This document shows positions 1-64,000 of a stretch of 64,000 nucleotides of DNA, piece after piece (position 1 is the stretch's first letter; each line of letters starts with the position of its first letter). The notes beneath the pieces are model-generated. The model searched no databases, had not been told where the DNA came from, and saw only the letters and a program-made list of their open reading frames with translations. The DNA lies in contig NZ_JAUVVF010000006.1 of the NCBI RefSeq assembly GCF_030604785.1, positions 35,641 through 99,640 on the forward strand. The letters are read 5' to 3'. Position numbers and translations under genes: made by a program. The stretch comes from Paracoccus sp. (in: a-proteobacteria). GTDB lineage: Bacteria > Pseudomonadota > Alphaproteobacteria > Rhodobacterales > Rhodobacteraceae.

Positions 1-1
1 G

Positions 2-163
2 CGCGTGCAATACACGATCACCGATGCCGAACTGGTCGACCGAATCGCGCCCGCCCTGCGCGAGGCGTTGGGCGACGTGCGCCCCGCCGCCACGATGGTG
101 GTGGCGGGGCTGATCCGACCCGAGATGAAGGTCGAGATCGAAGTGACGGCGTTTCGCGGATGA
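2..163 (+). CDS. RidA-like protein, C-terminal fragment (truncated by window edge)
   Basis: Open frame from window start RVQYTITDAELVDRIAPALREALGDVRPAATMVVAGLIRPEMKVEIEVTAFRG ending TGA 161-163; resembles RidA-family C-terminus; ATGA overlap with hemW. Confidence 0.6.
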   Translation, partial: RVQYTITDAELVDRIAPALREALGDVRPAATMVVAGLIRPEMKVEIEVTAFRG

Positions 164-1323
164 TCGGGCAGGAGGATTGGCGGCATGGCGGCTTCGGGCT
201 TTACGTCCATTGGCCCTTTTGCGCGGCCAAGTGCCCCTATTGCGATTTCAACAGCCATGTCTCGGCCTCGGTCGATCAGGCGCGGTGGGCGCGGGCGCTG
301 GCCTCGGAGATCGCGCGTTTGGCCGAGGAATTGCCGGGCCGGCATCTGGACAGCATCTTCTTCGGCGGCGGCACGCCCTCGCTGATGCTGCCCGAGACCG
401 TCGATCACGTCCTGCGCGCCGCCCGGGCCGCTTGGGGCTTTGCCAACCGCATCGAGATCACGCTGGAGGCCAATCCGACCAGCGTGGAACGCGAGCGCTT
501 TCGCGGCTTCGCCGAGGCGGGCGTGAACCGCGTCTCGATGGGAATACAGGCGCTGAACGATGCCGATCTGCGCGCACTGGGCCGGATGCACGACGTCGCC
601 GAGGCAAGAGCCGCTTTTGACGTGGCGCGCGACGTGTTCGAGCGGGTGAGCTTTGACCTGATCTACGCGCGGCAAGGTCAGGATCGCGCCGCCTGGCGGG
701 CCGAACTGCGCGAGGCATTGGCGATGGCGGCCGACCACCTTTCGCTTTACCAGCTTACGATCGAACCCGGCACCGCCTTCGGCCGCCGCGCCGAGGCCGG
801 GACGCTGCGCGGCCTGCCCGACGACGATCTGTCGGCGGACATGTATCATGACACGCAGGAGATCTGCGCGGCTGCAGGTCTGCCGGGATACGAGATCTCG
901 AACCATGCCGCACCGGGCGGCGAGAGCCGTCACAACCTGATCTATTGGCGCCAGGGTGATTGGGCCGCCGTCGGGCCGGGCGCGCATGGACGGATCACCC
1001 TGCCCCATGGCCGCCACGCGACCGAGGCGCATCTGACGCCGGGCGCCTGGCTCAACGCGGTTGAGACAACGGGCAGCGGCGAGTCCCTGCGCGAGCCGGT
1101 GCCAAGCGACGAACAGGCGACCGAATTGCTGCTGATGGGGCTAAGACTGGCCGAGGGGATCAGCGAAAGCCGCCATGCACATCTGGCGGGCGCGTCGCTT
1201 CGGGCGGATGCGGTGGCGCGATTGCTGGATCTGGGCATGATCGAGCGCACCGGGGACCGTCTGCGTGTAACTGATGCGGGCCGCCCGGTGCTGAACGCGA
1301 TCCTGCGCGAACTGGCGGTCTGA
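160..1323 (+). CDS. hemW: Radical SAM heme chaperone HemW (coproporphyrinogen III oxidase-like)
   Basis: YVHWPFCAAKCPYCDFNSH CxxxCxxC radical SAM motif, FFGGGTPS, HemW-like length. Confidence 0.95.
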   Translation: MIGQEDWRHGGFGLYVHWPFCAAKCPYCDFNSHVSASVDQARWARALASEIARLAEELPGRHLDSIFFGGGTPSLMLPETVDHVLRAARAAWGFANRIEITLEANPTSVERERFRGFAEAGVNRVSMGIQALNDADLRALGRMHDVAEARAAFDVARDVFERVSFDLIYARQGQDRAAWRAELREALAMAADHLSLYQLTIEPGTAFGRRAEAGTLRGLPDDDLSADMYHDTQEICAAAGLPGYEISNHAAPGGESRHNLIYWRQGDWAAVGPGAHGRITLPHGRHATEAHLTPGAWLNAVETTGSGESLREPVPSDEQATELLLMGLRLAEGISESRHAHLAGASLRADAVARLLDLGMIERTGDRLRVTDAGRPVLNAILRELAV

Positions 1324-1324
1324 C

Positions 1325-1678
1325 ATGCGCCGCGTTTGGTTCGTCGTCGGCTGGATCTTCGTCGTGCTGGCGATCATCGGCACGGCGCTGCCGATCGTGC
1401 CGACAGTGCCGTTCCTGCTGGTCGCGGCATGGGCCTTTGCGCGGTCCTCGCCCCGCCTGAAACGGCGCATCCTGCGTCATCCGCGCTATGGCCCCCCCGT
1501 CCGGGCATGGCAGGAACGCGGCGTGGTCGGCCCTTGGGCCAAGGCCTGGGCGATCAGCGCGATGAGCAGCGGCGTGCTTCTGTCGTGGTGGCTGAACCTG
1601 CCCAAGGAAGCCGTGGCCATTCAGACTGTCGTCTGCCTGCTGGTCGCGCTGTTCCTTCTGACGCGGCCTTCCCGCTAG
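1325..1678 (+). CDS. DUF454/YbaN family inner membrane protein
   Basis: 117 aa, GTALPIVPTVPFLLVAAWAFARSSPRL typical of the DUF454 family. Confidence 0.85.
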   Translation: MRRVWFVVGWIFVVLAIIGTALPIVPTVPFLLVAAWAFARSSPRLKRRILRHPRYGPPVRAWQERGVVGPWAKAWAISAMSSGVLLSWWLNLPKEAVAIQTVVCLLVALFLLTRPSR

Positions 1679-1717
1679 ATACGGTGTCTGCTTCGGCAGG
1701 AACCACAGGATAGGGTA

Positions 1718-2623
1718 TCAGTGACCGCCCAGAAGCTGGCAGAGCTTGTCCAGCTGATCGAGGTCCTTGTAGGTGATCACCACCTGCCCGCCATCGATGC
1801 CCGCGTGGCGGATCTGAACGCGCATGCGGAGATTGGCCGACAGATCGTCTTCGAGCGCGCGTGTGTCGCTGTCGCTTGTCTCGGCGGCAGCACCCTTCCG
1901 GGGACGCGCAGCATCAGGATTATCGCCTTGCGCGAGTTTGCGGACCATGTCTTCGGTTTCGCGCACCGAGAGACCCTTTTCGATCACCTTGCGGGCCAGT
2001 TGTTCAGGGTTTGCTGACGTGACGAGCGCGCGGGCATGCCCGGCCGTCAGACGCCCTTCCTTGACCAGCTCCTGAACGGGCTGCGGCAGGTTCAGCAGGC
2101 GCAGGAGGTTCGCAATATGACTGCGGCTCTTGTTCAGGGCCTCGGCCAAACGCTCTTGGGTGTGGCCGAAGCGCTCCATCAATTGCTTGAAGGACGCGGC
2201 TTCCTCGATCGCGTTGAGGTCGGCGCGCTGGATGTTCTCGATGATGGCGACTTCCAGCATCTCGGTGTCCGAGAAGTCGCGGATGATGACCGGCAGTTCG
2301 TGAAGCTGCGCCATCTGCGCGGCGCGCCAGCGCCGCTCGCCTGCCACGATCTCGTAGAGATCCTTGTCGCGCGGATGCGGCCGGACGATGAGCGGTTGCA
2401 GGACGCCCCTGCTGCGGAGCGAGGCCGCCAGTTCGTTCAGCGCCTCGGGGTCGAAACTGCGGCGCGGCTGGTTCGGGTTCGCGGTGATCTGCTCGATCGG
2501 CAGCGTGGCGCGATCGCGGGCCGGGCGATTTGCGGCCGGTTCGTCGGCCACAGAGATATCGGCCATAAGGGCGGAAAGGCCACGGCCCAGACCCCGCTTG
2601 ATGGATTTGGGATCGGACATCAT
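1718..2623 (-). CDS. parB: Chromosome partitioning protein ParB
   Basis: KRGLGRGLSALM, GERRWRAAQMA, IIENIQRADLNAIEEA; adjacent to parA. Confidence 0.97.
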   Translation of the reverse strand: MMSDPKSIKRGLGRGLSALMADISVADEPAANRPARDRATLPIEQITANPNQPRRSFDPEALNELAASLRSRGVLQPLIVRPHPRDKDLYEIVAGERRWRAAQMAQLHELPVIIRDFSDTEMLEVAIIENIQRADLNAIEEAASFKQLMERFGHTQERLAEALNKSRSHIANLLRLLNLPQPVQELVKEGRLTAGHARALVTSANPEQLARKVIEKGLSVRETEDMVRKLAQGDNPDAARPRKGAAAETSDSDTRALEDDLSANLRMRVQIRHAGIDGGQVVITYKDLDQLDKLCQLLGGH

Positions 2624-3402
2624 GCAATCTCCGGCAGTTTGAGACGGGCGGCGAATTCGGCCGCAAGCTGGCGATAGGCAATGCTGCCCTTGGACAGCGG
2701 ATCGTAATGGAGAACCGGCATGGCGTGGGACGGAGATTCCGACACGCGCACGTTTCGCGGGATCACGGTGGTATAGACAAGCTCGCCCAAGGTCGCGCGC
2801 GCATCGGCTTCGACCTGTTGCGACAGGTTGTTCCGGTTGTCCGACATGGTGAGCACGACGCCGTTGATCCGCAGCGCCGGATTGGCGCTGGCGCGGACTT
2901 CGCGCACTGTCGTCAGAAGCTGCGAGAGACCCTCGAGAGCATAGAATTCGGCTTGCAGCGGAACGAGGACCGCATGGGCGGCGACCATTGCGTTGACGGT
3001 CAGCAGACCAAGCGCAGGCGGACAGTCGATCAGGATGATCGCGTCGCTTGGGGCGCCGTTGAGAGCCTGAGGCAGAAGCCGTAGACGGTCGCTGCGCTGC
3101 GACAGCTGCGCATCGGCCGATGACAGGTCCGAGGTCGCGGGAACGATGGAGAGGCGCGGAAATGCGGTCTTGCAGAGACCGGCCTCGAGCGTCACGTCGC
3201 CGGTGAGCAAGTCGAAGGAGGACCGGTCGCGTTGCTCTAGTTCGATGCCCAGGCCGGTCGAGGCATTGCCTTGCGGATCCAGGTCGATGAGGATGACCTC
3301 ATGCCCCATCTCCGACAAGGCGGCGCCCAGATTGATGGCAGTCGTGGTTTTGCCGACCCCGCCCTTCTGGTTTGCGATCGCCACGATGTGAGCATCAGGC
3401 AT
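2620..3402 (-). CDS. parA: Chromosome partitioning ATPase ParA
   Basis: ANQKGGVGKTTTAINLGAAL deviant Walker A, IDLDPQGNASTGLG. Confidence 0.97.
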   Translation of the reverse strand: MPDAHIVAIANQKGGVGKTTTAINLGAALSEMGHEVILIDLDPQGNASTGLGIELEQRDRSSFDLLTGDVTLEAGLCKTAFPRLSIVPATSDLSSADAQLSQRSDRLRLLPQALNGAPSDAIILIDCPPALGLLTVNAMVAAHAVLVPLQAEFYALEGLSQLLTTVREVRASANPALRINGVVLTMSDNRNNLSQQVEADARATLGELVYTTVIPRNVRVSESPSHAMPVLHYDPLSKGSIAYRQLAAEFAARLKLPEIA

Positions 3403-3985
3403 GGGCGATGTCCCTCACGTTGAGAATGGCTGCTTCGGGGTCCGTCTTACTGGTAAAGGCTTCGTAGCGGAAATGCCAGTGCTTCGCGGCCTCGTCAGCC
3501 TCTTGTTGCCACCTGCGACCCTTCAGAAGCCACGCTTCGCCTTGGGGTGCGAGGTGGCGCTGCAGAAAGGGCAAAAGCTTGTCGAGAGGAGCAAGTGCGC
3601 GTGCCGACAGATAATCGGCATTCTGAGGCGACAGATCCTCAATACGGCACGCATGGACCGTCACCTTGGGCAGTGACAACTCGCGGATGACCGAGCGCAA
3701 GAATGCACATTTGCGCGAGTCACTTTCGACGAGGGAAACCCTCAGATCGCGATCTGCCCAAGCGGCTGCAAGAACGATACCGGGAAGGCCACCCCCGCTG
3801 CCGATATCCAACCAGTGGCCTTGTGGTTGCTCGACAAGTTCGGTCAATTGAAGGCAGTCAGCAAGGTGGCGCTGCTGTAGATCGTCCAGAGTGGACGGCG
3901 CCACAAGGTTGATCGCTGGATTCCATTTTCGGAGAAGCGCGCTGTAGATTTCGAGCCGTTCGCCTGTTTCACGTGAAACACTCAT
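3395..3985 (-). CDS. rsmG: 16S rRNA (guanine-N7)-methyltransferase RsmG/GidB
   Basis: [16 protein letters not shown]; located between mnmG and parA. Confidence 0.95.
3965..3980. promoter_or_regulatory. parS centromere site, perfect 16-bp palindrome TGTTTCACGTGAAACA
   Basis: Exact match to the canonical ParB/Spo0J parS consensus; lies in codons 2-7 of rsmG. Confidence 0.95.
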
Positions 3986-5856
3986 GCGCTCCGCGCCTTG
4001 ACCGAGCGCTTGGCGGCGAGCAGCAGGACCGACAGCGCCGCTGGGGTCATGCCTTCGATTGCCGAAGCCTGCGCGAGTGTCGCTGGCCGCTGGTCTGACA
4101 ACTTACGCGCCAGTTCCCCAGACAAGCTTCCAATGGTTGCATAGTCAAGCTCGGCCGGCAGGACGATCCCTTCATTCTGCCGAAGCGCCTCGATGTCGCG
4201 CTGCTGACGGTCCGTATATTGAGCATACATGGCGTCATTCCGCAATTGCTGCCATGTATCCGCGCCAATTTTCGGCAGGCCAGGGCAGAGCTGGTAGATC
4301 GTCGAAACATCCAGATCCTCCGAGCCCAGCAGCGTGAAAATCGAGCGGCGCTGTCCGTCCTGACGCTTCTCGATTCCGGCCTTTGAAAGTTCGTTCGGGC
4401 TGAACAGTGCAGCTTCAAGCGCGGCACGCGCGGAATCATAGCCTGATTGTCGTTCCTTGAAGGCCCGCTCCCTCTCGGCCGACACACATCCGATCTGGAT
4501 CGCCTTGGGCGTAAGGCGTTGATCTGCGTTATCAGCACGAAGGGAAAGCCTGAACTCGGCGCGCGAGGTGAACATGCGATACGGTTCGGTTACGCCCTTG
4601 GTGACCAGATCATCCACCATGACGCCGATATAGCTGTCGGAGCGGCTGAACAAGACAGGGTCTGCCTGCCCTAAGGCTTCCCGCGCTGCGTTTAGGCCAG
4701 CGACGAGTCCTTGGGCTGCGGCTTCTTCATAACCTGTCGTTCCGTTGATCTGACCGGCGAGAAACAAGCCGGAGGCCGCCTTGACCGCCAAGCGGTGATC
4801 GAGGGCCCGCGGGTCCACATAGCTGTATTCCACCGCGTAACCCGGCTGAACAATCTCGGCCGCTTCCAGACCGCGGATTGAACGGACATAGGCGAGTTGG
4901 ACGTCCTCGGGCAGCGAAGTGGAGATCCCGTTCGGATAGACAAGCGGCGAATCGATCCCCTCAGGTTCAAGAAAGACCTGGTGGGACTCCTTGTGCGCGA
5001 AGCGCGTCACCTTATCCTCGATCGAGGGACAATACCGAGGCCCCCGACCTGAGATATGCCCGCCATACATGGCAGAACGCCCGATATTCTCGCTGATGAT
5101 GCGATGCGTTTCGGGATTGGTGTGAGTGATCGCGCAAGCGATCTGTGGCGCCTCCGGAGCTATGCTCAGGTACGAGAACAGCGACGGTTTATCGTCACCC
5201 GGCTGCTGCTCAAGCGCGTCCCAATCAATACTGTCGCGCAACAATCTGGGCGGAGTACCTGTCTTCAGGCGTCCAAGCGGCAGATTGAACTGGCGAAGGG
5301 AGTCAGCAAGCGGATTGGACGCCGCATCACCCCACCGGCCGGCGACACGGCTTTGATCCCCGATATGGATCCGGCCCTCAAGGAAGGTTCCGGTCGTCAA
5401 AATCGTAGCGCCGGACAGGACTTCGCCGAGGTTCGCCAAACGAACGCCGATCACACGCCGACCTTCGGTGAACAGGGCGACAACCTCGTCCAGGACCAGT
5501 TCCAAACCCCGACACTCTGCCAGCTCACTAGCTGCGTGGCGCTGATACAGTGCGCGATCCATCTGCGCCCGCGGACCTTGAACCGCAGGCCCCTTGCTGC
5601 GATTGAGCAACCTGAACTGGATTCCGGACTTGTCCGCGATCCTGCCCATCACACCATCGAACGCATCGATCTCACGGACCAGATGGCCCTTCCCGAGGCC
5701 GCCGATAGCCGGGTTACAGGACAGCGTTCCCACATCTTCAGCGCGCATCGTCACCAGCGCGACACTCGCGCCAAGCCGCGCTGCAGCCGTTGCGGCCTCA
5801 AGGCCAGCATGGCCGGCGCCAACGACGACGACATCATAGTGTTTCACGTGGAACAC
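3982..5856 (-). CDS. mnmG: tRNA uridine-5-carboxymethylaminomethyl modification enzyme MnmG/GidA
   Basis: [55 protein letters not shown]. Confidence 0.98.
5840..5855. promoter_or_regulatory. parS-like site, TGTTTCACGTGGAACA (one mismatch from the perfect palindrome)
   Basis: 15/16 match to the parS consensus, overlapping the mnmG start (MFHVKH). Confidence 0.88.
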
Positions 5857-5858
5857 TC

Positions 5859-7124
5859 CTACTTCCCGATACAGAACGAGGCGAAGATGACATCTAGATA
5901 GTCCTCCGACCCGATTCGTCCAAGCAAACGATCAAGTGATGCGGCAGCCGCGCGTATGTGCTCTGCGGCCAATTCGGCAGGCTGCCCGGCGACAGAGTTC
6001 AGAGAATCGACAGCAAGCGCAATCTCCTGCCTCTGCCTGTCATGGCTGATCACGCCGGCCTGACTGACCCTTTGTCGCAGCCGGTCCGACAGCTCCGCCA
6101 ACAGATCGTCCAGCCCATCTCCGGCTGCAGCGGAAATCATCAGCCCCGTTCCGCCGACAGAGAGATCGGCCTTGCTACGGACCAGCAGGTCGCCCTCCTG
6201 CCAAAGATCGTCAACCCTTCCGCCATCCGGGGACAGGTGGATGCGAAGATCCGCCAGACGCGCGCGATCTCGGGCTAGTCCGATTCCCATGGCTTCGATC
6301 GCGTCGCCTGCTTCCCTGAGGCCCGCAGTATCGAGGAAGGTCACCGCCAGACCATTCAGATCGTACCGCATCTCGATCACATCGCGGGTCGTTCCGGCAA
6401 TCTCCGAAACGAGGGCCACGGTGCGATCGGCGAGCCGGTTCATCAAGGTCGACTTGCCGGCATTGGGCGGCCCGATGATTGCCACCTCAAAGCCCAACCG
6501 GACTCGCTCGGCGGCCTGAAACCCTGCCAGCTCGCGCTGCAGCTCGACGATCAGCTGCCCGACCAGATCAAAGACTTCCGCCGGAACGTCGTCGGGAACA
6601 TCCTCGTCGGCAAAATCAACGCTGGCCTCGATCAAGGCCCCTGCCCTGATCAGCTTCTCGCGCCAACCGACGGCGCGCTGCGCGAGTTCACCGCTCGCGG
6701 TCCGCATGGCGAGCTGGCGTTGCGCCTCGGTCTCGGCGGCCAGCAGATCGCCCAGACCTTCGACCTCGACCAGGTCCATCCGGCCGTTGAGCAAGGCGCG
6801 GCGTGAAAATTCACCGGCCTCAGCCAAGCGGGCGCCACCGCGCTCCAGGGCGCGAGCCACCCGACGCACCACGACCGGAGCGCCGTGCAGATGCAGTTCG
6901 ACACATTCCTCGCCGGTGAAGCTGGCCTTCTCGTCGAAACGGATCAGCATGGCCTGATCCAGAACCTCGCCATCCTCGACCAGGCGGCGCAGGTAAGTAC
7001 GCCTCGCCTCGGGCAAGGCACCGCCAAGACGCTCGGCAAGCTGCCGCGCGCCGTTTCCGCTGATCCTTACAATGGAAACGCCACCCCGCCCGGGCGGAGT
7101 GGCTTCGGCATAGATCAGGTCCAT
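5859..7124 (-). CDS. mnmE: tRNA modification GTPase MnmE/TrmE
   Basis: [33 protein letters not shown]-terminal CIGK. Confidence 0.98.
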
Positions 7125-7134
7125 TCCAGCCCCG

Positions 7135-8406
7135 TCAGGCGTTCATCGAATCGAAGAATTCACCATTACTCTTCGTCTGCTTCAACTTCGAAATCAGGAA
7201 CTCGATCGCATCCGTCGTCCCCATCGGGTTCAGGATCCGCCGCAGCAGATAGGTCTTCTGCAGGTCCTTCGCATCGACCAGCAATTCTTCCTTCCGCGTG
7301 CCCGATTTCAGGATATCCATGGCCGGGAAAACGCGCTTGTCGGCGACCTTGCGGTCCAGAACGATCTCGCTGTTGCCGGTGCCCTTGAATTCTTCAAAGA
7401 TCACCTCGTCCATCCGCGATCCGGTGTCGATCAGCGCGGTCGCGATGATGGTCAGGCTGCCGCCTTCCTCGATGTTCCGCGCCGCACCAAAGAATCGCTT
7501 GGGCCGCTGCAACGCATTCGCGTCCACGCCACCCGTCAGAACCTTGCCCGAGCTGGGAACCACGGTGTTGAACGCCCTACCAAGTCTTGTGATCGAATCG
7601 AGCAAAATCACAACATCTCGTTTATGCTCGACCAGACGCTTGGCCTTCTCGATCACCATCTCGGACACGGCGACGTGGCGGCTGGCCGGTTCGTCAAAGG
7701 TCGACGAGACGACCTCGCCCTTGACCGAACGCTGCATGTCGGTGACTTCCTCGGGCCGCTCGTCGATCAGCAGCACGATCAGGTAGCATTCCGGGTGATT
7801 GCGCTCGATCGAATGCGCGATGTTCTGCAGCAGCACCGTCTTGCCGGTGCGCGGAGGCGCCACGATCAGCGAACGCTGCCCCTTCCCGATCGGCGCCACC
7901 AGGTCGATGATCCGGGCGCTGCGATCCTTGATGGTCGGATCCTCGATCTCCATCTTCAGCCGCTCGTCGGGGTAAAGCGGCGTCAGGTTGTCAAAGGCCA
8001 CCTTGTGACGCGCCTTCTCGGGATCCTCGAAATTGATCCGCTCGACCTTGGTCAGCGCGAAATAGCGCTCGTTCTCGCCCGGCGCGCGGATCACGCCTTC
8101 GACCGTGTCGCCGGTGCGCAGCGAATGCTGCCGGATCATGTCGGGGCTGACATAGATGTCGTCCGGGCCCGGCAGATAGTTCGCCTCGGTCGAGCGCAGG
8201 AACCCGAAACCGTCCTGGACGACCTCCAGCACGCCCTCGCCGCCGATTTCCCAGCCTTCCTCGGCATGCTCCTTCAGGATCGAGAACATCATCTCGCCCT
8301 TGCGCATGGTCGAGGCGTTCTCGATCTCCCATTCCTCGGCCATCGACAGCAGATCGGCCGGGCTCTTGGCCTTGAGGTCGGACAGGTTGAGGCGTTCTTC
8401 GGTCAT
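7135..8406 (-). CDS. rho: Transcription termination factor Rho
   Basis: [33 protein letters not shown]; start set at [12 protein letters not shown] rather than the longer ORF start. Confidence 0.97.
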
Positions 8407-8535
8407 GCGGCTGCAATCTTTCGCTGGCGCAGGCTCATGCCGCGCAAGGATGATGATCGTCGGAGAATCCCGCACCGGACGGCCGGGTTTGAGGCGGCAC
8501 ATACGCGCCATCCCCGCCCGAGTCAATCTTGGGCA

Positions 8536-9003
8536 TCAGAACTTGATGATCACGGCACTCACGATCGCCACCATCAGCAGCGTCGGAACCTCGTTCATCA
8601 TCCGGTAATGGCGCCCCTTCTTCGCCGCGCCCGCCTTCAGGCGCCGCGTCTCGCGCACGCACCAGATGTGAAACGCCGTCATGCCCAGAACGCCGGCCGC
8701 CTTGACCCAAGGCCAGGCGAAGTCCCAGCCGACGATCCCCGGAACAGAAACCAGCGTCAGCCCGCTCAGCCATGTGGCGATCATCGCGGGACGCATGATC
8801 AGCCGCATCAGTTTGTCTTCCATGATCAGAAGGCTCGCCACCGGCTCGGCCTGACCGGCATGGCGTTCCGAATGATAGACGAAAAGCCGGGGCAGATAGA
8901 ACAGTGCCGCCATCCAGGCGATCACGGACATCACGTGAAACGCCTTCACGTAGGGATAGGTCAGCACAAGCCAGTCGAGCATCAGAGCCTCTTTCTTCTT
9001 CAC
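8536..9003 (-). CDS. hemJ: Protoporphyrinogen oxidase HemJ
   Basis: LTYPYVKAFHVMSVIAWMAALFYLPRLFVYH, typical HemJ; start may be the internal MLDWL. Confidence 0.92.
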   Translation of the reverse strand: MKKKEALMLDWLVLTYPYVKAFHVMSVIAWMAALFYLPRLFVYHSERHAGQAEPVASLLIMEDKLMRLIMRPAMIATWLSGLTLVSVPGIVGWDFAWPWVKAAGVLGMTAFHIWCVRETRRLKAGAAKKGRHYRMMNEVPTLLMVAIVSAVIIKF

Positions 9004-9442
9004 TTAAATATAAGAAGGAAAGAAAAGGATGTTGTAGATGTAGGCCCTGTGCATAGCGGGATTGCGGCAAAAGGCCCACGAAAATCCCCAGATCCACCTG
9101 ATGTGGACAGCCCTTGCCAACGGCCGCCTTCTAGCAAAAAGATCTTTATATTTCAATAACCAATCCTGTGGATAAGTTCGGGGATATTTTCCGGGGCGCC
9201 GGCCTGTCCACAGTTCGGCACGATCACCGTCCCGGGATGTCCACCTGTGGATCGCACGCAGCCGTTCCTGATTTGTCCGGGGCGGAATCCAGGCCCCTCG
9301 GCATCCGACCCGATTCCTGCCCATGATTCGACCCGATTCCCGCTCAGATTCGTCCACAGCCTGCGCCGTCCTTGCCACAGCGCGGGCTCTGTGCAGGGTC
9401 AGCAGGCTTTCTTCCTGCGCCGAAGCCGCTTAACCTGCGGAC
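9004..9442. other. oriC: Probable chromosomal replication origin (oriC) in the hemJ/aroE intergenic region
   Basis: Perfect DnaA box TGTGGATAA (revcomp TTATCCACA) at 9167-9175, degenerate boxes near 9104, 9204, 9246 and 9348, AT-rich stretch 9135-9164, divergent gene orientation on both sides, parAB/parS within 8 kb. Confidence 0.78.
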
Positions 9443-10312
9443 ATGTCAACACATTCAGAGCATGCGATGTCAGAAGAGGCCTCAATCCGGCACGCACCCC
9501 TGGCCGGAGTGATCGGACTACCGATCGCGCACTCCCGCTCGCCCCGGCTGCATGGTCACTGGCTTCGGCGCTATGGTCTGCCGGGTCACTACATCCCGAT
9601 GCCCGTCCTGCCCGAGCATCTGGCCGAAGTGCTGCGGGTCCTGCCGCAGGCCGGCTTTGTCGGCCTCAATGTCACGATCCCGCACAAGGAAGCCGTGCTG
9701 ACGCTGGCCGATACCGTGACGGATCGCGCGGCGCTGATCGGCGCGGCCAACACGTTGATCTTCCGCCCGGACGGCAAGATCCACGCCGACAACACCGACG
9801 GCTACGGCTTCATCGCCAATCTGCGCCAGAATGCGCCCGACTGGGCGCCCGAGGCCGGCCCCGCCGCGGTGATCGGCGCAGGCGGCGCTGCGCGTGCCGT
9901 CGTCGCCTCGCTGCTGGATTCCGGCGTTCCCGAACTTCGCATCGCCAACCGCACCCGGCTGCGCGCGGAACAGATCAAGGCCGAATTCGGCGCGCGTCTG
10001 GTCGTCTATGAATGGGCGCAACTGGGCAACATGCTGGACGGGGCCGCGACGGTGGTGAATGCGACCTCTCTGGGGATGGAGGGCAAGCAGCCGCTTCGGG
10101 TGCCGCTGGATGCGCTGTCGCCCGACGCGCTGGTCACCGACCTCGTCTATACCCCGCTGATGACCCCCCTTCTGACCGAGGCGCAGGAACGCGGCTGCCG
10201 CATCGTGGACGGGTTGGGCATGCTGCTGCATCAGGCTGCGCCGGGATTCGAGCGCTGGTTCGGCCACCGGCCCGAGATCGACGACGAGACCCGCCGGGTC
10301 GTTCTGGGATGA
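9443..10312 (+). CDS. aroE: Shikimate dehydrogenase
   Basis: GVIGLPIAHSRSPRLHGHWL, NVTIPHKEAV, NTDGYGF, GAGGAARAVV. Confidence 0.97.
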   Translation: MSTHSEHAMSEEASIRHAPLAGVIGLPIAHSRSPRLHGHWLRRYGLPGHYIPMPVLPEHLAEVLRVLPQAGFVGLNVTIPHKEAVLTLADTVTDRAALIGAANTLIFRPDGKIHADNTDGYGFIANLRQNAPDWAPEAGPAAVIGAGGAARAVVASLLDSGVPELRIANRTRLRAEQIKAEFGARLVVYEWAQLGNMLDGAATVVNATSLGMEGKQPLRVPLDALSPDALVTDLVYTPLMTPLLTEAQERGCRIVDGLGMLLHQAAPGFERWFGHRPEIDDETRRVVLG

Positions 10313-10896
10313 GCTATCGTCTGGGGCTGACCGGCAGCATCGGCATGGGCAAATCCACGACAGCCGCGATGTTCCGCGACCTTGGCCATCCGGTCTGGGA
10401 CGCAGACGAGGCCGTGCACCGGCTCTATGCCCCGGGCGGCGCGGCGGTCGAGCCGATCCGGGCGGCCTTTCCCGGCTGCATCTCGGCCGGTGGCGTCGAT
10501 CGCGGTCTGCTGAAACAGGCCTTGGCGGCCGATCCGGGCGCGCTGGCGCGGCTCGAGGCGATCGTGCATCCGCTGGTGGCGGCGGACCGCGCCGCCTTCA
10601 TCGCCGCCCATGCCTCGGCGCCGCTGGTCGTGCTCGACATCCCGCTTCTGTTCGAGACGGGCCGCGACCCCTCCCTCGACGGCGTCGCGGTCGTCTCGAC
10701 CGATGCCGAGACGCAGCGCGCCCGTGTTCTGGCGCGGCCCGGGATGACGGCGCAGATGCTGGACATGATCCTGTCCCGTCAGATGCCTGACGCTGAAAAG
10801 CGCGCCCGCGCCGACTGGGTCATTCCGACCGACGACCTGCCCACCACCCGACAGGCCGTCCTGTCCCTGATCGAGGATATCCGTTCCCATGCGTGA
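10309..10896 (+). CDS. coaE: Dephospho-CoA kinase
   Basis: [37 protein letters not shown]; ATGA overlap with aroE. Confidence 0.96.
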   Translation: [195 protein letters not shown]

Positions 10897-11590
10897 GATT
10901 GTCCTGGACACCGAAACCACCGGCTTCGAGGCCGAAGGCGACGACCGCATCGTCGAGATCGGCGCGCTGGAGCTGGTGAACCATCTGCCCACCGGCCGCA
11001 CCTTCCACGTCTATATCAATCCCGAACGCGCCATGCCGAAAGAGGCATTCGAAGTTCATGGCCTGGGTGACGACTTCCTGCGCGACAAGCCGAAATTCGC
11101 GCAGATCGCCCGCGACTTTTTGGACTTCATCGGTGCGGATTCGCGTCTGGTCATCCACAACGCGACCTTCGACATGCGCTTTCTCAACGCCGAGTTGACG
11201 CGGGCGGGTCATCCCGCGCTGCCGATGTCGCGCGCGCTGGACACGCTGGAGCTGGCGCGGCGGCGCTTTCCCGGCTCGCCCGCCACGCTGGACGCCCTGT
11301 GCCGGCGCTTCGGCGTGGACAATTCCGGCCGCGAACTGCACGGCGCGCTGCTGGATTCCGAATTGCTGGCCGAGGTCTATCTGGAACTGGTCGGCGGGCG
11401 TCAGCCCGACCTGGTTCTGGTCGGCCCCTCGGGCGGGCAGGCGGATGCCGCGGGTCCGCGCATGCAGCCCCGCGCGCAGCGCCCCCGCCCCCTGCCCCCG
11501 CGCCTGACCGAAGCCGAGGCCGAGGCTCATGCCGCCTTTGTCGGGAAGCTGGGCGAAGGGGCGGTCTGGCTGCGCTACAGCGACGCGTGA
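10889..11590 (+). CDS. dnaQ: DNA polymerase III epsilon subunit (proofreading exonuclease)
   Basis: REIVLDTETTGFEAEGDDRIVEIGALEL, LVIHNATFDMRFLNAEL. Confidence 0.97.
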   Translation: MREIVLDTETTGFEAEGDDRIVEIGALELVNHLPTGRTFHVYINPERAMPKEAFEVHGLGDDFLRDKPKFAQIARDFLDFIGADSRLVIHNATFDMRFLNAELTRAGHPALPMSRALDTLELARRRFPGSPATLDALCRRFGVDNSGRELHGALLDSELLAEVYLELVGGRQPDLVLVGPSGGQADAAGPRMQPRAQRPRPLPPRLTEAEAEAHAAFVGKLGEGAVWLRYSDA

Positions 11591-11627
11591 TACGGACGGC
11601 CATTGCGGCGCGGGCCCTTGTTCCTGC

Positions 11628-12557
11628 ATGGTCGAAGAAACAGGGCAGGTGCCGATGCTGACGATGCTGCGCGAGTTCTGGTCGTTCTGGGCCGCCATCC
11701 TGGAAAGGATGGACAAGACCCACATGACGCTGATCGCGGCCGGCGTGGCCTTTTACGCCATGTTCGCCGTCTTTCCCGGACTTGGCGCGATCATCGCGCT
11801 GTGGAGCCTGTGGTTCGATCCCGCCGTGGTGCTGACCTATCTGGACGTCGCGCATGAATTCATCCCCGGCGGCGCGGCCGAGATCGTCGACGATCAGGTC
11901 CTGTCCCTGACCGAGGGCGGCCAGACCGCCATCGGCTGGACCTCTTTCGTGTCGTTCCTGATCGCCACGATTGCCGCCCGGGCCGGGGTGGATGCGCTTA
12001 TCCGGGGACTGAACGCGGCTTACGGCGTGCGCGCGCATTCCACGATCTTCGGCTTCATGCTGGCCTATCTGCTGACGCTGGTGATCGTCGGCATTTCGCT
12101 GGCGGGCCTCGCCACCATCGTGATCGTGCCGATCCTCTTGAACTTCTTCGTCTTTGCGCCGGTGCGGGGGCTTCTTGTCACCGCTTTGCCCTGGGTCGGG
12201 ATGTTCGCACTGGTCATCGTGACCATCGGCATCCTCTACCGCTACGGGCCGAACGTGAAGACGCCGCGCACGCCCATCTTCACGGTGGGTGCGTTCTTTG
12301 CGGCGCTGCTCTGGTCGGCGGGCTCGATCGCCTTTTCGGCCTATCTGTCCAGCTTCAACAGCTACAACCGGATCTACGGCTCGATCGGGACGGTCGTGGC
12401 GCTGCTGATGTGGTTTTATCTGGCCGGCTTCTCGGTGCTGCTGGGCGCGCTGATCAATGTCGAGCGCGCCCGCAGGCGCCGGATGCGCGATGTGCGCGCC
12501 CTGCGCCGGCACGCCGATCCTGCCGGGCAGGACGGCGCATCCGGCGCCAAGGGCTGA
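11628..12557 (+). CDS. YihY/virulence factor BrkB family membrane protein
   Basis: AAGVAFYAMFAVFPGLGAIIALW, TVGAFFAALLWSAGSIAFSAYLSSFNSYNRIYGSIGTVVALLMWFYL; start chosen at MVEETG. Confidence 0.9.
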   Translation: MVEETGQVPMLTMLREFWSFWAAILERMDKTHMTLIAAGVAFYAMFAVFPGLGAIIALWSLWFDPAVVLTYLDVAHEFIPGGAAEIVDDQVLSLTEGGQTAIGWTSFVSFLIATIAARAGVDALIRGLNAAYGVRAHSTIFGFMLAYLLTLVIVGISLAGLATIVIVPILLNFFVFAPVRGLLVTALPWVGMFALVIVTIGILYRYGPNVKTPRTPIFTVGAFFAALLWSAGSIAFSAYLSSFNSYNRIYGSIGTVVALLMWFYLAGFSVLLGALINVERARRRRMRDVRALRRHADPAGQDGASGAKG

Positions 12558-13361
12558 TCAGGCCTCCAGCCCCTCGGTCGAGGCGAAGAACATCGCCTGG
12601 CTGACGGCGGAACGCACCTGTTCCTCGCTGTAGGGCTTCGAGATCAGGAAGGCCGGCTCGGGACGTTCGCCGGTCAGCAGGCGCTCGGGGAAGGCGGTGA
12701 TGAAGATCACCGGGATGTCGCCCATGTCGCGCAGCAATTCGTTCACCGCATCCACGCCGGACGAGCCGTCGGCCAGCTGGATGTCGGCCAGGATCAGGTC
12801 GGGGCGATACTTGCCCGCCAATTCGATGGCCGCGGAATGGGTGCGGGCGACGCCCGTGACCTCGTGGCCCATCGCCTGGACGATGCCCTTCAGGTCCATC
12901 GCGATGATCATCTCGTCCTCGATCACCATGACCTTGCCGCGGATCGCGCTGCCCATCTCGTTCAGGGCGATCTGGACCAGTTCTTCGGCCTCGGACGGTT
13001 CAATCTGCATCACGCGGGCGATCTGGTCAGGGCGCAGCTCCTCGATGGTGCGCAGCAGCAGCGCTTCGCGGGAATTGGGCGTCAGGCCGCGCAGGTGATC
13101 CTGGGCGCGGCGTTCGCGAGTCGACAGGTCGTGATCCTCGACCGGCTGGCCCGAACTTTGCCAGATCACGTGAAAGGTGCGGAACAGGCCGATACGGATA
13201 TCCTCTTCCCCCTCGAGAACCGAGCGGTCGGTCAGGATCGCCTCCAGCGTGGCGGCCGCATAATTGTCGCCAGCGGTTTGACTGCCGGTCAATGCGCGCG
13301 CATAGCGACGCAGAAAGGGCAGCTCGCGCCCGATGGATTGGGCCAGATCGGCAGCGGTCAT
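12558..13361 (-). CDS. phyR: PhyR-type general stress response regulator (sigma-like domain plus receiver)
   Basis: N-terminal sigma-like domain, C-terminal receiver (VMVIEDEMIIAMDLKGIV, LILADIQLADGSSG, FITAFPERLL); next to nepR/ecfG. Confidence 0.92.
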   Translation of the reverse strand: MTAADLAQSIGRELPFLRRYARALTGSQTAGDNYAAATLEAILTDRSVLEGEEDIRIGLFRTFHVIWQSSGQPVEDHDLSTRERRAQDHLRGLTPNSREALLLRTIEELRPDQIARVMQIEPSEAEELVQIALNEMGSAIRGKVMVIEDEMIIAMDLKGIVQAMGHEVTGVARTHSAAIELAGKYRPDLILADIQLADGSSGVDAVNELLRDMGDIPVIFITAFPERLLTGERPEPAFLISKPYSEEQVRSAVSQAMFFASTEGLEA

Positions 13362-13391
13362 GGAACAGTCCTCATATTTCGCAACTTGCAA

Positions 13392-13417
13392 GGAACTATT
13401 ATCACGACCTATCGGTT
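13392..13417 (+). promoter_or_regulatory. Candidate EcfG-type promoter (GGAAC-N16-CGGTT)
   Basis: ggaactattatcacgacctatcggtt in the phyR/nepR divergent intergenic region, 40 bp upstream of the nepR start. Confidence 0.6.
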
Positions 13418-13456
13418 GCATCACGTGCGCACAAGATTTTCAGGATCGACAACACG

Positions 13457-13603
13457 ATGCCAGCCAAACGCGACGACCGTCGGAGAGCAGCGGTGGAGAA
13501 GCAGATAGACGAAAACCTCAAGCGGGTCTACGAACAGGACGCCACGGACGAGATCCCCGACCGCTTTCTGGAACTGCTCCAGAAGCTGAAGGAACAGAAA
13601 TGA
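13457..13603 (+). CDS. nepR: NepR family anti-sigma factor (48 aa)
   Basis: MPAKRDDRRRAAVEKQIDENLKRVYEQDATDEIPDRFLELLQKLKEQK; NepR core motif and location. Confidence 0.88.
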   Translation: MPAKRDDRRRAAVEKQIDENLKRVYEQDATDEIPDRFLELLQKLKEQK

Positions 13604-13640
13604 GATCCGGCGCCTTTGCGTCGCGTGACAAGGCCATCCG

Positions 13641-14207
13641 ATGAGCAACCCCCTTCAGGACGATCCGCGCGAACAGCTGGTCTCTCATCTTCCGGCGTTG
13701 CGGGCCTTCGCGCTGTCGCTGACGCGCGAGGGTGCGTCTGCCGATGACCTGGTGCAGGACACGATCGTCAAGGCCTGGACCAACATGGACAAGTTCCAGA
13801 CCGGCACCAACCTGCGCGCCTGGCTGTTCACGATCCTGCGCAACACCTTCTATTCGTCTCGCCGCAAGACCAAGCGCGAGGTCAGCGACTCGGACGGGCT
13901 GCACGCGTCGCGGCAGGCCACCAAGCCCGATCACGACGGTCGCCTTGCGATGAACGATTTCCGCGCGGCCTTCGCGCTTTTGCCGGATGAGCAGCGCGAG
14001 GCGCTGATCCTTGTCGGGGCCTCGGGTTTCTCCTACGAGGAAGCCGCCAGCATGACCGGCGTCGCCGTGGGCACGGTCAAGTCGCGCGCCAATCGGGGCC
14101 GCCGCAAGCTGGCCGAGCTGCTGCATCTGGCAGACGGAGAGGAAATGCAGATGACCGATCAGGCCACACTTGCCGTCATGGCACAGAACCACGCAGCGTC
14201 CCGCTAG
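13641..14207 (+). CDS. ecfG: EcfG-type ECF sigma factor of the general stress response
   Basis: DDLVQDTIVKAWTNMDKFQTGTNLRAWLFTILRNTFYS, EAASMTGVAVGTVKSRANRGRRKLAELL. Confidence 0.92.
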   Translation: MSNPLQDDPREQLVSHLPALRAFALSLTREGASADDLVQDTIVKAWTNMDKFQTGTNLRAWLFTILRNTFYSSRRKTKREVSDSDGLHASRQATKPDHDGRLAMNDFRAAFALLPDEQREALILVGASGFSYEEAASMTGVAVGTVKSRANRGRRKLAELLHLADGEEMQMTDQATLAVMAQNHAASR

Positions 14208-14219
14208 AACGGCGGACGA

Positions 14220-15998
14220 ATGCGACGGATCGCGGAACGGCTGGACTTCACGCGGCGCCTTGGCTTTCGCCTGGGCGCCCTGTTGTCGATTGCGATCCTG
14301 CCCATCGGCCTGATCTCGCTGATCCAGAACCTGCACCTGTCGCGCGAGGCCGAACGCAGCGCCGAACTGGCGCTGCTAGGCCGCACGGCCTCGGCGGCGG
14401 CGGGGGAGCGGGCGCTTCTGCAAAGCGCCCTCGGCTCGGCCGAGGCCCTTGGGCCGGCGGTTCTGGAAACGATGGAGCAGCCGCAGCAATGCTCCGACCT
14501 GATGCGCAATTTCGTCCAGCGAAGCGCCACCTATCTTGCAGCCGCCTTCGTGCCGGTCGACGGCGTGACAAGCTGCCTGTCGGGCGATGTCGAGCGGGTC
14601 GACGTGAATTCGGCCCTGCCCCCGGGGATGGAGCAGCCGATGACGCGGGTCTTCGCCGTCCGGAACGCGCCGATCAGCCAACAGGCGGCGGTCGTCGTCA
14701 TGCAGCCGTTGTTCTCGGGGACGGATTTCCTGGGCTACACGGCCGTGTCGCTGAGCCAGGATCTGCTGCGGTCGACCCATCTTCCCAATGCGGGAACCGA
14801 GGGCGCGCATATCATCAGCTTCAACAACCAGGGCGAATTGCTGACCGCCGACAGCGTTCTGGGCGCCAGGGCCGTGTCGCTTCTGCCGCGCGGGCTGGAA
14901 CTGGCAACGCTGGCGCGGCAGGGGGAATCCTCGTTCCGGGCGCTGTCCGAGGGTGGCGAACGGCGCGTCTTCACCGTCGTTCCGGTCGTTCCCGGCCTTG
15001 TCTATGCGCTTGGCAGCTGGACACCGCGCACGGCGGGCTTCGGCGTGTTCCAGCTGTCGCGCGTGGGGGCGGTCATCCTGCCCGTGGCGTTGTGGGCGGT
15101 GTCGCTCGCCGTGGCCTATCTGGCCGTGTTCCGGCTGGTCCTGCGTCATATCAGCGTGCTGCGCGGCCAGATGCGGCGTTTCGCCATCGGTGCCCGCGAC
15201 ACCGCGCCCCCGGTTCTGGAAGATGCGCCGACCGAGATCGCGGATGTCAGCCAGACCTTCCACAACATGGCGCGCATCCTGATCCGCGACGAAGAGGCGA
15301 TGGAGAAGTCGGTCGCCGAAAAGACCGTCCTGCTGAAAGAGGTCCATCACCGGGTCAAGAACAACCTGCAGCTGATCGCCTCGATCATCAACATGCAGAG
15401 CCGTCTTGTGGATGACCAGGACGCCAAGCGCGTGCTGCGTTCGGTCCAGGACCGTGTGGCGGCGCTGGCGACGATCTATCGCAACCTCTATCAGGCCGAA
15501 CAGCTGGACGCGGTGCAGGCCGATGCGCTGCTGGGCGACATCATCGGCCAGATGGGCAATGTCGCCGCCGCCAGCGGGCGCGATCTGGACATCCGCACCC
15601 GGATCGACCCGCTGCGGATGGTGCCCGATCAGGCCGTGCCGCTGACCCTGCTGGCGACCGAGGCCTTCACCAACGCGCTGAAATATGCACGGCCCGGCCC
15701 GCACGAGGAACGCGCCCTCGTCACCGTGACCCTGACCGAACCGAAACCCGGCATCGGCCATCTGGAAGTGACGAATTCGGTCAGCGATATGCCGGTGGCC
15801 AGCGCGGGAACCGGTCTTGGATCGCAGCTGATCGAGGCTTTCGCCATGCAGCTTGAAGCGCAGGTCGAACATGACGCGACGCAGGGCCAGCACCGCGTGG
15901 CGGTCAGCTTCGATCTGGCGCGGGGCGGCCAGCCGGCGGGTCAGGACCCGCGCAAGGTGGTGCTGACATCGGCCGCGCGGGCGGGCTCGCGCCACTAG
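14220..15998 (+). CDS. Sensor histidine kinase, HisKA_2 type, likely general stress response kinase
   Basis: LLKEVHHRVKNNLQLIASIINMQSRL, periplasmic sensor region between TM segments, directly downstream of ecfG. Confidence 0.88.
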   Translation: MRRIAERLDFTRRLGFRLGALLSIAILPIGLISLIQNLHLSREAERSAELALLGRTASAAAGERALLQSALGSAEALGPAVLETMEQPQQCSDLMRNFVQRSATYLAAAFVPVDGVTSCLSGDVERVDVNSALPPGMEQPMTRVFAVRNAPISQQAAVVVMQPLFSGTDFLGYTAVSLSQDLLRSTHLPNAGTEGAHIISFNNQGELLTADSVLGARAVSLLPRGLELATLARQGESSFRALSEGGERRVFTVVPVVPGLVYALGSWTPRTAGFGVFQLSRVGAVILPVALWAVSLAVAYLAVFRLVLRHISVLRGQMRRFAIGARDTAPPVLEDAPTEIADVSQTFHNMARILIRDEEAMEKSVAEKTVLLKEVHHRVKNNLQLIASIINMQSRLVDDQDAKRVLRSVQDRVAALATIYRNLYQAEQLDAVQADALLGDIIGQMGNVAAASGRDLDIRTRIDPLRMVPDQAVPLTLLATEAFTNALKYARPGPHEERALVTVTLTEPKPGIGHLEVTNSVSDMPVASAGTGLGSQLIEAFAMQLEAQVEHDATQGQHRVAVSFDLARGGQPAGQDPRKVVLTSAARAGSRH

Positions 15999-16036
15999 CC
16001 GCTTGCGCCTTGCGGGACCAGGCCTATCTTTCAGCA

Positions 16037-16759
16037 ATGAGCGCCGAACCCTCATACGATCTTGCGACCGGCCGCGGCCTGATCGCCTGTCCCAGCTGCG
16101 ATGCGCTGCATCTGCGCGAAGACATGGCCCCGGGCGAGACCGCGCGCTGCATCCGCTGCGGCCATGTGCTGGCCAAGCCGCGCGAGGGCGCGTTCGGCCA
16201 GCTGATCGCGCTGGCCTTCACCTCGATGGTGCTGCTGATCGGAGCGGTGTTCTTTCCCTTCCTCGAGGTCTCGACCTTCGGCTTCGGCAATGCCAGCTCG
16301 CTCTTTGACGTGGCGCTGGCCTTTGCGGACGGGGTGCTGCTGCCGCTCGTCGTCGCGGTGCTGGCGATGATCATCGGACTGCCGATCGCGCGGTCATTCC
16401 TGCTGGTCTACACTCTGGTCCCCTTGGCGCAGGGCCGCCCGCCCCACCGCCACGCCGCCACGGCGTTCCGCTGGTCGGAAACGCTGCGCCCCTGGTCCAT
16501 GGCCGAGATCTTCGTGATCGGCACCGCCGTCGCGCTGGTCAAGGTGGCGGGCCTGGCCTCGGTGCATCTGGGGCCGGCCTTCTGGGCCTTCTGCGCGCTG
16601 ATCTTCGTCAACCTCGCCAGCCGGTCCTTCATGTGCCGCACCTCGATCTGGGACGCGATCGAGCAATCGGGCCAGTCCGTCGATGACCGCGACCCTGCCG
16701 GCCCCCCTGCCGAGGCGCAGCGCCCCGCCAACCTTGCCGATCCGCAGGCCGGTGCATGA
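16037..16759 (+). CDS. Paraquat-inducible protein A family protein (PqiA half 1)
   Basis: N-terminal zinc ribbon CPSC...CIRC plus four TM segments. Confidence 0.87.
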   Translation: MSAEPSYDLATGRGLIACPSCDALHLREDMAPGETARCIRCGHVLAKPREGAFGQLIALAFTSMVLLIGAVFFPFLEVSTFGFGNASSLFDVALAFADGVLLPLVVAVLAMIIGLPIARSFLLVYTLVPLAQGRPPHRHAATAFRWSETLRPWSMAEIFVIGTAVALVKVAGLASVHLGPAFWAFCALIFVNLASRSFMCRTSIWDAIEQSGQSVDDRDPAGPPAEAQRPANLADPQAGA

Positions 16760-17445
16760 GCGCCCAGACCGAGCCGCAATCGCCGGTCCTGACCGCCCAT
16801 CGCGCGGGCCTGATCGGCTGCCGGTCCTGCGGCCGCGTCTGGCCGCAAGATGAAGCCCATTGCCACCGCTGCGGGGCCGAACTGGTGCCACCCGACCGGC
16901 GCGGGCTGCAGGCCGTCTGGGCTTGGCTGATCGCGGGGCTGATCGCCTACATCCCCGCCAATGTCTTTCCGATGATGAGCACCCAGACCTTTGCCGGGCT
17001 GGCGGGCAATTCCGAAGCCACGATCCTCGGCGGCGTGATCGAGCTGATCCATTACGGCAGCTGGGACATTGCGGTCATCGTCTTCGTCGCCTCGATCGTC
17101 GTGCCGGTGGGCAAGTTCATCGCCATCGCCTGGCTGGCCGTGGTGGCCGGACGCCCGGCCAATGTCGATCAGGCGCATACGCGGCTGAAGGTCTACGAGG
17201 TGGTCGAATTCATCGGCCGTTGGTCGATGATCGACGTCTTCGTCGTCGCGATCCTGTCGGCGCTGGTGCAGCTTGGTTTCGTCGCCTCGATCAAGCCGGG
17301 CCCGGCTGCGGTCTCGTTCGCGCTGTCGGTTGCCTTCACGATGCTTTCCGCGCAAAGCTTTGACGCAAGGCTGATCTGGCGCGGCTTGCCGCTGCGAAGC
17401 CGAAGCAGTGCAGGCAGCGCCACGACAGGACCGAACGATGAGTGA
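16756..17445 (+). CDS. Paraquat-inducible protein A family protein (PqiA half 2)
   Basis: N-terminal zinc ribbon CRSC...CHRC; AYIPANVFPMMST typical of PqiA. Confidence 0.87.
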   Translation: MSAQTEPQSPVLTAHRAGLIGCRSCGRVWPQDEAHCHRCGAELVPPDRRGLQAVWAWLIAGLIAYIPANVFPMMSTQTFAGLAGNSEATILGGVIELIHYGSWDIAVIVFVASIVVPVGKFIAIAWLAVVAGRPANVDQAHTRLKVYEVVEFIGRWSMIDVFVVAILSALVQLGFVASIKPGPAAVSFALSVAFTMLSAQSFDARLIWRGLPLRSRSSAGSATTGPNDE

Positions 17446-19492
17446 CACCCCCCCGCCCCTGAAACCGGCCAGCCCGGTCCGCAAGACTGCCGCCCGCGCG
17501 GCACAGGCCGGGGTCAACGTCATCTGGCTGGTTCCGATCATCGCGCTGGTGGTCACGCTGGGGATCGCCTGGAACGCCTTTCGCGACCGGGGCAGCCTGA
17601 TCCAGATCGAATTCGCGGATGCCACCGGCATCACCGCCGGCGAGACGACCCTGCGCTTTCGCGAGATCATCGTGGGCCGGGTCGAGGCGGTGCAATTCAC
17701 CCCCGATCTCGGCCGGGTGGTGGTCGATGTCCGCATCAACCGCGATATCGCGCAATATATCGACGACGAGGCCAGCTTCTGGATCGTGCGCCCGCAGGTC
17801 ACCGCGCAGGGGGTGACGAGGCTGGACACTGTGCTGACCGGCGCCTTCATCGAAGGGTATTGGGACGCCGATGTCAGCGAGCCCGCGACCCGCTTCGTCG
17901 GGCTGGAACGTCCGCCCCTGATCCGCAACGACCAGCCCGGCACCTGGGTCACGCTGGCCATGGACGAGGCCGACGGTCTGAACGAGGGCGCGCCGGTCCT
18001 GTTCCGCGGCGTGGCGGTGGGCCGGATCGAGAATATCCGCCTGGATCCCGGCTCGGACCGCGTGCTGGCCGATGCCTTCGTCGAGGCGCCCCATGATGGC
18101 CGCCTGACCAGCGCGACGGTCTTCTGGGACACGTCGGGCTTTTCGCTGTCGCTTGGCGCGCAGGGCCTGTCCTTCAACGTGAATTCGCTGGCCTCGATCC
18201 TTCAAGGCGGCGTGGCCTTCGACACGCTGGCCAGCGGCGGCCGCCCGGTCGAGCCGCAGCAGGTCTTCAACGTGCAGCCCGACGAAGGCACGGCCCGCAA
18301 CCTGCTGTTCAGCGGCGAGGATGACAGCCAGCCGCTGATGCTGGGCATGATCATCGACGATTCCCTGCGCGGCCTGACCCGCGGCGCCGATGTCCAGTTC
18401 CAGGGCCTGCGCGTGGGGCAGGTGAACGATCTGGCCGTCATCACCACCGAAGGGCCGGGCGGGCGGCCGGAACTGCGTCAGCTTGTGACGTTGGCGATCC
18501 GCCCCGGCCGCCTGGGTCTGGCCGACGATGCCGACCCGGCCGATGCGCTGGCCTTCCTGACCTCGGCGGTCGAGGACGGGCTGCGCGCCCGCGTCGCCAG
18601 CGCCGGCTTCCTCGGGACCTCGCTGATCGTCGAACTGGCCGAGATCCCCGACGCGCCCCCCGCCGCCATGGATCTGGAGGCCGAGCCGAACCCGCTGATC
18701 CCCTCGGTCGAGGGCGATCTCGAGGATTTCTCGGCCAGCGCGCAGGGCTTCATCGAACGCATCGGCCGCCTGCCGATCGAGGAATTGATGAACTCGGCCC
18801 GCGACATGCTGGACAGCATTACCGCGATCGCCAGCGATCAGGACACCCGCGCCATCCCCACCGCCTTGCGCGAAGCCATCGAGGATGGCCGTCTGGCCCT
18901 GTCCGACCTGTCGGCCATCACCGCGCAGCTGCGCGAGAACAACAGCGGCGAGACGCTGGCCCAGGCGCTGGAAGATGCCTCGGCCGCGTTTCAGGCGGTG
19001 TCCGAAGCCGCCGCCGATGTCCCCGAGATGGTCGAGCGGATCGATGCCGCCGCCTCTGCGGTCGAGGAATTCGGCTTTGCCGAGGTCAGCGCCCAAGTCG
19101 AGGGGATCCTGGCCGATCTGCGTGCCATGCTGGGCAGCGAGGATGCCGAACAGCTGCCGCGCAACCTGTCGAACACGCTGGAAGCCGCGACCGGCCTTCT
19201 GAACGACCTGCGCGACGGCAATGCGGCGGGCAACCTGAACAACGCGCTGCAATCGGCCAGCAATGCGGCGGACGAGATCGCCGCCTCGGTCCAGCAGCTT
19301 CCGCAGCTGATCCAGCGCCTTCAGGTCGCCGCCGCGCGCGCCGACGGGGTGCTGTCCAGCTATGGCGACCGGTCGGCCTTCAACAACGAGGTCATCGGCA
19401 CCCTGCGCGAATTGCGCCGCGCGACCGAGGCTTTCGGCTCTCTGGCACGCATGATCGAACGTAACCCCCGCGCCTTCATTCTGGGACGCTGA
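17438..19492 (+). CDS. pqiB: PqiB family protein with multiple MCE/MlaD domains
   Basis: WLVPIIALVVTLGIAWNAF, repeated MCE segments such as ITAGETTLRFREIIVGRVEAVQF. Confidence 0.92.
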   Translation: MSDTPPPLKPASPVRKTAARAAQAGVNVIWLVPIIALVVTLGIAWNAFRDRGSLIQIEFADATGITAGETTLRFREIIVGRVEAVQFTPDLGRVVVDVRINRDIAQYIDDEASFWIVRPQVTAQGVTRLDTVLTGAFIEGYWDADVSEPATRFVGLERPPLIRNDQPGTWVTLAMDEADGLNEGAPVLFRGVAVGRIENIRLDPGSDRVLADAFVEAPHDGRLTSATVFWDTSGFSLSLGAQGLSFNVNSLASILQGGVAFDTLASGGRPVEPQQVFNVQPDEGTARNLLFSGEDDSQPLMLGMIIDDSLRGLTRGADVQFQGLRVGQVNDLAVITTEGPGGRPELRQLVTLAIRPGRLGLADDADPADALAFLTSAVEDGLRARVASAGFLGTSLIVELAEIPDAPPAAMDLEAEPNPLIPSVEGDLEDFSASAQGFIERIGRLPIEELMNSARDMLDSITAIASDQDTRAIPTALREAIEDGRLALSDLSAITAQLRENNSGETLAQALEDASAAFQAVSEAAADVPEMVERIDAAASAVEEFGFAEVSAQVEGILADLRAMLGSEDAEQLPRNLSNTLEAATGLLNDLRDGNAAGNLNNALQSASNAADEIAASVQQLPQLIQRLQVAAARADGVLSSYGDRSAFNNEVIGTLRELRRATEAFGSLARMIERNPRAFILGR

Positions 19493-19493
19493 C

Positions 19494-20126
19494 ATGACCA
19501 AAGCCCTTGCCCTGTTCCCTGCCGCGCTTCTGGCGCTTGGCGCCTGTTCCAACCCGGAAAAGACCGCGCGCCATCTGATCGACCCGCCCACTGCGGGGAT
19601 TCAGGTGCCCAACCGGCTGGGTTCGGCGGTGCTGAAGGACGTGGCGCTGCCGCAATACGCGTCGGATCAAGAGGTCGCGTTCCAGACCGCCGATGGCGCC
19701 GTGCGGTCGAACCCGGACAATGTCTGGGCCGACAGCCCCAGCCGGGCCTTCACCACGGTGCTTGCCCGCGCCATCACCGACGTGTCTGGCGCGACCGTGA
19801 TCGGCGAGCCCTGGCCGCTGGCTGAACCCCCGCGCCGCGAGGTCGAGGTGCGCGTCGAACGCGCGCTGGCGCAGGCCAACGGCATCTATCGTCTGAGCGG
19901 TCGCTATTTCGTGGCCGACGGGGCGGGCGGTGGCGCGAACCACGCGCGCAGCTTTGACATCAGCGTGCCGATGGCGGCGCAGTCGCCCGCCGCTACGGCT
20001 GCCGCGCAAAGTCAGGCCATCGCGATCCTTGCCCAGCAGATCGCCACCCTGTCCGGGCCGGGCAGCACCATCGCGACCAGCGCGCCTTCGGCCAGTGACC
20101 CGTTCGCGCTGCCGCCGCTTTTCTAG
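19494..20126 (+). CDS. PqiC/ABC-type transport auxiliary lipoprotein
   Basis: Lipobox ALLALGAC; end of pqi operon; ABC-transport auxiliary lipoprotein pattern. Confidence 0.82.
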   Translation: MTKALALFPAALLALGACSNPEKTARHLIDPPTAGIQVPNRLGSAVLKDVALPQYASDQEVAFQTADGAVRSNPDNVWADSPSRAFTTVLARAITDVSGATVIGEPWPLAEPPRREVEVRVERALAQANGIYRLSGRYFVADGAGGGANHARSFDISVPMAAQSPAATAAAQSQAIAILAQQIATLSGPGSTIATSAPSASDPFALPPLF

Positions 20127-20902
20127 GCTAGCGCCTCCAGCAAGGCGCCATGCAGGCGGGGGCCTGCGACGATCAGCCCGTCCACCATCGCGCGCGGGCT
20201 GTTGAAGCGCATGACCCCCCCGCGCCGGTCGCTGACGCGCGCGCCTGCGCGTTCCGCGATCAGCGCGCCTGCGGCAATGTCCCATTCCCAAGCCGCCCGC
20301 AGCGACAGGGCCGCGTCGAAGCGCCCCTCGGCCGCAAGGCACAGCCGCCATGCCAGCGAGGACCGGAATTCGCGCCGGAAGGGCGGCACGATGCCGCCGC
20401 GCCAGTTTTCGGCTTCGGTCACGGCGCGATAGGTCAGCACCCGCGCGCCGTCTATCCCGGCATCCGAAGGCTTCAGCGGCTGGCCGTTCAGCAGTGCGGG
20501 ACCGTCCTCGCGCGCGGTGTAGGTCAGGCCCTGCGCGGGCAGATGGACCACCGCCGCGACGATCCGTTCGCCGCGCGCCACGGCCAGCGAATGGGCGAAA
20601 CTGTCCTGCCCGTCGATGAAGGCGCGGGTGCCGTCGATCGGGTCGATGATGAAGCAATGCTCGGCATCCAGCCGCGCCGGGTCGGCCTCGGATTCCTCGG
20701 AAAGCCAGCCATAGCCGGGCCGCGCGCCCATCAGTCGCGCGGCCAGCGCGTCATTCACGGCCAGATCCGCCTCGGTCACGGGACCCGCATCGCCGCCCTT
20801 GTCCCACGCCTTGGGATCGCGTCGCCAATAGCCAAGCGCGATCCGGCCCGCCTGTTCGGCGGCTTCGGCCAACAGGGCCAGATCGGCCTCAGGCGCCGGC
20901 AA
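20123..20902 (-). CDS. Inositol monophosphatase family, 3'(2'),5'-bisphosphate nucleotidase CysQ-like
   Basis: DPIDGTRAFIDGQDSFAHSLAVARG, WEWDIAAGALIAERAG. Confidence 0.88.
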   Translation of the reverse strand: MPAPEADLALLAEAAEQAGRIALGYWRRDPKAWDKGGDAGPVTEADLAVNDALAARLMGARPGYGWLSEESEADPARLDAEHCFIIDPIDGTRAFIDGQDSFAHSLAVARGERIVAAVVHLPAQGLTYTAREDGPALLNGQPLKPSDAGIDGARVLTYRAVTEAENWRGGIVPPFRREFRSSLAWRLCLAAEGRFDAALSLRAAWEWDIAAGALIAERAGARVSDRRGGVMRFNSPRAMVDGLIVAGPRLHGALLEALA

Positions 20903-22253
20903 GCGTCATGCCCTCTACCAGCAGGCTGGGAACCTCGATCCCGCGCCACGGCAGCGCGTCATCGGCGGCGATCATGCCGCGCAGCATGTCGCGCAGATTG
21001 CCCGCGATGGTGCATTCGTTGACGGGATAGGCGATCTGCCCGTTCTCGACCCAGAACCCCGCCGCCCCGCGCGAGTAATCGCCGGTCGTCGGGTTGATCG
21101 ACGCGCCCAGCATCGAGGTCACGACCAGCCCGCGCCCCATCTGCGCGATCAGCGCCTGCTGGTCGCCCTGCCCGGGCGTCAGGATCACGTTGGAATGGCT
21201 GGGCGAAGGCGACGAGGCCAGACCGCGCGCCGCCGATCCGGTGCTGGCCATGCCCAGCTTGCGTGCGGAGGCCAGATCCAGCGTCCAGCCCTTCAGCGCA
21301 CCCTTTTCCACGATGGCGCGGCGCTGCGTCGGCAGCCCCTCGGCGTCGAAGGGCCGCGAGGATGCGTAGCGCGGGCGCAGCGGGTCCTCGATCAGGTCCA
21401 TGCCTTCGGGCAGGATCGCCTCGCCCAGATCGCGGCGCAGCCAGCTTGCGCCCCGCGCGATGGCGCTGCCATTGACCGCCGACAACAGATGGCCGATCAG
21501 CGATCCCGCGACCCGCACGTCATAGAGGATCGGAAAGGCGCCCGTGGGCGGCTTCCTGGCGCCCGCCCGCGCCAGCGTGCGTTCGGCGGCCAGAAGGCCG
21601 ATCTCCTCGGGCTGGGGAAGGTCCTCGGCGAAGACGCGGGATTCGCCCGCGTAATCGCGTTCCATGCCCAGCCCCTCGCCGGTTATGGCCACGACTGATA
21701 GCGCATGGCCGGTGCGCGAATAGCCGCCCGAAAACCCGTTCGAGGCCGCAAGCCACATCCGCCTGCGGCTGTAGCTGGCATTGGCGCTTTCGACCTGGCT
21801 GATGCCCCTGACCGCCAGTGCGGCGGCCTCGGCGCGCAGGGCCGTGTCCTGCAATCCGGCAGGCTCGGGTTCGGGTGCGTTTTCGGCCAGTTCCAGCCCT
21901 TCGGCATCGCGGCGCGGCGACAGCTGGTCGGGATCGGCCAGACCGAGCGTGTCATCGACGGGCGCCTCGCGCGCCATGGCGACGGCGCGTTCGGCCATGC
22001 GGGCGATCGCCTCGGCGCTGTGATCCGAGGACGAGACCGCCGCCTGCCGCCCGCCGATCAGCACGCGCAGGCCGATTTCCAGCCCCTCGGCGCGTTCGGC
22101 CTGTTCCAGCGCCCCGGCCCGCACGTCGATGCTGACCGAGCGGCCGTCGACGGCCAGCGCGTCGGCCTGATCCGCGCCCGCACGCTGCGCGGCATCGATC
22201 AGGGTCTCGGCAAGGCGCCTCAGGCGGTCGCGGTCGGGGGTCTGGATCGTCAT
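20889..22253 (-). CDS. TldD/PmbA family metalloprotease
   Basis: PmbA-like GYSRTGHALSVVAITGEGLGMERDY, NVILTPGQ, TGDYSRGAAGFWVENGQIAYPVNECTIAGNLRDML. Confidence 0.93.
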   Translation of the reverse strand: MTIQTPDRDRLRRLAETLIDAAQRAGADQADALAVDGRSVSIDVRAGALEQAERAEGLEIGLRVLIGGRQAAVSSSDHSAEAIARMAERAVAMAREAPVDDTLGLADPDQLSPRRDAEGLELAENAPEPEPAGLQDTALRAEAAALAVRGISQVESANASYSRRRMWLAASNGFSGGYSRTGHALSVVAITGEGLGMERDYAGESRVFAEDLPQPEEIGLLAAERTLARAGARKPPTGAFPILYDVRVAGSLIGHLLSAVNGSAIARGASWLRRDLGEAILPEGMDLIEDPLRPRYASSRPFDAEGLPTQRRAIVEKGALKGWTLDLASARKLGMASTGSAARGLASSPSPSHSNVILTPGQGDQQALIAQMGRGLVVTSMLGASINPTTGDYSRGAAGFWVENGQIAYPVNECTIAGNLRDMLRGMIAADDALPWRGIEVPSLLVEGMTLAGA

Positions 22254-22292
22254 GGTCGGGGCTCGGGTCGTTCTTGCGCGGGGGCGTTGACG

Positions 22293-22321
22293 AAAAAAGG
22301 CCGGGGCTCTGCGCCCCGGCC
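22293..22321 (-). terminator. Intrinsic terminator downstream of the DUF2125 gene
   Basis: 9-bp perfect stem GGCCGGGGC-TCTGC-GCCCCGGCC with A6 on the plus strand (T6 on the transcribed minus strand). Confidence 0.85.
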
Positions 22322-22344
22322 GTTCGGTTATCCGGCTATGCCTG

Positions 22345-23850
22345 TCACTTGACCTGCTGGCCGTTGGCGAAGATCGATCCGTCCTGCCGGAACTCCATCT
22401 CGGTGCGCAGGCGGTTCTGGTCGCCATCGACCGGGCGGGCGAACATGGCCATCATCATCCGCGCGCCCATGACCTGGTCCTGCGGCACGACGCCCATCGC
22501 GACCAGCGTATCCAGCAGCGTGTTCACGCCGGTGAAATCGCCGGTCATGCGGCCCTCGGGCATGGTCGGGTCGTCGCCAAAGGTCAGCGCGCCCGTCACC
22601 TCGGCCGTGGCGCCGACGGCGGCGACCGCAATGCGGTTCACGTTCAGGCTGAGCGGCATCAGCGGCGGCGTCTCGGGCATGGCCTCGTCAGCCGTCATCA
22701 GGTCGGCGGTCAGCATCAGCTTGCCGTCCACATCGATGTTCAGGCTGGCCGGGTCGCGGGGCATCTGCTGCTCGGGGTCGAACATCGACCACAGCGATTC
22801 GTCCAGCGTCATCTGGTCCAGCACGTAGCGCAGCGCGAAGGGCTGCGGCTGATCGCTGGCCAGAAGCGGCATGACCAGACGCGTCGTCACCTCGGCGATG
22901 TCATAGGACATGGTTATGCCAAGGGCCGGGTTCTCGGTGGTCAGGGCCATCCCCGTGCCGCCGCCGCCGATCTCGAGCCCGTCGGCCGACATCTTCACCG
23001 CCAGTTCGCTGGTGGCCGCCGCAAAGCTGCCGCTGCCCTGTTGCGGCTCACCCATGGGATCGTTGCCGTCGCTGGCGAAATTCGCGGTGATCGCGCCGGT
23101 TCTCATGGTCACGTCAGCCGTCAGGCCGGCGCGCAGCGCGGCCGAGGGATCGGCGTCCATGCTGGTGCCGTCGCCGGGGGTAAAGCCGGTGCCGGTCGCT
23201 TCCAGCGCCTCGATCCGCAGGCTGGCCTCGACATTCTGCACTTCGGGCCCGGCCTCGTCGTTGCGCGTGGCGGCAAAGGTCAGGTCGGTGCTGTCGGCGC
23301 GGAAGGTGAAGTCCTGCTCGTTGCCGGTCTCAAGCAGGCGGATCGCCTGGGCGCCTTCAAGGCCGGTCATGGTCAGGACCAGCGGCGTCTGGTCGGCCAG
23401 ATCGGTGGTGGTGCCGGTCAGGCGCAGTTCCGGCACGGTCGAGGCATGACGCATATCCTCGACGGTGCCGCTGGACAGCGTCTGGTTGCCCGGCATCTGC
23501 AGGACAAGGTCCATGCCGCTTTCCTCGCCCGACGGATCGGTGAAGCGACCGGTCATGGTCATGTCGCCCTCGATGGTCGAGCGGACCTGACCGTCGCCCG
23601 CATCCTCGAAGACCATGCGCGGCAAGGTCGCCACGAAGCTGCCCTCGGCCTCGGGCGGGGCGCTGAGGGTGACGTTCTCCAGAACCAGACGGTCCCGGCC
23701 TTCATCGCGGTTGCCGATTTCGACCAGCGTTCCTGAATCGGTCAGGCTGCGTTCGATGTTGGCCCAGACATCCGCGGGGCTGAGATCGGCAAGGGCCGCG
23801 CCGGCCCCAAGGATCAGCGCAAGCGCCGATGTTGCAATGGGACGAAACAT
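22345..23850 (-). CDS. DUF2125-like exported protein
   Basis: Signal peptide MFRPIATSALALILGAGAALA; family assignment by overall resemblance, not searched. Confidence 0.7.
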   Translation of the reverse strand: MFRPIATSALALILGAGAALADLSPADVWANIERSLTDSGTLVEIGNRDEGRDRLVLENVTLSAPPEAEGSFVATLPRMVFEDAGDGQVRSTIEGDMTMTGRFTDPSGEESGMDLVLQMPGNQTLSSGTVEDMRHASTVPELRLTGTTTDLADQTPLVLTMTGLEGAQAIRLLETGNEQDFTFRADSTDLTFAATRNDEAGPEVQNVEASLRIEALEATGTGFTPGDGTSMDADPSAALRAGLTADVTMRTGAITANFASDGNDPMGEPQQGSGSFAAATSELAVKMSADGLEIGGGGTGMALTTENPALGITMSYDIAEVTTRLVMPLLASDQPQPFALRYVLDQMTLDESLWSMFDPEQQMPRDPASLNIDVDGKLMLTADLMTADEAMPETPPLMPLSLNVNRIAVAAVGATAEVTGALTFGDDPTMPEGRMTGDFTGVNTLLDTLVAMGVVPQDQVMGARMMMAMFARPVDGDQNRLRTEMEFRQDGSIFANGQQVK

Positions 23851-23924
23851 GGCTGATACCTTTCGCAAGACAAATCCGAGCATGATTTCTGGCACAGGCA
23901 GGCCCAAAGGGAAAGAGGCAGGGG

Positions 23925-24545
23925 ATGATCGGCACCGAGCGTCTGTCGGGCGGCGAAATGGCGCTCATCACCCTCGACCGGCCCGGAAAGGCCAATGCCC
24001 TGGCCGAAGAGATGCTGCGTGCCCTGATCGCCGCCTTCGACAAGGCCGAGGCAGAGCGGGTGAAGGCCGTCATCCTGACCGGAACCGGCAAGGTCTTTTC
24101 GGCGGGGGCTGATCTGGATGCCGCGCGGGCCGGGCTGGCGCAGTCGGATCTGTGGACGGCCTTGTCGGGGCGGGTGGCATCGATGCCCTGCCTGACCATC
24201 GCGGCGCTGAACGGCACGATGGCGGGCGGGTCATTCGGGATGGGGCTGGCCTGCGACATCCGGCTGGCCGTCCCCGAGGCGCAGTTCTTCTATCCGGTGA
24301 TGCGGCTGGGTTATCAGCCGCCTCAGGGCGACCCCGAGCGGCTGGCCGCGCTGATCGGACCGTCGCGGGCGCGCATGATCCTGATGGGCGGTGCGCGGAT
24401 CGGCAGCGACGAGGCGTTGTCATGGGGTCTGATCGACCGCATCCACGACCGCAGTGCGCTGCTGGTTGCGGCGCAGGATCTGGCGGCGGCGGCTTTGTCG
24501 GCTTCGGCCGATCACGTGGCGGCTCTGAAGGCCCGGCTGGCGTGA
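23925..24545 (+). CDS. Enoyl-CoA hydratase/isomerase family protein
   Basis: AVILTGTGKVFSAGADL, NGTMAGGSFGMGLACDIRLA. Confidence 0.9.
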   Translation: MIGTERLSGGEMALITLDRPGKANALAEEMLRALIAAFDKAEAERVKAVILTGTGKVFSAGADLDAARAGLAQSDLWTALSGRVASMPCLTIAALNGTMAGGSFGMGLACDIRLAVPEAQFFYPVMRLGYQPPQGDPERLAALIGPSRARMILMGGARIGSDEALSWGLIDRIHDRSALLVAAQDLAAAALSASADHVAALKARLA

Positions 24546-24572
24546 CAGCACCAGCAGGTTTGTCCAGCCGCG

Positions 24573-25001
24573 TCAGAAGCCGAGGCTGCTGTAATAGACT
24601 TCGGCCTCGCGGTCGGTCGTGTAGCCCACGCCCGAGGCGATGATGCAGCTGGTATCGTCCTCGCGCGGGGCAACGACGCTCCAGGTGCCCATGATGTCCG
24701 AGGCCCAGAGCTCGGTCCCCTCGGCGCCGGCCGTGACGATCACCTCCTCGGCGAAGTCATGGCGCAGGGTAAAGGCGATCTCGTCGTCGCTGGCGCAATA
24801 GGGCTGGTCCTGCGTGGCCTCGGCCGAGACGGGCAGCTCTTCGATCAGGCGCAGCAGGTCGGGGGCGGGGATGTCGGCCATGGCGGACCAGCTTTCGACC
24901 GCGCCTCCGGGGCTGGCCTTGGCGGCGGCGGGCAGGACCGACAGCAGCGCGACGCTGCCGGCCAGTCCAAGGCGGGCGATGCGGTTGGCGATGCGGTTCA
25001 T
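24573..25001 (-). CDS. Hypothetical secreted protein
   Basis: Signal peptide MNRIANRIARLGLAGSVALLSVLPAAAKA; two cysteines in the mature part; no family recognised. Confidence 0.65.
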   Translation of the reverse strand: MNRIANRIARLGLAGSVALLSVLPAAAKASPGGAVESWSAMADIPAPDLLRLIEELPVSAEATQDQPYCASDDEIAFTLRHDFAEEVIVTAGAEGTELWASDIMGTWSVVAPREDDTSCIIASGVGYTTDREAEVYYSSLGF

Positions 25002-25088
25002 GGTCTGGCCTTTCTGTTTCCGTTCGGTCAGGGTTGACATCGCAAAAACGCAAGGGCCCGAAAGGCAGTTCCGGTGACGTAGGGTCAG

Positions 25089-26495
25089 TCACGCCCAGTT
25101 GCGGCACAGTTGCAGGCGCGCGACCAGCCCCTGTCCGTCGCGCAGGAAGTCCAGCCGCCCCCCGTGCTGGGCCGCCACGGTCGAGACGATGGCAAGGCCC
25201 AGACCGACCCCGCTTGCGCCCTCGGCATTCTCGCCGCGCTGGAACGCGCCGGTCAGCCGCGCAAGGTCCGTATCGGACAGCGCCGAGCCACGATCGATCA
25301 CGCTGATGCGGGCATCGTCGGCATCGGCTTCCAGCGTGACATCGGCGGAACGCCCGTATTTCAGCGCGTTGTCGATGAGGTTTGTCAGTGCCCGCCGGAT
25401 CGAGGTCGGCTGCGCGCGCATCAGGATGGTCGGGTTCTCGACCAGAGGCCGGGTGATCGCCCGGGCGAACAGCGTGCCCGATGGCGCGGCGCGCGGCGGC
25501 GCAAGGCGCAGCGTCACGGGCAGGCCGACATCCTGGTAATCGGCCACGACCGCCTCGACCAGCGAGGTCAGAGAAATCTGGCGGAACGGCTCGGCCCCGA
25601 TCTCGGCGCGGGTATAGGTCAGCACGCCGTCGATCATGCTGGTCATCTCGTCGATGTCATGCTCCAGCCGGGCGCGCAGGGCCTCGTCCTCGATCAGGGC
25701 GCTGCGCAGGCGCAGGCGGGTGGCGGGCGTGCCCAGGTCGTGGCTGACCCCCGACAGGACCAGCGCCCGGTTTTCCAGCGCGGCGCGGTCCTGCGCGACA
25801 TAGGCGTTCACGGCCTCGGCGGTCTGGCGCAGTTCCTCGACCCCGCCGACGGGCAGGGCCGCATTGCGCGCCCGGTGATCGCGCAAGGCTGCGGCAAAGG
25901 CGGTGAAGGCGCCCGACACCTCGGCCACCCAACCGAGCAGCGCGGCCAAGGCGCCGATCGCCACCGCCCCCGCCAAGAGGCGTCTGTCAGAGGGCGCCGC
26001 GTCACAGCCCCAGATCGTCGCGCCCTCGACCCTGACCCAAGGGCCAGAGCCGGATTGAAGGTAAAGCTGCGGCTGGCTGCAGAATTGCGCCAGCGTCCGC
26101 GTGACCGACGCCAGACCCGCCGCCTGCCCCGTTCCGCCAAGGCTTTCCACCCGCGAGACCGGATACTGAATGTCGGGCGAATGCACGCGGATCGACAGGC
26201 GCAGCCCCTGCGACAGGTCGGGCCGCCCGCCACCGGTCAGGGCCAGCACGGTTTCGTGCCAGCCGGGCGCCAGGGGCGGCGGCTCGCGCAGCGGGGTCAG
26301 GGTCGTGCCCAGAGGCGTCGGGCCGCCATTCACCAGGCTGTCATGCAGCGCCAGCCCCGTCACATAGGCCCGCGACAGGTGATCGCGCCATGCGGCATCG
26401 CTGGAGGTCCACAGCCAGGTCGCGCCCGCCCCGGCCAGCATCGCCAGCACGACCCACAGGCTGGCCAGCACCCGAAGGCTGGGCCGCCTAGTCAT
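25089..26495 (-). CDS. EnvZ-like sensor histidine kinase
   Basis: H-box SGVSHDLGTPATRLRLRSAL, N-box NLIDNALKYG, G-box GVGLGLAIV. Confidence 0.92.
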   Translation of the reverse strand: MTRRPSLRVLASLWVVLAMLAGAGATWLWTSSDAAWRDHLSRAYVTGLALHDSLVNGGPTPLGTTLTPLREPPPLAPGWHETVLALTGGGRPDLSQGLRLSIRVHSPDIQYPVSRVESLGGTGQAAGLASVTRTLAQFCSQPQLYLQSGSGPWVRVEGATIWGCDAAPSDRRLLAGAVAIGALAALLGWVAEVSGAFTAFAAALRDHRARNAALPVGGVEELRQTAEAVNAYVAQDRAALENRALVLSGVSHDLGTPATRLRLRSALIEDEALRARLEHDIDEMTSMIDGVLTYTRAEIGAEPFRQISLTSLVEAVVADYQDVGLPVTLRLAPPRAAPSGTLFARAITRPLVENPTILMRAQPTSIRRALTNLIDNALKYGRSADVTLEADADDARISVIDRGSALSDTDLARLTGAFQRGENAEGASGVGLGLAIVSTVAAQHGGRLDFLRDGQGLVARLQLCRNWA

Positions 26496-27192
26496 CCGCC
26501 CGCGTCACTTCGGCGGCCAGCACATAACCGACCCCGCGTTCGGTGCGGATCAGGCCGGCATCGGTCTTTTGCCGCAGGCGGCCGACCAGCATGTCGATGG
26601 CCCGGCCCTCGGCGGCCTCGTCATCGTCCAGGGCGGCGGCGATCTCTTCGCGGGTCAGGGGGATCAGCGGATTGGCCAGAAAGACGCGCAGCAGCGCGGT
26701 CTCGCGTGCCGACAGCGTGACCTGCCAGCCGCCCGGCGCCGTCACCTCGTCGCGGCGCGCGTCATAGCGCCAGCCGCCAAAGCGCAGCACGCTGTCGCGG
26801 CGGCGGTGGATCAGGCTGGGCGCCCTGCCCGCCCGGCGCAGAACCGCACGGATGCGCGCCAGCAGCAGGTCGGGGTTGAAGGGCTTGGCGATGTAATCGT
26901 CGGCGCCGACCTCGTATCCGGCCATGCGCTGATGATCGGCCGACAGCGCGCTGACCATGATGATCGGCACGTCCTGCGCGGCCCGGATCTCGGCGCACAA
27001 GGCGACGCCGTCATCCTCGCCCAGGGACACGTCCAGCAGGATCAGATCGACGCGCCCCGATTTCAGCGCCGCCAGCGCGCCCGCGCGGCTTTCGGCCAGC
27101 GTCACATGCAGCCCCTGCCGTTGCAGATAGGCGGCCAGCATGGTGGCCATGTCGGCGTCGTCCTCGACCAGCAGCAGACGGTGCAGGCTCAT
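26488..27192 (-). CDS. OmpR/PhoB family response regulator
   Basis: LLLVEDDADMATML, LILLDVSLGEDDG, C-terminal winged helix IDMLVGRLRQKTDAGLIRTERGVGYVL. Confidence 0.94.
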   Translation of the reverse strand: MSLHRLLLVEDDADMATMLAAYLQRQGLHVTLAESRAGALAALKSGRVDLILLDVSLGEDDGVALCAEIRAAQDVPIIMVSALSADHQRMAGYEVGADDYIAKPFNPDLLLARIRAVLRRAGRAPSLIHRRRDSVLRFGGWRYDARRDEVTAPGGWQVTLSARETALLRVFLANPLIPLTREEIAAALDDDEAAEGRAIDMLVGRLRQKTDAGLIRTERGVGYVLAAEVTRADD

Positions 27193-27235
27193 TCGGTTCC
27201 CCCTCGGCGGATCGTCATAGCAGGGTCGCGGCGGG

Positions 27236-27257
27236 TTTCGTAACAGTTTGTAACGAA
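27236..27257. promoter_or_regulatory. Candidate OmpR-family binding repeat TTTCGTAACAGTTTGTAACGAA
   Basis: Tandem GTAAC half-sites 10 bp apart in the divergent region between the response regulator and the sugar ABC operon. Confidence 0.5.
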
Positions 27258-27374
27258 GCGCCGCGAAATCTGTCCGGCGCATGGCCGCCATGCATTGCAC
27301 GAATGCCCGCCTGTTTGGCATCTTCCGGATCAGGCAGGGCCAAGGTCCCTGCGCTGAAAGATCTGGGAGGATCC

Positions 27375-28616
27375 ATGAAGCTGAAAACCGTTCTGGCGGC
27401 CTCGACCGCCGTGATGATGGCTGGCCCGGTGCTGGCCAATCCGCAGGCCGAAGTGCTGCATTGGTGGACCTCGGGCGGCGAGGCCCGCTCGGTCGCCGTC
27501 CTGCAGGAGCAGTTCGCCGCCGAGGGCGGCACCTGGACCGACATGCCCGTCGCGGGCGGTGGCGGCGATGCGGCGATGACCGCCCTGCGCGCCCGCGTCC
27601 TGTCGGGCAATGCGCCGACCGCCGTGCAGCTGAAGGGTCCGGCGATCCAGGAATGGTATGAAGAGACCGGCCTTGCCGATATCGGTGCCGTGGCCGAAGA
27701 GAACGGCTGGGCCGACGTCCTGCCCGCCCAGATCGCCGAGCACATGAAATGCGAGGGCGAATGGTGCGCCGCGCCGGTGAACGTGCACCGCGTCAACTGG
27801 ATCTGGGGCAACAAGCAGATCCTGGACGAGCACGGCATCGAGATGCCGACCACCTGGGACGAATTCAACGCCGCCGCCGCGAAGCTTCAGGAAGCCGGCG
27901 TGACGCCGCTGGCCCATGGCGGTCAGGCCTGGCAGGACGCCACCGTCTTCGAGACCGTCGTTCTGGGCATCGGAGGGCCGGAATTCTTCCAGCAGGCGCT
28001 GGTCGATCTGGACCCCGAGGCGCTGACCTCGGACACGATGAAGCAGGTCTTTGACCAGATGCGCACGATCCGCGGCTATGTCGATCCGAACTTCTCTGGC
28101 CGCGACTGGAACCTGGCCACCGCCATGGTGATGAACGGCGAGGCCGCTTTCCAGATCATGGGCGACTGGGCCAAGGGCGAGTTCCTGGCGGCCGGGAAAG
28201 AGCCGGGCACCGATTTCGTCTGCGCGCAGACCCCGGGCAACGGCTTTCTCTACAACGTGGACAGCTTCGCCTTCTTCAACGTCGAGGGTGACGACAAGCA
28301 GCAGGGCCAGGCCCTTCTGGCGCGCCTGATCATGGGCGAGGACTTCCAGAAGACCTTCAACCTGAACAAGGGCTCGATCCCGGCACGCACCGACGTGGCT
28401 CTGGACGAGTTCGACAGCTGCGCCGTCGCCTCGGCCGAGGCGATGAATGCCGGCGCCCAGGACGGTTCGCTGCTGCCCAGCTATGCCCACGGCATGGCGC
28501 TGCGCGGCGCCCCGGCCGGTGCGATCACCGATGTGGTGACCGCGCATTTCAACAGCGACATGTCGTCGGATGACGCCGTGCAACAACTGGCCGACGCCGT
28601 CGCCAACGCGATGTAA
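27375..28616 (+). CDS. Sugar (probably glucose-type) ABC transporter substrate-binding protein
   Basis: Signal peptide, EVLHWWTSGGEARSVAVLQEQF; followed by permeases, ATPase and glk. Confidence 0.92.
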   Translation: MKLKTVLAASTAVMMAGPVLANPQAEVLHWWTSGGEARSVAVLQEQFAAEGGTWTDMPVAGGGGDAAMTALRARVLSGNAPTAVQLKGPAIQEWYEETGLADIGAVAEENGWADVLPAQIAEHMKCEGEWCAAPVNVHRVNWIWGNKQILDEHGIEMPTTWDEFNAAAAKLQEAGVTPLAHGGQAWQDATVFETVVLGIGGPEFFQQALVDLDPEALTSDTMKQVFDQMRTIRGYVDPNFSGRDWNLATAMVMNGEAAFQIMGDWAKGEFLAAGKEPGTDFVCAQTPGNGFLYNVDSFAFFNVEGDDKQQGQALLARLIMGEDFQKTFNLNKGSIPARTDVALDEFDSCAVASAEAMNAGAQDGSLLPSYAHGMALRGAPAGAITDVVTAHFNSDMSSDDAVQQLADAVANAM

Positions 28617-28629
28617 TCCCGGCCCGACT

Positions 28630-28670
28630 GCCCCGCGCCATGCCGCACGGCCCTTGGCGCGGGGCTTTTT
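28630..28670 (+). terminator. Intergenic terminator/attenuator-like hairpin after the substrate-binding protein gene
   Basis: 11-bp perfect stem GCCCCGCGCCA...TGGCGCGGGGC followed by TTTTT. Confidence 0.85.
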
Positions 28671-28678
28671 CTTTGGGG

Positions 28679-29560
28679 ATGCCTGACATGGAATGGCTTG
28701 AACGCAACGTGCCCAAGCTGGTCTTGGCGCCGTCCTTCGTGGCGATCCTGGTCTTCGTCTACGGCTTCATCGCCTGGACCGCCTGGATCAGCTTTACCCG
28801 CTCGCGGCTGATGCCGCGCTACGAACTGGACGGCTTCATCCAGTATGAACGCCTCTTTGCCGCGCCGCGCTGGGACGTGGCGATGAACAACCTGTTCATC
28901 TTCGGCGGACTTTTCATCGTGATCTCGATGGTCATCGGTCTCGCGCTGGCGATCTTCCTCGATCAGAAGATCCGGGCCGAGGGCGTCTTGCGGACGATCT
29001 ACCTCTATCCCATGGCGCTGTCGCTGATCGTGACGGGGACGGCGTGGAAATGGATCCTCAACCCCGGACTGGGCGTGCAGGAAATGGTGCGCGGCTGGGG
29101 ATTCGAGAATTTCGCCTTCGACTGGCTGATCCGGCCCGACATGGCGATCTACACCATCGTCCTGGCCGCCGTCTGGCAGGCCTCGGGCTTCGTGATGGCG
29201 CTGTTCCTGGCGGGCCTGCGGTCGGTCGATACCGAGATCATCCGCGCAGCCCAGGTGGACGGCATCCCGACCCATCGCATCTATTCCGCGATCATCATCC
29301 CGACCATGGCCCCGATCTTCCTGTCGGCCTTCATCGTGCTGGCGCATCTGGCGATCAAGGCCTTCGACCTGGTCATCGCCCTGACCGGAGGCGGCCCCGG
29401 CTACGCCACCGACCTGCCCGCGACCTACATGTATGCGATGGCCTTCTCGCGCGGCGATCTGGGTCAGGCGGCGTCCAGCGCGATGATCATGATGATGGTC
29501 ATCTTCGCCATCGTGGTTCCCTATCTCTACAGCGAATTGAGGCCGCGCCGTGACCAGTAA
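28679..29560 (+). CDS. Sugar ABC transporter permease
   Basis: EAA-like loop EIIRAAQVDGIPTHRIYSAIIIPTMAP. Confidence 0.92.
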   Translation: MPDMEWLERNVPKLVLAPSFVAILVFVYGFIAWTAWISFTRSRLMPRYELDGFIQYERLFAAPRWDVAMNNLFIFGGLFIVISMVIGLALAIFLDQKIRAEGVLRTIYLYPMALSLIVTGTAWKWILNPGLGVQEMVRGWGFENFAFDWLIRPDMAIYTIVLAAVWQASGFVMALFLAGLRSVDTEIIRAAQVDGIPTHRIYSAIIIPTMAPIFLSAFIVLAHLAIKAFDLVIALTGGGPGYATDLPATYMYAMAFSRGDLGQAASSAMIMMMVIFAIVVPYLYSELRPRRDQ

Positions 29561-30404
29561 CACCGTCTTGCGTTGGGGCCTCTACGGCATCCTGTTCCTG
29601 TTCGCGGCCTTCTACCTGATGCCGCTGTTCGTGATGCTGACCACCTCGCTGAAAAGCCTGGAAGAGATCCGCACCGGCAGCCTTCTGGCCCTGCCGCGCG
29701 AGATCACCTTTGCCCCCTGGGCCGAGGCTTGGTCCACCGCCTGCGCGGGCACCCAGTGCGAGGGGCTGCGGCCCTTCTTCTGGAACAGCGTCCTGATGGC
29801 CGTGCCCGCAGTCGCGATCTCGACCGTGGTCGGCGCGCTGAACGGCTATGTCTTCGCGCAGTGGCGGTTCCGGGGCGCGAACCTCTTCTTTGCCGCGATC
29901 CTCTTCGGCTGCTTCATCCCCTTCCAGGTCGTGCTGCTGCCGATGGCGCAGATGCTGGGCCTGATGGGCATCGCGGGGACCATCCCGGGGCTGATCTTCG
30001 TGCATGTCATCTACGGCATCGGCTTCACCACGCTGTTCTTCCGCAACTACTACGTCACCATCCCGCAGGAGCTGGTCCGCGCGGCCAAGGTCGACGGGGC
30101 GGGGTTCTTCCGCATCTTCTGGTCGATCTTCCTGCCGATCTCGCTGCCGATCATCACCGTCTCGGTCATCTGGCAGTTTACGCAGATCTGGAACGACTTC
30201 CTCTTCGGCGTGTCCTTCAGCGGGCCGGGCAGCCAGCCCGTCACCGTGGCGCTGAACAACATCGTCAACTCCACCACCGGCGTCAAAGCCTACAACGTGG
30301 ACATGGCCGCCGCGATCATCGCCGCGCTGCCCACGCTGCTGGTCTATGTCGTCGCCGGCAAGTACTTCATCCGCGGCCTGACCGCCGGCAGCGTCAAGGG
30401 ATAA
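29550..30404 (+). CDS. Carbohydrate ABC transporter permease
   Basis: ELVRAAKVDGAGFFRIFWSIFLPISLPI. Confidence 0.93.
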   Translation: MTSNTVLRWGLYGILFLFAAFYLMPLFVMLTTSLKSLEEIRTGSLLALPREITFAPWAEAWSTACAGTQCEGLRPFFWNSVLMAVPAVAISTVVGALNGYVFAQWRFRGANLFFAAILFGCFIPFQVVLLPMAQMLGLMGIAGTIPGLIFVHVIYGIGFTTLFFRNYYVTIPQELVRAAKVDGAGFFRIFWSIFLPISLPIITVSVIWQFTQIWNDFLFGVSFSGPGSQPVTVALNNIVNSTTGVKAYNVDMAAAIIAALPTLLVYVVAGKYFIRGLTAGSVKG

Positions 30405-30407
30405 GCC

Positions 30408-31514
30408 ATGCCCATCCTGGAAATCGACCACCTGCAGAAAGCCTATGGCGACACCCACATTCTGCACGACATCAACATCGCGATCGAACCGGGCGACTTC
30501 CTGGTCCTGGTCGGCCCTTCGGGCTGCGGCAAGTCAACGCTGCTGAACTGCATCGCGGGTCTTGAGCCGATCACCGGCGGTACGATCCGCATCGCCGACC
30601 GCGACGTGACGGGCGTCTCGCCCAAGGACCGTGACATCGCGATGGTGTTCCAGTCCTACGCGCTTTACCCGACGATGAGCGTGGCGAAGAACATCACCTT
30701 CGGCATGCAGGTGCGCGGCGTCGACAAGGCCACGCAGGAGCGCAAGCTGGCCGAGGTCGCGCGCCAGCTGCAGATCGAGCAGCTGCTGAACCGCAAGCCC
30801 GGCCAGCTGTCGGGCGGCCAGCGCCAGCGCGTCGCCATGGGCCGGGCGCTGGTCCGCGATCCGGCGCTGTTCCTGTTCGACGAGCCGCTGTCGAACCTTG
30901 ACGCGAAACTGCGCGTCTCGATGCGGACCGAGATCAAGAAGCTGCATCAGGATCTGAATGCCAGCATCGTCTACGTGACGCATGACCAGATCGAGGCGAT
31001 GACGCTGGCCACCAAGATCGTGGTGATGAAGGGCGGCGTGATCCAGCAGATCGGCACGCCGGCGGAAATCTACAACAAGCCCGCCAACATGTTCGTCGCC
31101 GATTTCATGGGCAGCCCTGCGATGAACCTGATCCCGGCGCGGGTCCGAGCCGAGGGCGGCCAGACCCGGATCGAGATCGACCGCCCCGGCGATGCGCCGC
31201 TGGTCATCACCGATCCGGTGGCCCGCGACCTGCCGGCCGAGATCGTTCTGGGCGTCCGCCCTGAGGACATCCACGAGGCGACGGGCAACGCGCACCTGCC
31301 CGGCACGGCGCAAGGGGCGGGCGGCGATGTCCTGATCGAGATCGTCGAACCCGCAGGCGCGGATACCTTCGCGGTCACGCATCTCGGCGGCAAGCCGGTG
31401 ACCGCCCGGCTGCGCGCGGAAAGCGCGGTTCAGGCGCGCAAGCCGTTTCCGCTGGCTTTCGACCTCTCGAAAGTGTCGTACTTCTCGCCTAAGGATGGCC
31501 AGAGGCTGAACTGA
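30408..31514 (+). CDS. Sugar ABC transporter ATP-binding protein (UgpC/MalK type)
   Basis: VGPSGCGKSTLLNCIAGLE, LSGGQRQRVAMGRALVRDPALFLFDEPLSNLDAKLR. Confidence 0.95.
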   Translation: MPILEIDHLQKAYGDTHILHDINIAIEPGDFLVLVGPSGCGKSTLLNCIAGLEPITGGTIRIADRDVTGVSPKDRDIAMVFQSYALYPTMSVAKNITFGMQVRGVDKATQERKLAEVARQLQIEQLLNRKPGQLSGGQRQRVAMGRALVRDPALFLFDEPLSNLDAKLRVSMRTEIKKLHQDLNASIVYVTHDQIEAMTLATKIVVMKGGVIQQIGTPAEIYNKPANMFVADFMGSPAMNLIPARVRAEGGQTRIEIDRPGDAPLVITDPVARDLPAEIVLGVRPEDIHEATGNAHLPGTAQGAGGDVLIEIVEPAGADTFAVTHLGGKPVTARLRAESAVQARKPFPLAFDLSKVSYFSPKDGQRLN

Positions 31515-31526
31515 AAGGGACCGGCG

Positions 31527-32462
31527 ATGGCGATGCTACTGGGCGATGTGGGCGGCACCAATGCCCGTCTGGCGATTGCGCGCAACGGCGTGATCGACCA
31601 GACGACGGTGACGCGCTTCAAGGGTGACGACTTCGCCAGCTTTGACGATGTCGTGCGCCGCTTCATGGCGGAACAGCACCAGCCCAACATCTCGTCGCTG
31701 TGCATCGCGGTCGCCGGGCCGGTCAGCGGGGGTCGCGCCTCGCTGACGAACCGCGACTGGTCCTTTGACGAACAGAACCTCGCGCGGCTGACCGATGCCG
31801 ACCATGTGCGGCTGATCAACGATCTGACCGCGCTTGGCTATGCGACCCCCGCGCTGAAGGGCGAGGGCCTATCGGTCCTGCGCCCCGCCCCCGAGGATCG
31901 CGCCCGCAACGGCCAGGCGCTGGTCGTAGGGCTGGGCACGGGCTTCAACGTCTGCGCGGTCCGCGTGCTGCCCGGCGGCGCGATCACCGCGCTGGAGGCC
32001 GAAGAAGGTCACACCCACCTGCCCGCCAACATCATGGCCCGCCTGATCGACCGCGTCGGCGCGGATGCGGCGCAGGGTTTCTTTTCCACCGAAGAGACAT
32101 TCGCGGGCCGTGGCCTGTCGCGCCTGCACGCCGCGATGACCGGCACCGATCCCGTCCGCAGCGAGGATATCGCCGCCGCCGCCGAGGCGGGCGACGCGGC
32201 CGCGAACGAGACCTATGACTTCTTCGCCGAACTGGTCGGACTGCTCTGCCGGGAACTGGCCCTGCGCTTCATGCCGCTGGAGGGGCTGTTCCTTGCGGGC
32301 AGCGTCGGGCGCAGCATCGCAGGGCGGATGGACCGCTTCACCCCGGCCCTGCTGTCCGAGGTCCATATGCGCCACATTCCCGAAAACGCGCCGGTTTTCC
32401 TGATCCGCGACGACATGGCCGCGCTGCATGGCTGTCTGGCCGCGCTGAACCAGCCCGGCTGA
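31527..32462 (+). CDS. glk: Glucokinase
   Basis: LLGDVGGTNARLAIARNG, ALVVGLGTGFNVCAV; after sugar ABC genes. Confidence 0.93.
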   Translation: MAMLLGDVGGTNARLAIARNGVIDQTTVTRFKGDDFASFDDVVRRFMAEQHQPNISSLCIAVAGPVSGGRASLTNRDWSFDEQNLARLTDADHVRLINDLTALGYATPALKGEGLSVLRPAPEDRARNGQALVVGLGTGFNVCAVRVLPGGAITALEAEEGHTHLPANIMARLIDRVGADAAQGFFSTEETFAGRGLSRLHAAMTGTDPVRSEDIAAAAEAGDAAANETYDFFAELVGLLCRELALRFMPLEGLFLAGSVGRSIAGRMDRFTPALLSEVHMRHIPENAPVFLIRDDMAALHGCLAALNQPG

Positions 32463-32570
32463 CGCAACGCAAAGGTTAAGCGACAAGTCGCCTTTTCGCC
32501 GTGGAATTGCTGGATTTCACGGGCTGATCCTGTTTCAATCGGTCCCAAGAACAAAAGGGCGGGCAGGGCG

Positions 32571-34442
32571 ATGCGTCGAATTCTGGGAACTGTGCTGGCG
32601 GTTTCGACCGCGCTGGCGGGCGTGGGCCTTGTGCCGGGCGATGCGCGGGCGCAATCCTCGTGGCCCTTTTCCGGCCTGTTTGGCGGCGACGAGGAAGGCC
32701 CCGTCGCTCTGGACATCACCGTGGCCGGGGGCGAGGCGGGGCTGGAACGCGCCTTCCGCAACACCTCCCTGATCGCTGCGGCCTTGGCCGAGGACCGGAT
32801 CTCGGGCCAAGATATCCTTGCGGCGGCGCGGGCGGATTACGCGCGCATCCTGGGCGTCCTTTATGACGAGGGCTATTATGCGGGCGAAATCAGCATCACC
32901 GTGGACGGCATCGAGGCCGCCGAGGTCGCGCCCCTTGATGCGCCCGATCTGGTGCGCCGTGCGGTGATCGCCGTCGATCCCGGCCCGCGCTTCCGCTTTT
33001 CGCGAGCCCAGGTCGCGCCGGTCGCGCCGGGCAGCGACATTCCCGACGGCTATGCGGCGGGCGAGGTGGCCGGAACCGGCACGATCCGCCGCGCGGCGGT
33101 CGCGGGTGTCGATGGCTGGCGCAGCGCGGGCCATGCCAAGGCCGATATCGCGGGCCAGGAGATCACGGCCGAACATGACACCAGCACCGTCGACAGCCGC
33201 ATCGCGCTGGAGCCCGGCCCCGCCGTGCGCTTCGGCCAGATGCGCGTCAGCGGCAACCAGCGCCTGAACGAACGCCGCCTGCGCAAGATCGCGGGCTATC
33301 CCGAGGGCGAACGCTTCGACCCCGACGATCTGGACACCATCCGCAGCCGCCTGCGCCGCACGGGCATCTTTTCCGCCATCACCCTGACCGAGGCCGACGA
33401 CCTGCGGCAGGGCAACATCCTCGACGTGGATCTGACGGTCGTCGAACAGCGCCCCCGCCGCATCGGCGCGGGTTTCGAGATCTCGAACACGGACGGGGTG
33501 CTGGTCTCGGCCTACTGGATGCACCGCAACCTGCTGGGAGGGGGCGAAAGGCTGCGGATCGACGGGCGGATCAAGGATATCGGCTCGACCACAAGCGATC
33601 GCGATGACGAGCTGACCCTGCGGATCGACCGGCCGGCCACCATCACGGCGGACACGACCGGCTATGTCGAGACCTCGATCTCGCGCATGCGCGAAGAGGA
33701 TTACAGCGAGGACAGCGCCAGCCAGTCCCTGGGCTTCAGCCATATCTTCAGCGACCGGCTGACGGCGGACATCGCCGCGCAATACCGCATCAGCCGGGTC
33801 TTCGACGCCAACGGCCGTACGAATTTCCGCGTCCTGGCGCTGCCCTCGGATGTCGTATGGGACCGCCGGGACGAGCCGAACAACGCAAGGCGCGGCACCT
33901 GGCTCAGCGCCGAGATCATGCCGTTCTACGGCTTTGACGAGACCGATTCGGGTCTGCGCGCGCTTGGCGAGGGGCGCGCCTATGTCTCGTTCGGCGAGAA
34001 CGATCGCTTCACGCTGGCCACGCGGGGGCGGCTGGGCAGCATCTTCGGCAGCGATATCCGCCGCACGCCGCGCGGCTTCCTGTTCTATTCGGGCGGCGGG
34101 GGCTCGGTCCGGGGGCAGCCCTATCAGAGCCTTGGCGCCGACGTCATCACCACCGGCACAGAGGGCCAGAACATCCGCACAGGCGGCATGAGCCTGGCAA
34201 ACGCCACTGCTGAACTGCGCTTTCAGGTGCGCGACCGGATCGGGCTGGTCGCCTTTGCCGATTACGGGCGCGTCTGGTCCGAAGGCGGCTTCGAGGGCAT
34301 CAACCGCGACCATGCCGGCGCGGGGATCGGCGTGCGCTACGACACGCCGATCGGGCCGCTGCGTCTTGATGTGGCCGGGCCGGTCGCGGGCGACACGGGC
34401 AGCGGCGTGCAACTTTACCTCGGATTAGGGCAGGCTTTCTGA
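32571..34442 (+). CDS. tamA: TamA-like BamA/Omp85 family outer membrane protein
   Basis: POTRA-like N-terminus, GGGGSVRGQPYQSLG surface loop, C-terminal barrel strand; followed by tamB. Confidence 0.92.
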   Translation: MRRILGTVLAVSTALAGVGLVPGDARAQSSWPFSGLFGGDEEGPVALDITVAGGEAGLERAFRNTSLIAAALAEDRISGQDILAAARADYARILGVLYDEGYYAGEISITVDGIEAAEVAPLDAPDLVRRAVIAVDPGPRFRFSRAQVAPVAPGSDIPDGYAAGEVAGTGTIRRAAVAGVDGWRSAGHAKADIAGQEITAEHDTSTVDSRIALEPGPAVRFGQMRVSGNQRLNERRLRKIAGYPEGERFDPDDLDTIRSRLRRTGIFSAITLTEADDLRQGNILDVDLTVVEQRPRRIGAGFEISNTDGVLVSAYWMHRNLLGGGERLRIDGRIKDIGSTTSDRDDELTLRIDRPATITADTTGYVETSISRMREEDYSEDSASQSLGFSHIFSDRLTADIAAQYRISRVFDANGRTNFRVLALPSDVVWDRRDEPNNARRGTWLSAEIMPFYGFDETDSGLRALGEGRAYVSFGENDRFTLATRGRLGSIFGSDIRRTPRGFLFYSGGGGSVRGQPYQSLGADVITTGTEGQNIRTGGMSLANATAELRFQVRDRIGLVAFADYGRVWSEGGFEGINRDHAGAGIGVRYDTPIGPLRLDVAGPVAGDTGSGVQLYLGLGQAF

Positions 34443-37400
34443 TGCGGCGCTTGTGGATATTCGTCTTCGCCCTGTTCTTCCCGCTGGCCGTCCTGGCGCA
34501 GAGCGCGGCCGAACTCTCCGCCGAGATCGAGGATGATCGCGGCTTTCTGACCGGGCTTCTGGAACGCAGCCTGTCAGGCGCAGGCCGGACCGTGGTGATC
34601 GAGGGCTTCCAGGGCGCCCTGTCGTCCCGCGCGACCTTCACCGAGATGCGGATCGCCGACGAGGACGGCGTCTGGCTGACGCTGCGCGACGGGGCGATCC
34701 AGTGGAACCGCAGCGCCCTGCTGCGCCGCCGGATCGAGATCGCCGAACTGACCGCGCGCGAGATCATCCTGCCCCGCCTGCCCGAGGCGCAGGAAAGTGC
34801 CGTCCAAGCCGAGGTTCCGGTCTTTGCCCTGCCCGAACTGCCCGTGGCGGTGAACATCGAGCAGATCCGTGCCGAGCGCGTCACCCTGGGCGAGCCGGTG
34901 ATTGGGGTCGAGGCCGCCTTGCGGATCGACGGGGCCATGAGCCTTGACGGAGGCGAGGGCGAGACGCAGCTGAACGTCACCCGGCTAGACGGGGTGCGCG
35001 GCGAATTCGTGCTGGACAGCGCCTTTTCCAACGAGACGCGCATCCTGCGGCTGAACCTCGCGCTGGACGAGGCTGCGAATGGCATCCTGGCGAACCTGAT
35101 CGACCTTTACGAACGCCCCGCCCTGACCGCGCAGATCAGCGGCGAGGGGCCCTTGTCGGATTTCGCCGCCGATATTCGGCTGGCCACCAACGGCCAGCCC
35201 CGGATCACCGGCCGGATCAGCGCCAATGAACGCCCCGACGAGACCGGCACCCCCGGCACCGCGTTCTCGGTGCAGATCGGGGGCGACGTCGCCTCGCTTC
35301 TGCGTCCGCAGGATCGCGTGTTCTTCGGCCGCGACACGCGGCTGCTGGCCGAGGGCTGGCGCGCCGAGACGGGCCGGATCGAGCTGCCGCAGCTGAGCCT
35401 TCAGACCGAGGCGCTGAGCCTGACCGGATCGCTTTCGACGAACGACCAGAACGCGCCGCAGCTTGCGGAATTGCAGATCCTTCTGGGCCGCGACGCGAAT
35501 GCGCCGGTCCTGCCGGTTCCCCTGCCCTTTGCCGATGCCGGCACGACGGTCGATTCCGGGCGGCTGCAATTGTCCTATGATGCGGCCGAGGGTCAGGGCT
35601 GGACCCTGACCGGGCGGGTCGGCCAAGTCGACCGGGGCGATCTGATGATCGGCCAGCTTCTGCTGGATGGCGGGGGCGAGATCGTGCTGGATGACGGCGC
35701 CCTCGTCGAGGTCACGGGCGGGCTGTCCTTTGGTGCGGCGGGGCTGGTCTTTGCCGATGCCGGACTGGCCCAGGCGGTGGGCGACGAGGTGCGGGGCCGG
35801 GCCGGGTTCAACTTTACCCCCGGCAACGTGCTGGACGTCTATGACGTGCGTCTGGACGGGGCCGATTTCGGCGTGAACGGCGACTTCCTTGTCGCGGGTC
35901 TGGCCAGCGGCATAACGCTGTCGGTCGATGTCACTGCGCGCCACCAGGATCTGTCGCGGCTGTCGCTGCTGGCCGACCGCGACCTGACCGGCAGCGCCGA
36001 GGCAGAGCTGAACGGCTATTACATCGTGCTGAACCGGGCCTTTGACCTGGATGCGCGCATCACCGCGACCGATCTGACGCTGGACCAGCCGCAGCTTGAC
36101 CGCCTGCTGGGCGGCGGCTCGGATATCGTGGTCGAGATCAGGCGCGACGAGACCGGGATCGAGGTCGAGGAAATCAGCCTGTCCGCCGCCCGCGTCACGC
36201 TGGACGCATCGGGGCGGATCGACAGCCTGTCCAGCGATCTGGTCGCCCAGATCTCGATGCCCTCGCTGGCCGAGGCCGATCCCGATTTCGGCGGCAGCCT
36301 GATGGCCGAGGCGCGGCTGAACGGCCCAAGCGGCCAGCGCCGCCTGACCGTCTCCGGCGAGACGATGGATCTGCGCATCGGGATCGACGCCGTGGACCGC
36401 GCGCTGGCCGGCATGACGAACCTGACGCTGATCGCGGGCCAGACGCCGGACGGCTATCAGCTGGACAGCTTCCGCTTCGCCAATCCGCAGATCACCGCCT
36501 CGGGCGAGGGGGTATTTGCCGAGGGCGCGCTGGACGCGACGGCCGATATCGCGCTGCCCAGCCTGTCGGCGCTGGACCCGCGCTGGAGCGGCGCGCTGAC
36601 GGCCCGCGCCCGCCTGACCGAAGAGGAAGGCCGCCGCATCATCGACCTGACCGGCGAGGGCACCGACCTGTCGCTTGGGCAGGGCAATGTCGACGGCGCG
36701 CTGACCGGGCGCACCGACCTGCGCGTTCTGGCCGATCAGGCCGAGGGCGTGGTGACGCTGCGCGATGTCCGCATCACGAACGACCAGCTGCGCGCCACGG
36801 CCTCGGGGTCGATTGGCGAGGGGGTGACGGATCTGGTGGCCGATCTTCAGCTGGACACGCTGGCGCCCTTTGGCCCGGGCTGGCGCGGATCGCTTGCCGC
36901 ATCTGGCAGTTTCCGCGAGGCCGGCGACGGGATGCGGCAGCTCAGTCTGCAGGGCACCGGGCGCGATCTGGCGCTTGGACAGGCGCAGGTCGATGGCGCG
37001 CTGGCCGGCGAGACGCAGCTGACGCTGGAGGCGACCGAGGCCGAGGGCGTGCTGTCGATCCAGACCGCACGGATCAGCAATCCCCGGCTTCAGGTCGATG
37101 CGACAGGGCAGCTTGGCGACGGCGCGACCGATCTGGCCGCGACCATCGCGGCGGGCGATCTGCGCTTTCTGGGCAACGGCATCGCGGGCGCGCTTCAGGC
37201 GCAGGCGCGTGTGCTGGATCAGGGCGGGCAGCGCCTGATCACCGCCAACGGCAATGCCAGCGGCCTGCGCGTCGGACAGCCGCGCGTTGATCCCGTTCTG
37301 GCGGGGCAGACGGTTTTTGACCTGGCCGCCACGCAGGATGCGGCAGGTGTCAGCCTGCAACGGTTGCAGCTCCGCAACCCGCAGGTGACGGTCGAGGCCA

Positions 37401-38923
37401 GCGGCGATCCGGCCACGGGACTGCTGGTGGACGGGCGGCTTGCCAATCTGGGGCTGATCGTTCCGGAATTTCCCGGCCCCGCCACCCTGCGCGGCACCTT
37501 GCGCGAGGATGGGGCCAATCTGGTCATGGACCTTAACGCCACCGCGCCGGGCAGCGTGGAGCTGCGGATCGCGGGCGTGGCGGCGCGCAACGGGCAATCG
37601 GCCGATCTGGCCATCACAGGCAGCGCCGATTCCGCCTTGGCCAATACCGCGCTGCGGACCCGCAGCCTGTCGGGCCCGCTGGCGATCAACCTGCGCCTTG
37701 CCGGTCCCCTGGCGCTGCAATCGCTGTCGGGGCAGGTCGCGCTGTCGCAGGGGCAATTGTCCGATCCGGGGCTGGGCATCCGGCTTGAGGGGATCAATCT
37801 GGTCGCGGCCTTCCAGAACGGCCAGCTTCGGCTGGACGGGGGCGGCGGCTTCGCAGCGGGGGGCAGCATCGCGGTGTCCGGCCCCGTCGATCTTCAGGGC
37901 GGCTCGCTGGATCTGGCGGTCAGCCTGAACCAGGCGGTGCTGCGCGATCCGAACCTCTACGAGACGCGTCTGGACGGGACGGTCCGCATCTCGGGCAACC
38001 TGGCGGCGGGGCCGCTGGTCTCGGGGCGGATCATCCTGGACGAGACCGAGATCCGCATCCCCTCGACCGGGCTTGGCGGCGCGCGGGGCATTCCCGACAT
38101 CCGCCATGTCGGCAACCAGCGTCCCCCGGTGCGCGCCACGCGCGCCCGCGCGGGGCTGGAGGGCTATCCCAGCCCGGCCGCCGCGGCCGCGGGGCTGGCG
38201 GGTCCACCTGCGGTTCCGGCGCGCAATCCGCCGCGTCTCAACCTGTCCATCGAGGCGCCGAACCGCGTCTTTGTGCGCGGTCGCGGCGTCGATGCCGAAC
38301 TGGGCGGGGCCTTCCTGGTGCAGGGCACGTCGCGCAATGTCGTACCGATCGGCAATCTGGAACTGATCCGGGGCCGTGTCGATCTGCTGGGCAACCGCTT
38401 CAACCTGACCGAGGGGCTGATCGAATTGCAGGGCAGCCTGATCCCGGTGATCCGCCTTGTGGCCGAGACGCAGCGCGACGGCATCACCACCCGCATCGTG
38501 ATCGACGGAGAGTTGCGCGAACCCGATATCCGCTTCGAATCCTCGCCCGAACTGCCCGAGGAGGAGGTGCTGTCCCAGCTTCTGTTCGGGCGGGGCCTCG
38601 ACACGATCACGCCCCTTCAGGCGGCGCAGCTGGCCAATGCGGTCGCGGTGCTGGCCGGACGGGGCGGGGCGGGGATCATCGGCAATCTGCGTGACAGCGC
38701 GGGGCTGGACGATCTGGACCTGACGACCGATGCCGACGGCAATGTCGAATTGCGCGCGGGCCGCTACCTGACTGAGAACGTCTATACCGACGTCTCGGTC
38801 GGAGAGAGCGGTCGCAGCACGATCAACCTGAACCTCGACATCACGCAGAGCCTGCGGGCGCGGGGTTCGGTCGGCAGCGACGGCAGCAGCAGCCTCGGCG
38901 TGTTCTTCGAGCGCGATTACTGA
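34442..38923 (+). CDS. tamB: TamB-like translocation and assembly module protein
   Basis: 1493 aa, repetitive beta-strand-rich region, C-terminal VLSQLLFGRGLDTITPLQAAQLANAVAVLAG typical of DUF490/TamB. Confidence 0.95.
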   Translation: MRRLWIFVFALFFPLAVLAQSAAELSAEIEDDRGFLTGLLERSLSGAGRTVVIEGFQGALSSRATFTEMRIADEDGVWLTLRDGAIQWNRSALLRRRIEIAELTAREIILPRLPEAQESAVQAEVPVFALPELPVAVNIEQIRAERVTLGEPVIGVEAALRIDGAMSLDGGEGETQLNVTRLDGVRGEFVLDSAFSNETRILRLNLALDEAANGILANLIDLYERPALTAQISGEGPLSDFAADIRLATNGQPRITGRISANERPDETGTPGTAFSVQIGGDVASLLRPQDRVFFGRDTRLLAEGWRAETGRIELPQLSLQTEALSLTGSLSTNDQNAPQLAELQILLGRDANAPVLPVPLPFADAGTTVDSGRLQLSYDAAEGQGWTLTGRVGQVDRGDLMIGQLLLDGGGEIVLDDGALVEVTGGLSFGAAGLVFADAGLAQAVGDEVRGRAGFNFTPGNVLDVYDVRLDGADFGVNGDFLVAGLASGITLSVDVTARHQDLSRLSLLADRDLTGSAEAELNGYYIVLNRAFDLDARITATDLTLDQPQLDRLLGGGSDIVVEIRRDETGIEVEEISLSAARVTLDASGRIDSLSSDLVAQISMPSLAEADPDFGGSLMAEARLNGPSGQRRLTVSGETMDLRIGIDAVDRALAGMTNLTLIAGQTPDGYQLDSFRFANPQITASGEGVFAEGALDATADIALPSLSALDPRWSGALTARARLTEEEGRRIIDLTGEGTDLSLGQGNVDGALTGRTDLRVLADQAEGVVTLRDVRITNDQLRATASGSIGEGVTDLVADLQLDTLAPFGPGWRGSLAASGSFREAGDGMRQLSLQGTGRDLALGQAQVDGALAGETQLTLEATEAEGVLSIQTARISNPRLQVDATGQLGDGATDLAATIAAGDLRFLGNGIAGALQAQARVLDQGGQRLITANGNASGLRVGQPRVDPVLAGQTVFDLAATQDAAGVSLQRLQLRNPQVTVEASGDPATGLLVDGRLANLGLIVPEFPGPATLRGTLREDGANLVMDLNATAPGSVELRIAGVAARNGQSADLAITGSADSALANTALRTRSLSGPLAINLRLAGPLALQSLSGQVALSQGQLSDPGLGIRLEGINLVAAFQNGQLRLDGGGGFAAGGSIAVSGPVDLQGGSLDLAVSLNQAVLRDPNLYETRLDGTVRISGNLAAGPLVSGRIILDETEIRIPSTGLGGARGIPDIRHVGNQRPPVRATRARAGLEGYPSPAAAAAGLAGPPAVPARNPPRLNLSIEAPNRVFVRGRGVDAELGGAFLVQGTSRNVVPIGNLELIRGRVDLLGNRFNLTEGLIELQGSLIPVIRLVAETQRDGITTRIVIDGELREPDIRFESSPELPEEEVLSQLLFGRGLDTITPLQAAQLANAVAVLAGRGGAGIIGNLRDSAGLDDLDLTTDADGNVELRAGRYLTENVYTDVSVGESGRSTINLNLDITQSLRARGSVGSDGSSSLGVFFERDY

Positions 38924-40242
38924 TCGCGATAGGGCGCGACCAGCGCGCCCAGATCGACACGCGCGCGCAGCCGCGCCAGCAGCAGGTAAAGCCCGCCGAA
39001 CTTGCGGTGCAGGAACAGGATCTCGGGCGGGGGCATCTCGGCCCGGTCGCGGCGTTGGGTGATCTCCATCACCATTTCGGCGATGCGCTGCGGGATGTCG
39101 GTCCCGGCCAGGTCGAACAGGCCCTGCCGGCGCAAGGGGCCGAAGGCCAGTTCCATCATGTCCAGCAGCAGCGCCTTGTGCGCGGGCTGGGTATCCTCGC
39201 GGAAATAGCCGATGGCGATGGCGGCCTCGTCGATGGCCTTGCGGTCATCCTCCAAGGCGGCGCGCAGCAGGCGGCGATATTGCGGACCGACATGGTCCGA
39301 AAAGCTGCGCGTCGCCCCGAAATCCAGCAACACCACCCGGCGGCTGTCCGGTTGCCAGCGGTAATTGGCGAAATTCGGATCGGTCTGCATCAGGTTGAAG
39401 CTGAACAATTCCTCAAGCACCAGACGGGCCAGCGCATGGGCGGCGCGGTCGCGGACGGGTTGATCCTCGTCGGCCAACGTCTCGATGGGGCGGCTTTCGA
39501 TGAAATCCATCGCCAGCACGTCGCTGCGGGTGAATTCCGGGTCGGGCCGGGGCAGCAGGAATTCGGGCCGCCCGGCCAGCGCCTCGGCGTAGCGCAGCAT
39601 CTGGCGGGCCTCGTGTTCGTAATCGGCCTCGGCCTTCAGCTGGGCGCGGGCCTCGTCCAGCAGGGGCGGCAGGTCGATCCCCTTGGGCAGCAGGCCCGGC
39701 ATCCGCAGCAGCAGCGCAAGGTTGTCGATGTCGCTGTCGATGCTGTCGCGGACGCCCGGATATTGCACCTTGATCGCGAGATCGCGCCCGTCCTTCGTCT
39801 GCGCGCGGTGCACCTGCCCGATCGAGGCCGAGGCGATGGGCCGCGTCTGGAACCGCTGGAAGCGCGGCAGCCAGCCCTCGCCCCAGGCGCGGTCAAGCTG
39901 GACGCGCAGCTGGCGCGGCGGCATCGGCTCGGCATCGGCGCGCAGCCGCGACAGGATCTGCGTCAGTTCGGGCGGCAGGAAATCGCCCGCGTCCATCGAC
40001 AGAAGCTGCCCCATCTTCATCACCGCGCCCCGCATCCGCGACAGCTGGTCGGCCAGCCGCATCGCATTGGCGGGCGTCATCAGCAGATCCTGTGCGCGCG
40101 GTCGTTCGCCCTGCGCCAGCCGCGCGACGCCCGAGGCCAGCGCCCTGCCCCCGATCCCGCCGGCCAGCGCGCCCATCCGCAAGGCCCGCGACAGCCGCCC
40201 CGAGGGCACGGCGCGGCCCTTGTAGTCGTCATCGCCGCTCAT
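38917..40242 (-). CDS. ABC1/UbiB (AarF) family atypical kinase
   Basis: KxGQ motif RGAVMKMGQLLSMDAGDFLPPEL, IGQVHRAQTKDGRDLAIKVQYPGV; start set at MSGDDDYKG. Confidence 0.92.
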   Translation of the reverse strand: MSGDDDYKGRAVPSGRLSRALRMGALAGGIGGRALASGVARLAQGERPRAQDLLMTPANAMRLADQLSRMRGAVMKMGQLLSMDAGDFLPPELTQILSRLRADAEPMPPRQLRVQLDRAWGEGWLPRFQRFQTRPIASASIGQVHRAQTKDGRDLAIKVQYPGVRDSIDSDIDNLALLLRMPGLLPKGIDLPPLLDEARAQLKAEADYEHEARQMLRYAEALAGRPEFLLPRPDPEFTRSDVLAMDFIESRPIETLADEDQPVRDRAAHALARLVLEELFSFNLMQTDPNFANYRWQPDSRRVVLLDFGATRSFSDHVGPQYRRLLRAALEDDRKAIDEAAIAIGYFREDTQPAHKALLLDMMELAFGPLRRQGLFDLAGTDIPQRIAEMVMEITQRRDRAEMPPPEILFLHRKFGGLYLLLARLRARVDLGALVAPYRDQ

Positions 40243-41180
40243 GTCCGGGCCAGCAGGTCTTGGGCGATGGCCTGACCGCTGTGAAAGCCGTCCTCGGCGC
40301 GCGGCCCGAGGCACCAATCGCCCCCCACCCACAGCGCGCCCTGCCGCAGGAAGGGCTGGCCAAGCGGGACATCCACCTGCGCGTAAAGCCAGCGATGGGC
40401 GACGGCCTGCAGCAGATGTTCGGGCTGCGCGCCGATGGCCTTGAGAAGCATCGGCGCCAGCATCGCGGCCAGCGCGTCGAAGGGCAGGTCGATATGGACG
40501 GCGCTGAAGGCCGGATCGGACTGCACGACCCAGCCCGTCGGGCCATCCTGCGGGCGGCCGGGTTTGGCGCTGTCCTGCGCGATCCAGGCCAGCGCACCCT
40601 CGCCCTTGCGGGTGACGAAGGGACGGGCTGCGGCACGGTCCAGCACCGCCATCAGCGTGATCGAGGGCAGCATCGCCACCCGTGACAGCGCGTCGGCCAA
40701 GGCGTGATCGGCGCCCAGCAGCGCACGGGCCTGCGCGGGCGGGATGGTCAGCACCAGATGCCGCGCGTCCACAGCCTGATCGCCCAGCATCACGCGCCAT
40801 CCGTCATCCAGAGGCGCAAGGGCCGTGACTTGCGCGGATTGGCGCACCTCCAGCCCCTCGGCCAGATGACGCACCAGACCCGACATGCCCGGCTGGCCCA
40901 CATGGACCACGCCATCGTCCAGCGGCCATGGCGCGGCATGAGACCCGGCCTCGGCCAGCAGGGCGGCGAAACCGGGCGTGCGGGGGCGCAGATATTGCGC
41001 GCCGTGGTCAAGGATCATGCGGTCCGGCAGCCGCCGTGTCGCCATGCGCCCGCCGATGCGGCGGCCCTTGTCCAGAACCAGAACCCTGCGCCCCGCCTGC
41101 GCCAGAAGGCGCGCGCAGGATATGCCGGTGATGCCCGCGCCGACGACGATCACATCGGTGATGCTGTTGCCCTGATCCAT
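40239..41180 (-). CDS. NAD(P)/FAD-dependent oxidoreductase (renalase-like)
   Basis: DVIVVGAGITGISCARLLAQAGRRVLVLDKGRRIGGRMATRR. Confidence 0.88.
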   Translation of the reverse strand: MDQGNSITDVIVVGAGITGISCARLLAQAGRRVLVLDKGRRIGGRMATRRLPDRMILDHGAQYLRPRTPGFAALLAEAGSHAAPWPLDDGVVHVGQPGMSGLVRHLAEGLEVRQSAQVTALAPLDDGWRVMLGDQAVDARHLVLTIPPAQARALLGADHALADALSRVAMLPSITLMAVLDRAAARPFVTRKGEGALAWIAQDSAKPGRPQDGPTGWVVQSDPAFSAVHIDLPFDALAAMLAPMLLKAIGAQPEHLLQAVAHRWLYAQVDVPLGQPFLRQGALWVGGDWCLGPRAEDGFHSGQAIAQDLLART

Positions 41181-41277
41181 GCTGCCTTTCCTGCGCCGGC
41201 TCTTGCGGCACAGTCAGGACAGGCGCGGGCGCGAAAGGCAAGGCGATGTTTTGTCCCGCCCTGCCCCGTCTCGGTGG

Positions 41278-42387
41278 TCAGACCTGCGCCGCCAGCAGCG
41301 GCTTGCCGCGCTGGTGATGGCGCGCGACCATCTGCCGGGCGCGGCGGCCGCGCGTCAGCGGACGGGCGGGCTGAGGGTCGTGATCCAAGTCGAGGATCTC
41401 GGGAAACAGCATGGCGATCTCGCGCCGGGCCGCCGCGCCGACCGCCTTGAGCGCCTGCCGCCCGGTATAGAGCGATTCCGTCACCAGCCCGTTCGAGCGC
41501 AGCAATTCGTGCCGGTCGAACAGCAGATGCACATAGGTCACGCCAGTCGCGTCGCGGTCGATCTCGACCCCCGGCAGGTCCAGCAGGTGTCGCGCCGCCA
41601 CCAGAACCTCGGTCGCGCCGAACATCCGCTCTGCCACTTTCGACCGGACAAGGACGCGGTGCTGCGGTGACAGGCGCAGGTTGCGCTCGGGCGCACCCTC
41701 GCCCAGCGCGCCGGCGCGTATCAGGATTGGGCGCAGATGCGGCGCGCGGTCCAACATGTTGGCGTCCAGATGGCGCTGGCCCGCCCAGGCGACCGGGCGA
41801 AGGCCGCGATCCTCCGTCCAGACCAGCGTTCCGGCGGTGATGGCATCCACCCGCATCTCGCCCGAGGCGGTGCGGATCAGCGTGTCAGAGGCGAAGCAGG
41901 GGATGAGGAATTCCCCGATCTGAGGCTCCAGAACCGATTCGTCCGTCTGGAAGATCTGCCCCGGCGTGACGGGGAAGTTCGACACGATGAACCCGGTCTG
42001 CCCGTCGGGCTGGGTCAGGTCGATCGCGGTGATCGCCATCCAGTCGGCTTCGTCCTGCCGGGCGAAATAGACCAGATCCGGCCTGCCGATATCCGCCGTG
42101 AAGCTGTTCCACGACGTGCCGCCATCGGTCGAATACTCAACCACGATGGGGGCGAAGGGCACGGCGGTGTTGCCTGCAGGGTCTTGGCTGCCCGTCACCG
42201 TCAGCCGCCAGCCTGTCACGTCTGCGCGAGAGGTGATCGCACCTGCCGCAATCAGCCGGTCGGCCGGGTGGTTGTTGTTGATCCTGAGCTGCTGATCGAT
42301 CGAGGGCGGGCTTATCGAGATGACAAGCCCGACCGAGTTGAAGTCGCCAAGCTGGTCGTTGGCGAAGGTAAGCTGGAACGTTGACAT
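41278..42387 (-). CDS. Hint (hedgehog/intein-like) domain protein
   Basis: CFASDTLIRTASGEMRVDAITAGTLVWTEDRGLRPVAWAGQRHL, LRLSPQHRVLVRS; separate N-terminal domain. Confidence 0.88.
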   Translation of the reverse strand: MSTFQLTFANDQLGDFNSVGLVISISPPSIDQQLRINNNHPADRLIAAGAITSRADVTGWRLTVTGSQDPAGNTAVPFAPIVVEYSTDGGTSWNSFTADIGRPDLVYFARQDEADWMAITAIDLTQPDGQTGFIVSNFPVTPGQIFQTDESVLEPQIGEFLIPCFASDTLIRTASGEMRVDAITAGTLVWTEDRGLRPVAWAGQRHLDANMLDRAPHLRPILIRAGALGEGAPERNLRLSPQHRVLVRSKVAERMFGATEVLVAARHLLDLPGVEIDRDATGVTYVHLLFDRHELLRSNGLVTESLYTGRQALKAVGAAARREIAMLFPEILDLDHDPQPARPLTRGRRARQMVARHHQRGKPLLAAQV

Positions 42388-42558
42388 GGCTGGACCTCGT
42401 GAAACACATCCGAAAAGATAAAATCCTATCTATTCGGATAGCTCGAGTTAACCTTACGTCAAGAATTTTGTGCATTCATAGCGCGAAAAATTATCGCGTC
42501 GGTTGTAACTTGGGCACGCGGAAGCGGCGGACGTGCATGACGCCGCCGCATCGGGCGC

Positions 42559-44043
<1,485 letters not shown>

Positions 44044-44065
44044 GGTCTTCCTCGGGTCGGGCTGA

Positions 44066-44094
44066 AAAAGGGGGCACGGTCGACCGCGCCCCCC
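44066..44094 (-). terminator. Hairpin plus T-tract between glpV and glpK (terminator or attenuator)
   Basis: GGGGGC-A-CGG-TCGA-CCG-C-GCCCCC preceded by A5 on the plus strand (T5 in the minus transcript; internal A/C becomes G-U in the minus-strand RNA). Confidence 0.8.
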
Positions 44095-44112
44095 AAGCCT
44101 ATCGCGCGGGCC

Positions 44113-45816
44113 TTATTGCTGCCAGCGCTGGATCAGTTCCTCATAGGCGATGGTCACCGGCTCGGGCTTCTCGTTCTCGAGCTTCGGCTTCGGCGCGCCT
44201 TCGCGGTCCAGCCAGACCTGCGGGTCCTCGGGCTCGTTCAGGACCGGACCCAGATCGCCCTGGACGCCCGAACGCTGAAGACGCTCGAGCACGGCTTCCT
44301 GCTGCTCGCACAGCGCGTCCAGCGCCTCTTGCGCGGTCTTGGCGCCCGACGAGGCGTCACCGATGTTCTGCCACCACAGCTGCGCCAGACGCGGGTAATC
44401 CGGCACGTTCAGGCCGGTATCCGACCAGCGCGTGCGGTCGGGCGAGCGGTAGAACTCGACCAGGCCGCCCAGCCGGGGCGCACGTTCGGTGAAGCTGTCG
44501 TGACGGATCGAGCTGTCGCGCACGAAGGTCAGGCCGACATGGCTCTTCTTGGTGTCCACGGTCTTCGAGACGATGAACTGCGCGTAGAGCCAGGCCGCCT
44601 GGGCGCGGTCGACCGGGGTCGATTGCATCAGCGTGGCCGAGCCCACATCCTGATAGCCGACCTTCATCCCCTCTTCCCAATAGGCGCCATACGGCGAGGG
44701 CGCCATGCGCCATTTGGGCGTGCCGTCCTCGTTCATGACCGGCAGACCTTCCTTGACCATGTCGGCGGTAAAGGCGGTATACCAGAACATCTGCTGGGCG
44801 ATGTTGCCCTGAGCGGGAACCGGCCCGGCCTCGCTGAAGGTCATGCCCGCGGCCGCCGGGGGCGTGTAGTTCTTCAGCCAGTCGATGTATCGCTCGATCG
44901 CGTAGACCGCTGCCGGGCTGTTGGTCGCGCCGCCGCGCGCCACGCAGGAACCCACGGGCTGATAGTTCTCGTTGACGCGGATGCCCCATTCATCGACCGG
45001 GAAGCCGTTGGGTTCGCCCTTGTCGCCCATCCCGGCCATGGACATCCAGGCATCGGTAAAGCGCCAGCCGAGCGACGGATCCTTCTTGCCGTAATCCATG
45101 TTGCCCCAGACCGTCTGGCCGTCGATCTCGCGCCCGGTGAAGAACTTGGCGATGTCCTCATAGGCGGACCAGTTCACGGGGACGCCCAGCTCGTAGCCAT
45201 ATTCCTCGCGGAAGGCGGCCATGATCTCGGGATCGGTGAACCAGTCGTGGCGGAACCAGTAGAGGTTGGCGAATTGCTGGACCGGCAGCTGGTAGAGCTT
45301 GTCGTCCGGGCCGGTGGCCGAGGCCAGGCCGATGAAGTCGTCCAGATCCAGGTTCGGGTTCGTGAAATCCGCGCCTTCGCCGGCGATCCAGTCGGTGATG
45401 TTGCGGACCTGCTGATAGCGCCAATGCGTGCCGATCAGGTCCGCATCGTTGATATACATGTCATAGACGTTCTCGCCGGTCTGCATTTGCGTCTGCAGCT
45501 TCTCGACGACGTCGCCCTCGCCGATCAGGTCGTGGGTGACCTGAATGCCGGTGATGGCGGTGAAGGCCGGCGCCAGGACGCGGGCCTCGTATTCGTGGGT
45601 GGTGATCGTTTCCGACACCACGTTGATCGACATGCCGCGCAGAGGCTCGGCCGCGTCGATGAACCACTGCATCTCGGCTTCCTGCTCCTCGCGGGTCAGG
45701 ACCGACATGTCGCCGATCTCGGAATCGAGGAACGCGCGCGCGGCCTCGATATCGGCGAAGGCGGGGCCGGTCAGAGCCAGCAGGACCGCCGTGGTGGACA
45801 TCAGCTTCAGGTTCAT
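44113..45816 (-). CDS. glpV: Glycerol ABC transporter substrate-binding protein (GlpV-like)
   Basis: Signal peptide MNLKLMSTTAVLLALTGPAFAD; position in glpSTPQUV-like operon next to glpK. Confidence 0.9.
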   Translation of the reverse strand: MNLKLMSTTAVLLALTGPAFADIEAARAFLDSEIGDMSVLTREEQEAEMQWFIDAAEPLRGMSINVVSETITTHEYEARVLAPAFTAITGIQVTHDLIGEGDVVEKLQTQMQTGENVYDMYINDADLIGTHWRYQQVRNITDWIAGEGADFTNPNLDLDDFIGLASATGPDDKLYQLPVQQFANLYWFRHDWFTDPEIMAAFREEYGYELGVPVNWSAYEDIAKFFTGREIDGQTVWGNMDYGKKDPSLGWRFTDAWMSMAGMGDKGEPNGFPVDEWGIRVNENYQPVGSCVARGGATNSPAAVYAIERYIDWLKNYTPPAAAGMTFSEAGPVPAQGNIAQQMFWYTAFTADMVKEGLPVMNEDGTPKWRMAPSPYGAYWEEGMKVGYQDVGSATLMQSTPVDRAQAAWLYAQFIVSKTVDTKKSHVGLTFVRDSSIRHDSFTERAPRLGGLVEFYRSPDRTRWSDTGLNVPDYPRLAQLWWQNIGDASSGAKTAQEALDALCEQQEAVLERLQRSGVQGDLGPVLNEPEDPQVWLDREGAPKPKLENEKPEPVTIAYEELIQRWQQ

Positions 45817-45853
45817 CTTTCCCTCCCTGTGAACCGTCGAGGTCAGTCTTGTC

Positions 45854-45884
45854 GGATGGCCGGGCCCCTCACGCCCGGCCATCC
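45854..45884 (-). other. 12-bp perfect intergenic inverted repeat (RNA hairpin) between the DUF2160 gene and glpV
   Basis: GGATGGCCGGGC-CCCTCAC-GCCCGGCCATCC, no T-tract. Confidence 0.85.
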
Positions 45885-45892
45885 CAACCTTG

Positions 45893-46168
45893 TCACACCC
45901 ACCGGAATACGGCGGCGGCGTAGACAAGGCAGATCAGCAGCGCCCAGGGCTGCATCGCCGCCCCCATCACCCCCAGCCAGGCGAGGTTGATGAAGGCAGA
46001 GCCCAGAAGCGTGATGAACAGTCGGTCGCCCCGCGTCGTCTCGATCCCCAGCACGCCGCGACGGGGCGTTTCGGGGAAGCGGATCGCCAGCACCGTGAAG
46101 GTGACCAGCAGCAGGGCGATGATGATGAAGAAGATCGCGGTGGGTTGGGTCCATGCCATCCAGGACAT
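45893..46168 (-). CDS. DUF2160 small membrane protein of the glycerol operon (GlpU-like)
   Basis: 91 aa, MSWMAWTQPTAIFFIIIALLL... LGSAFINLAWLG; between permease and substrate-binding protein genes. Confidence 0.85.
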   Translation of the reverse strand: MSWMAWTQPTAIFFIIIALLLVTFTVLAIRFPETPRRGVLGIETTRGDRLFITLLGSAFINLAWLGVMGAAMQPWALLICLVYAAAVFRWV

Positions 46169-46180
46169 AGCGGGCCTCCG

Positions 46181-47041
46181 TTACACGCGGCCCAGGGCAA
46201 AGCCCTTGGCGATGTAGTTGCGGACGAAATAGATCACCAGCGCGCCCGGAACGATGGTCAGCACCCCGGCCGCGGCCAGAACGCCCCAGTCGATCCCTGA
46301 TGCGCCCACGGTGCGTGTCATCGTGGCGGCGATGGGCTTGGCGTTCACGCTGGTCAGCGTGCGCGACAGCAGCAGCTCCACCCACGAGAACATGAAGCAG
46401 AAGAACGCCGCCACCCCGATCCCGGACGAGATCAGCGGCATGAAGATCTTCACGAAGAAGCGCGGGAAGCTGTAGCCGTCGATATAGGCGGTCTCGTCGA
46501 TCTCTTTCGGGACGCCGCGCATGAAGCCTTCCAGGATCCAGACCGCCAGCGGCACGTTGAAGAGGCAATGCGCCAGCGCCACCGCGATATGCGTGTCGAA
46601 CAGGCTGACCGAGGAATAGAGCTGGAAGAAGGGCAGCGCAAAGACGGCGGGCGGCGCCATGCGGTTCGTCAAGAGCCAGAAGAACAGGTGCTTGTCGCCC
46701 ATGAAGTGATAGCGGCTGAAGGCATAGGCCGCAGGCAGGGCCACCGCGACCGAGATCACCGTGTTCATCACCACGTAGATCAGGCTGTTCACATAGCCCA
46801 TATACCAGCTGGGGTCGGTCAGGATCGTGACATAGTTCTGAAAGGTCAGGTTCTGCGGCCACAGGCTGAACGTGCCGGTGATCTCGGCATTGGTTTTCAG
46901 GCTCATGTTCAAGAGCCAGTAGATCGGCAGCATCAGGAACAGCAGGTAGAGCCCCATGATGATGACGCTGCCCTTGACGCGCGGCAGGGCGCGGCTGCGG
47001 CTGCGGGGCGTGGCGGCGGCGGTTGCGGTCAGGTCGGCCAT
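46181..47041 (-). CDS. glpQ: Glycerol ABC transporter permease (GlpQ-like)
   Basis: Permease motif VPKEIDETAYIDGYSFPRFFVKIFMPLI, operon position. Confidence 0.88.
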   Translation of the reverse strand: MADLTATAAATPRSRSRALPRVKGSVIIMGLYLLFLMLPIYWLLNMSLKTNAEITGTFSLWPQNLTFQNYVTILTDPSWYMGYVNSLIYVVMNTVISVAVALPAAYAFSRYHFMGDKHLFFWLLTNRMAPPAVFALPFFQLYSSVSLFDTHIAVALAHCLFNVPLAVWILEGFMRGVPKEIDETAYIDGYSFPRFFVKIFMPLISSGIGVAAFFCFMFSWVELLLSRTLTSVNAKPIAATMTRTVGASGIDWGVLAAAGVLTIVPGALVIYFVRNYIAKGFALGRV

Positions 47042-47045
47042 GGCG

Positions 47046-47912
<867 letters not shown>

Positions 47913-47938
47913 GTTTTCCCCCTCCCCTCTGGTGCGCG

Positions 47939-49009
47939 TCAGGCGGCTGCCACGCGCCAGTCGTCGGCGTAGATGTTGACCCGCAGAGGATCGATCGCCA
48001 CGCGCCCCATGTCGGGGGTGACGGCCTGATCCTCGGCGGCGATGATGTTGATGTCGTGACCGGCCAGATCGGCGCGGATGATGCGGTGGCGGCCGACATC
48101 CTCGATCCGGTGGATGGTGACGGGCAAGCCCTCGTCTGCGGTCAGGCGCAGATGTTCGGGGCGTATGCCCAGCTGCACCTTGCCCGACAGGCCGCGATAA
48201 TCGCCCGCCAGCGCCGTGACGCCGCCCGGAATCCGCGCCTCGCGTCCCGATACTTCGGCCGGCAGCAGGTTCATCCCCGGCGAGCCGATGAAATAGCCCA
48301 CAAAGGTGTGCTCGGGCCGGTCGAACAATTCCTCGGGCGTGCCGATCTGCACGACGCGGCCGTCATACATGACCACGACCTTGTCGGCGAAGGTCAGGGC
48401 TTCGGTCTGGTCATGGGTGACGTAGATCATCGTATGGCCGAAATCGTGGTGCAGTTTCTTCAGCTGCGTGCGCAATTCCCACTTCATGTGCGGGTCGATC
48501 ACGGTCAGCGGCTCGTCGAAGAGAAGCGCGTTCACATCCTTGCGGACCATGCCGCGGCCAAGGCTGATCTTTTGCTTGGCATCCGCCGTCAGCCCGCGGG
48601 CCTTGCGGTCCAGCATGTGTTCCATGCCGATCATACGGGCGATCTCGTTCACGCGCTCGGCGACGTAGCTTTCCGGGCGGCCGCGATTGCGCAGCGGAAA
48701 GGCCAGGTTGTCGCGCACGGTCATCGTGTCGTAGACGACCGGGAACTGGAACACCTGCGCGATGTTGCGTTCCGCCGTGGGCGCGTGGGTCACGTCCACG
48801 CCGTCGAACAGGATGCGCCCCTGCGACGGCACCAGAAGCCCCGAGATGATGTTCAGCAGCGTCGATTTCCCGCAGCCGCTGGACCCCAGCAGCGCATAGG
48901 CGGCGCCGTCCTCCCAGTCGTGGTTCAGCTCTTTCAGCGCGAAATCATCGGGGCCCTTGGGCTGGGGCAGGTAGGAATGGGCAAGGTTGTCCAGCGTGAT
49001 CTTGGCCAT
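47939..49009 (-). CDS. glpT: Glycerol ABC transporter ATP-binding protein (GlpT-like)
   Basis: LLGSSGCGKSTLLNIISGLL, ALLFDEPLTVIDPHMKWELR. Confidence 0.9.
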   Translation of the reverse strand: MAKITLDNLAHSYLPQPKGPDDFALKELNHDWEDGAAYALLGSSGCGKSTLLNIISGLLVPSQGRILFDGVDVTHAPTAERNIAQVFQFPVVYDTMTVRDNLAFPLRNRGRPESYVAERVNEIARMIGMEHMLDRKARGLTADAKQKISLGRGMVRKDVNALLFDEPLTVIDPHMKWELRTQLKKLHHDFGHTMIYVTHDQTEALTFADKVVVMYDGRVVQIGTPEELFDRPEHTFVGYFIGSPGMNLLPAEVSGREARIPGGVTALAGDYRGLSGKVQLGIRPEHLRLTADEGLPVTIHRIEDVGRHRIIRADLAGHDINIIAAEDQAVTPDMGRVAIDPLRVNIYADDWRVAAA

Positions 49010-49021
49010 CGTCCGAACCTC

Positions 49022-50104
49022 TCAGGCTGCAAGGGCATAGGGCGCGGGGGTGACCAGGCGGCCATCCTCGGCGAAGACATAGATGTGGCGCGGCTCCAGC
49101 CAGACCGGCAGGGCGGCGTCCAGCGCCAGATCGTGGACGCCGTGGATCAGCCCCACCCACCGCGCGCCGTGATGGTCCAGGTGGATGAAGGTCTCGGACC
49201 CGGTCAGTTCGGTCACGACCAGCCGCGTGTCGAAGCGGATCGCATCGGCCGAGGGCTGGTGCAGATGCAGGTGGTTGGGCCGGAAACCCGCCAGATAGGT
49301 GCCGTCGGGCAGCCCCGCCAGCGCACCGGCAGGCGCGTGGCTGTCGCCATAGGACATGCGCCCCTGCGCCAGTCGCACCGGAAGGAAGTTCATCGGCGGA
49401 TCGCTGAAGACGCGCGCCGTCGTCGCGTCGACCGGCTGGCGATAGACCTGCGGTGTCGGGCCGAATTGCGTCACGCGGCCCTCCCACAGGGTCGCGGTAT
49501 TGCCGCCCAGCAGCAGCGCCTCTTCGGGTTCGGTCGTCGCGTAGACGAAGATCGCGCCCGATGCCTCGAAGATGCGGGGGATCTCGACGCGCAGTTCCTC
49601 GCGCAGCTTGTAGTCGAGGTTGGCCAAGGGTTCGTCCAGCAGGACCAGACCGGCATTCTTGACCAGCGCGCGGGCCAGCGCGCAGCGCTGCTGCTGGCCG
49701 CCCGACAATTCCAGCGGCTTGCGCGTCAGCATCGGCGTCAGGCGCATCAGCTCGGCGGCCTCATGCACGCGGCGGTCGATCTCGGGGCGCGAGACCCCCA
49801 TCAGCCGCAGGGGCGAAGCGATGTTCTCGTAGACCGTCATCGCCGGATAGTTGACGAATTGCTGGTAGACCATCGCCACCTGACGGTCCTGAACGCGCAT
49901 CCCGGTCACGTCCCGGCCCTGCCAGATCACGCGCCCCTGCGCGGGGCGATCCAGCCCCGCCATCAGCCGCATCAACGAGGTCTTGCCCGAGAGCGTCGGC
50001 CCCAGCAGCACGTTCATCGTGCCTTTCTCAAGGCGCAGGTCGGTGGGGTGGATGTGAACCTGCCCCTCGACGACCTTGCTGACGCCCTTCAATTCCAAAG
50101 TCAT
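49022..50104 (-). CDS. glpS: Glycerol ABC transporter ATP-binding protein (GlpS-like)
   Basis: LLGPTLSGKTSLMRLMAGLD, LSGGQQQRCALARALVKNAGLVLLDEPLANLDYKLREEL. Confidence 0.9.
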   Translation of the reverse strand: MTLELKGVSKVVEGQVHIHPTDLRLEKGTMNVLLGPTLSGKTSLMRLMAGLDRPAQGRVIWQGRDVTGMRVQDRQVAMVYQQFVNYPAMTVYENIASPLRLMGVSRPEIDRRVHEAAELMRLTPMLTRKPLELSGGQQQRCALARALVKNAGLVLLDEPLANLDYKLREELRVEIPRIFEASGAIFVYATTEPEEALLLGGNTATLWEGRVTQFGPTPQVYRQPVDATTARVFSDPPMNFLPVRLAQGRMSYGDSHAPAGALAGLPDGTYLAGFRPNHLHLHQPSADAIRFDTRLVVTELTGSETFIHLDHHGARWVGLIHGVHDLALDAALPVWLEPRHIYVFAEDGRLVTPAPYALAA

Positions 50105-50132
50105 GTCATTCCCCCTCCCCTTGACTGCCGCC

Positions 50133-51731
50133 CTATTCGGCGGCAGCCGATGCGCCGCCCCGGCGGGCGCGCATCCAGTCGTTCAGTGCGTCGATCTGGT
50201 CCTGCGTCATCCGCAGTCCCAGCTTGCTGCGGCGCCAGACGATGTCCTCGGCGCTGCGGGCATATTCGCGCTCCATCAGCCAGATCACCTCGGCCTCGGT
50301 CAGGGTCGCGCCGAAATCGCGGCCCAGATCGGCGGCATCCCGGGCGCCGTTCAGCACAAGCTTGGCCTCGCTGCCATAGGCGCGAACAAGGCGCAGCGCC
50401 CAAGGCGCGCTGAGAAACGGATGCGCGCCCCGCAGGTCGCAGACCAGCCGGCCCACCGCATCGACCGGGAAATCTCCGCCCGGCAGGGGCGCGCCCTTGG
50501 TCCATGCGCCGGGCAGGCCCGGAAAGAAGGGCGCGATCTTCTGCAGCGCGGATTCCGCAAGGCGGCGATAGGTGGTGATCTTGCCGCCGAACACGTTCAG
50601 CACCGGCGCGCCGCCATTCTGGTCCACCTTCAGCGTGTAGTCGCGCGTCGCCGCCGTCGCGCTTTGCGCCCCGTCATCGTAAAGCGGACGCACGCCGGAA
50701 TAGGACCAGACGACATCCTCGGGCCCAAGCTGGCGCGTGAAATACTGATTGGCGAAGGCCAGCAGGTAATCGCGCTCCTCGGGCGTGCATTCGGGCTTGC
50801 GCGAGGGGTCGTCATGTTCGGCATCGGTCGTGCCGATCAGGGTGAAGTCTGTCTCGTAGGGGATGGCGAAGATGATCCGCCCATCGGTCCCCTGGAAGAA
50901 ATAGCACTTGTCGTGATCGTAAAGCCGGCGCGTCACGATATGGCTGCCGCGCACCAGGCGCACGCCCTCGGTCGAGTTCAGGCGGATCTTGGTCTGGATG
51001 ATCTCTCCGACCCAGGGGCCGCCGGCATTGACCAGCATCTTCGCCAGATGCTGCCGCGTCTCGCCGGTTTCGCTATCTTGCGTCGTGACGCGCCAGTGTT
51101 CGTTTTCACGCTCGGCCGAGAGGACGCGGGTGCGGGTCAGGATCCGGGCGCCGCGCGCCTCGGCGTCGCGGGCATTCAGCACGACCAGCCGGGAATCCTC
51201 GACCCAGCAATCGGAATATTCAAAGGCGCGCTCGAATCGCGCCTGCAGGGGGGCACCTTCGGGCGTGCCGGGCAGCGACAGGGTCGCGGTGCCGGGCAGA
51301 ATCTTGCGGCCGCCGAGATTGTCGTAGAGGAACAGGCCCAGCCGGATCAGCCAAGCCGGGCGCCGCCCGCGCATCCACGGCATGACCACGCCCAGCAGCT
51401 TGGAGGTGGGCGTGTCGGATTCGAACCGCATCTCAGGGTGATAGGGCAGGACGAAGCGCATCGGCCAGCTGATATGCGGCATCGCGCGCAGCAGCACCTC
51501 GCGTTCGATCAGTGCCTCGCGGACCAGCCGGAACTCGAAATACTCCAGATAGCGCAGGCCGCCGTGAAACAGCTTGGTCGAGCCCGACGAGGTCGCCTGC
51601 GCCAGATCGCCCATCTCGGCCAGGGTGACGGACAGGCCGCGCCCCGCCGCGTCACGGGCAATCCCGCAGCCATTGATGCCACCGCCGATCACGAAGAGAT
51701 CGGTCATGTCCTGGGTGCTGCCTGCCGTCAT
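50133..51731 (-). CDS. glpD: Glycerol-3-phosphate dehydrogenase
   Basis: DLFVIGGGINGCGIARDAAGRGLSVTLAEMGDLAQATSSGSTKLFHGGLRYLEYFEFRLVREAL; start at MTAGSTQD or internal MTDLF (51707). Confidence 0.96.
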   Translation of the reverse strand: MTAGSTQDMTDLFVIGGGINGCGIARDAAGRGLSVTLAEMGDLAQATSSGSTKLFHGGLRYLEYFEFRLVREALIEREVLLRAMPHISWPMRFVLPYHPEMRFESDTPTSKLLGVVMPWMRGRRPAWLIRLGLFLYDNLGGRKILPGTATLSLPGTPEGAPLQARFERAFEYSDCWVEDSRLVVLNARDAEARGARILTRTRVLSAERENEHWRVTTQDSETGETRQHLAKMLVNAGGPWVGEIIQTKIRLNSTEGVRLVRGSHIVTRRLYDHDKCYFFQGTDGRIIFAIPYETDFTLIGTTDAEHDDPSRKPECTPEERDYLLAFANQYFTRQLGPEDVVWSYSGVRPLYDDGAQSATAATRDYTLKVDQNGGAPVLNVFGGKITTYRRLAESALQKIAPFFPGLPGAWTKGAPLPGGDFPVDAVGRLVCDLRGAHPFLSAPWALRLVRAYGSEAKLVLNGARDAADLGRDFGATLTEAEVIWLMEREYARSAEDIVWRRSKLGLRMTQDQIDALNDWMRARRGGASAAAE

Positions 51732-51807
51732 GCCAGCCTCGTCGTCTTGCGCTTCCGAGGGGATCATGGCGCAGGACGCGCAGAAAGGAAAGAACTTTGT
51801 TTTCTTT

Positions 51808-51958
51808 TTTGTTCGTGCATGAAAGTGCTGACAAGGCTGGGATTTTCGGACTTTCCGCGCTGCAGAACCGATTTTCACGTTGTGCAAAGGGCATAGCAGG
51901 CGAGGCCGGATGTTCGTTCTGGAAAAATACGAAAAACTTGCGCGGACGAATCGAACAT
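51808..51958. promoter_or_regulatory. Candidate GlpR operator region (several ATGTTCG-like half-sites)
   Basis: TTTGTTCGTG 51808-51817, ATGTTCGTT 51910-51918, AATCGAACAT 51949-51958; resembles the known E. coli GlpR half-site WATKYTCGWW. Confidence 0.6.
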
Positions 51959-51989
51959 GGCAATTCTGGTCAACCTGACCGGAGCGCGC

Positions 51990-52754
51990 ATGTCCCAATC
52001 CTTTCGCCAGCCCGAAATCCTGGAAATCGCCCGCCGCGACGGCAAGGTGACGGTCGACGCGCTTGCGGCGCATTTCGGCGTGACTTTGCAGACGATCCGC
52101 CGCGACCTGACCGAACTGGCCGAGGCCGGGCGGCTGGAACGGGTGCATGGCGGCGCGATCCTGCCCTCGGGGGTCAGCAATATCGGCTACGAGGAACGCC
52201 GCGCCCTGAACCAGGAGGCAAAGACCGCCATCGCGCGGGCCTGCGCCGCCGAGGTGCCCGAGAACATCTCGCTGTTCCTGAACATCGGCACCAGCACCGA
52301 GGCCGTTGCCCGTGAATTGCTGGGCCATCGCAACATGCTGGTCGTCACGAACAACATGAACGTCGCCAATATCCTGGCCGCCAATCCCGATTGCGAGGTG
52401 ATCGTCACGGGCGGCAACCTGCGCCGGTCGGATGGCGGGCTGGTCGGCACCCTCGCGGCCGAGACGATCCGGCAGTTCAAGTTCGATCTGGCGGTGATCG
52501 GCTGCTCGGCGCTGGACCGCGACGGCGATCTGCTGGATTTCGACATTCAGGAGGTCGGCGTCAGCCAGACCATCCTGCGCCAGTCGCGCCGCACGTTTCT
52601 GGCGGTGGATCATTCCAAGCTGAAGCGCAGCGCACCCGCCCGGATCGCATCGCTGGCCGAGCTGGATTGCGTCTTCACCGACCGCCCGCTGCCGCCGGAA
52701 CTGACGCGGCTGTGCCAGGTCTGGGATACGCGCGTGGTCGCGGCGCAGGGCTGA
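51990..52754 (+). CDS. glpR: DeoR/GlpR family transcriptional regulator
   Basis: RQPEILEIARRDGKVTVDALAAHFGVTLQTIRRDLTELAEAGRLERVHGGAIL; divergent from glpD. Confidence 0.93.
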   Translation: MSQSFRQPEILEIARRDGKVTVDALAAHFGVTLQTIRRDLTELAEAGRLERVHGGAILPSGVSNIGYEERRALNQEAKTAIARACAAEVPENISLFLNIGTSTEAVARELLGHRNMLVVTNNMNVANILAANPDCEVIVTGGNLRRSDGGLVGTLAAETIRQFKFDLAVIGCSALDRDGDLLDFDIQEVGVSQTILRQSRRTFLAVDHSKLKRSAPARIASLAELDCVFTDRPLPPELTRLCQVWDTRVVAAQG

Positions 52755-52764
52755 GCACAGGCAC

Positions 52765-52782
52765 CGGGGGCGCTTGCCCCCG
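52765..52782. terminator. Hairpin between convergent glpR and putA (possible bidirectional terminator)
   Basis: CGGGGGC-GCTT-GCCCCCG, no clear T-tract. Confidence 0.55.
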
Positions 52783-52803
52783 ATGCCCAGGGTCGCGAAC
52801 GGG

Positions 52804-55800
52804 TCAGCCTGCCAGAAGGGCCGCGTTGCCGCCCGCTGCGGTCGTGTCCACGCACAGATGCCGTTCATGCAGCACATGCGCCTGATCGGGCATCGCGGTC
52901 AGCAGCGGAACCAGCGGACCCTGACGCTGCGCCAAAGCCTTGGCCATGTCGCGGGCCGTCGCCTCGTCGCCCCACCACAGAACCGCCGAGAGGCCCGGCA
53001 GATCCACCAGCGCATCCGGCGAAAGCGTGCCTTGGGCGGTGACGGCCTCGGCCCCCAGGGCGCGGACGGCCCGGGCCTGAGCCTCGGCACTTTCGGCCCC
53101 CGGACCAAGGCAGAGCACCGGCGGGCGGGGCGTCAGGGTCAGGCGGTTCAGCTCTCCGGTCGGGCCGGGCATCAGGGTTTCCGAGACGCTGCGCGCGGGC
53201 GCGTGCCCCAGCAGGCCTGCAAGGCGGGCCGGATCGTCGCGGGTCGTCCACTCGCTGCCCCCTTCAGGGCGTTCGGGCGCGAAGAAGCGCGGCAGATAGA
53301 GCGGGCCGCCCGCCTTGGGGCCGGTGCCCGAAAGCCCCTCACCGCCGAAGGGCTGGCTGCCGACCGTCGCGCCGACCTGGTTGCGGTTGACATAGAGATT
53401 GCCGGCATGAACCGCGTCGGCAACCTCTTGCACGCGGCTGTCGATGCGGCTGTGCAGGCCAAAGGTCAGGCCGTAGCCGCGCGCATTGATCGCCTGGATC
53501 ACCTTGGGCAGGTCGGCGGCGCGGAAGGTCGCGACGTGCAGGACGGGTCCAAAGATCTCGCGTTCCAGATCCTCGATCCCGGTGACGCGGATCAGGGTCG
53601 GCGGGACGAAGCACCCGTGCTGCGGTGCGGCGCGCTGGTGCAGGATGCGGGCGCGCTGCGCCTCGATCCAGTCAAGGATGCCCTGCCGCGCCTCGGGGTC
53701 GATGACCGGGCCGACATCGGTCGAGAGATGCCAGGGATCGCCCACGGTCAGTTCATCCATCGCACCCCGGATCATCGCGATGACGTGGTCGGCGATGTCC
53801 TCCTGCACGTAAAGGCAGCGCAGGGCCGAGCAACGCTGACCCGCCGAGCGGAAGCTGGAGGCGATGATGTCGCGCACCGCCTGTTCGGGCAGGGCGGTGC
53901 TGTCCACGATCATCGCGTTCAGCCCGCCGGTTTCCGCGATCAGCGGCGTGCCGGGAACCATGTGCTGCGCCATGCTGTCGGCGATGCGGCGGGCGATCTC
54001 GGTCGAGCCGGTGAAGACCACGCCGTCGATGCGCGGATCGCGGGTCAGCGCCGCGCCGACCGTGGCGCCGTCGCCCGGCAGCAATTGCAGCGCCGAGGCC
54101 GGGACGCCCGCCTTGTGCAGCAGGCGCACGGCGAAGGCGGCGATCAGGGGCGTCTGTTCGGCGGGCTTGGCCAGGACCGCGTTCCCGGCCATCAGCGCGG
54201 CCGCGATCTGGCCGGTGAAGATGGCCAGCGGAAAGTTCCATGGGCTGATCGCGGTGATGATGCCGCGCGGCGCGTCACTGCGGGCCTCGCCCTGCTGGGC
54301 GTAGTAGCGCAGGAAATCCACCGCCTCGCGCAGTTCGGCCACGGCGTCGTTCAGGGTCTTGCCCGCCTCGCGGGCGAGGATGGCGAAGATCGGGCCGAAC
54401 TGGGCTTCGTAAAGGTCAGCGGCGTGGCGCAGGACCTGCGCGCGTTCGGCGGCGGGTGCATCCCAGGTCCGGGCATCCTCGATGGCGCGGGTGACGGTCT
54501 CGGCATCGGCCTCGGTCACATGGGCCAGAACCTCGCCATTGGCGGGGTTCACGACCGGCTGGCGCGGGCCGGTGGCCGGGCGCATTGTGATCGGGGCGGC
54601 GTCGTCCAGCGCGACCTGGCGGCCGGCGTCGATGCGGGCCAGCACGTCGTCGGCATTCAGGTCGAAGCCCTGCGCGTTGACGCGCCCTTCGCCATAGATC
54701 GCGGCGGGGGCCTTCAGCGCCTGCGGGGCGCGGGCGGTGGGCAGCGCGTCAAAGGGGTCGCGGGCGATGTCCTCGGGGGCGACATCCTCATCCACGATCT
54801 GGTTGACGAAGCTGGAATTCGCGCCGTTCTCCAGCAGGCGGCGCACCAGATAGGCCAGCAGATCGCGATGCGCGCCGACCGGGGCATAGATGCGGCAGCG
54901 CGTGCCGTGATCGGTCAGCACGATGTCGTGCAGCCGTTCGCCCATGCCGTGCAGGCGCTGGAATTCGAAATCCACGCCCTTGGCCATGTCGAGGATCGCG
55001 GCGACGGAATGGGCGTTGTGGGTGGCGAATTGCGGATAGATGCGGTCGGCATGGGCGATCAGCTTCTTCGCGCAGGCGATGTAGCTGACATCGGTTGCCG
55101 TCTTCGAGGTGAAAAGCGGGAAGTCGGGATGGCCCTCGACTTGGGCGCGCTTCATCTCGGTATCCCAATAGGCACCCTTGACCAGACGAACCATGATGCG
55201 GCGGTCCAGACGCACGGCCAGCGCGTGCAACCAGTTGATCACCGCGCCCGCACGCTTGCCATAGGCCTGCACGACCACGCCGAACCCGTCCCAGCCCGCC
55301 AGTTCGGGATCGGACAGCGCGGCCTCGATCACCTTCATCGACAGGGACAGGCGGTCCTGTTCCTCGGCGTCGATGTTCATGCCCATATCGGCGGCGCGGG
55401 CCGCGCGGGCCAGATCGCGCACCACGGGGACCAGTTCGGCCATGACGCGGGCCTCTTGCGCGACCTCGTAGCGGGGATGCAGCGCCGACAGCTTGATCGA
55501 GATGCCGGGATTGGCGCGCACATCGCCCTTGTCGCAGGACTTCGCGATGGCCGCGATCGCGTCGGCATAGGACCGGGCGTAGCGGTCGGCATCCTCGCGC
55601 GTCATCGCGGCCTCGCCCAGCATGTCGTAGCTGTAGCTGTAGCCCTTGGCCTCCAGCGTGCGGGCGCGCGACAGGGCGTCGGTGATGGTCTGGCCCAGCA
55701 CGAACTGGCGGCCCATCTCGCGCATGGCGCGCTGCATGGCGGCGCGGATCACCGGCTCGCCCAGACGGCGGATCGCGCCGCGCAGCGTGCCCGCGATGCC

Positions 55801-56202
55801 CGGTTGCGGATCGTCCAGCACGCGCCCCGTCAGCATCAGCGCCCAAGTCGAGGCGTTCACCAGGCTGGAGGCGCTTTCGCCCAGATGCCTGCCCCAATCC
55901 GAGGGCGCTATCTTGTCCTCGATCAGCGCGTCGATGGTCATGCGGTCGGGCACGCGCAGCATCGCCTCGGCCAGACACATCAGCGCGACGCCCTCGCGGG
56001 TGGACAGGCCGTATTCCGCCAGCATGTGCTCCATCATCGTCGGCCGCGACTGCGCGCGGATGCGGCGGACCAGATCGGCGGCATTGGCGCTGATGCGCGC
56101 GCGGGCCTCGGCGGACAGTGCGGCCTCGGCCACCAGCCGGTCGAGGATCGTGGGCTCGGGGGCGAACTTGGCGGCGGATTCAAGGGCTTTCAGGTCGGTC
56201 AT
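52804..56202 (-). CDS. putA: Bifunctional proline dehydrogenase / L-glutamate gamma-semialdehyde dehydrogenase PutA
   Basis: Proline DH region (GAYWDTEMKRAQVEG) and aldehyde DH region (ISPWNFPLAIFTGQIAAALMAGNAVLAKPAEQTPLIA, GQRCSALR). Confidence 0.97.
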   Translation of the reverse strand: MTDLKALESAAKFAPEPTILDRLVAEAALSAEARARISANAADLVRRIRAQSRPTMMEHMLAEYGLSTREGVALMCLAEAMLRVPDRMTIDALIEDKIAPSDWGRHLGESASSLVNASTWALMLTGRVLDDPQPGIAGTLRGAIRRLGEPVIRAAMQRAMREMGRQFVLGQTITDALSRARTLEAKGYSYSYDMLGEAAMTREDADRYARSYADAIAAIAKSCDKGDVRANPGISIKLSALHPRYEVAQEARVMAELVPVVRDLARAARAADMGMNIDAEEQDRLSLSMKVIEAALSDPELAGWDGFGVVVQAYGKRAGAVINWLHALAVRLDRRIMVRLVKGAYWDTEMKRAQVEGHPDFPLFTSKTATDVSYIACAKKLIAHADRIYPQFATHNAHSVAAILDMAKGVDFEFQRLHGMGERLHDIVLTDHGTRCRIYAPVGAHRDLLAYLVRRLLENGANSSFVNQIVDEDVAPEDIARDPFDALPTARAPQALKAPAAIYGEGRVNAQGFDLNADDVLARIDAGRQVALDDAAPITMRPATGPRQPVVNPANGEVLAHVTEADAETVTRAIEDARTWDAPAAERAQVLRHAADLYEAQFGPIFAILAREAGKTLNDAVAELREAVDFLRYYAQQGEARSDAPRGIITAISPWNFPLAIFTGQIAAALMAGNAVLAKPAEQTPLIAAFAVRLLHKAGVPASALQLLPGDGATVGAALTRDPRIDGVVFTGSTEIARRIADSMAQHMVPGTPLIAETGGLNAMIVDSTALPEQAVRDIIASSFRSAGQRCSALRCLYVQEDIADHVIAMIRGAMDELTVGDPWHLSTDVGPVIDPEARQGILDWIEAQRARILHQRAAPQHGCFVPPTLIRVTGIEDLEREIFGPVLHVATFRAADLPKVIQAINARGYGLTFGLHSRIDSRVQEVADAVHAGNLYVNRNQVGATVGSQPFGGEGLSGTGPKAGGPLYLPRFFAPERPEGGSEWTTRDDPARLAGLLGHAPARSVSETLMPGPTGELNRLTLTPRPPVLCLGPGAESAEAQARAVRALGAEAVTAQGTLSPDALVDLPGLSAVLWWGDEATARDMAKALAQRQGPLVPLLTAMPDQAHVLHERHLCVDTTAAGGNAALLAG

Positions 56203-56283
56203 GGCGCGGCTCCGGGATGATGGCGCCATGATACGGCAGCAGCCATGGTCCTTGTGACCAAAACCGGGCTATTCTGTAGCCCG

Positions 56284-56781
56284 ATGGACCATCGCCAAGA
56301 GGAATTCGCGATGAACGAGCTTCTGGACCCGATCAACCGCCGCATCCTGTCGGAACTGGTGGCCAACGCGCGAATCCCGATCACGGAACTGGCGCGCAAG
56401 GTCGGCCTGTCAAAGACCCCCGTCGCAGGCCGCATCCGCGCGCTGGAGGAGGCGGGGCTGATCACCGGCTACCGGGCGATGCTGTCGCCGCTGAAGCTGG
56501 GGCTGACCCATGTGACCTATGTGGAGCTGCGCCTGTCCGACACGCGCCAAAAAGCGCTGGAGGCCTTCAACGCCGCCGTCCGCGCCATCGAGGCGGTCGA
56601 GGAATGCTACATGATCGCCGGCGGCTTCGACTATCTGCTCAAGGTGCGGTCGCGCGACATGGCCGATTACCGCCGCATCATGGCCGAACAGATCTCGGCC
56701 CTGCCCCATGTCACCGCCACATCAAGCTATGTCGCGATGGAGGCGGTTGTGGAACAGGGCTGGACCGGGGCCGAGGGTTAA
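56284..56781 (+). CDS. Lrp/AsnC family regulator, probable PutR
   Basis: LLDPINRRILSELVANARIPITELARKVGLSKTPVAGRIRALEEAGLITGYRA; divergent from putA. Confidence 0.93.
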   Translation: MDHRQEEFAMNELLDPINRRILSELVANARIPITELARKVGLSKTPVAGRIRALEEAGLITGYRAMLSPLKLGLTHVTYVELRLSDTRQKALEAFNAAVRAIEAVEECYMIAGGFDYLLKVRSRDMADYRRIMAEQISALPHVTATSSYVAMEAVVEQGWTGAEG

Positions 56782-58166
56782 TCCTCGAAGCCAAAGGCGA
56801 TGTAGTCGCGCAGATAGGCCTGTTTCGCGGCCTGAAGCAGAGGCTTCTGGCGCAGGAAGTCGGGCATCGGCTCGGGCTTGAAGTGCTGCAGCCTGGGATT
56901 GCGGATGCCGGCCGTGTCGATCAGCGCGGGCAGGTCGTCGGTCAGCCGATCCTCGCGCAGGATCATGTCGGGCGAGACGAAGCGCGCGAAGCCCGCAACC
57001 ACCTCGGACTGGCTGGCCCAATAGGGGCTGGTCGGCAGCGTCGTCTGGGCGTTCAGGTTGCGGCGCAGGAAGTCCAGGAACGCCTCGAACAATTCCAGCC
57101 GCCTGTCCTGCGACAGGCCCGGCAGGTCGCCATCGGCGGGCAGGGCGACGCGCTGGACATCGCGCATCGCCTGCCGGATCTCGGCCGGAGCCTCGGTCAG
57201 CAGGTTGTCAAAAGCCGACCAAGCGCGAAACAGCGGGTGGCGCAGGACGGTGAAGCTGCGATGGCCGGGATGCTTGCGCTTCCATTGGCGCAAGGTCGTC
57301 TGGGTAAAGCCGGATTGCAGGTCGTCCAGACGGGCCAGCCAGTCGGCCACGCCCTGCGGTCCGCCCTTGATCGGCATGTGCAGCAGCCCGCGCCCCGATT
57401 CCACCGCGATGAAGCCGGGCACCGAGGGGCCGCGGCGCGGTTCGAAATTCGGCACGCGGCGCAGCATGAACGGGTCCATCTGCTGAAGGTCGTCCTGCAT
57501 CTCGTCGAAATTGCGGACCTTGTCGGCCAGTTCGCGCGGGTTCTGCGGCACCTGATCGCGCGCCGGTTCGACCCGCGCCACATCGGTGCGGCCCATCCAG
57601 TGGACAAGGCCGGTCATCACCTCGGCGTCGCGCAGATCCTCGTATCCCAGCCAGAAGGCCGACTGCCCCGAGACCTGCAACCGGTGCAGGACGCGGCGCT
57701 GGAACCGCTCGATCGCGGTCAGCATCTCGCGGAATTCGGTGCCGTCATAGGTGATGGCGGCCGGGATCGGGGTCTCGGTCTCGTTCAGCTTCCACTGGTT
57801 GGTTTCCCAGGCCAGCCGGGTCGAGACATAGCTGTCCAGCGGGTTGCGGGTCAGCACGATCTTGGCGCAGCTCCGGTCCTCGATGATGCGGTCGAAGACG
57901 CGGGGATCGTGGTCGTGGAAATAGCGGAAGCCGGGCAGATGGCCGGGCCGCTCCATCAGCTTGCGATAAAGGACCATCGGGTCCGCCTCGCGCTGTTCGC
58001 GGGTGATGCCCTGCAATTCGTCCTTGTCGGGCCAGCCCATCATGTAGGGGTTGAACGCCTCGCCGAAGCAGGTGACGCCCTTGATGGCGTTCAGCGTCGC
58101 CTCGAGCAGGTTCGAGCCGGTGCGCATCTCGGCGAAGATCACGAAGGATCGGAAGGCTTCGGTCAT
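56778..58166 (-). CDS. Sulfotransferase family protein, apparently two sulfotransferase-like halves
   Basis: N-half FVIFAEMRTGSNLLEATL and IVLTRNPLDSYVS; C-half GLLHMPIKGG and SFTVLRHPLFRAWSAF. Confidence 0.78.
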   Translation of the reverse strand: MTEAFRSFVIFAEMRTGSNLLEATLNAIKGVTCFGEAFNPYMMGWPDKDELQGITREQREADPMVLYRKLMERPGHLPGFRYFHDHDPRVFDRIIEDRSCAKIVLTRNPLDSYVSTRLAWETNQWKLNETETPIPAAITYDGTEFREMLTAIERFQRRVLHRLQVSGQSAFWLGYEDLRDAEVMTGLVHWMGRTDVARVEPARDQVPQNPRELADKVRNFDEMQDDLQQMDPFMLRRVPNFEPRRGPSVPGFIAVESGRGLLHMPIKGGPQGVADWLARLDDLQSGFTQTTLRQWKRKHPGHRSFTVLRHPLFRAWSAFDNLLTEAPAEIRQAMRDVQRVALPADGDLPGLSQDRRLELFEAFLDFLRRNLNAQTTLPTSPYWASQSEVVAGFARFVSPDMILREDRLTDDLPALIDTAGIRNPRLQHFKPEPMPDFLRQKPLLQAAKQAYLRDYIAFGFED

Positions 58167-59863
58167 TCTGCGGCCGTCCTTTCGGTCAGGCTTTGTTCGG
58201 GAAGCTCCAGCCCCTCGCCCGTCAGGCGGGGACGCAGGCCGGAATTGCGAAGCTGGCGCAGCAGGGCGGGCAGGCCCGCGGTGTTGCGCATCCGGGGCAT
58301 GTCCGCGGCGGGGTGGACCGGCACCTGAAGCTGTTGCAGCGCCGCCCCCAGGATCGCCTGCGGGCGGGCCATGAAGTCGTTCAGCTCGTGGATCTGCACG
58401 CGCGCCTTCACCCAGACCGAGTTCAGCACCTCGAGCTGCTTCAGTTCGGCCCGCTGAAGCTGAGCGCTGATCCGGCGGATGTCGTCAAAGGGCATGTCGC
58501 AATCCAGAAGCGGCAGCATCCACGCCCCCGTCACCACATGGAATTGCGCATTGGGATCGGTCGCCATGAACCAGTTCAGTTTCTGGTTGTCGCGCGGGCT
58601 GAACTGGAAGACCTGCATCCGGTTCGTCACCCGGATCAGCGCGGTCAGGAAACCCTGCGGATCGCGGTCGCGGATCTGCGGAATGGACGAGATCGCGCCC
58701 GGCCCGACCTGCGGCCGGCCCGCGAATTCGACCATTTCGGGGCCCAGCAGGTGGCCGTGGACATCGGCCTCGACATGGGCGGCAAGCCAGGTCTCGAATT
58801 CCGGAAAGATGTCGCTGAAGCCCTGAAAGATCGCATAAGGCGCCGAGGTCTTGCCGTTCTCGCAATCCTTGCGTGGAAAGCGGCTCTGCATGTAGAGGCC
58901 GGGCCGCCCCAGAAGCCTGCGCCGCACAGTGCGGTTGATCAGGCGCTCGAAATGCTGAGGCTGGGGCGGGGCCGGATCGACCTGCGGTTCGGCCGCCAGC
59001 GGAAAGCGCGTCATCAGCCCGGTCGAGCCCTTCCAGACCTTGCGCGCCACGAAGCAGCGCGATTCCTCGAGCAGCAGCATGTGGTCGTCGTAAAGCTGAT
59101 AGGGCTTGCCCTCGTGGTCGAACTTGGCCAGCGTCAGCGACTGGCTTTCGATGCGGATCGCATGCCGCCGGGCCAGCGTCTGGAAATAGCTTTCGTCGGG
59201 AATCCAGGTCAGCCGGAAATAGCGGTCGAATTCGGTCCGGCGCGGGTCCTCAAGGATCGCGCGCAGGGTCGCGGTGGTCAGGCACCACCATTGCGAGCCC
59301 AGATGCGGGGTGATCCCCTTCGGGATGCGCCGCCGGAAGCCCAGACGCCGCTGCAGGTTCACCAGCCGGTCGAACAGCCAGCGCCGCCGCCGCCAATCCA
59401 GCGGATAGAACAGGGTGAAGCGTTCCTCGTTCAACCCGCCCACCGTCCAGCCGACATCCAGCGCATTGACCGATTCGATGTGGTCGCGCTGCGGGTCCTC
59501 GGCCAGATAGGCGATCAGGTCGCGGATCGGTCGCAGCGGCAGGCAGGACCCCGAGGCCAGGTAGACATGGGTCAGGTCGGGATGCGCGGCCAGCAGCGCC
59601 TCGGCGGCCTCTTGCGTGGCGCGCACCAGGCTGAAGCGGCCCCAGTCGCAGGGATGGCGGCGTGAAAAGACCACCTGCGGCAGGTCGGCCAAAGCCGCGC
59701 GCATTCCGCGCATCGCCTTGGGCGTGGCCTTGGCATCGACATGGATCGCGATGCGGGCCCCGCCCTCGACCCAGATGCGCGCCATGCGGGCGGCCATGTC
59801 CAGATCGGAATGGCACAGCATCACCACGCCAAGGCGGACCGGGGCGTTGGCGGGCGCGATCAT
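58163..59863 (-). CDS. Core-2/I-branching (beta-1,6-N-acetylglucosaminyltransferase)-like glycosyltransferase with long C-terminal extension
   Basis: LGVVMLCHSDLDMAARMARIWVEGGARIAIHVDAKA, HVYLASGSCLPLRPI, GSQWWCLTTATL; start set at MIAPANAPV. Confidence 0.85.
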   Translation of the reverse strand: MIAPANAPVRLGVVMLCHSDLDMAARMARIWVEGGARIAIHVDAKATPKAMRGMRAALADLPQVVFSRRHPCDWGRFSLVRATQEAAEALLAAHPDLTHVYLASGSCLPLRPIRDLIAYLAEDPQRDHIESVNALDVGWTVGGLNEERFTLFYPLDWRRRRWLFDRLVNLQRRLGFRRRIPKGITPHLGSQWWCLTTATLRAILEDPRRTEFDRYFRLTWIPDESYFQTLARRHAIRIESQSLTLAKFDHEGKPYQLYDDHMLLLEESRCFVARKVWKGSTGLMTRFPLAAEPQVDPAPPQPQHFERLINRTVRRRLLGRPGLYMQSRFPRKDCENGKTSAPYAIFQGFSDIFPEFETWLAAHVEADVHGHLLGPEMVEFAGRPQVGPGAISSIPQIRDRDPQGFLTALIRVTNRMQVFQFSPRDNQKLNWFMATDPNAQFHVVTGAWMLPLLDCDMPFDDIRRISAQLQRAELKQLEVLNSVWVKARVQIHELNDFMARPQAILGAALQQLQVPVHPAADMPRMRNTAGLPALLRQLRNSGLRPRLTGEGLELPEQSLTERTAAE

Positions 59864-60891
59864 GCCCAGTTCCCCCGCGAGATCAGGCCCAGATCCTCGA
59901 GCTGCCGCCAGCCCGTATATTCGCGCGACTCGCTGCACCACAGATCGGTGCCGCGCCCGCGCAGGCCCGCGTGATAGGCCTTGTATTCGCGGCTGTTGGC
60001 GTAGTGCTGGCCGCGATCCAGTTCCTCGGCGGACTTGTCGGCGAACAGCGACAGGAACTTGGCGTGCAGCAGGCAGCCCGAGGCCTGTTCGCCGCCATCC
60101 TCGTCATAGACAAGGTTCAGGCTGCGCGGCAGCAGCATGTGGGTCGAACTGACATAGGCATAGCGCCAATACCATTTCACCAGCGGGATCTTGTTCAGCG
60201 CCGGGCCGGCCAGCGGGTCTTCGGTGAAGAAGGCGCGCGTCCGGGGTCCCCCCTGGATCCACAGATTGCCGTAATAGGCGTTCTTGCTGATCGTGTAGTT
60301 GGCGGGGTCGAACCAGCGTGCGATCGCAAAGGGATTGGTGCCCTCGGTATAGGGCTGCTCCTCGATCTGGCCCTTGGGATACATGTCCAGAAGCATCGCC
60401 GGAAAGGACCGCCGCCCCGAACTGTCCAGCCAGCTTGTCAGCGCCCCAAGCGGGCGGTTGTCGCAATGGGGGTAGACGAAGAACTCGTCGGGATCGACCG
60501 TCAGGCACCAATGGCCGTTGCCATGGCGCATCAGCAGCCAGTTGATCCAGTCCATGCCAAAGCGCGACTTCTTGTAGCCGGACTTGGTCCACCAGACCGA
60601 GACGTCGGGCTGTTCGCTCAGATAGGCGCCGCTGCCGTCATCGCTGTCATTGTTGACGAACAGGAAATGGTTGACGCCCAGCTTGCGATAGTAATCCAGA
60701 AAATAGGGCAGCCGCGCCTTTTCGTTGCGCAGCGTGACGAAGGCCAGGATGTCGCCCTTGCGGATGCGCCCGGTCCGATCCACCACCGGTTTGAGCGCGC
60801 GCCGGCGATTGAACGCCCGAGCGACAAGATATTGTCGCTCTGACCGCCGTTTCAGACGATCTGCAAGGGATAAGGCCCGCGAACGAAACAT
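59860..60891 (-). CDS. Glycosyltransferase family 2-like protein
   Basis: DILAFVTLRNEKARLPYFLDYYRKLGVNHFLFVNNDSDDGS, WCLTVDPDEFFVYP. Confidence 0.88.
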   Translation of the reverse strand: MFRSRALSLADRLKRRSERQYLVARAFNRRRALKPVVDRTGRIRKGDILAFVTLRNEKARLPYFLDYYRKLGVNHFLFVNNDSDDGSGAYLSEQPDVSVWWTKSGYKKSRFGMDWINWLLMRHGNGHWCLTVDPDEFFVYPHCDNRPLGALTSWLDSSGRRSFPAMLLDMYPKGQIEEQPYTEGTNPFAIARWFDPANYTISKNAYYGNLWIQGGPRTRAFFTEDPLAGPALNKIPLVKWYWRYAYVSSTHMLLPRSLNLVYDEDGGEQASGCLLHAKFLSLFADKSAEELDRGQHYANSREYKAYHAGLRGRGTDLWCSESREYTGWRQLEDLGLISRGNWA

Positions 60892-60971
60892 CAGACCCTG
60901 CGCTAGACAGCGGCGGAACGGTTGAAACTCATGCCTCTAGCAATGTTCGGCACCGGCATTCTTGGCAAGCC

Positions 60972-62024
60972 CTAATCGCCGACATCTTGATCGGTTGCAC
61001 CGGGCCAGTTGCCTTGACCCATCAGCCCCAGCTCGACCAGTTGTCGCCAGTCGTGGAACCGGACCGAATCCGGGCCGTGCAGGACCGGCCTTTCGGTCAG
61101 GCTGCCATGATAGGCGCGATAGGGCGCCGGATCGACGAAATGCTCGGCCCGGTGCAGTTCCTCGGCGGATTTCTCGACGATCTCGGGCAGGAACTTGCTG
61201 TGCAGCAGCACGCCCGACAGGCGCGGATCGCCCGGCCCGTCCCAGAGCAGGTTCAGCCGTGGCGGCAGCATGGAATGGGTCGAGTTGAAATAGGCCATGC
61301 CCCGCCGCCAGCGGATCAGCGGCAGCTTGTTCAGCGTGGGCGCGCGTTCGGGGCGGTCGGCAAAGAAGACCCGGTCACGGACCCCGCCCTGAACCCACAG
61401 ATTGCGGCGCGGCAGGATGCGCCTGCTGCGATGCGGCCCGGCATCGAACCAGGGCAGGCGTGCGGTCAGCGGGGCGTCATCCGGCGCGTCGGTCGTGCCA
61501 AGCGGGCCGGTGGGGTAGAGGTCCAGCATCAGCGCGCCGATGCCCTCGATCCGCTCGGCATCCAGATGACGGGTCAGGGCGCGCAGGTTGTGGTTCTCGT
61601 ATCCGGGATAGATCAGCAATTCGTCTGCATCGACGGTGACGCACCAATGCCCGTGGCCATGGCGTCCCAGCAACGCCATCGTCCAGTCCATCCCGAAGCG
61701 CGAGGCCCGGTAGCCGCCCCCGCAATGCCAGATGGACACGTCCGGCTGGCCCGAAAGATACGCGATCGAGCCGTCATCGCTGCCATTGTCCACGATCAGA
61801 CAGTGATCGACGCCAAGCGCACGGTAATGGTCCAGAAAGCCGGGCAGGCGGTTGATCTCGTTCCGGATCGTCGCAAAGGCCAGGATGTCGTCCGGCCGAA
61901 TCGCCGCCGTGCGGTCGGTGATGGGCCGCAGGCTTCGCCCGGCCCGCCGGGCGCGCCACAGCAGCTTGCGCCGCTTCCAGCGCAGCCGCAGGGCCCACCA
62001 CAGCGCGCCGGCGGCGCCGGTCAC
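60972..62024 (-). CDS. Glycosyltransferase family 2-like protein, paralog of the neighbouring gene
   Basis: DILAFATIRNEINRLPGFLDHYRALGVDHCLIVDNGSDDGS, WCVTVDADELLIYP; GTG start overlapping the galE stop. Confidence 0.85.
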   Translation of the reverse strand: MTGAAGALWWALRLRWKRRKLLWRARRAGRSLRPITDRTAAIRPDDILAFATIRNEINRLPGFLDHYRALGVDHCLIVDNGSDDGSIAYLSGQPDVSIWHCGGGYRASRFGMDWTMALLGRHGHGHWCVTVDADELLIYPGYENHNLRALTRHLDAERIEGIGALMLDLYPTGPLGTTDAPDDAPLTARLPWFDAGPHRSRRILPRRNLWVQGGVRDRVFFADRPERAPTLNKLPLIRWRRGMAYFNSTHSMLPPRLNLLWDGPGDPRLSGVLLHSKFLPEIVEKSAEELHRAEHFVDPAPYRAYHGSLTERPVLHGPDSVRFHDWRQLVELGLMGQGNWPGATDQDVGD

Positions 62025-63007
62025 GCCTTGTAATCGCCCGTCTGGTGCCAGCGCCAGGCGTCGGTGATCATCTGCTTCATGGTCGAGCGATCCGGGCTCC
62101 AGCCCAGTTCCGACTTGGCGCGCAGGCTGCCGCAGACCAGCTTGACCGCATCGCCGCCCCGACGCGGGCCATCGACCATCGGCACCTCGCGATTGGTGAC
62201 GTGGCCCGTGGCCTCGACCACTTCGCGGACCGAGAAGCCGTCGCCTGTGCCAAGGCAGAAGACCCGGCTGCCCTTGCCCGCGCGCAGCCATTCAAGGCCC
62301 TTCACATGGGCATCGACCAGATCCATCACATGGACGTAGTCGCGGATGCAGGTGCCGTCGGGCGTGGGATAATCGGTGCCGTGGATTGTCAGCGCCGCGC
62401 GCTTGCCGTCCACCGCGTCCAGGATCAGCGGGATCAGATGCGTCTCGGGGCGGTGGAATTCGCCCACCTCGGCATCGGGATCGGCGCCCGCCACGTTGAA
62501 ATAGCGGAAGATCACGTGGCGCAGGCCATGCGCGGCCTCGAAATCGACCAGCATGTCCTCGATCGCGCGCTTGCTGGCGCCATAGGCGTTCAGGGGCGCC
62601 TGCGGCGTATCCTCGTCCAGCACCTCGCCATCGCGGTCGCCATAGGTCGCGCAGGTCGAGGAGAAGACGAAATCCATGCAACCGGCCGCCACGGCCGCCT
62701 CGATCAGGTTCAGCGAGCCCGACACGTTGTTGCGCCAGTATTTCCCGGGATGAGCCATCGCCTCGCCGACCTGGCTCAGCGCCGCGAAATGCAGCACCGC
62801 GACCGGCTTCCATTCCGCAAAGGCGGCATCCAGCGCGGCGCGGTCCATCAGATCGGCCTCGACCGCCGGGCCGAAGCGGACGGCATCACGCCAGCCGGTC
62901 GAGAAATTGTCCAGCGTGACGGGCACATAGCCCGCCGCCGCCAGCGCCTTGCACGCATGCGAGCCGATATAACCGGCGCCGCCGGTCACGAGAACATGGT
63001 TGCTCAT
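62021..63007 (-). CDS. galE: UDP-glucose 4-epimerase
   Basis: VLVTGGAGYIGSHACKALAAAGYVPVTLDNFSTG, YGASKRAIEDML. Confidence 0.96.
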   Translation of the reverse strand: MSNHVLVTGGAGYIGSHACKALAAAGYVPVTLDNFSTGWRDAVRFGPAVEADLMDRAALDAAFAEWKPVAVLHFAALSQVGEAMAHPGKYWRNNVSGSLNLIEAAVAAGCMDFVFSSTCATYGDRDGEVLDEDTPQAPLNAYGASKRAIEDMLVDFEAAHGLRHVIFRYFNVAGADPDAEVGEFHRPETHLIPLILDAVDGKRAALTIHGTDYPTPDGTCIRDYVHVMDLVDAHVKGLEWLRAGKGSRVFCLGTGDGFSVREVVEATGHVTNREVPMVDGPRRGGDAVKLVCGSLRAKSELGWSPDRSTMKQMITDAWRWHQTGDYKA

Positions 63008-63011
63008 TCGA

Positions 63012-63908
63012 TTACTCGGCTGCGCGGCGCATCGCCATCACCTGATACAGGTATTCGGCGAATTCGTCCTTGAGGTCGTCGCGTTCCAGGCCGAATGCCA
63101 CGGTCGCCTGCAGGAAGCCGGCCTTCGAGCCGCAATCGAAGCGCTGGCCACGGAAGCGCAGGCCATAGACGTTGCGCCCGGCCTCGATCTCGTCGGCGAT
63201 GGCATCGGTCAGCTGGATTTCGCCACCGGCGCCCTGCTTCAGCTTGTTGAGGTTCTTCATGATCGTCGGCGCAAGGATGTAGCGGCCGATCACGGCAAGG
63301 TTCGATGGCGCATCCTCGGCCTTGGGCTTCTCGACCATGCCCTTGGCGCGCACGATGGCGCCCATATCCTCGGCCACGTCCAGAACGCCGTAGGACGACA
63401 CCTTGTCGGAAGCGACCTCCATCGTGGCGACCATGCTGCCGCCGGTCTCGCCATAGGCTTCGATCATCTGCTGAAGGCAGGGCGGCTCGCCCTGGATCAC
63501 GTCATCGGTCAGGACGACGGCAAAAGGCTCGTCATCCGACAGAAGCCGCCGGGCGCACCACACGGCATGGCCAAGGCCAAGAGCCTTGTGCTGGCGAATA
63601 TAGGCGATCGCGCCGGAATCCATATTGGTGCTGCGAAGCACGTCCAGCAGCTTGTCCTTTCCGGCCTTCTTGAGGTTCGATTCAAGCTCGTGGGCATGGT
63701 CGAAATAATCCTCGAGCGCGCCCTTGCCGCGCGAGGTGACGAAGATGAATTCCTTGATGCCGGCCGCCCGCGCCTCGTCAATGGCGTATTGGATCAGGGG
63801 CTTGTCCACCAGCGACAGGATCTCTTTCGGGATACTCTTCGTTGCGGGCAGAAATCGCGTGCCGAGTCCGGCTACGGGGAAGATGGCTTTCGTAACCTTG
63901 CGGCCCAT
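63012..63908 (-). CDS. galU: UTP-glucose-1-phosphate uridylyltransferase
   Basis: KAIFPVAGLGTRFLPATKSIPKEILSLVDKPLIQYAIDEA. Confidence 0.97.
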   Translation of the reverse strand: MGRKVTKAIFPVAGLGTRFLPATKSIPKEILSLVDKPLIQYAIDEARAAGIKEFIFVTSRGKGALEDYFDHAHELESNLKKAGKDKLLDVLRSTNMDSGAIAYIRQHKALGLGHAVWCARRLLSDDEPFAVVLTDDVIQGEPPCLQQMIEAYGETGGSMVATMEVASDKVSSYGVLDVAEDMGAIVRAKGMVEKPKAEDAPSNLAVIGRYILAPTIMKNLNKLKQGAGGEIQLTDAIADEIEAGRNVYGLRFRGQRFDCGSKAGFLQATVAFGLERDDLKDEFAEYLYQVMAMRRAAE

Positions 63909-63941
63909 GGAGAGATACCTCTTTCATTCCGACAAACGGCA

Positions 63942-63958
63942 AATGCTGCAACAGCATT
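63942..63958. promoter_or_regulatory. Perfect 7-bp inverted repeat upstream of galU (candidate operator)
   Basis: AATGCTG-CAA-CAGCATT, about 34 bp upstream of the galU start. Confidence 0.45.
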
Positions 63959-64000
63959 ATCCCGACACCAACCGAATACAACCAGAGTTTATTCGTTAGG

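Follow-up and report, generated by a model that had tools for sequence, protein, structure and literature searches.

A probable chromosomal replication origin between hemJ and aroE in a Paracoccus genome

The chromosomal origin of Caulobacter crescentus, Cori, was identified experimentally and has a hemE/COG1806 context (PMC1914354). In the family Rhodobacteraceae the oriCs of 101 members have been predicted by Ori-Finder with curation (PMC6699656), and in Rhodobacter sphaeroides the OriC1 region was located from DnaA boxes, partition loci and cumulative GC skew (PMC6315104). For Paracoccus itself, chromosomes have been followed by marker frequency and all those studied replicate bidirectionally (PMC13342612). 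Here an intergenic region of 439 bases, positions 9004 to 9442 of a 64 kb stretch of a Paracoccus genome (the window, by which the whole stretch analyzed is meant), is considered. Its DnaA-box density, simulation and conservation make it very probably the chromosomal replication origin, a DnaA-dependent oriC at an inherited location.

The region resembles Cori (PMC1914354) in that several DnaA boxes and an AT-rich stretch share an intergenic gap some hundreds of base pairs long, and it shares with Cori an ancestral neighborhood that can be traced through the order hemJ-hemE-cluster-COG1806 in Stappia. It differs in that hemJ and aroE, rather than hemE and COG1806, are its flanks, in that its boxes are mostly degenerate, and in lacking a CtrA site of the form TTAA-N7-TTAA. 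As no such canonical site is present in the gap, it was not classed as a subtype of Cori; corresponding gaps in congeners have none either, though degenerate sites could remain. With the 101 Rhodobacteraceae oriCs (PMC6699656) it shares the family and the criteria of DnaA boxes, a GC disparity minimum and proximity to parAB. Similar criteria served for placing OriC1 in R. sphaeroides (PMC6315104), in contrast a two-chromosome organism, and the chromosomes of the marker-frequency work (PMC13342612) are from the same genus as the host of the window. Because earlier work had predicted Rhodobacteraceae origins (PMC6699656) and applied marker frequency to Paracoccus chromosomes (PMC13342612), the origin is of an already known type.

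The gap separates two divergent gene runs identified by Pfam. To its left, on the minus strand, are parB (1718-2623), parA (2620-3402), rsmG, mnmG, mnmE, rho and hemJ (UPF0093; 8536-9003), and to its right, on the plus strand, are aroE (shikimate dehydrogenase; 9443-10312), coaE and dnaQ. Domain matches and strands thus agree with a sequence-only reading of this DNA, which had named these genes and had them pointing away from the gap on both sides. The nearest named match of the HemJ protein is from P. bogoriensis (88%), and the host genus is Paracoccus. An Rfam search of positions 8000 to 10500 found no RNA family.

The same reading had pointed to one perfect DnaA box at 9167-9175 and to degenerate near-matches around it, and both hold. 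The sequence TGTGGATAA is exactly at that place and has no second exact copy in the window; the draft genome of 3.14 Mb contains nine in all. Read on the minus strand the box is TTATCCACA, and it adjoins the AT-rich stretch and is aligned in many congeners. The near-matches are at 9102, 9204, 9237 (abutting 9246) and 9350. A minus-strand box at 9102-9110, CTGTCCACA (listed as TGTGGACAG), has a box at the same point in several congeners, and the plus-strand boxes CTGTCCACA at 9204-9212 and TCGTCCACA at 9350-9358 have a TCCACA that is aligned in most of them. Between these is an inverted pair, its left half the DnaA-like ATGTCCACC on the plus strand at 9237-9245, found by matrix scan, and its right half CGATCCACA on the minus strand at 9246-9254 (listed as TGTGGATCG), found by the scan and by congener alignment.

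An intergenic cluster of DnaA boxes above chance, as looked for in an oriC, is thus what the gap contains. In 2000 runs of a first-order Markov simulation of the gap, its seven TCCAC cores (0.7 expected) were never reached and its six box-like sites (1.05 expected) were reached twice. No other of the 1589 windows of 440 bp taken from the 64 kb has as many DnaA-box-like sites, and the orthologous gap likewise tops the ranking in three congeners, each sampled over 0.4-1.2 Mb and designated G007 (18,591 windows), G023 (9,780) and G013 (29,207); the scoring matrix is hand-made and generic, so that the site counts are relative.

Beside the perfect box is an AT-rich stretch at 9136-9165, probably the DNA-unwinding element looked for next to origin boxes, on sequence alone. 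The most AT-rich 24-mer and the most AT-rich 40-mer of the window both begin at 9136; the stretch described earlier is therefore present and is the AT maximum of the window, its start being 9136 and not 9135 as had been given. In congeners that retain the gap the AT peak is 100-165 bp from hemJ. Further toward aroE, at 9285-9351, is the densest GANTC cluster of the window, five possible CcrM methylation sites (9285, 9312, 9325, 9335 and 9347) in under 70 bp. Many close congeners have two to five such sites in the gap and others have none or one.

Conservation was followed in the window's own genome and 23 congeners, 24 genomes in which AroE has a strong match. The arrangement hemJ-gap-aroE, with 5-11 sites, is kept in 21 of them, and in the other three (G004, G009 and G011) aroE is elsewhere and the box cluster is still beside hemJ. 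At the origin of these three (loci L117, L120 and L121) other DNA has taken the place of the right flank, and in G004 and G011 the cluster adjoins an NMT1_3 family gene (periplasmic binding protein). The G011 hemJ alignment (L120) includes one TGA within the matched stretch, yet an open frame of 148 amino acids is listed there. At most other Rhodobacteraceae loci the cluster is upstream of hemJ, and aroE follows after about another 1 kb, the intervening gene in Ruegeria being maf (hemJ-ori-maf-aroE). The Stappia cluster is found next to PF03618/COG1806, on the far side of hemE and 1.4 kb upstream of hemJ.

The partition system is close by, as expected for an oriC. With up to one mismatch allowed, the only parS sites in the whole of the host's own genome are those found by motif search at 3965-3980 (TGTTTCACGTGAAACA, at the start of rsmG) and 5840-5855 (one mismatch, at the start of mnmG), 3-5 kb from the gap. 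At the same threshold eight of nine congeners tested have parS only near the gap, among them G007 with four sites that bracket it within about 22 kb, and none was found in G013. Both sites of the window are inside the first codons of their genes, so that the centromere is embedded in coding sequence, and paired sites of similar spacing recur in congeners.

As the host's genome is a draft of 83 contigs, strand polarity was measured on sampled congener stretches, where a switch in strand asymmetry was found at a resolution of 25-200 kb. In the nearly closed genome G013 the polarity of KOPS (GGGNAGGG) gives a best origin at about 1.20 Mb, fitting 327 of 408 sites (a fraction of 0.801, against a maximum of 0.706 when strands were flipped as a null). 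The gap, at 1.2246 Mb, is within about 25 kb of this switch, an origin placed in it fits 323 of 408, and its antipode falls inside the fitted terminus interval of 2.58-2.78 Mb. Simple GC skew gives a weak, noisy signal here, and KOPS polarity is far sharper. A GC-skew check, proposed with the sequence-only reading and run on the congeners, gave minima near the gap in sampled stretches of G007 and G023, and in G013 a cumulative minimum at 1.305 Mb, about 80 kb off, with an origin at the gap worse than the optimum by 4.4 log-likelihood units. The best KOPS position in G007 is 0.92-1.0 Mb, versus 0.78 Mb for the gap, with an advantage of just one site; the G007 and G023 sampling is too coarse to pin the origin site. 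A search for a terminus site with a gamma-type dif pattern gave no credible candidate; dif prediction reportedly failed in P. denitrificans.

DnaA boxes can be regulatory, and the divergent promoters of hemJ and aroE must both be in the gap, which would allow the boxes to belong to a DnaA-regulated bidirectional promoter region with the origin elsewhere. That is very unlikely, as the cluster stays beside hemJ where aroE has moved and so is not an aroE promoter, as in Stappia it is parted from hemJ by hemE, and as strand polarity switches near the gap in congeners; neither promoter was retained as its explanation. Origins adjacent to dnaA are common in bacteria, and G023, with dnaA only 85 kb from the gap, cannot separate the two. 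In several congeners they are hundreds of kilobases apart. In G013 dnaA is at 1.85 Mb, 630 kb from the gap, the KOPS fit there is 251 of 408 versus the 327 of the best position, and GC skew is clearly worse; on both measures a dnaA-linked origin was rejected, and its probability is negligible.

Scarcely any more credible is an origin tens of kilobases to the right in this strain, with the gap a relic, although the local cumulative GC skew of the window bottoms at about 22-32 kb and the KOPS right of the gap have wrong-way polarity (5 plus, 11 minus). That stretch is rearranged relative to G013, in which the counterparts of the window genes at 16-22 kb are inverted and located at about 1.36 Mb, some 135 kb right of the gap, and because of this, rearrangement is the likely cause of the wrong-way polarity and of the displaced skew minimum; an inversion inside the right replichore, affecting part or all of about 14400-64000 of the window, is likely. 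A scan of the 64 kb found no comparable DnaA-box cluster there, and the sites of the gap are intact and conserved, so that an origin further right was likewise rejected. An origin in the gap itself, as had been proposed at the outset, is supported by box density, by conservation in genus and family, by KOPS and GC-skew switches in congeners at or near the gap and not at dnaA, by parS sites that are only nearby, and by synteny with Caulobacter Cori.

From established DnaA biology, DnaA-ATP would occupy the perfect box together with the degenerate TCCAC-type boxes and then oligomerize, the AT-rich stretch at 9136-9165 would be opened by DnaA for helicase loading, and bidirectional replication would fire from 9004-9442, with ParB on parS 3-5 kb away expected to segregate the new origins. 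A link between firing and CcrM methylation through the GANTC cluster is a guess. The fuller proposition, that in Paracoccus CtrA plays no part at the origin and control rests on a conserved set of mostly degenerate boxes for DnaA, joined in this lineage by a GANTC cluster through which CcrM methylation would time initiation, is speculative and rather improbable.

As an annotation the gap origin is solid yet ordinary and, being located as in relatives, will not surprise a specialist. It would fix the origin in a draft genome, which helps in rotating assemblies and in ori-ter analyses. For the wider group, it suggests that the alphaproteobacterial origin has kept one neighborhood, with flanks (hemE, COG1806, maf, aroE) that vary by lineage.

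Follow-up and report, generated by a model that had tools for sequence, protein, structure and literature searches.

Clustered GANTC sites at a probable Paracoccus chromosome origin as a candidate array of weak DnaA boxes

Five GANTC sites lie within 67 bp of the hemJ-aroE intergenic region of a Paracoccus genome. We read this patch as a clade-specific array of weak DnaA boxes beside a strong one, probably methylated by CcrM, and give this reading, which is drawn from sequence comparison, a probability of roughly one half. Within the Paracoccus chromosomal origin, the patch would form the arm facing aroE, with weak repeats of GAT followed by TCnnnCnnn that run head-to-tail into the stronger DnaA box at 9350-9358. 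DnaA would nucleate on the strong box and, if it binds the weak repeats, spread over them cooperatively. CcrM very probably methylates the sites, which would then be hemimethylated after each initiation. That the sites exist for the sake of this methylation is less likely than that it is a passenger or mildly tunes DnaA binding.

The hemJ-aroE region as a probable oriC

The window, i.e. the whole stretch of DNA that was analysed, comprises 64,000 nucleotides from a genome whose closest relative with a species name is P. bogoriensis, with 94% identity in AroE. Gene order at the locus is rho, hemJ (minus strand), the intergenic region, then aroE, coaE and dnaQ (plus strand). The intergenic region is very probably oriC, because it contains a DnaA-box cluster of its own and relatives carry box clusters at the same locus. 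Six DnaA-box-like 9-mers with at most two mismatches fall within 9048-9358, an intergenic box cluster of the kind by which an oriC is recognized. Between two and seven boxes (at most one mismatch) are present in 83 of 85 Paracoccus hemJ-aroE regions. In the 400 kb sampled from a complete relative (G047), no 450-bp stretch other than this region holds four boxes (at most one mismatch).

GC skew is too weak to place the origin decisively: G047 shows a weak and coarsely resolved sign change between 3.12 Mb and the first 60 kb, with aroE at 73 kb, and the cumulative minimum of the window lies elsewhere than at 9.3 kb. The hemJ-aroE region contains no CtrA site (TTAA-N7-TTAA, at most one mismatch). 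An RNA element was rejected after an Rfam search of the region returned no match. Features of the region are collected in the table.

Features of the hemJ-aroE region. Positions refer to the window; offsets are counted from the DnaA core TCCACA at 9353.
Feature	Position	Strand	Remark
hemJ-aroE intergenic region, probable chromosomal origin oriC	9004..9442		DnaA-box cluster
A+T-rich stretch adjoining perfect DnaA box, candidate unwinding element	9137..9163		sequence reading; putative role
Perfect DnaA box TGTGGATAA	9167..9175	+	box search
GANTC site 1 (GAATC)	9285..9289		outlying; offset -68
23-bp tandem near-duplication, ATCCGACCCGATTCCTGCCCA / ATTCGACCCGATTCCCGCTCA	9303..9346	+	86%; repeat family D2
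GANTC site 2 (GATTC)	9312..9316		offset -41; 5' end of weak DnaA-register 9-mer
Weak DnaA-like 9-mer TCCTGCCCA	9315..9323	-	offset -38
17-mer TGATTCGACCCGATTCC, clade-specific origin motif	9324..9340	+	contains the 9325/9335 pair
GANTC site 3 (GATTC)	9325..9329		offset -28
GANTC site 4 (GATTC)	9335..9339		offset -18; most conserved of the five
Weak DnaA-like 9-mer TCCCGCTCA	9338..9346	-	offset -15; 12 bp head-to-tail from strong box
GANTC site 5 (GATTC)	9347..9351		offset -6; overlaps first two bases of strong DnaA box; GATTCGTCCACA
DnaA box TCGTCCACA	9350..9358	-	core TCCACA at 9353, zero point of offsets

The GANTC patch and its conservation

A preliminary description of this DNA had located the five sites, and its coordinates agree exactly with the letters. 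The baseline it applied, one GANTC per 256 bp, is unsuitable, since GANTC is strongly avoided in the whole window: 68 sites are present versus 299 +/- 17 in dinucleotide shuffles, a roughly fourfold deficit. By composition the intergenic region (439 bp) is richer, with a mean of 1.95 sites per shuffle, and a total of five is only mildly high (P = 0.037, 20,000 shuffles). The packing of all five within 67 bp is far rarer (P = 1e-4, 20,000 shuffles), so that the comparison with a shuffled background proposed at the outset bears out the cluster.

No other cluster of at least three GANTC within 67 bp exists in the window. Genome-wide, clusters were sought by spaced patterns, as GANTC triples with short gaps; coverage was partial for triples starting with GACTC and ending with GACTC or GAGTC. 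The patch is the densest cluster these searches detected in the 3.14 Mb assembly, and they found no second five-site cluster there. Other triples were located upstream of ccrM (three sites), at C48:26178-26240 (four sites), at C13:21300 (three sites, intragenic) and in a three-copy repeat. The four sites on C48 (L228:2679-2741; G000:C48:26178-26240) span 63 bp in the gap between two ORFs, one resembling an ATP synthase delta subunit and the other a methyltransferase.

To what extent do relatives share the patch? Regions upstream of aroE were taken from 110 Paracoccus genomes. The hemJ-aroE arrangement is intact in 85, and 76 of these loci have a recognizable core TCCACA (9353 in the window), 85-190 bp before the aroE anchor. 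The offset of interest was picked out in the window before it was tested in the relatives, which are related and hence non-independent genomes; contexts were only crudely de-duplicated, by removing similar ones. GANTC occupies offset -18 (9335) in 34 of the 76 origins, compared to a mean of 2.5 and a maximum of 8 for rotated or shuffled sites. Offset -28 (9325) is occupied in 16 of 76, and offsets -68, -41 and -6 (9285, 9312 and 9347) in four to six each, with six for -68. P. bogoriensis has four of the five sites; most members of the clade have one or two, and many other species lack them all. Conservation among relatives, on which the preliminary description made its proposal depend, thus holds for 9335 and for the 9325/9335 pair, but not for the full cluster. 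The pair would be an old feature of one Paracoccus clade, to which the remaining GATTC sites were probably added by the 23-bp near-duplication and by a change in the 5' bases of the strong box.

The notion that Paracoccus origins are packed with GANTC as a rule was dropped. The excess over shuffled expectation is only 1.31x, ranking behind ATNAT, GCNGC and AGNCT; in origins of other genera it amounts to 1.12x.

The sequence around the conserved pair is more constrained than the GANTC motif itself. Of 121 Paracoccus genomes, 15 have a single copy of the 17-mer TGATTCGACCCGATTCC, without exception just upstream of aroE; one-mismatch matches among 199 family genomes number only four, scattered and outside the source genome. 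Across 12 loci, a block of 39 bp, from the pair through the DnaA box, never shows more than two changes; the remaining region has diverged. All 34 origins with GANTC at -18 have T as the central N, and the flanks are kept as well (CCGATTCCnCC), indicating that selection acts on more than methylatability.

DnaA register, methylation and other readings

Which protein could impose this constraint? In 38 origins that lack GANTC at -18 and one base to either side, DnaA similarity peaks at -15, which ranks second only to the strong box among the offsets (z = 3.3); examples are TTATCCGCG, TTGTCCCCG and CTATCCCCA. Where GATTC is present at -18, it overlaps the 5' end of this -15 9-mer. The window sites at -6, -18 and -41 each start three bases before a 9-mer in DnaA register (-3, -15 and -38). 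The patch can be parsed as repeats of GAT followed by TCGTCCACA, TCCCGCTCA, TCGACCCGA and TCCTGCCCA, the first strong and the others weak, an array that reads as having arisen partly by the 23-bp near-duplication. A methylation switch accounts for the conservation pattern no better than a DnaA-binding repeat array does. Left unexplained by the DnaA reading is why the site at -28 is always spelled GATTC; the weak 9-mers, moreover, agree with the DnaA consensus at only about five to six of nine positions and could therefore bind something else.

Such a ligand might be an origin protein, IHF-like or specific to the clade, that recognizes GATTCGACCCGATTCC with its two GATTC half-sites one helical turn apart. 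The 10-bp spacing would suit it, as would a 17-mer that is invariant in 15 species and unique in each genome, and the block CCCATGATTCGACCCGATTCCCCCCGGATCTTATCCACA, which shows zero to two changes in its 12 loci. We consider this reading doubtful: the block runs on into the DnaA box, and where its second half lies, other species have the -15 DnaA-like box.

Could the sites instead gate initiation through their methylation, as the preliminary description suggested? In such a scheme, hemimethylated GANTC would keep DnaA off the weak boxes until remethylation by CcrM, in the manner of Dam and SeqA in E. coli. CcrM, whose presence the suggestion requires, is encoded in the genome, as an N6_N4_Mtase plus RAMA protein. 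The best NCBIfam match of this candidate is the Caulobacter CcrM model, at 629.8 bits and below the model's cut-off of 830; a RAMA match is found in 119 of 121 Paracoccus genomes. GcrA is encoded as well and, like CcrM, outside the oriC locus. Together with the oriC context and the common phase in which GANTC overlaps the DnaA-register boxes, these genes speak for a gate. So does the composite GANTCNYCCACA, GANTC-N-(T/C)CCACA, which occurs once in the whole genome, at oriC, and so does the rank of -6 as the top GANTC offset at DnaA cores (12 de-duplicated contexts versus a mean of 2.05). Precedents come from E. coli, where SeqA blocks weak DnaA sites overlapping GATC (PMC4285127), and from the Agrobacterium ori2 (PMC11514494).

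A control for the flanks of DnaA boxes weakens this case. GANTT at -6 is more enriched than GANTC, with 28 contexts (z = 15) versus 11. A GA flank showed no significant association with C rather than T at the second base of the box (odds ratio 1.9, Fisher p = 0.17), nor did it when TCCACA boxes alone were considered (odds ratio 1.2, p = 0.62). GANTC at DnaA boxes is thus explained by a general preference for a GA flank, and the overlap alone shows no selection for methylation. By this test, the overlap does not exceed the boxes' own sequence preference, as an arrangement of the Dam/SeqA type should. The composite was consequently abandoned as proof of such selection, given the stronger enrichment of GANTT and the lack of an association between GA and C. 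The flank preference is also visible on its own: Paracoccus DnaA boxes favour a GA that precedes the TCCACA core by five to six bases, giving the extended box GAnTTATCCACA, and GA precedes 45 of 238 boxes in Paracoccus hemJ-aroE regions versus 16 of 132 in other genera.

Three further observations count against a gate. Methylation does not require the invariant N at -18, the array is absent from most Paracoccus origins, including those of many sister species, and in Caulobacter the control of initiation is normal after deletion of ccrM (PMC3973325). The suggestion of methylation-sensitive initiation therefore keeps its genes, its origin and its register, but loses ground to the invariant T, the kept flanks and the flank control, and we regard it as unlikely. 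Somewhat fainter still is the prospect that a Paracoccus clade placed CcrM sites at the 5' end of its weak-box array, with the effect that DnaA assembly is delayed by hemimethylation after initiation. If true, a DnaA-type origin would show, with GANTC and CcrM, the equivalent of the Dam/SeqA sequestration of E. coli. We know of no SeqA-like reader of GANTC.

The preliminary description also offered control of aroE-coaE-dnaQ transcription, which in its specific form would make GANTC the GcrA site of a GcrA/CcrM-controlled promoter. The genome has gcrA, and TGATTCG (9324-9330) fits the extended GcrA motif YGAKTCG (PMC7987155), but only this one of the five sites (9325) does so. The sites lie 92-158 bp upstream of the aroE start codon, and 8950-9500 contains no sigma-70-like promoter pair, the element expected of a GcrA-dependent promoter. 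The ccrM promoter of the genus is also built differently, with GANTC around a TTGAC element and a variable N. Control of these genes through the sites is unlikely, and the GcrA promoter very much so. A search of the locus for an aroE promoter or terminator likewise found none.

A functionless chance cluster enlarged by the local 23-bp duplication is the least credible explanation, since, despite the near-duplication, the mildly raised total and the rarity of 9285, 9312 and 9347 in relatives, the 9325/9335 pair is kept in register across species with diverged flanks.

Related origins and the ccrM promoter

The putative weak-box array resembles several described systems in part. Cori of Caulobacter crescentus is likewise an alphaproteobacterial origin with GANTC and weak DnaA boxes, the G- and W-boxes (W = TCCCCA), which need a neighbouring stronger site (PMC3973325, PMC4468827, PMC4285127). 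Unlike Cori, the Paracoccus region lacks a CtrA site, and it carries a GATTC array, spaced at 10-13 bp, that is particular to a Paracoccus clade. E. coli oriC also has methylation sites over weak DnaA boxes (PMC4285127), but these are GATC sites for Dam, whereas the Paracoccus patch carries GANTC with predicted methylation by CcrM. The repABC ori2 of Agrobacterium tumefaciens shares clustered GANTC, and CcrM affects its initiation (PMC11514494); ori2 belongs to a repABC module, whereas the Paracoccus origin is of the DnaA type.

The role of GANTC in alphaproteobacterial origins has been a question since Caulobacter, where loss of CcrM spared initiation. Paracoccus offers a natural comparison at one locus, with species that have four to five phased sites, the conserved pair, a single site or none. 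With this series, simple site changes would suffice to separate DnaA binding from methylation. As markers of the Paracoccus origin, both the 17-mer and the GA-flanked box are of use.

In 25 Paracoccus genomes (L132, L135, L136, L138, L139 and 20 other loci) aroE lacks an upstream hemJ; no DnaA box (at most one mismatch) lies in the 1.5 kb before aroE in 24 of these. The absence of both indicates that the origin is separated from aroE in those genomes.

The ccrM promoter itself (L230:2778-2816; G000:C50:33777-33815) has the arrangement GATTC-N18-GANTC-N6-GANTC around a TTGAC element. All three sites are found in 29 of 30 Paracoccus loci, one locus being without the middle site, and spacing is nearly fixed while N varies at the second and third sites. 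Fixed spacing with a free N is the pattern expected if methylation itself is kept, and the triple is likely to be a CcrM autoregulation module, judging from its sequence. CcrM/GcrA promoters such as this one resemble the origin patch in having several GANTC a few bases apart. They differ in that their N varies and their spacing is fixed around TTGAC, whereas the oriC patch, next to a DnaA box, keeps both N and flanks constant.
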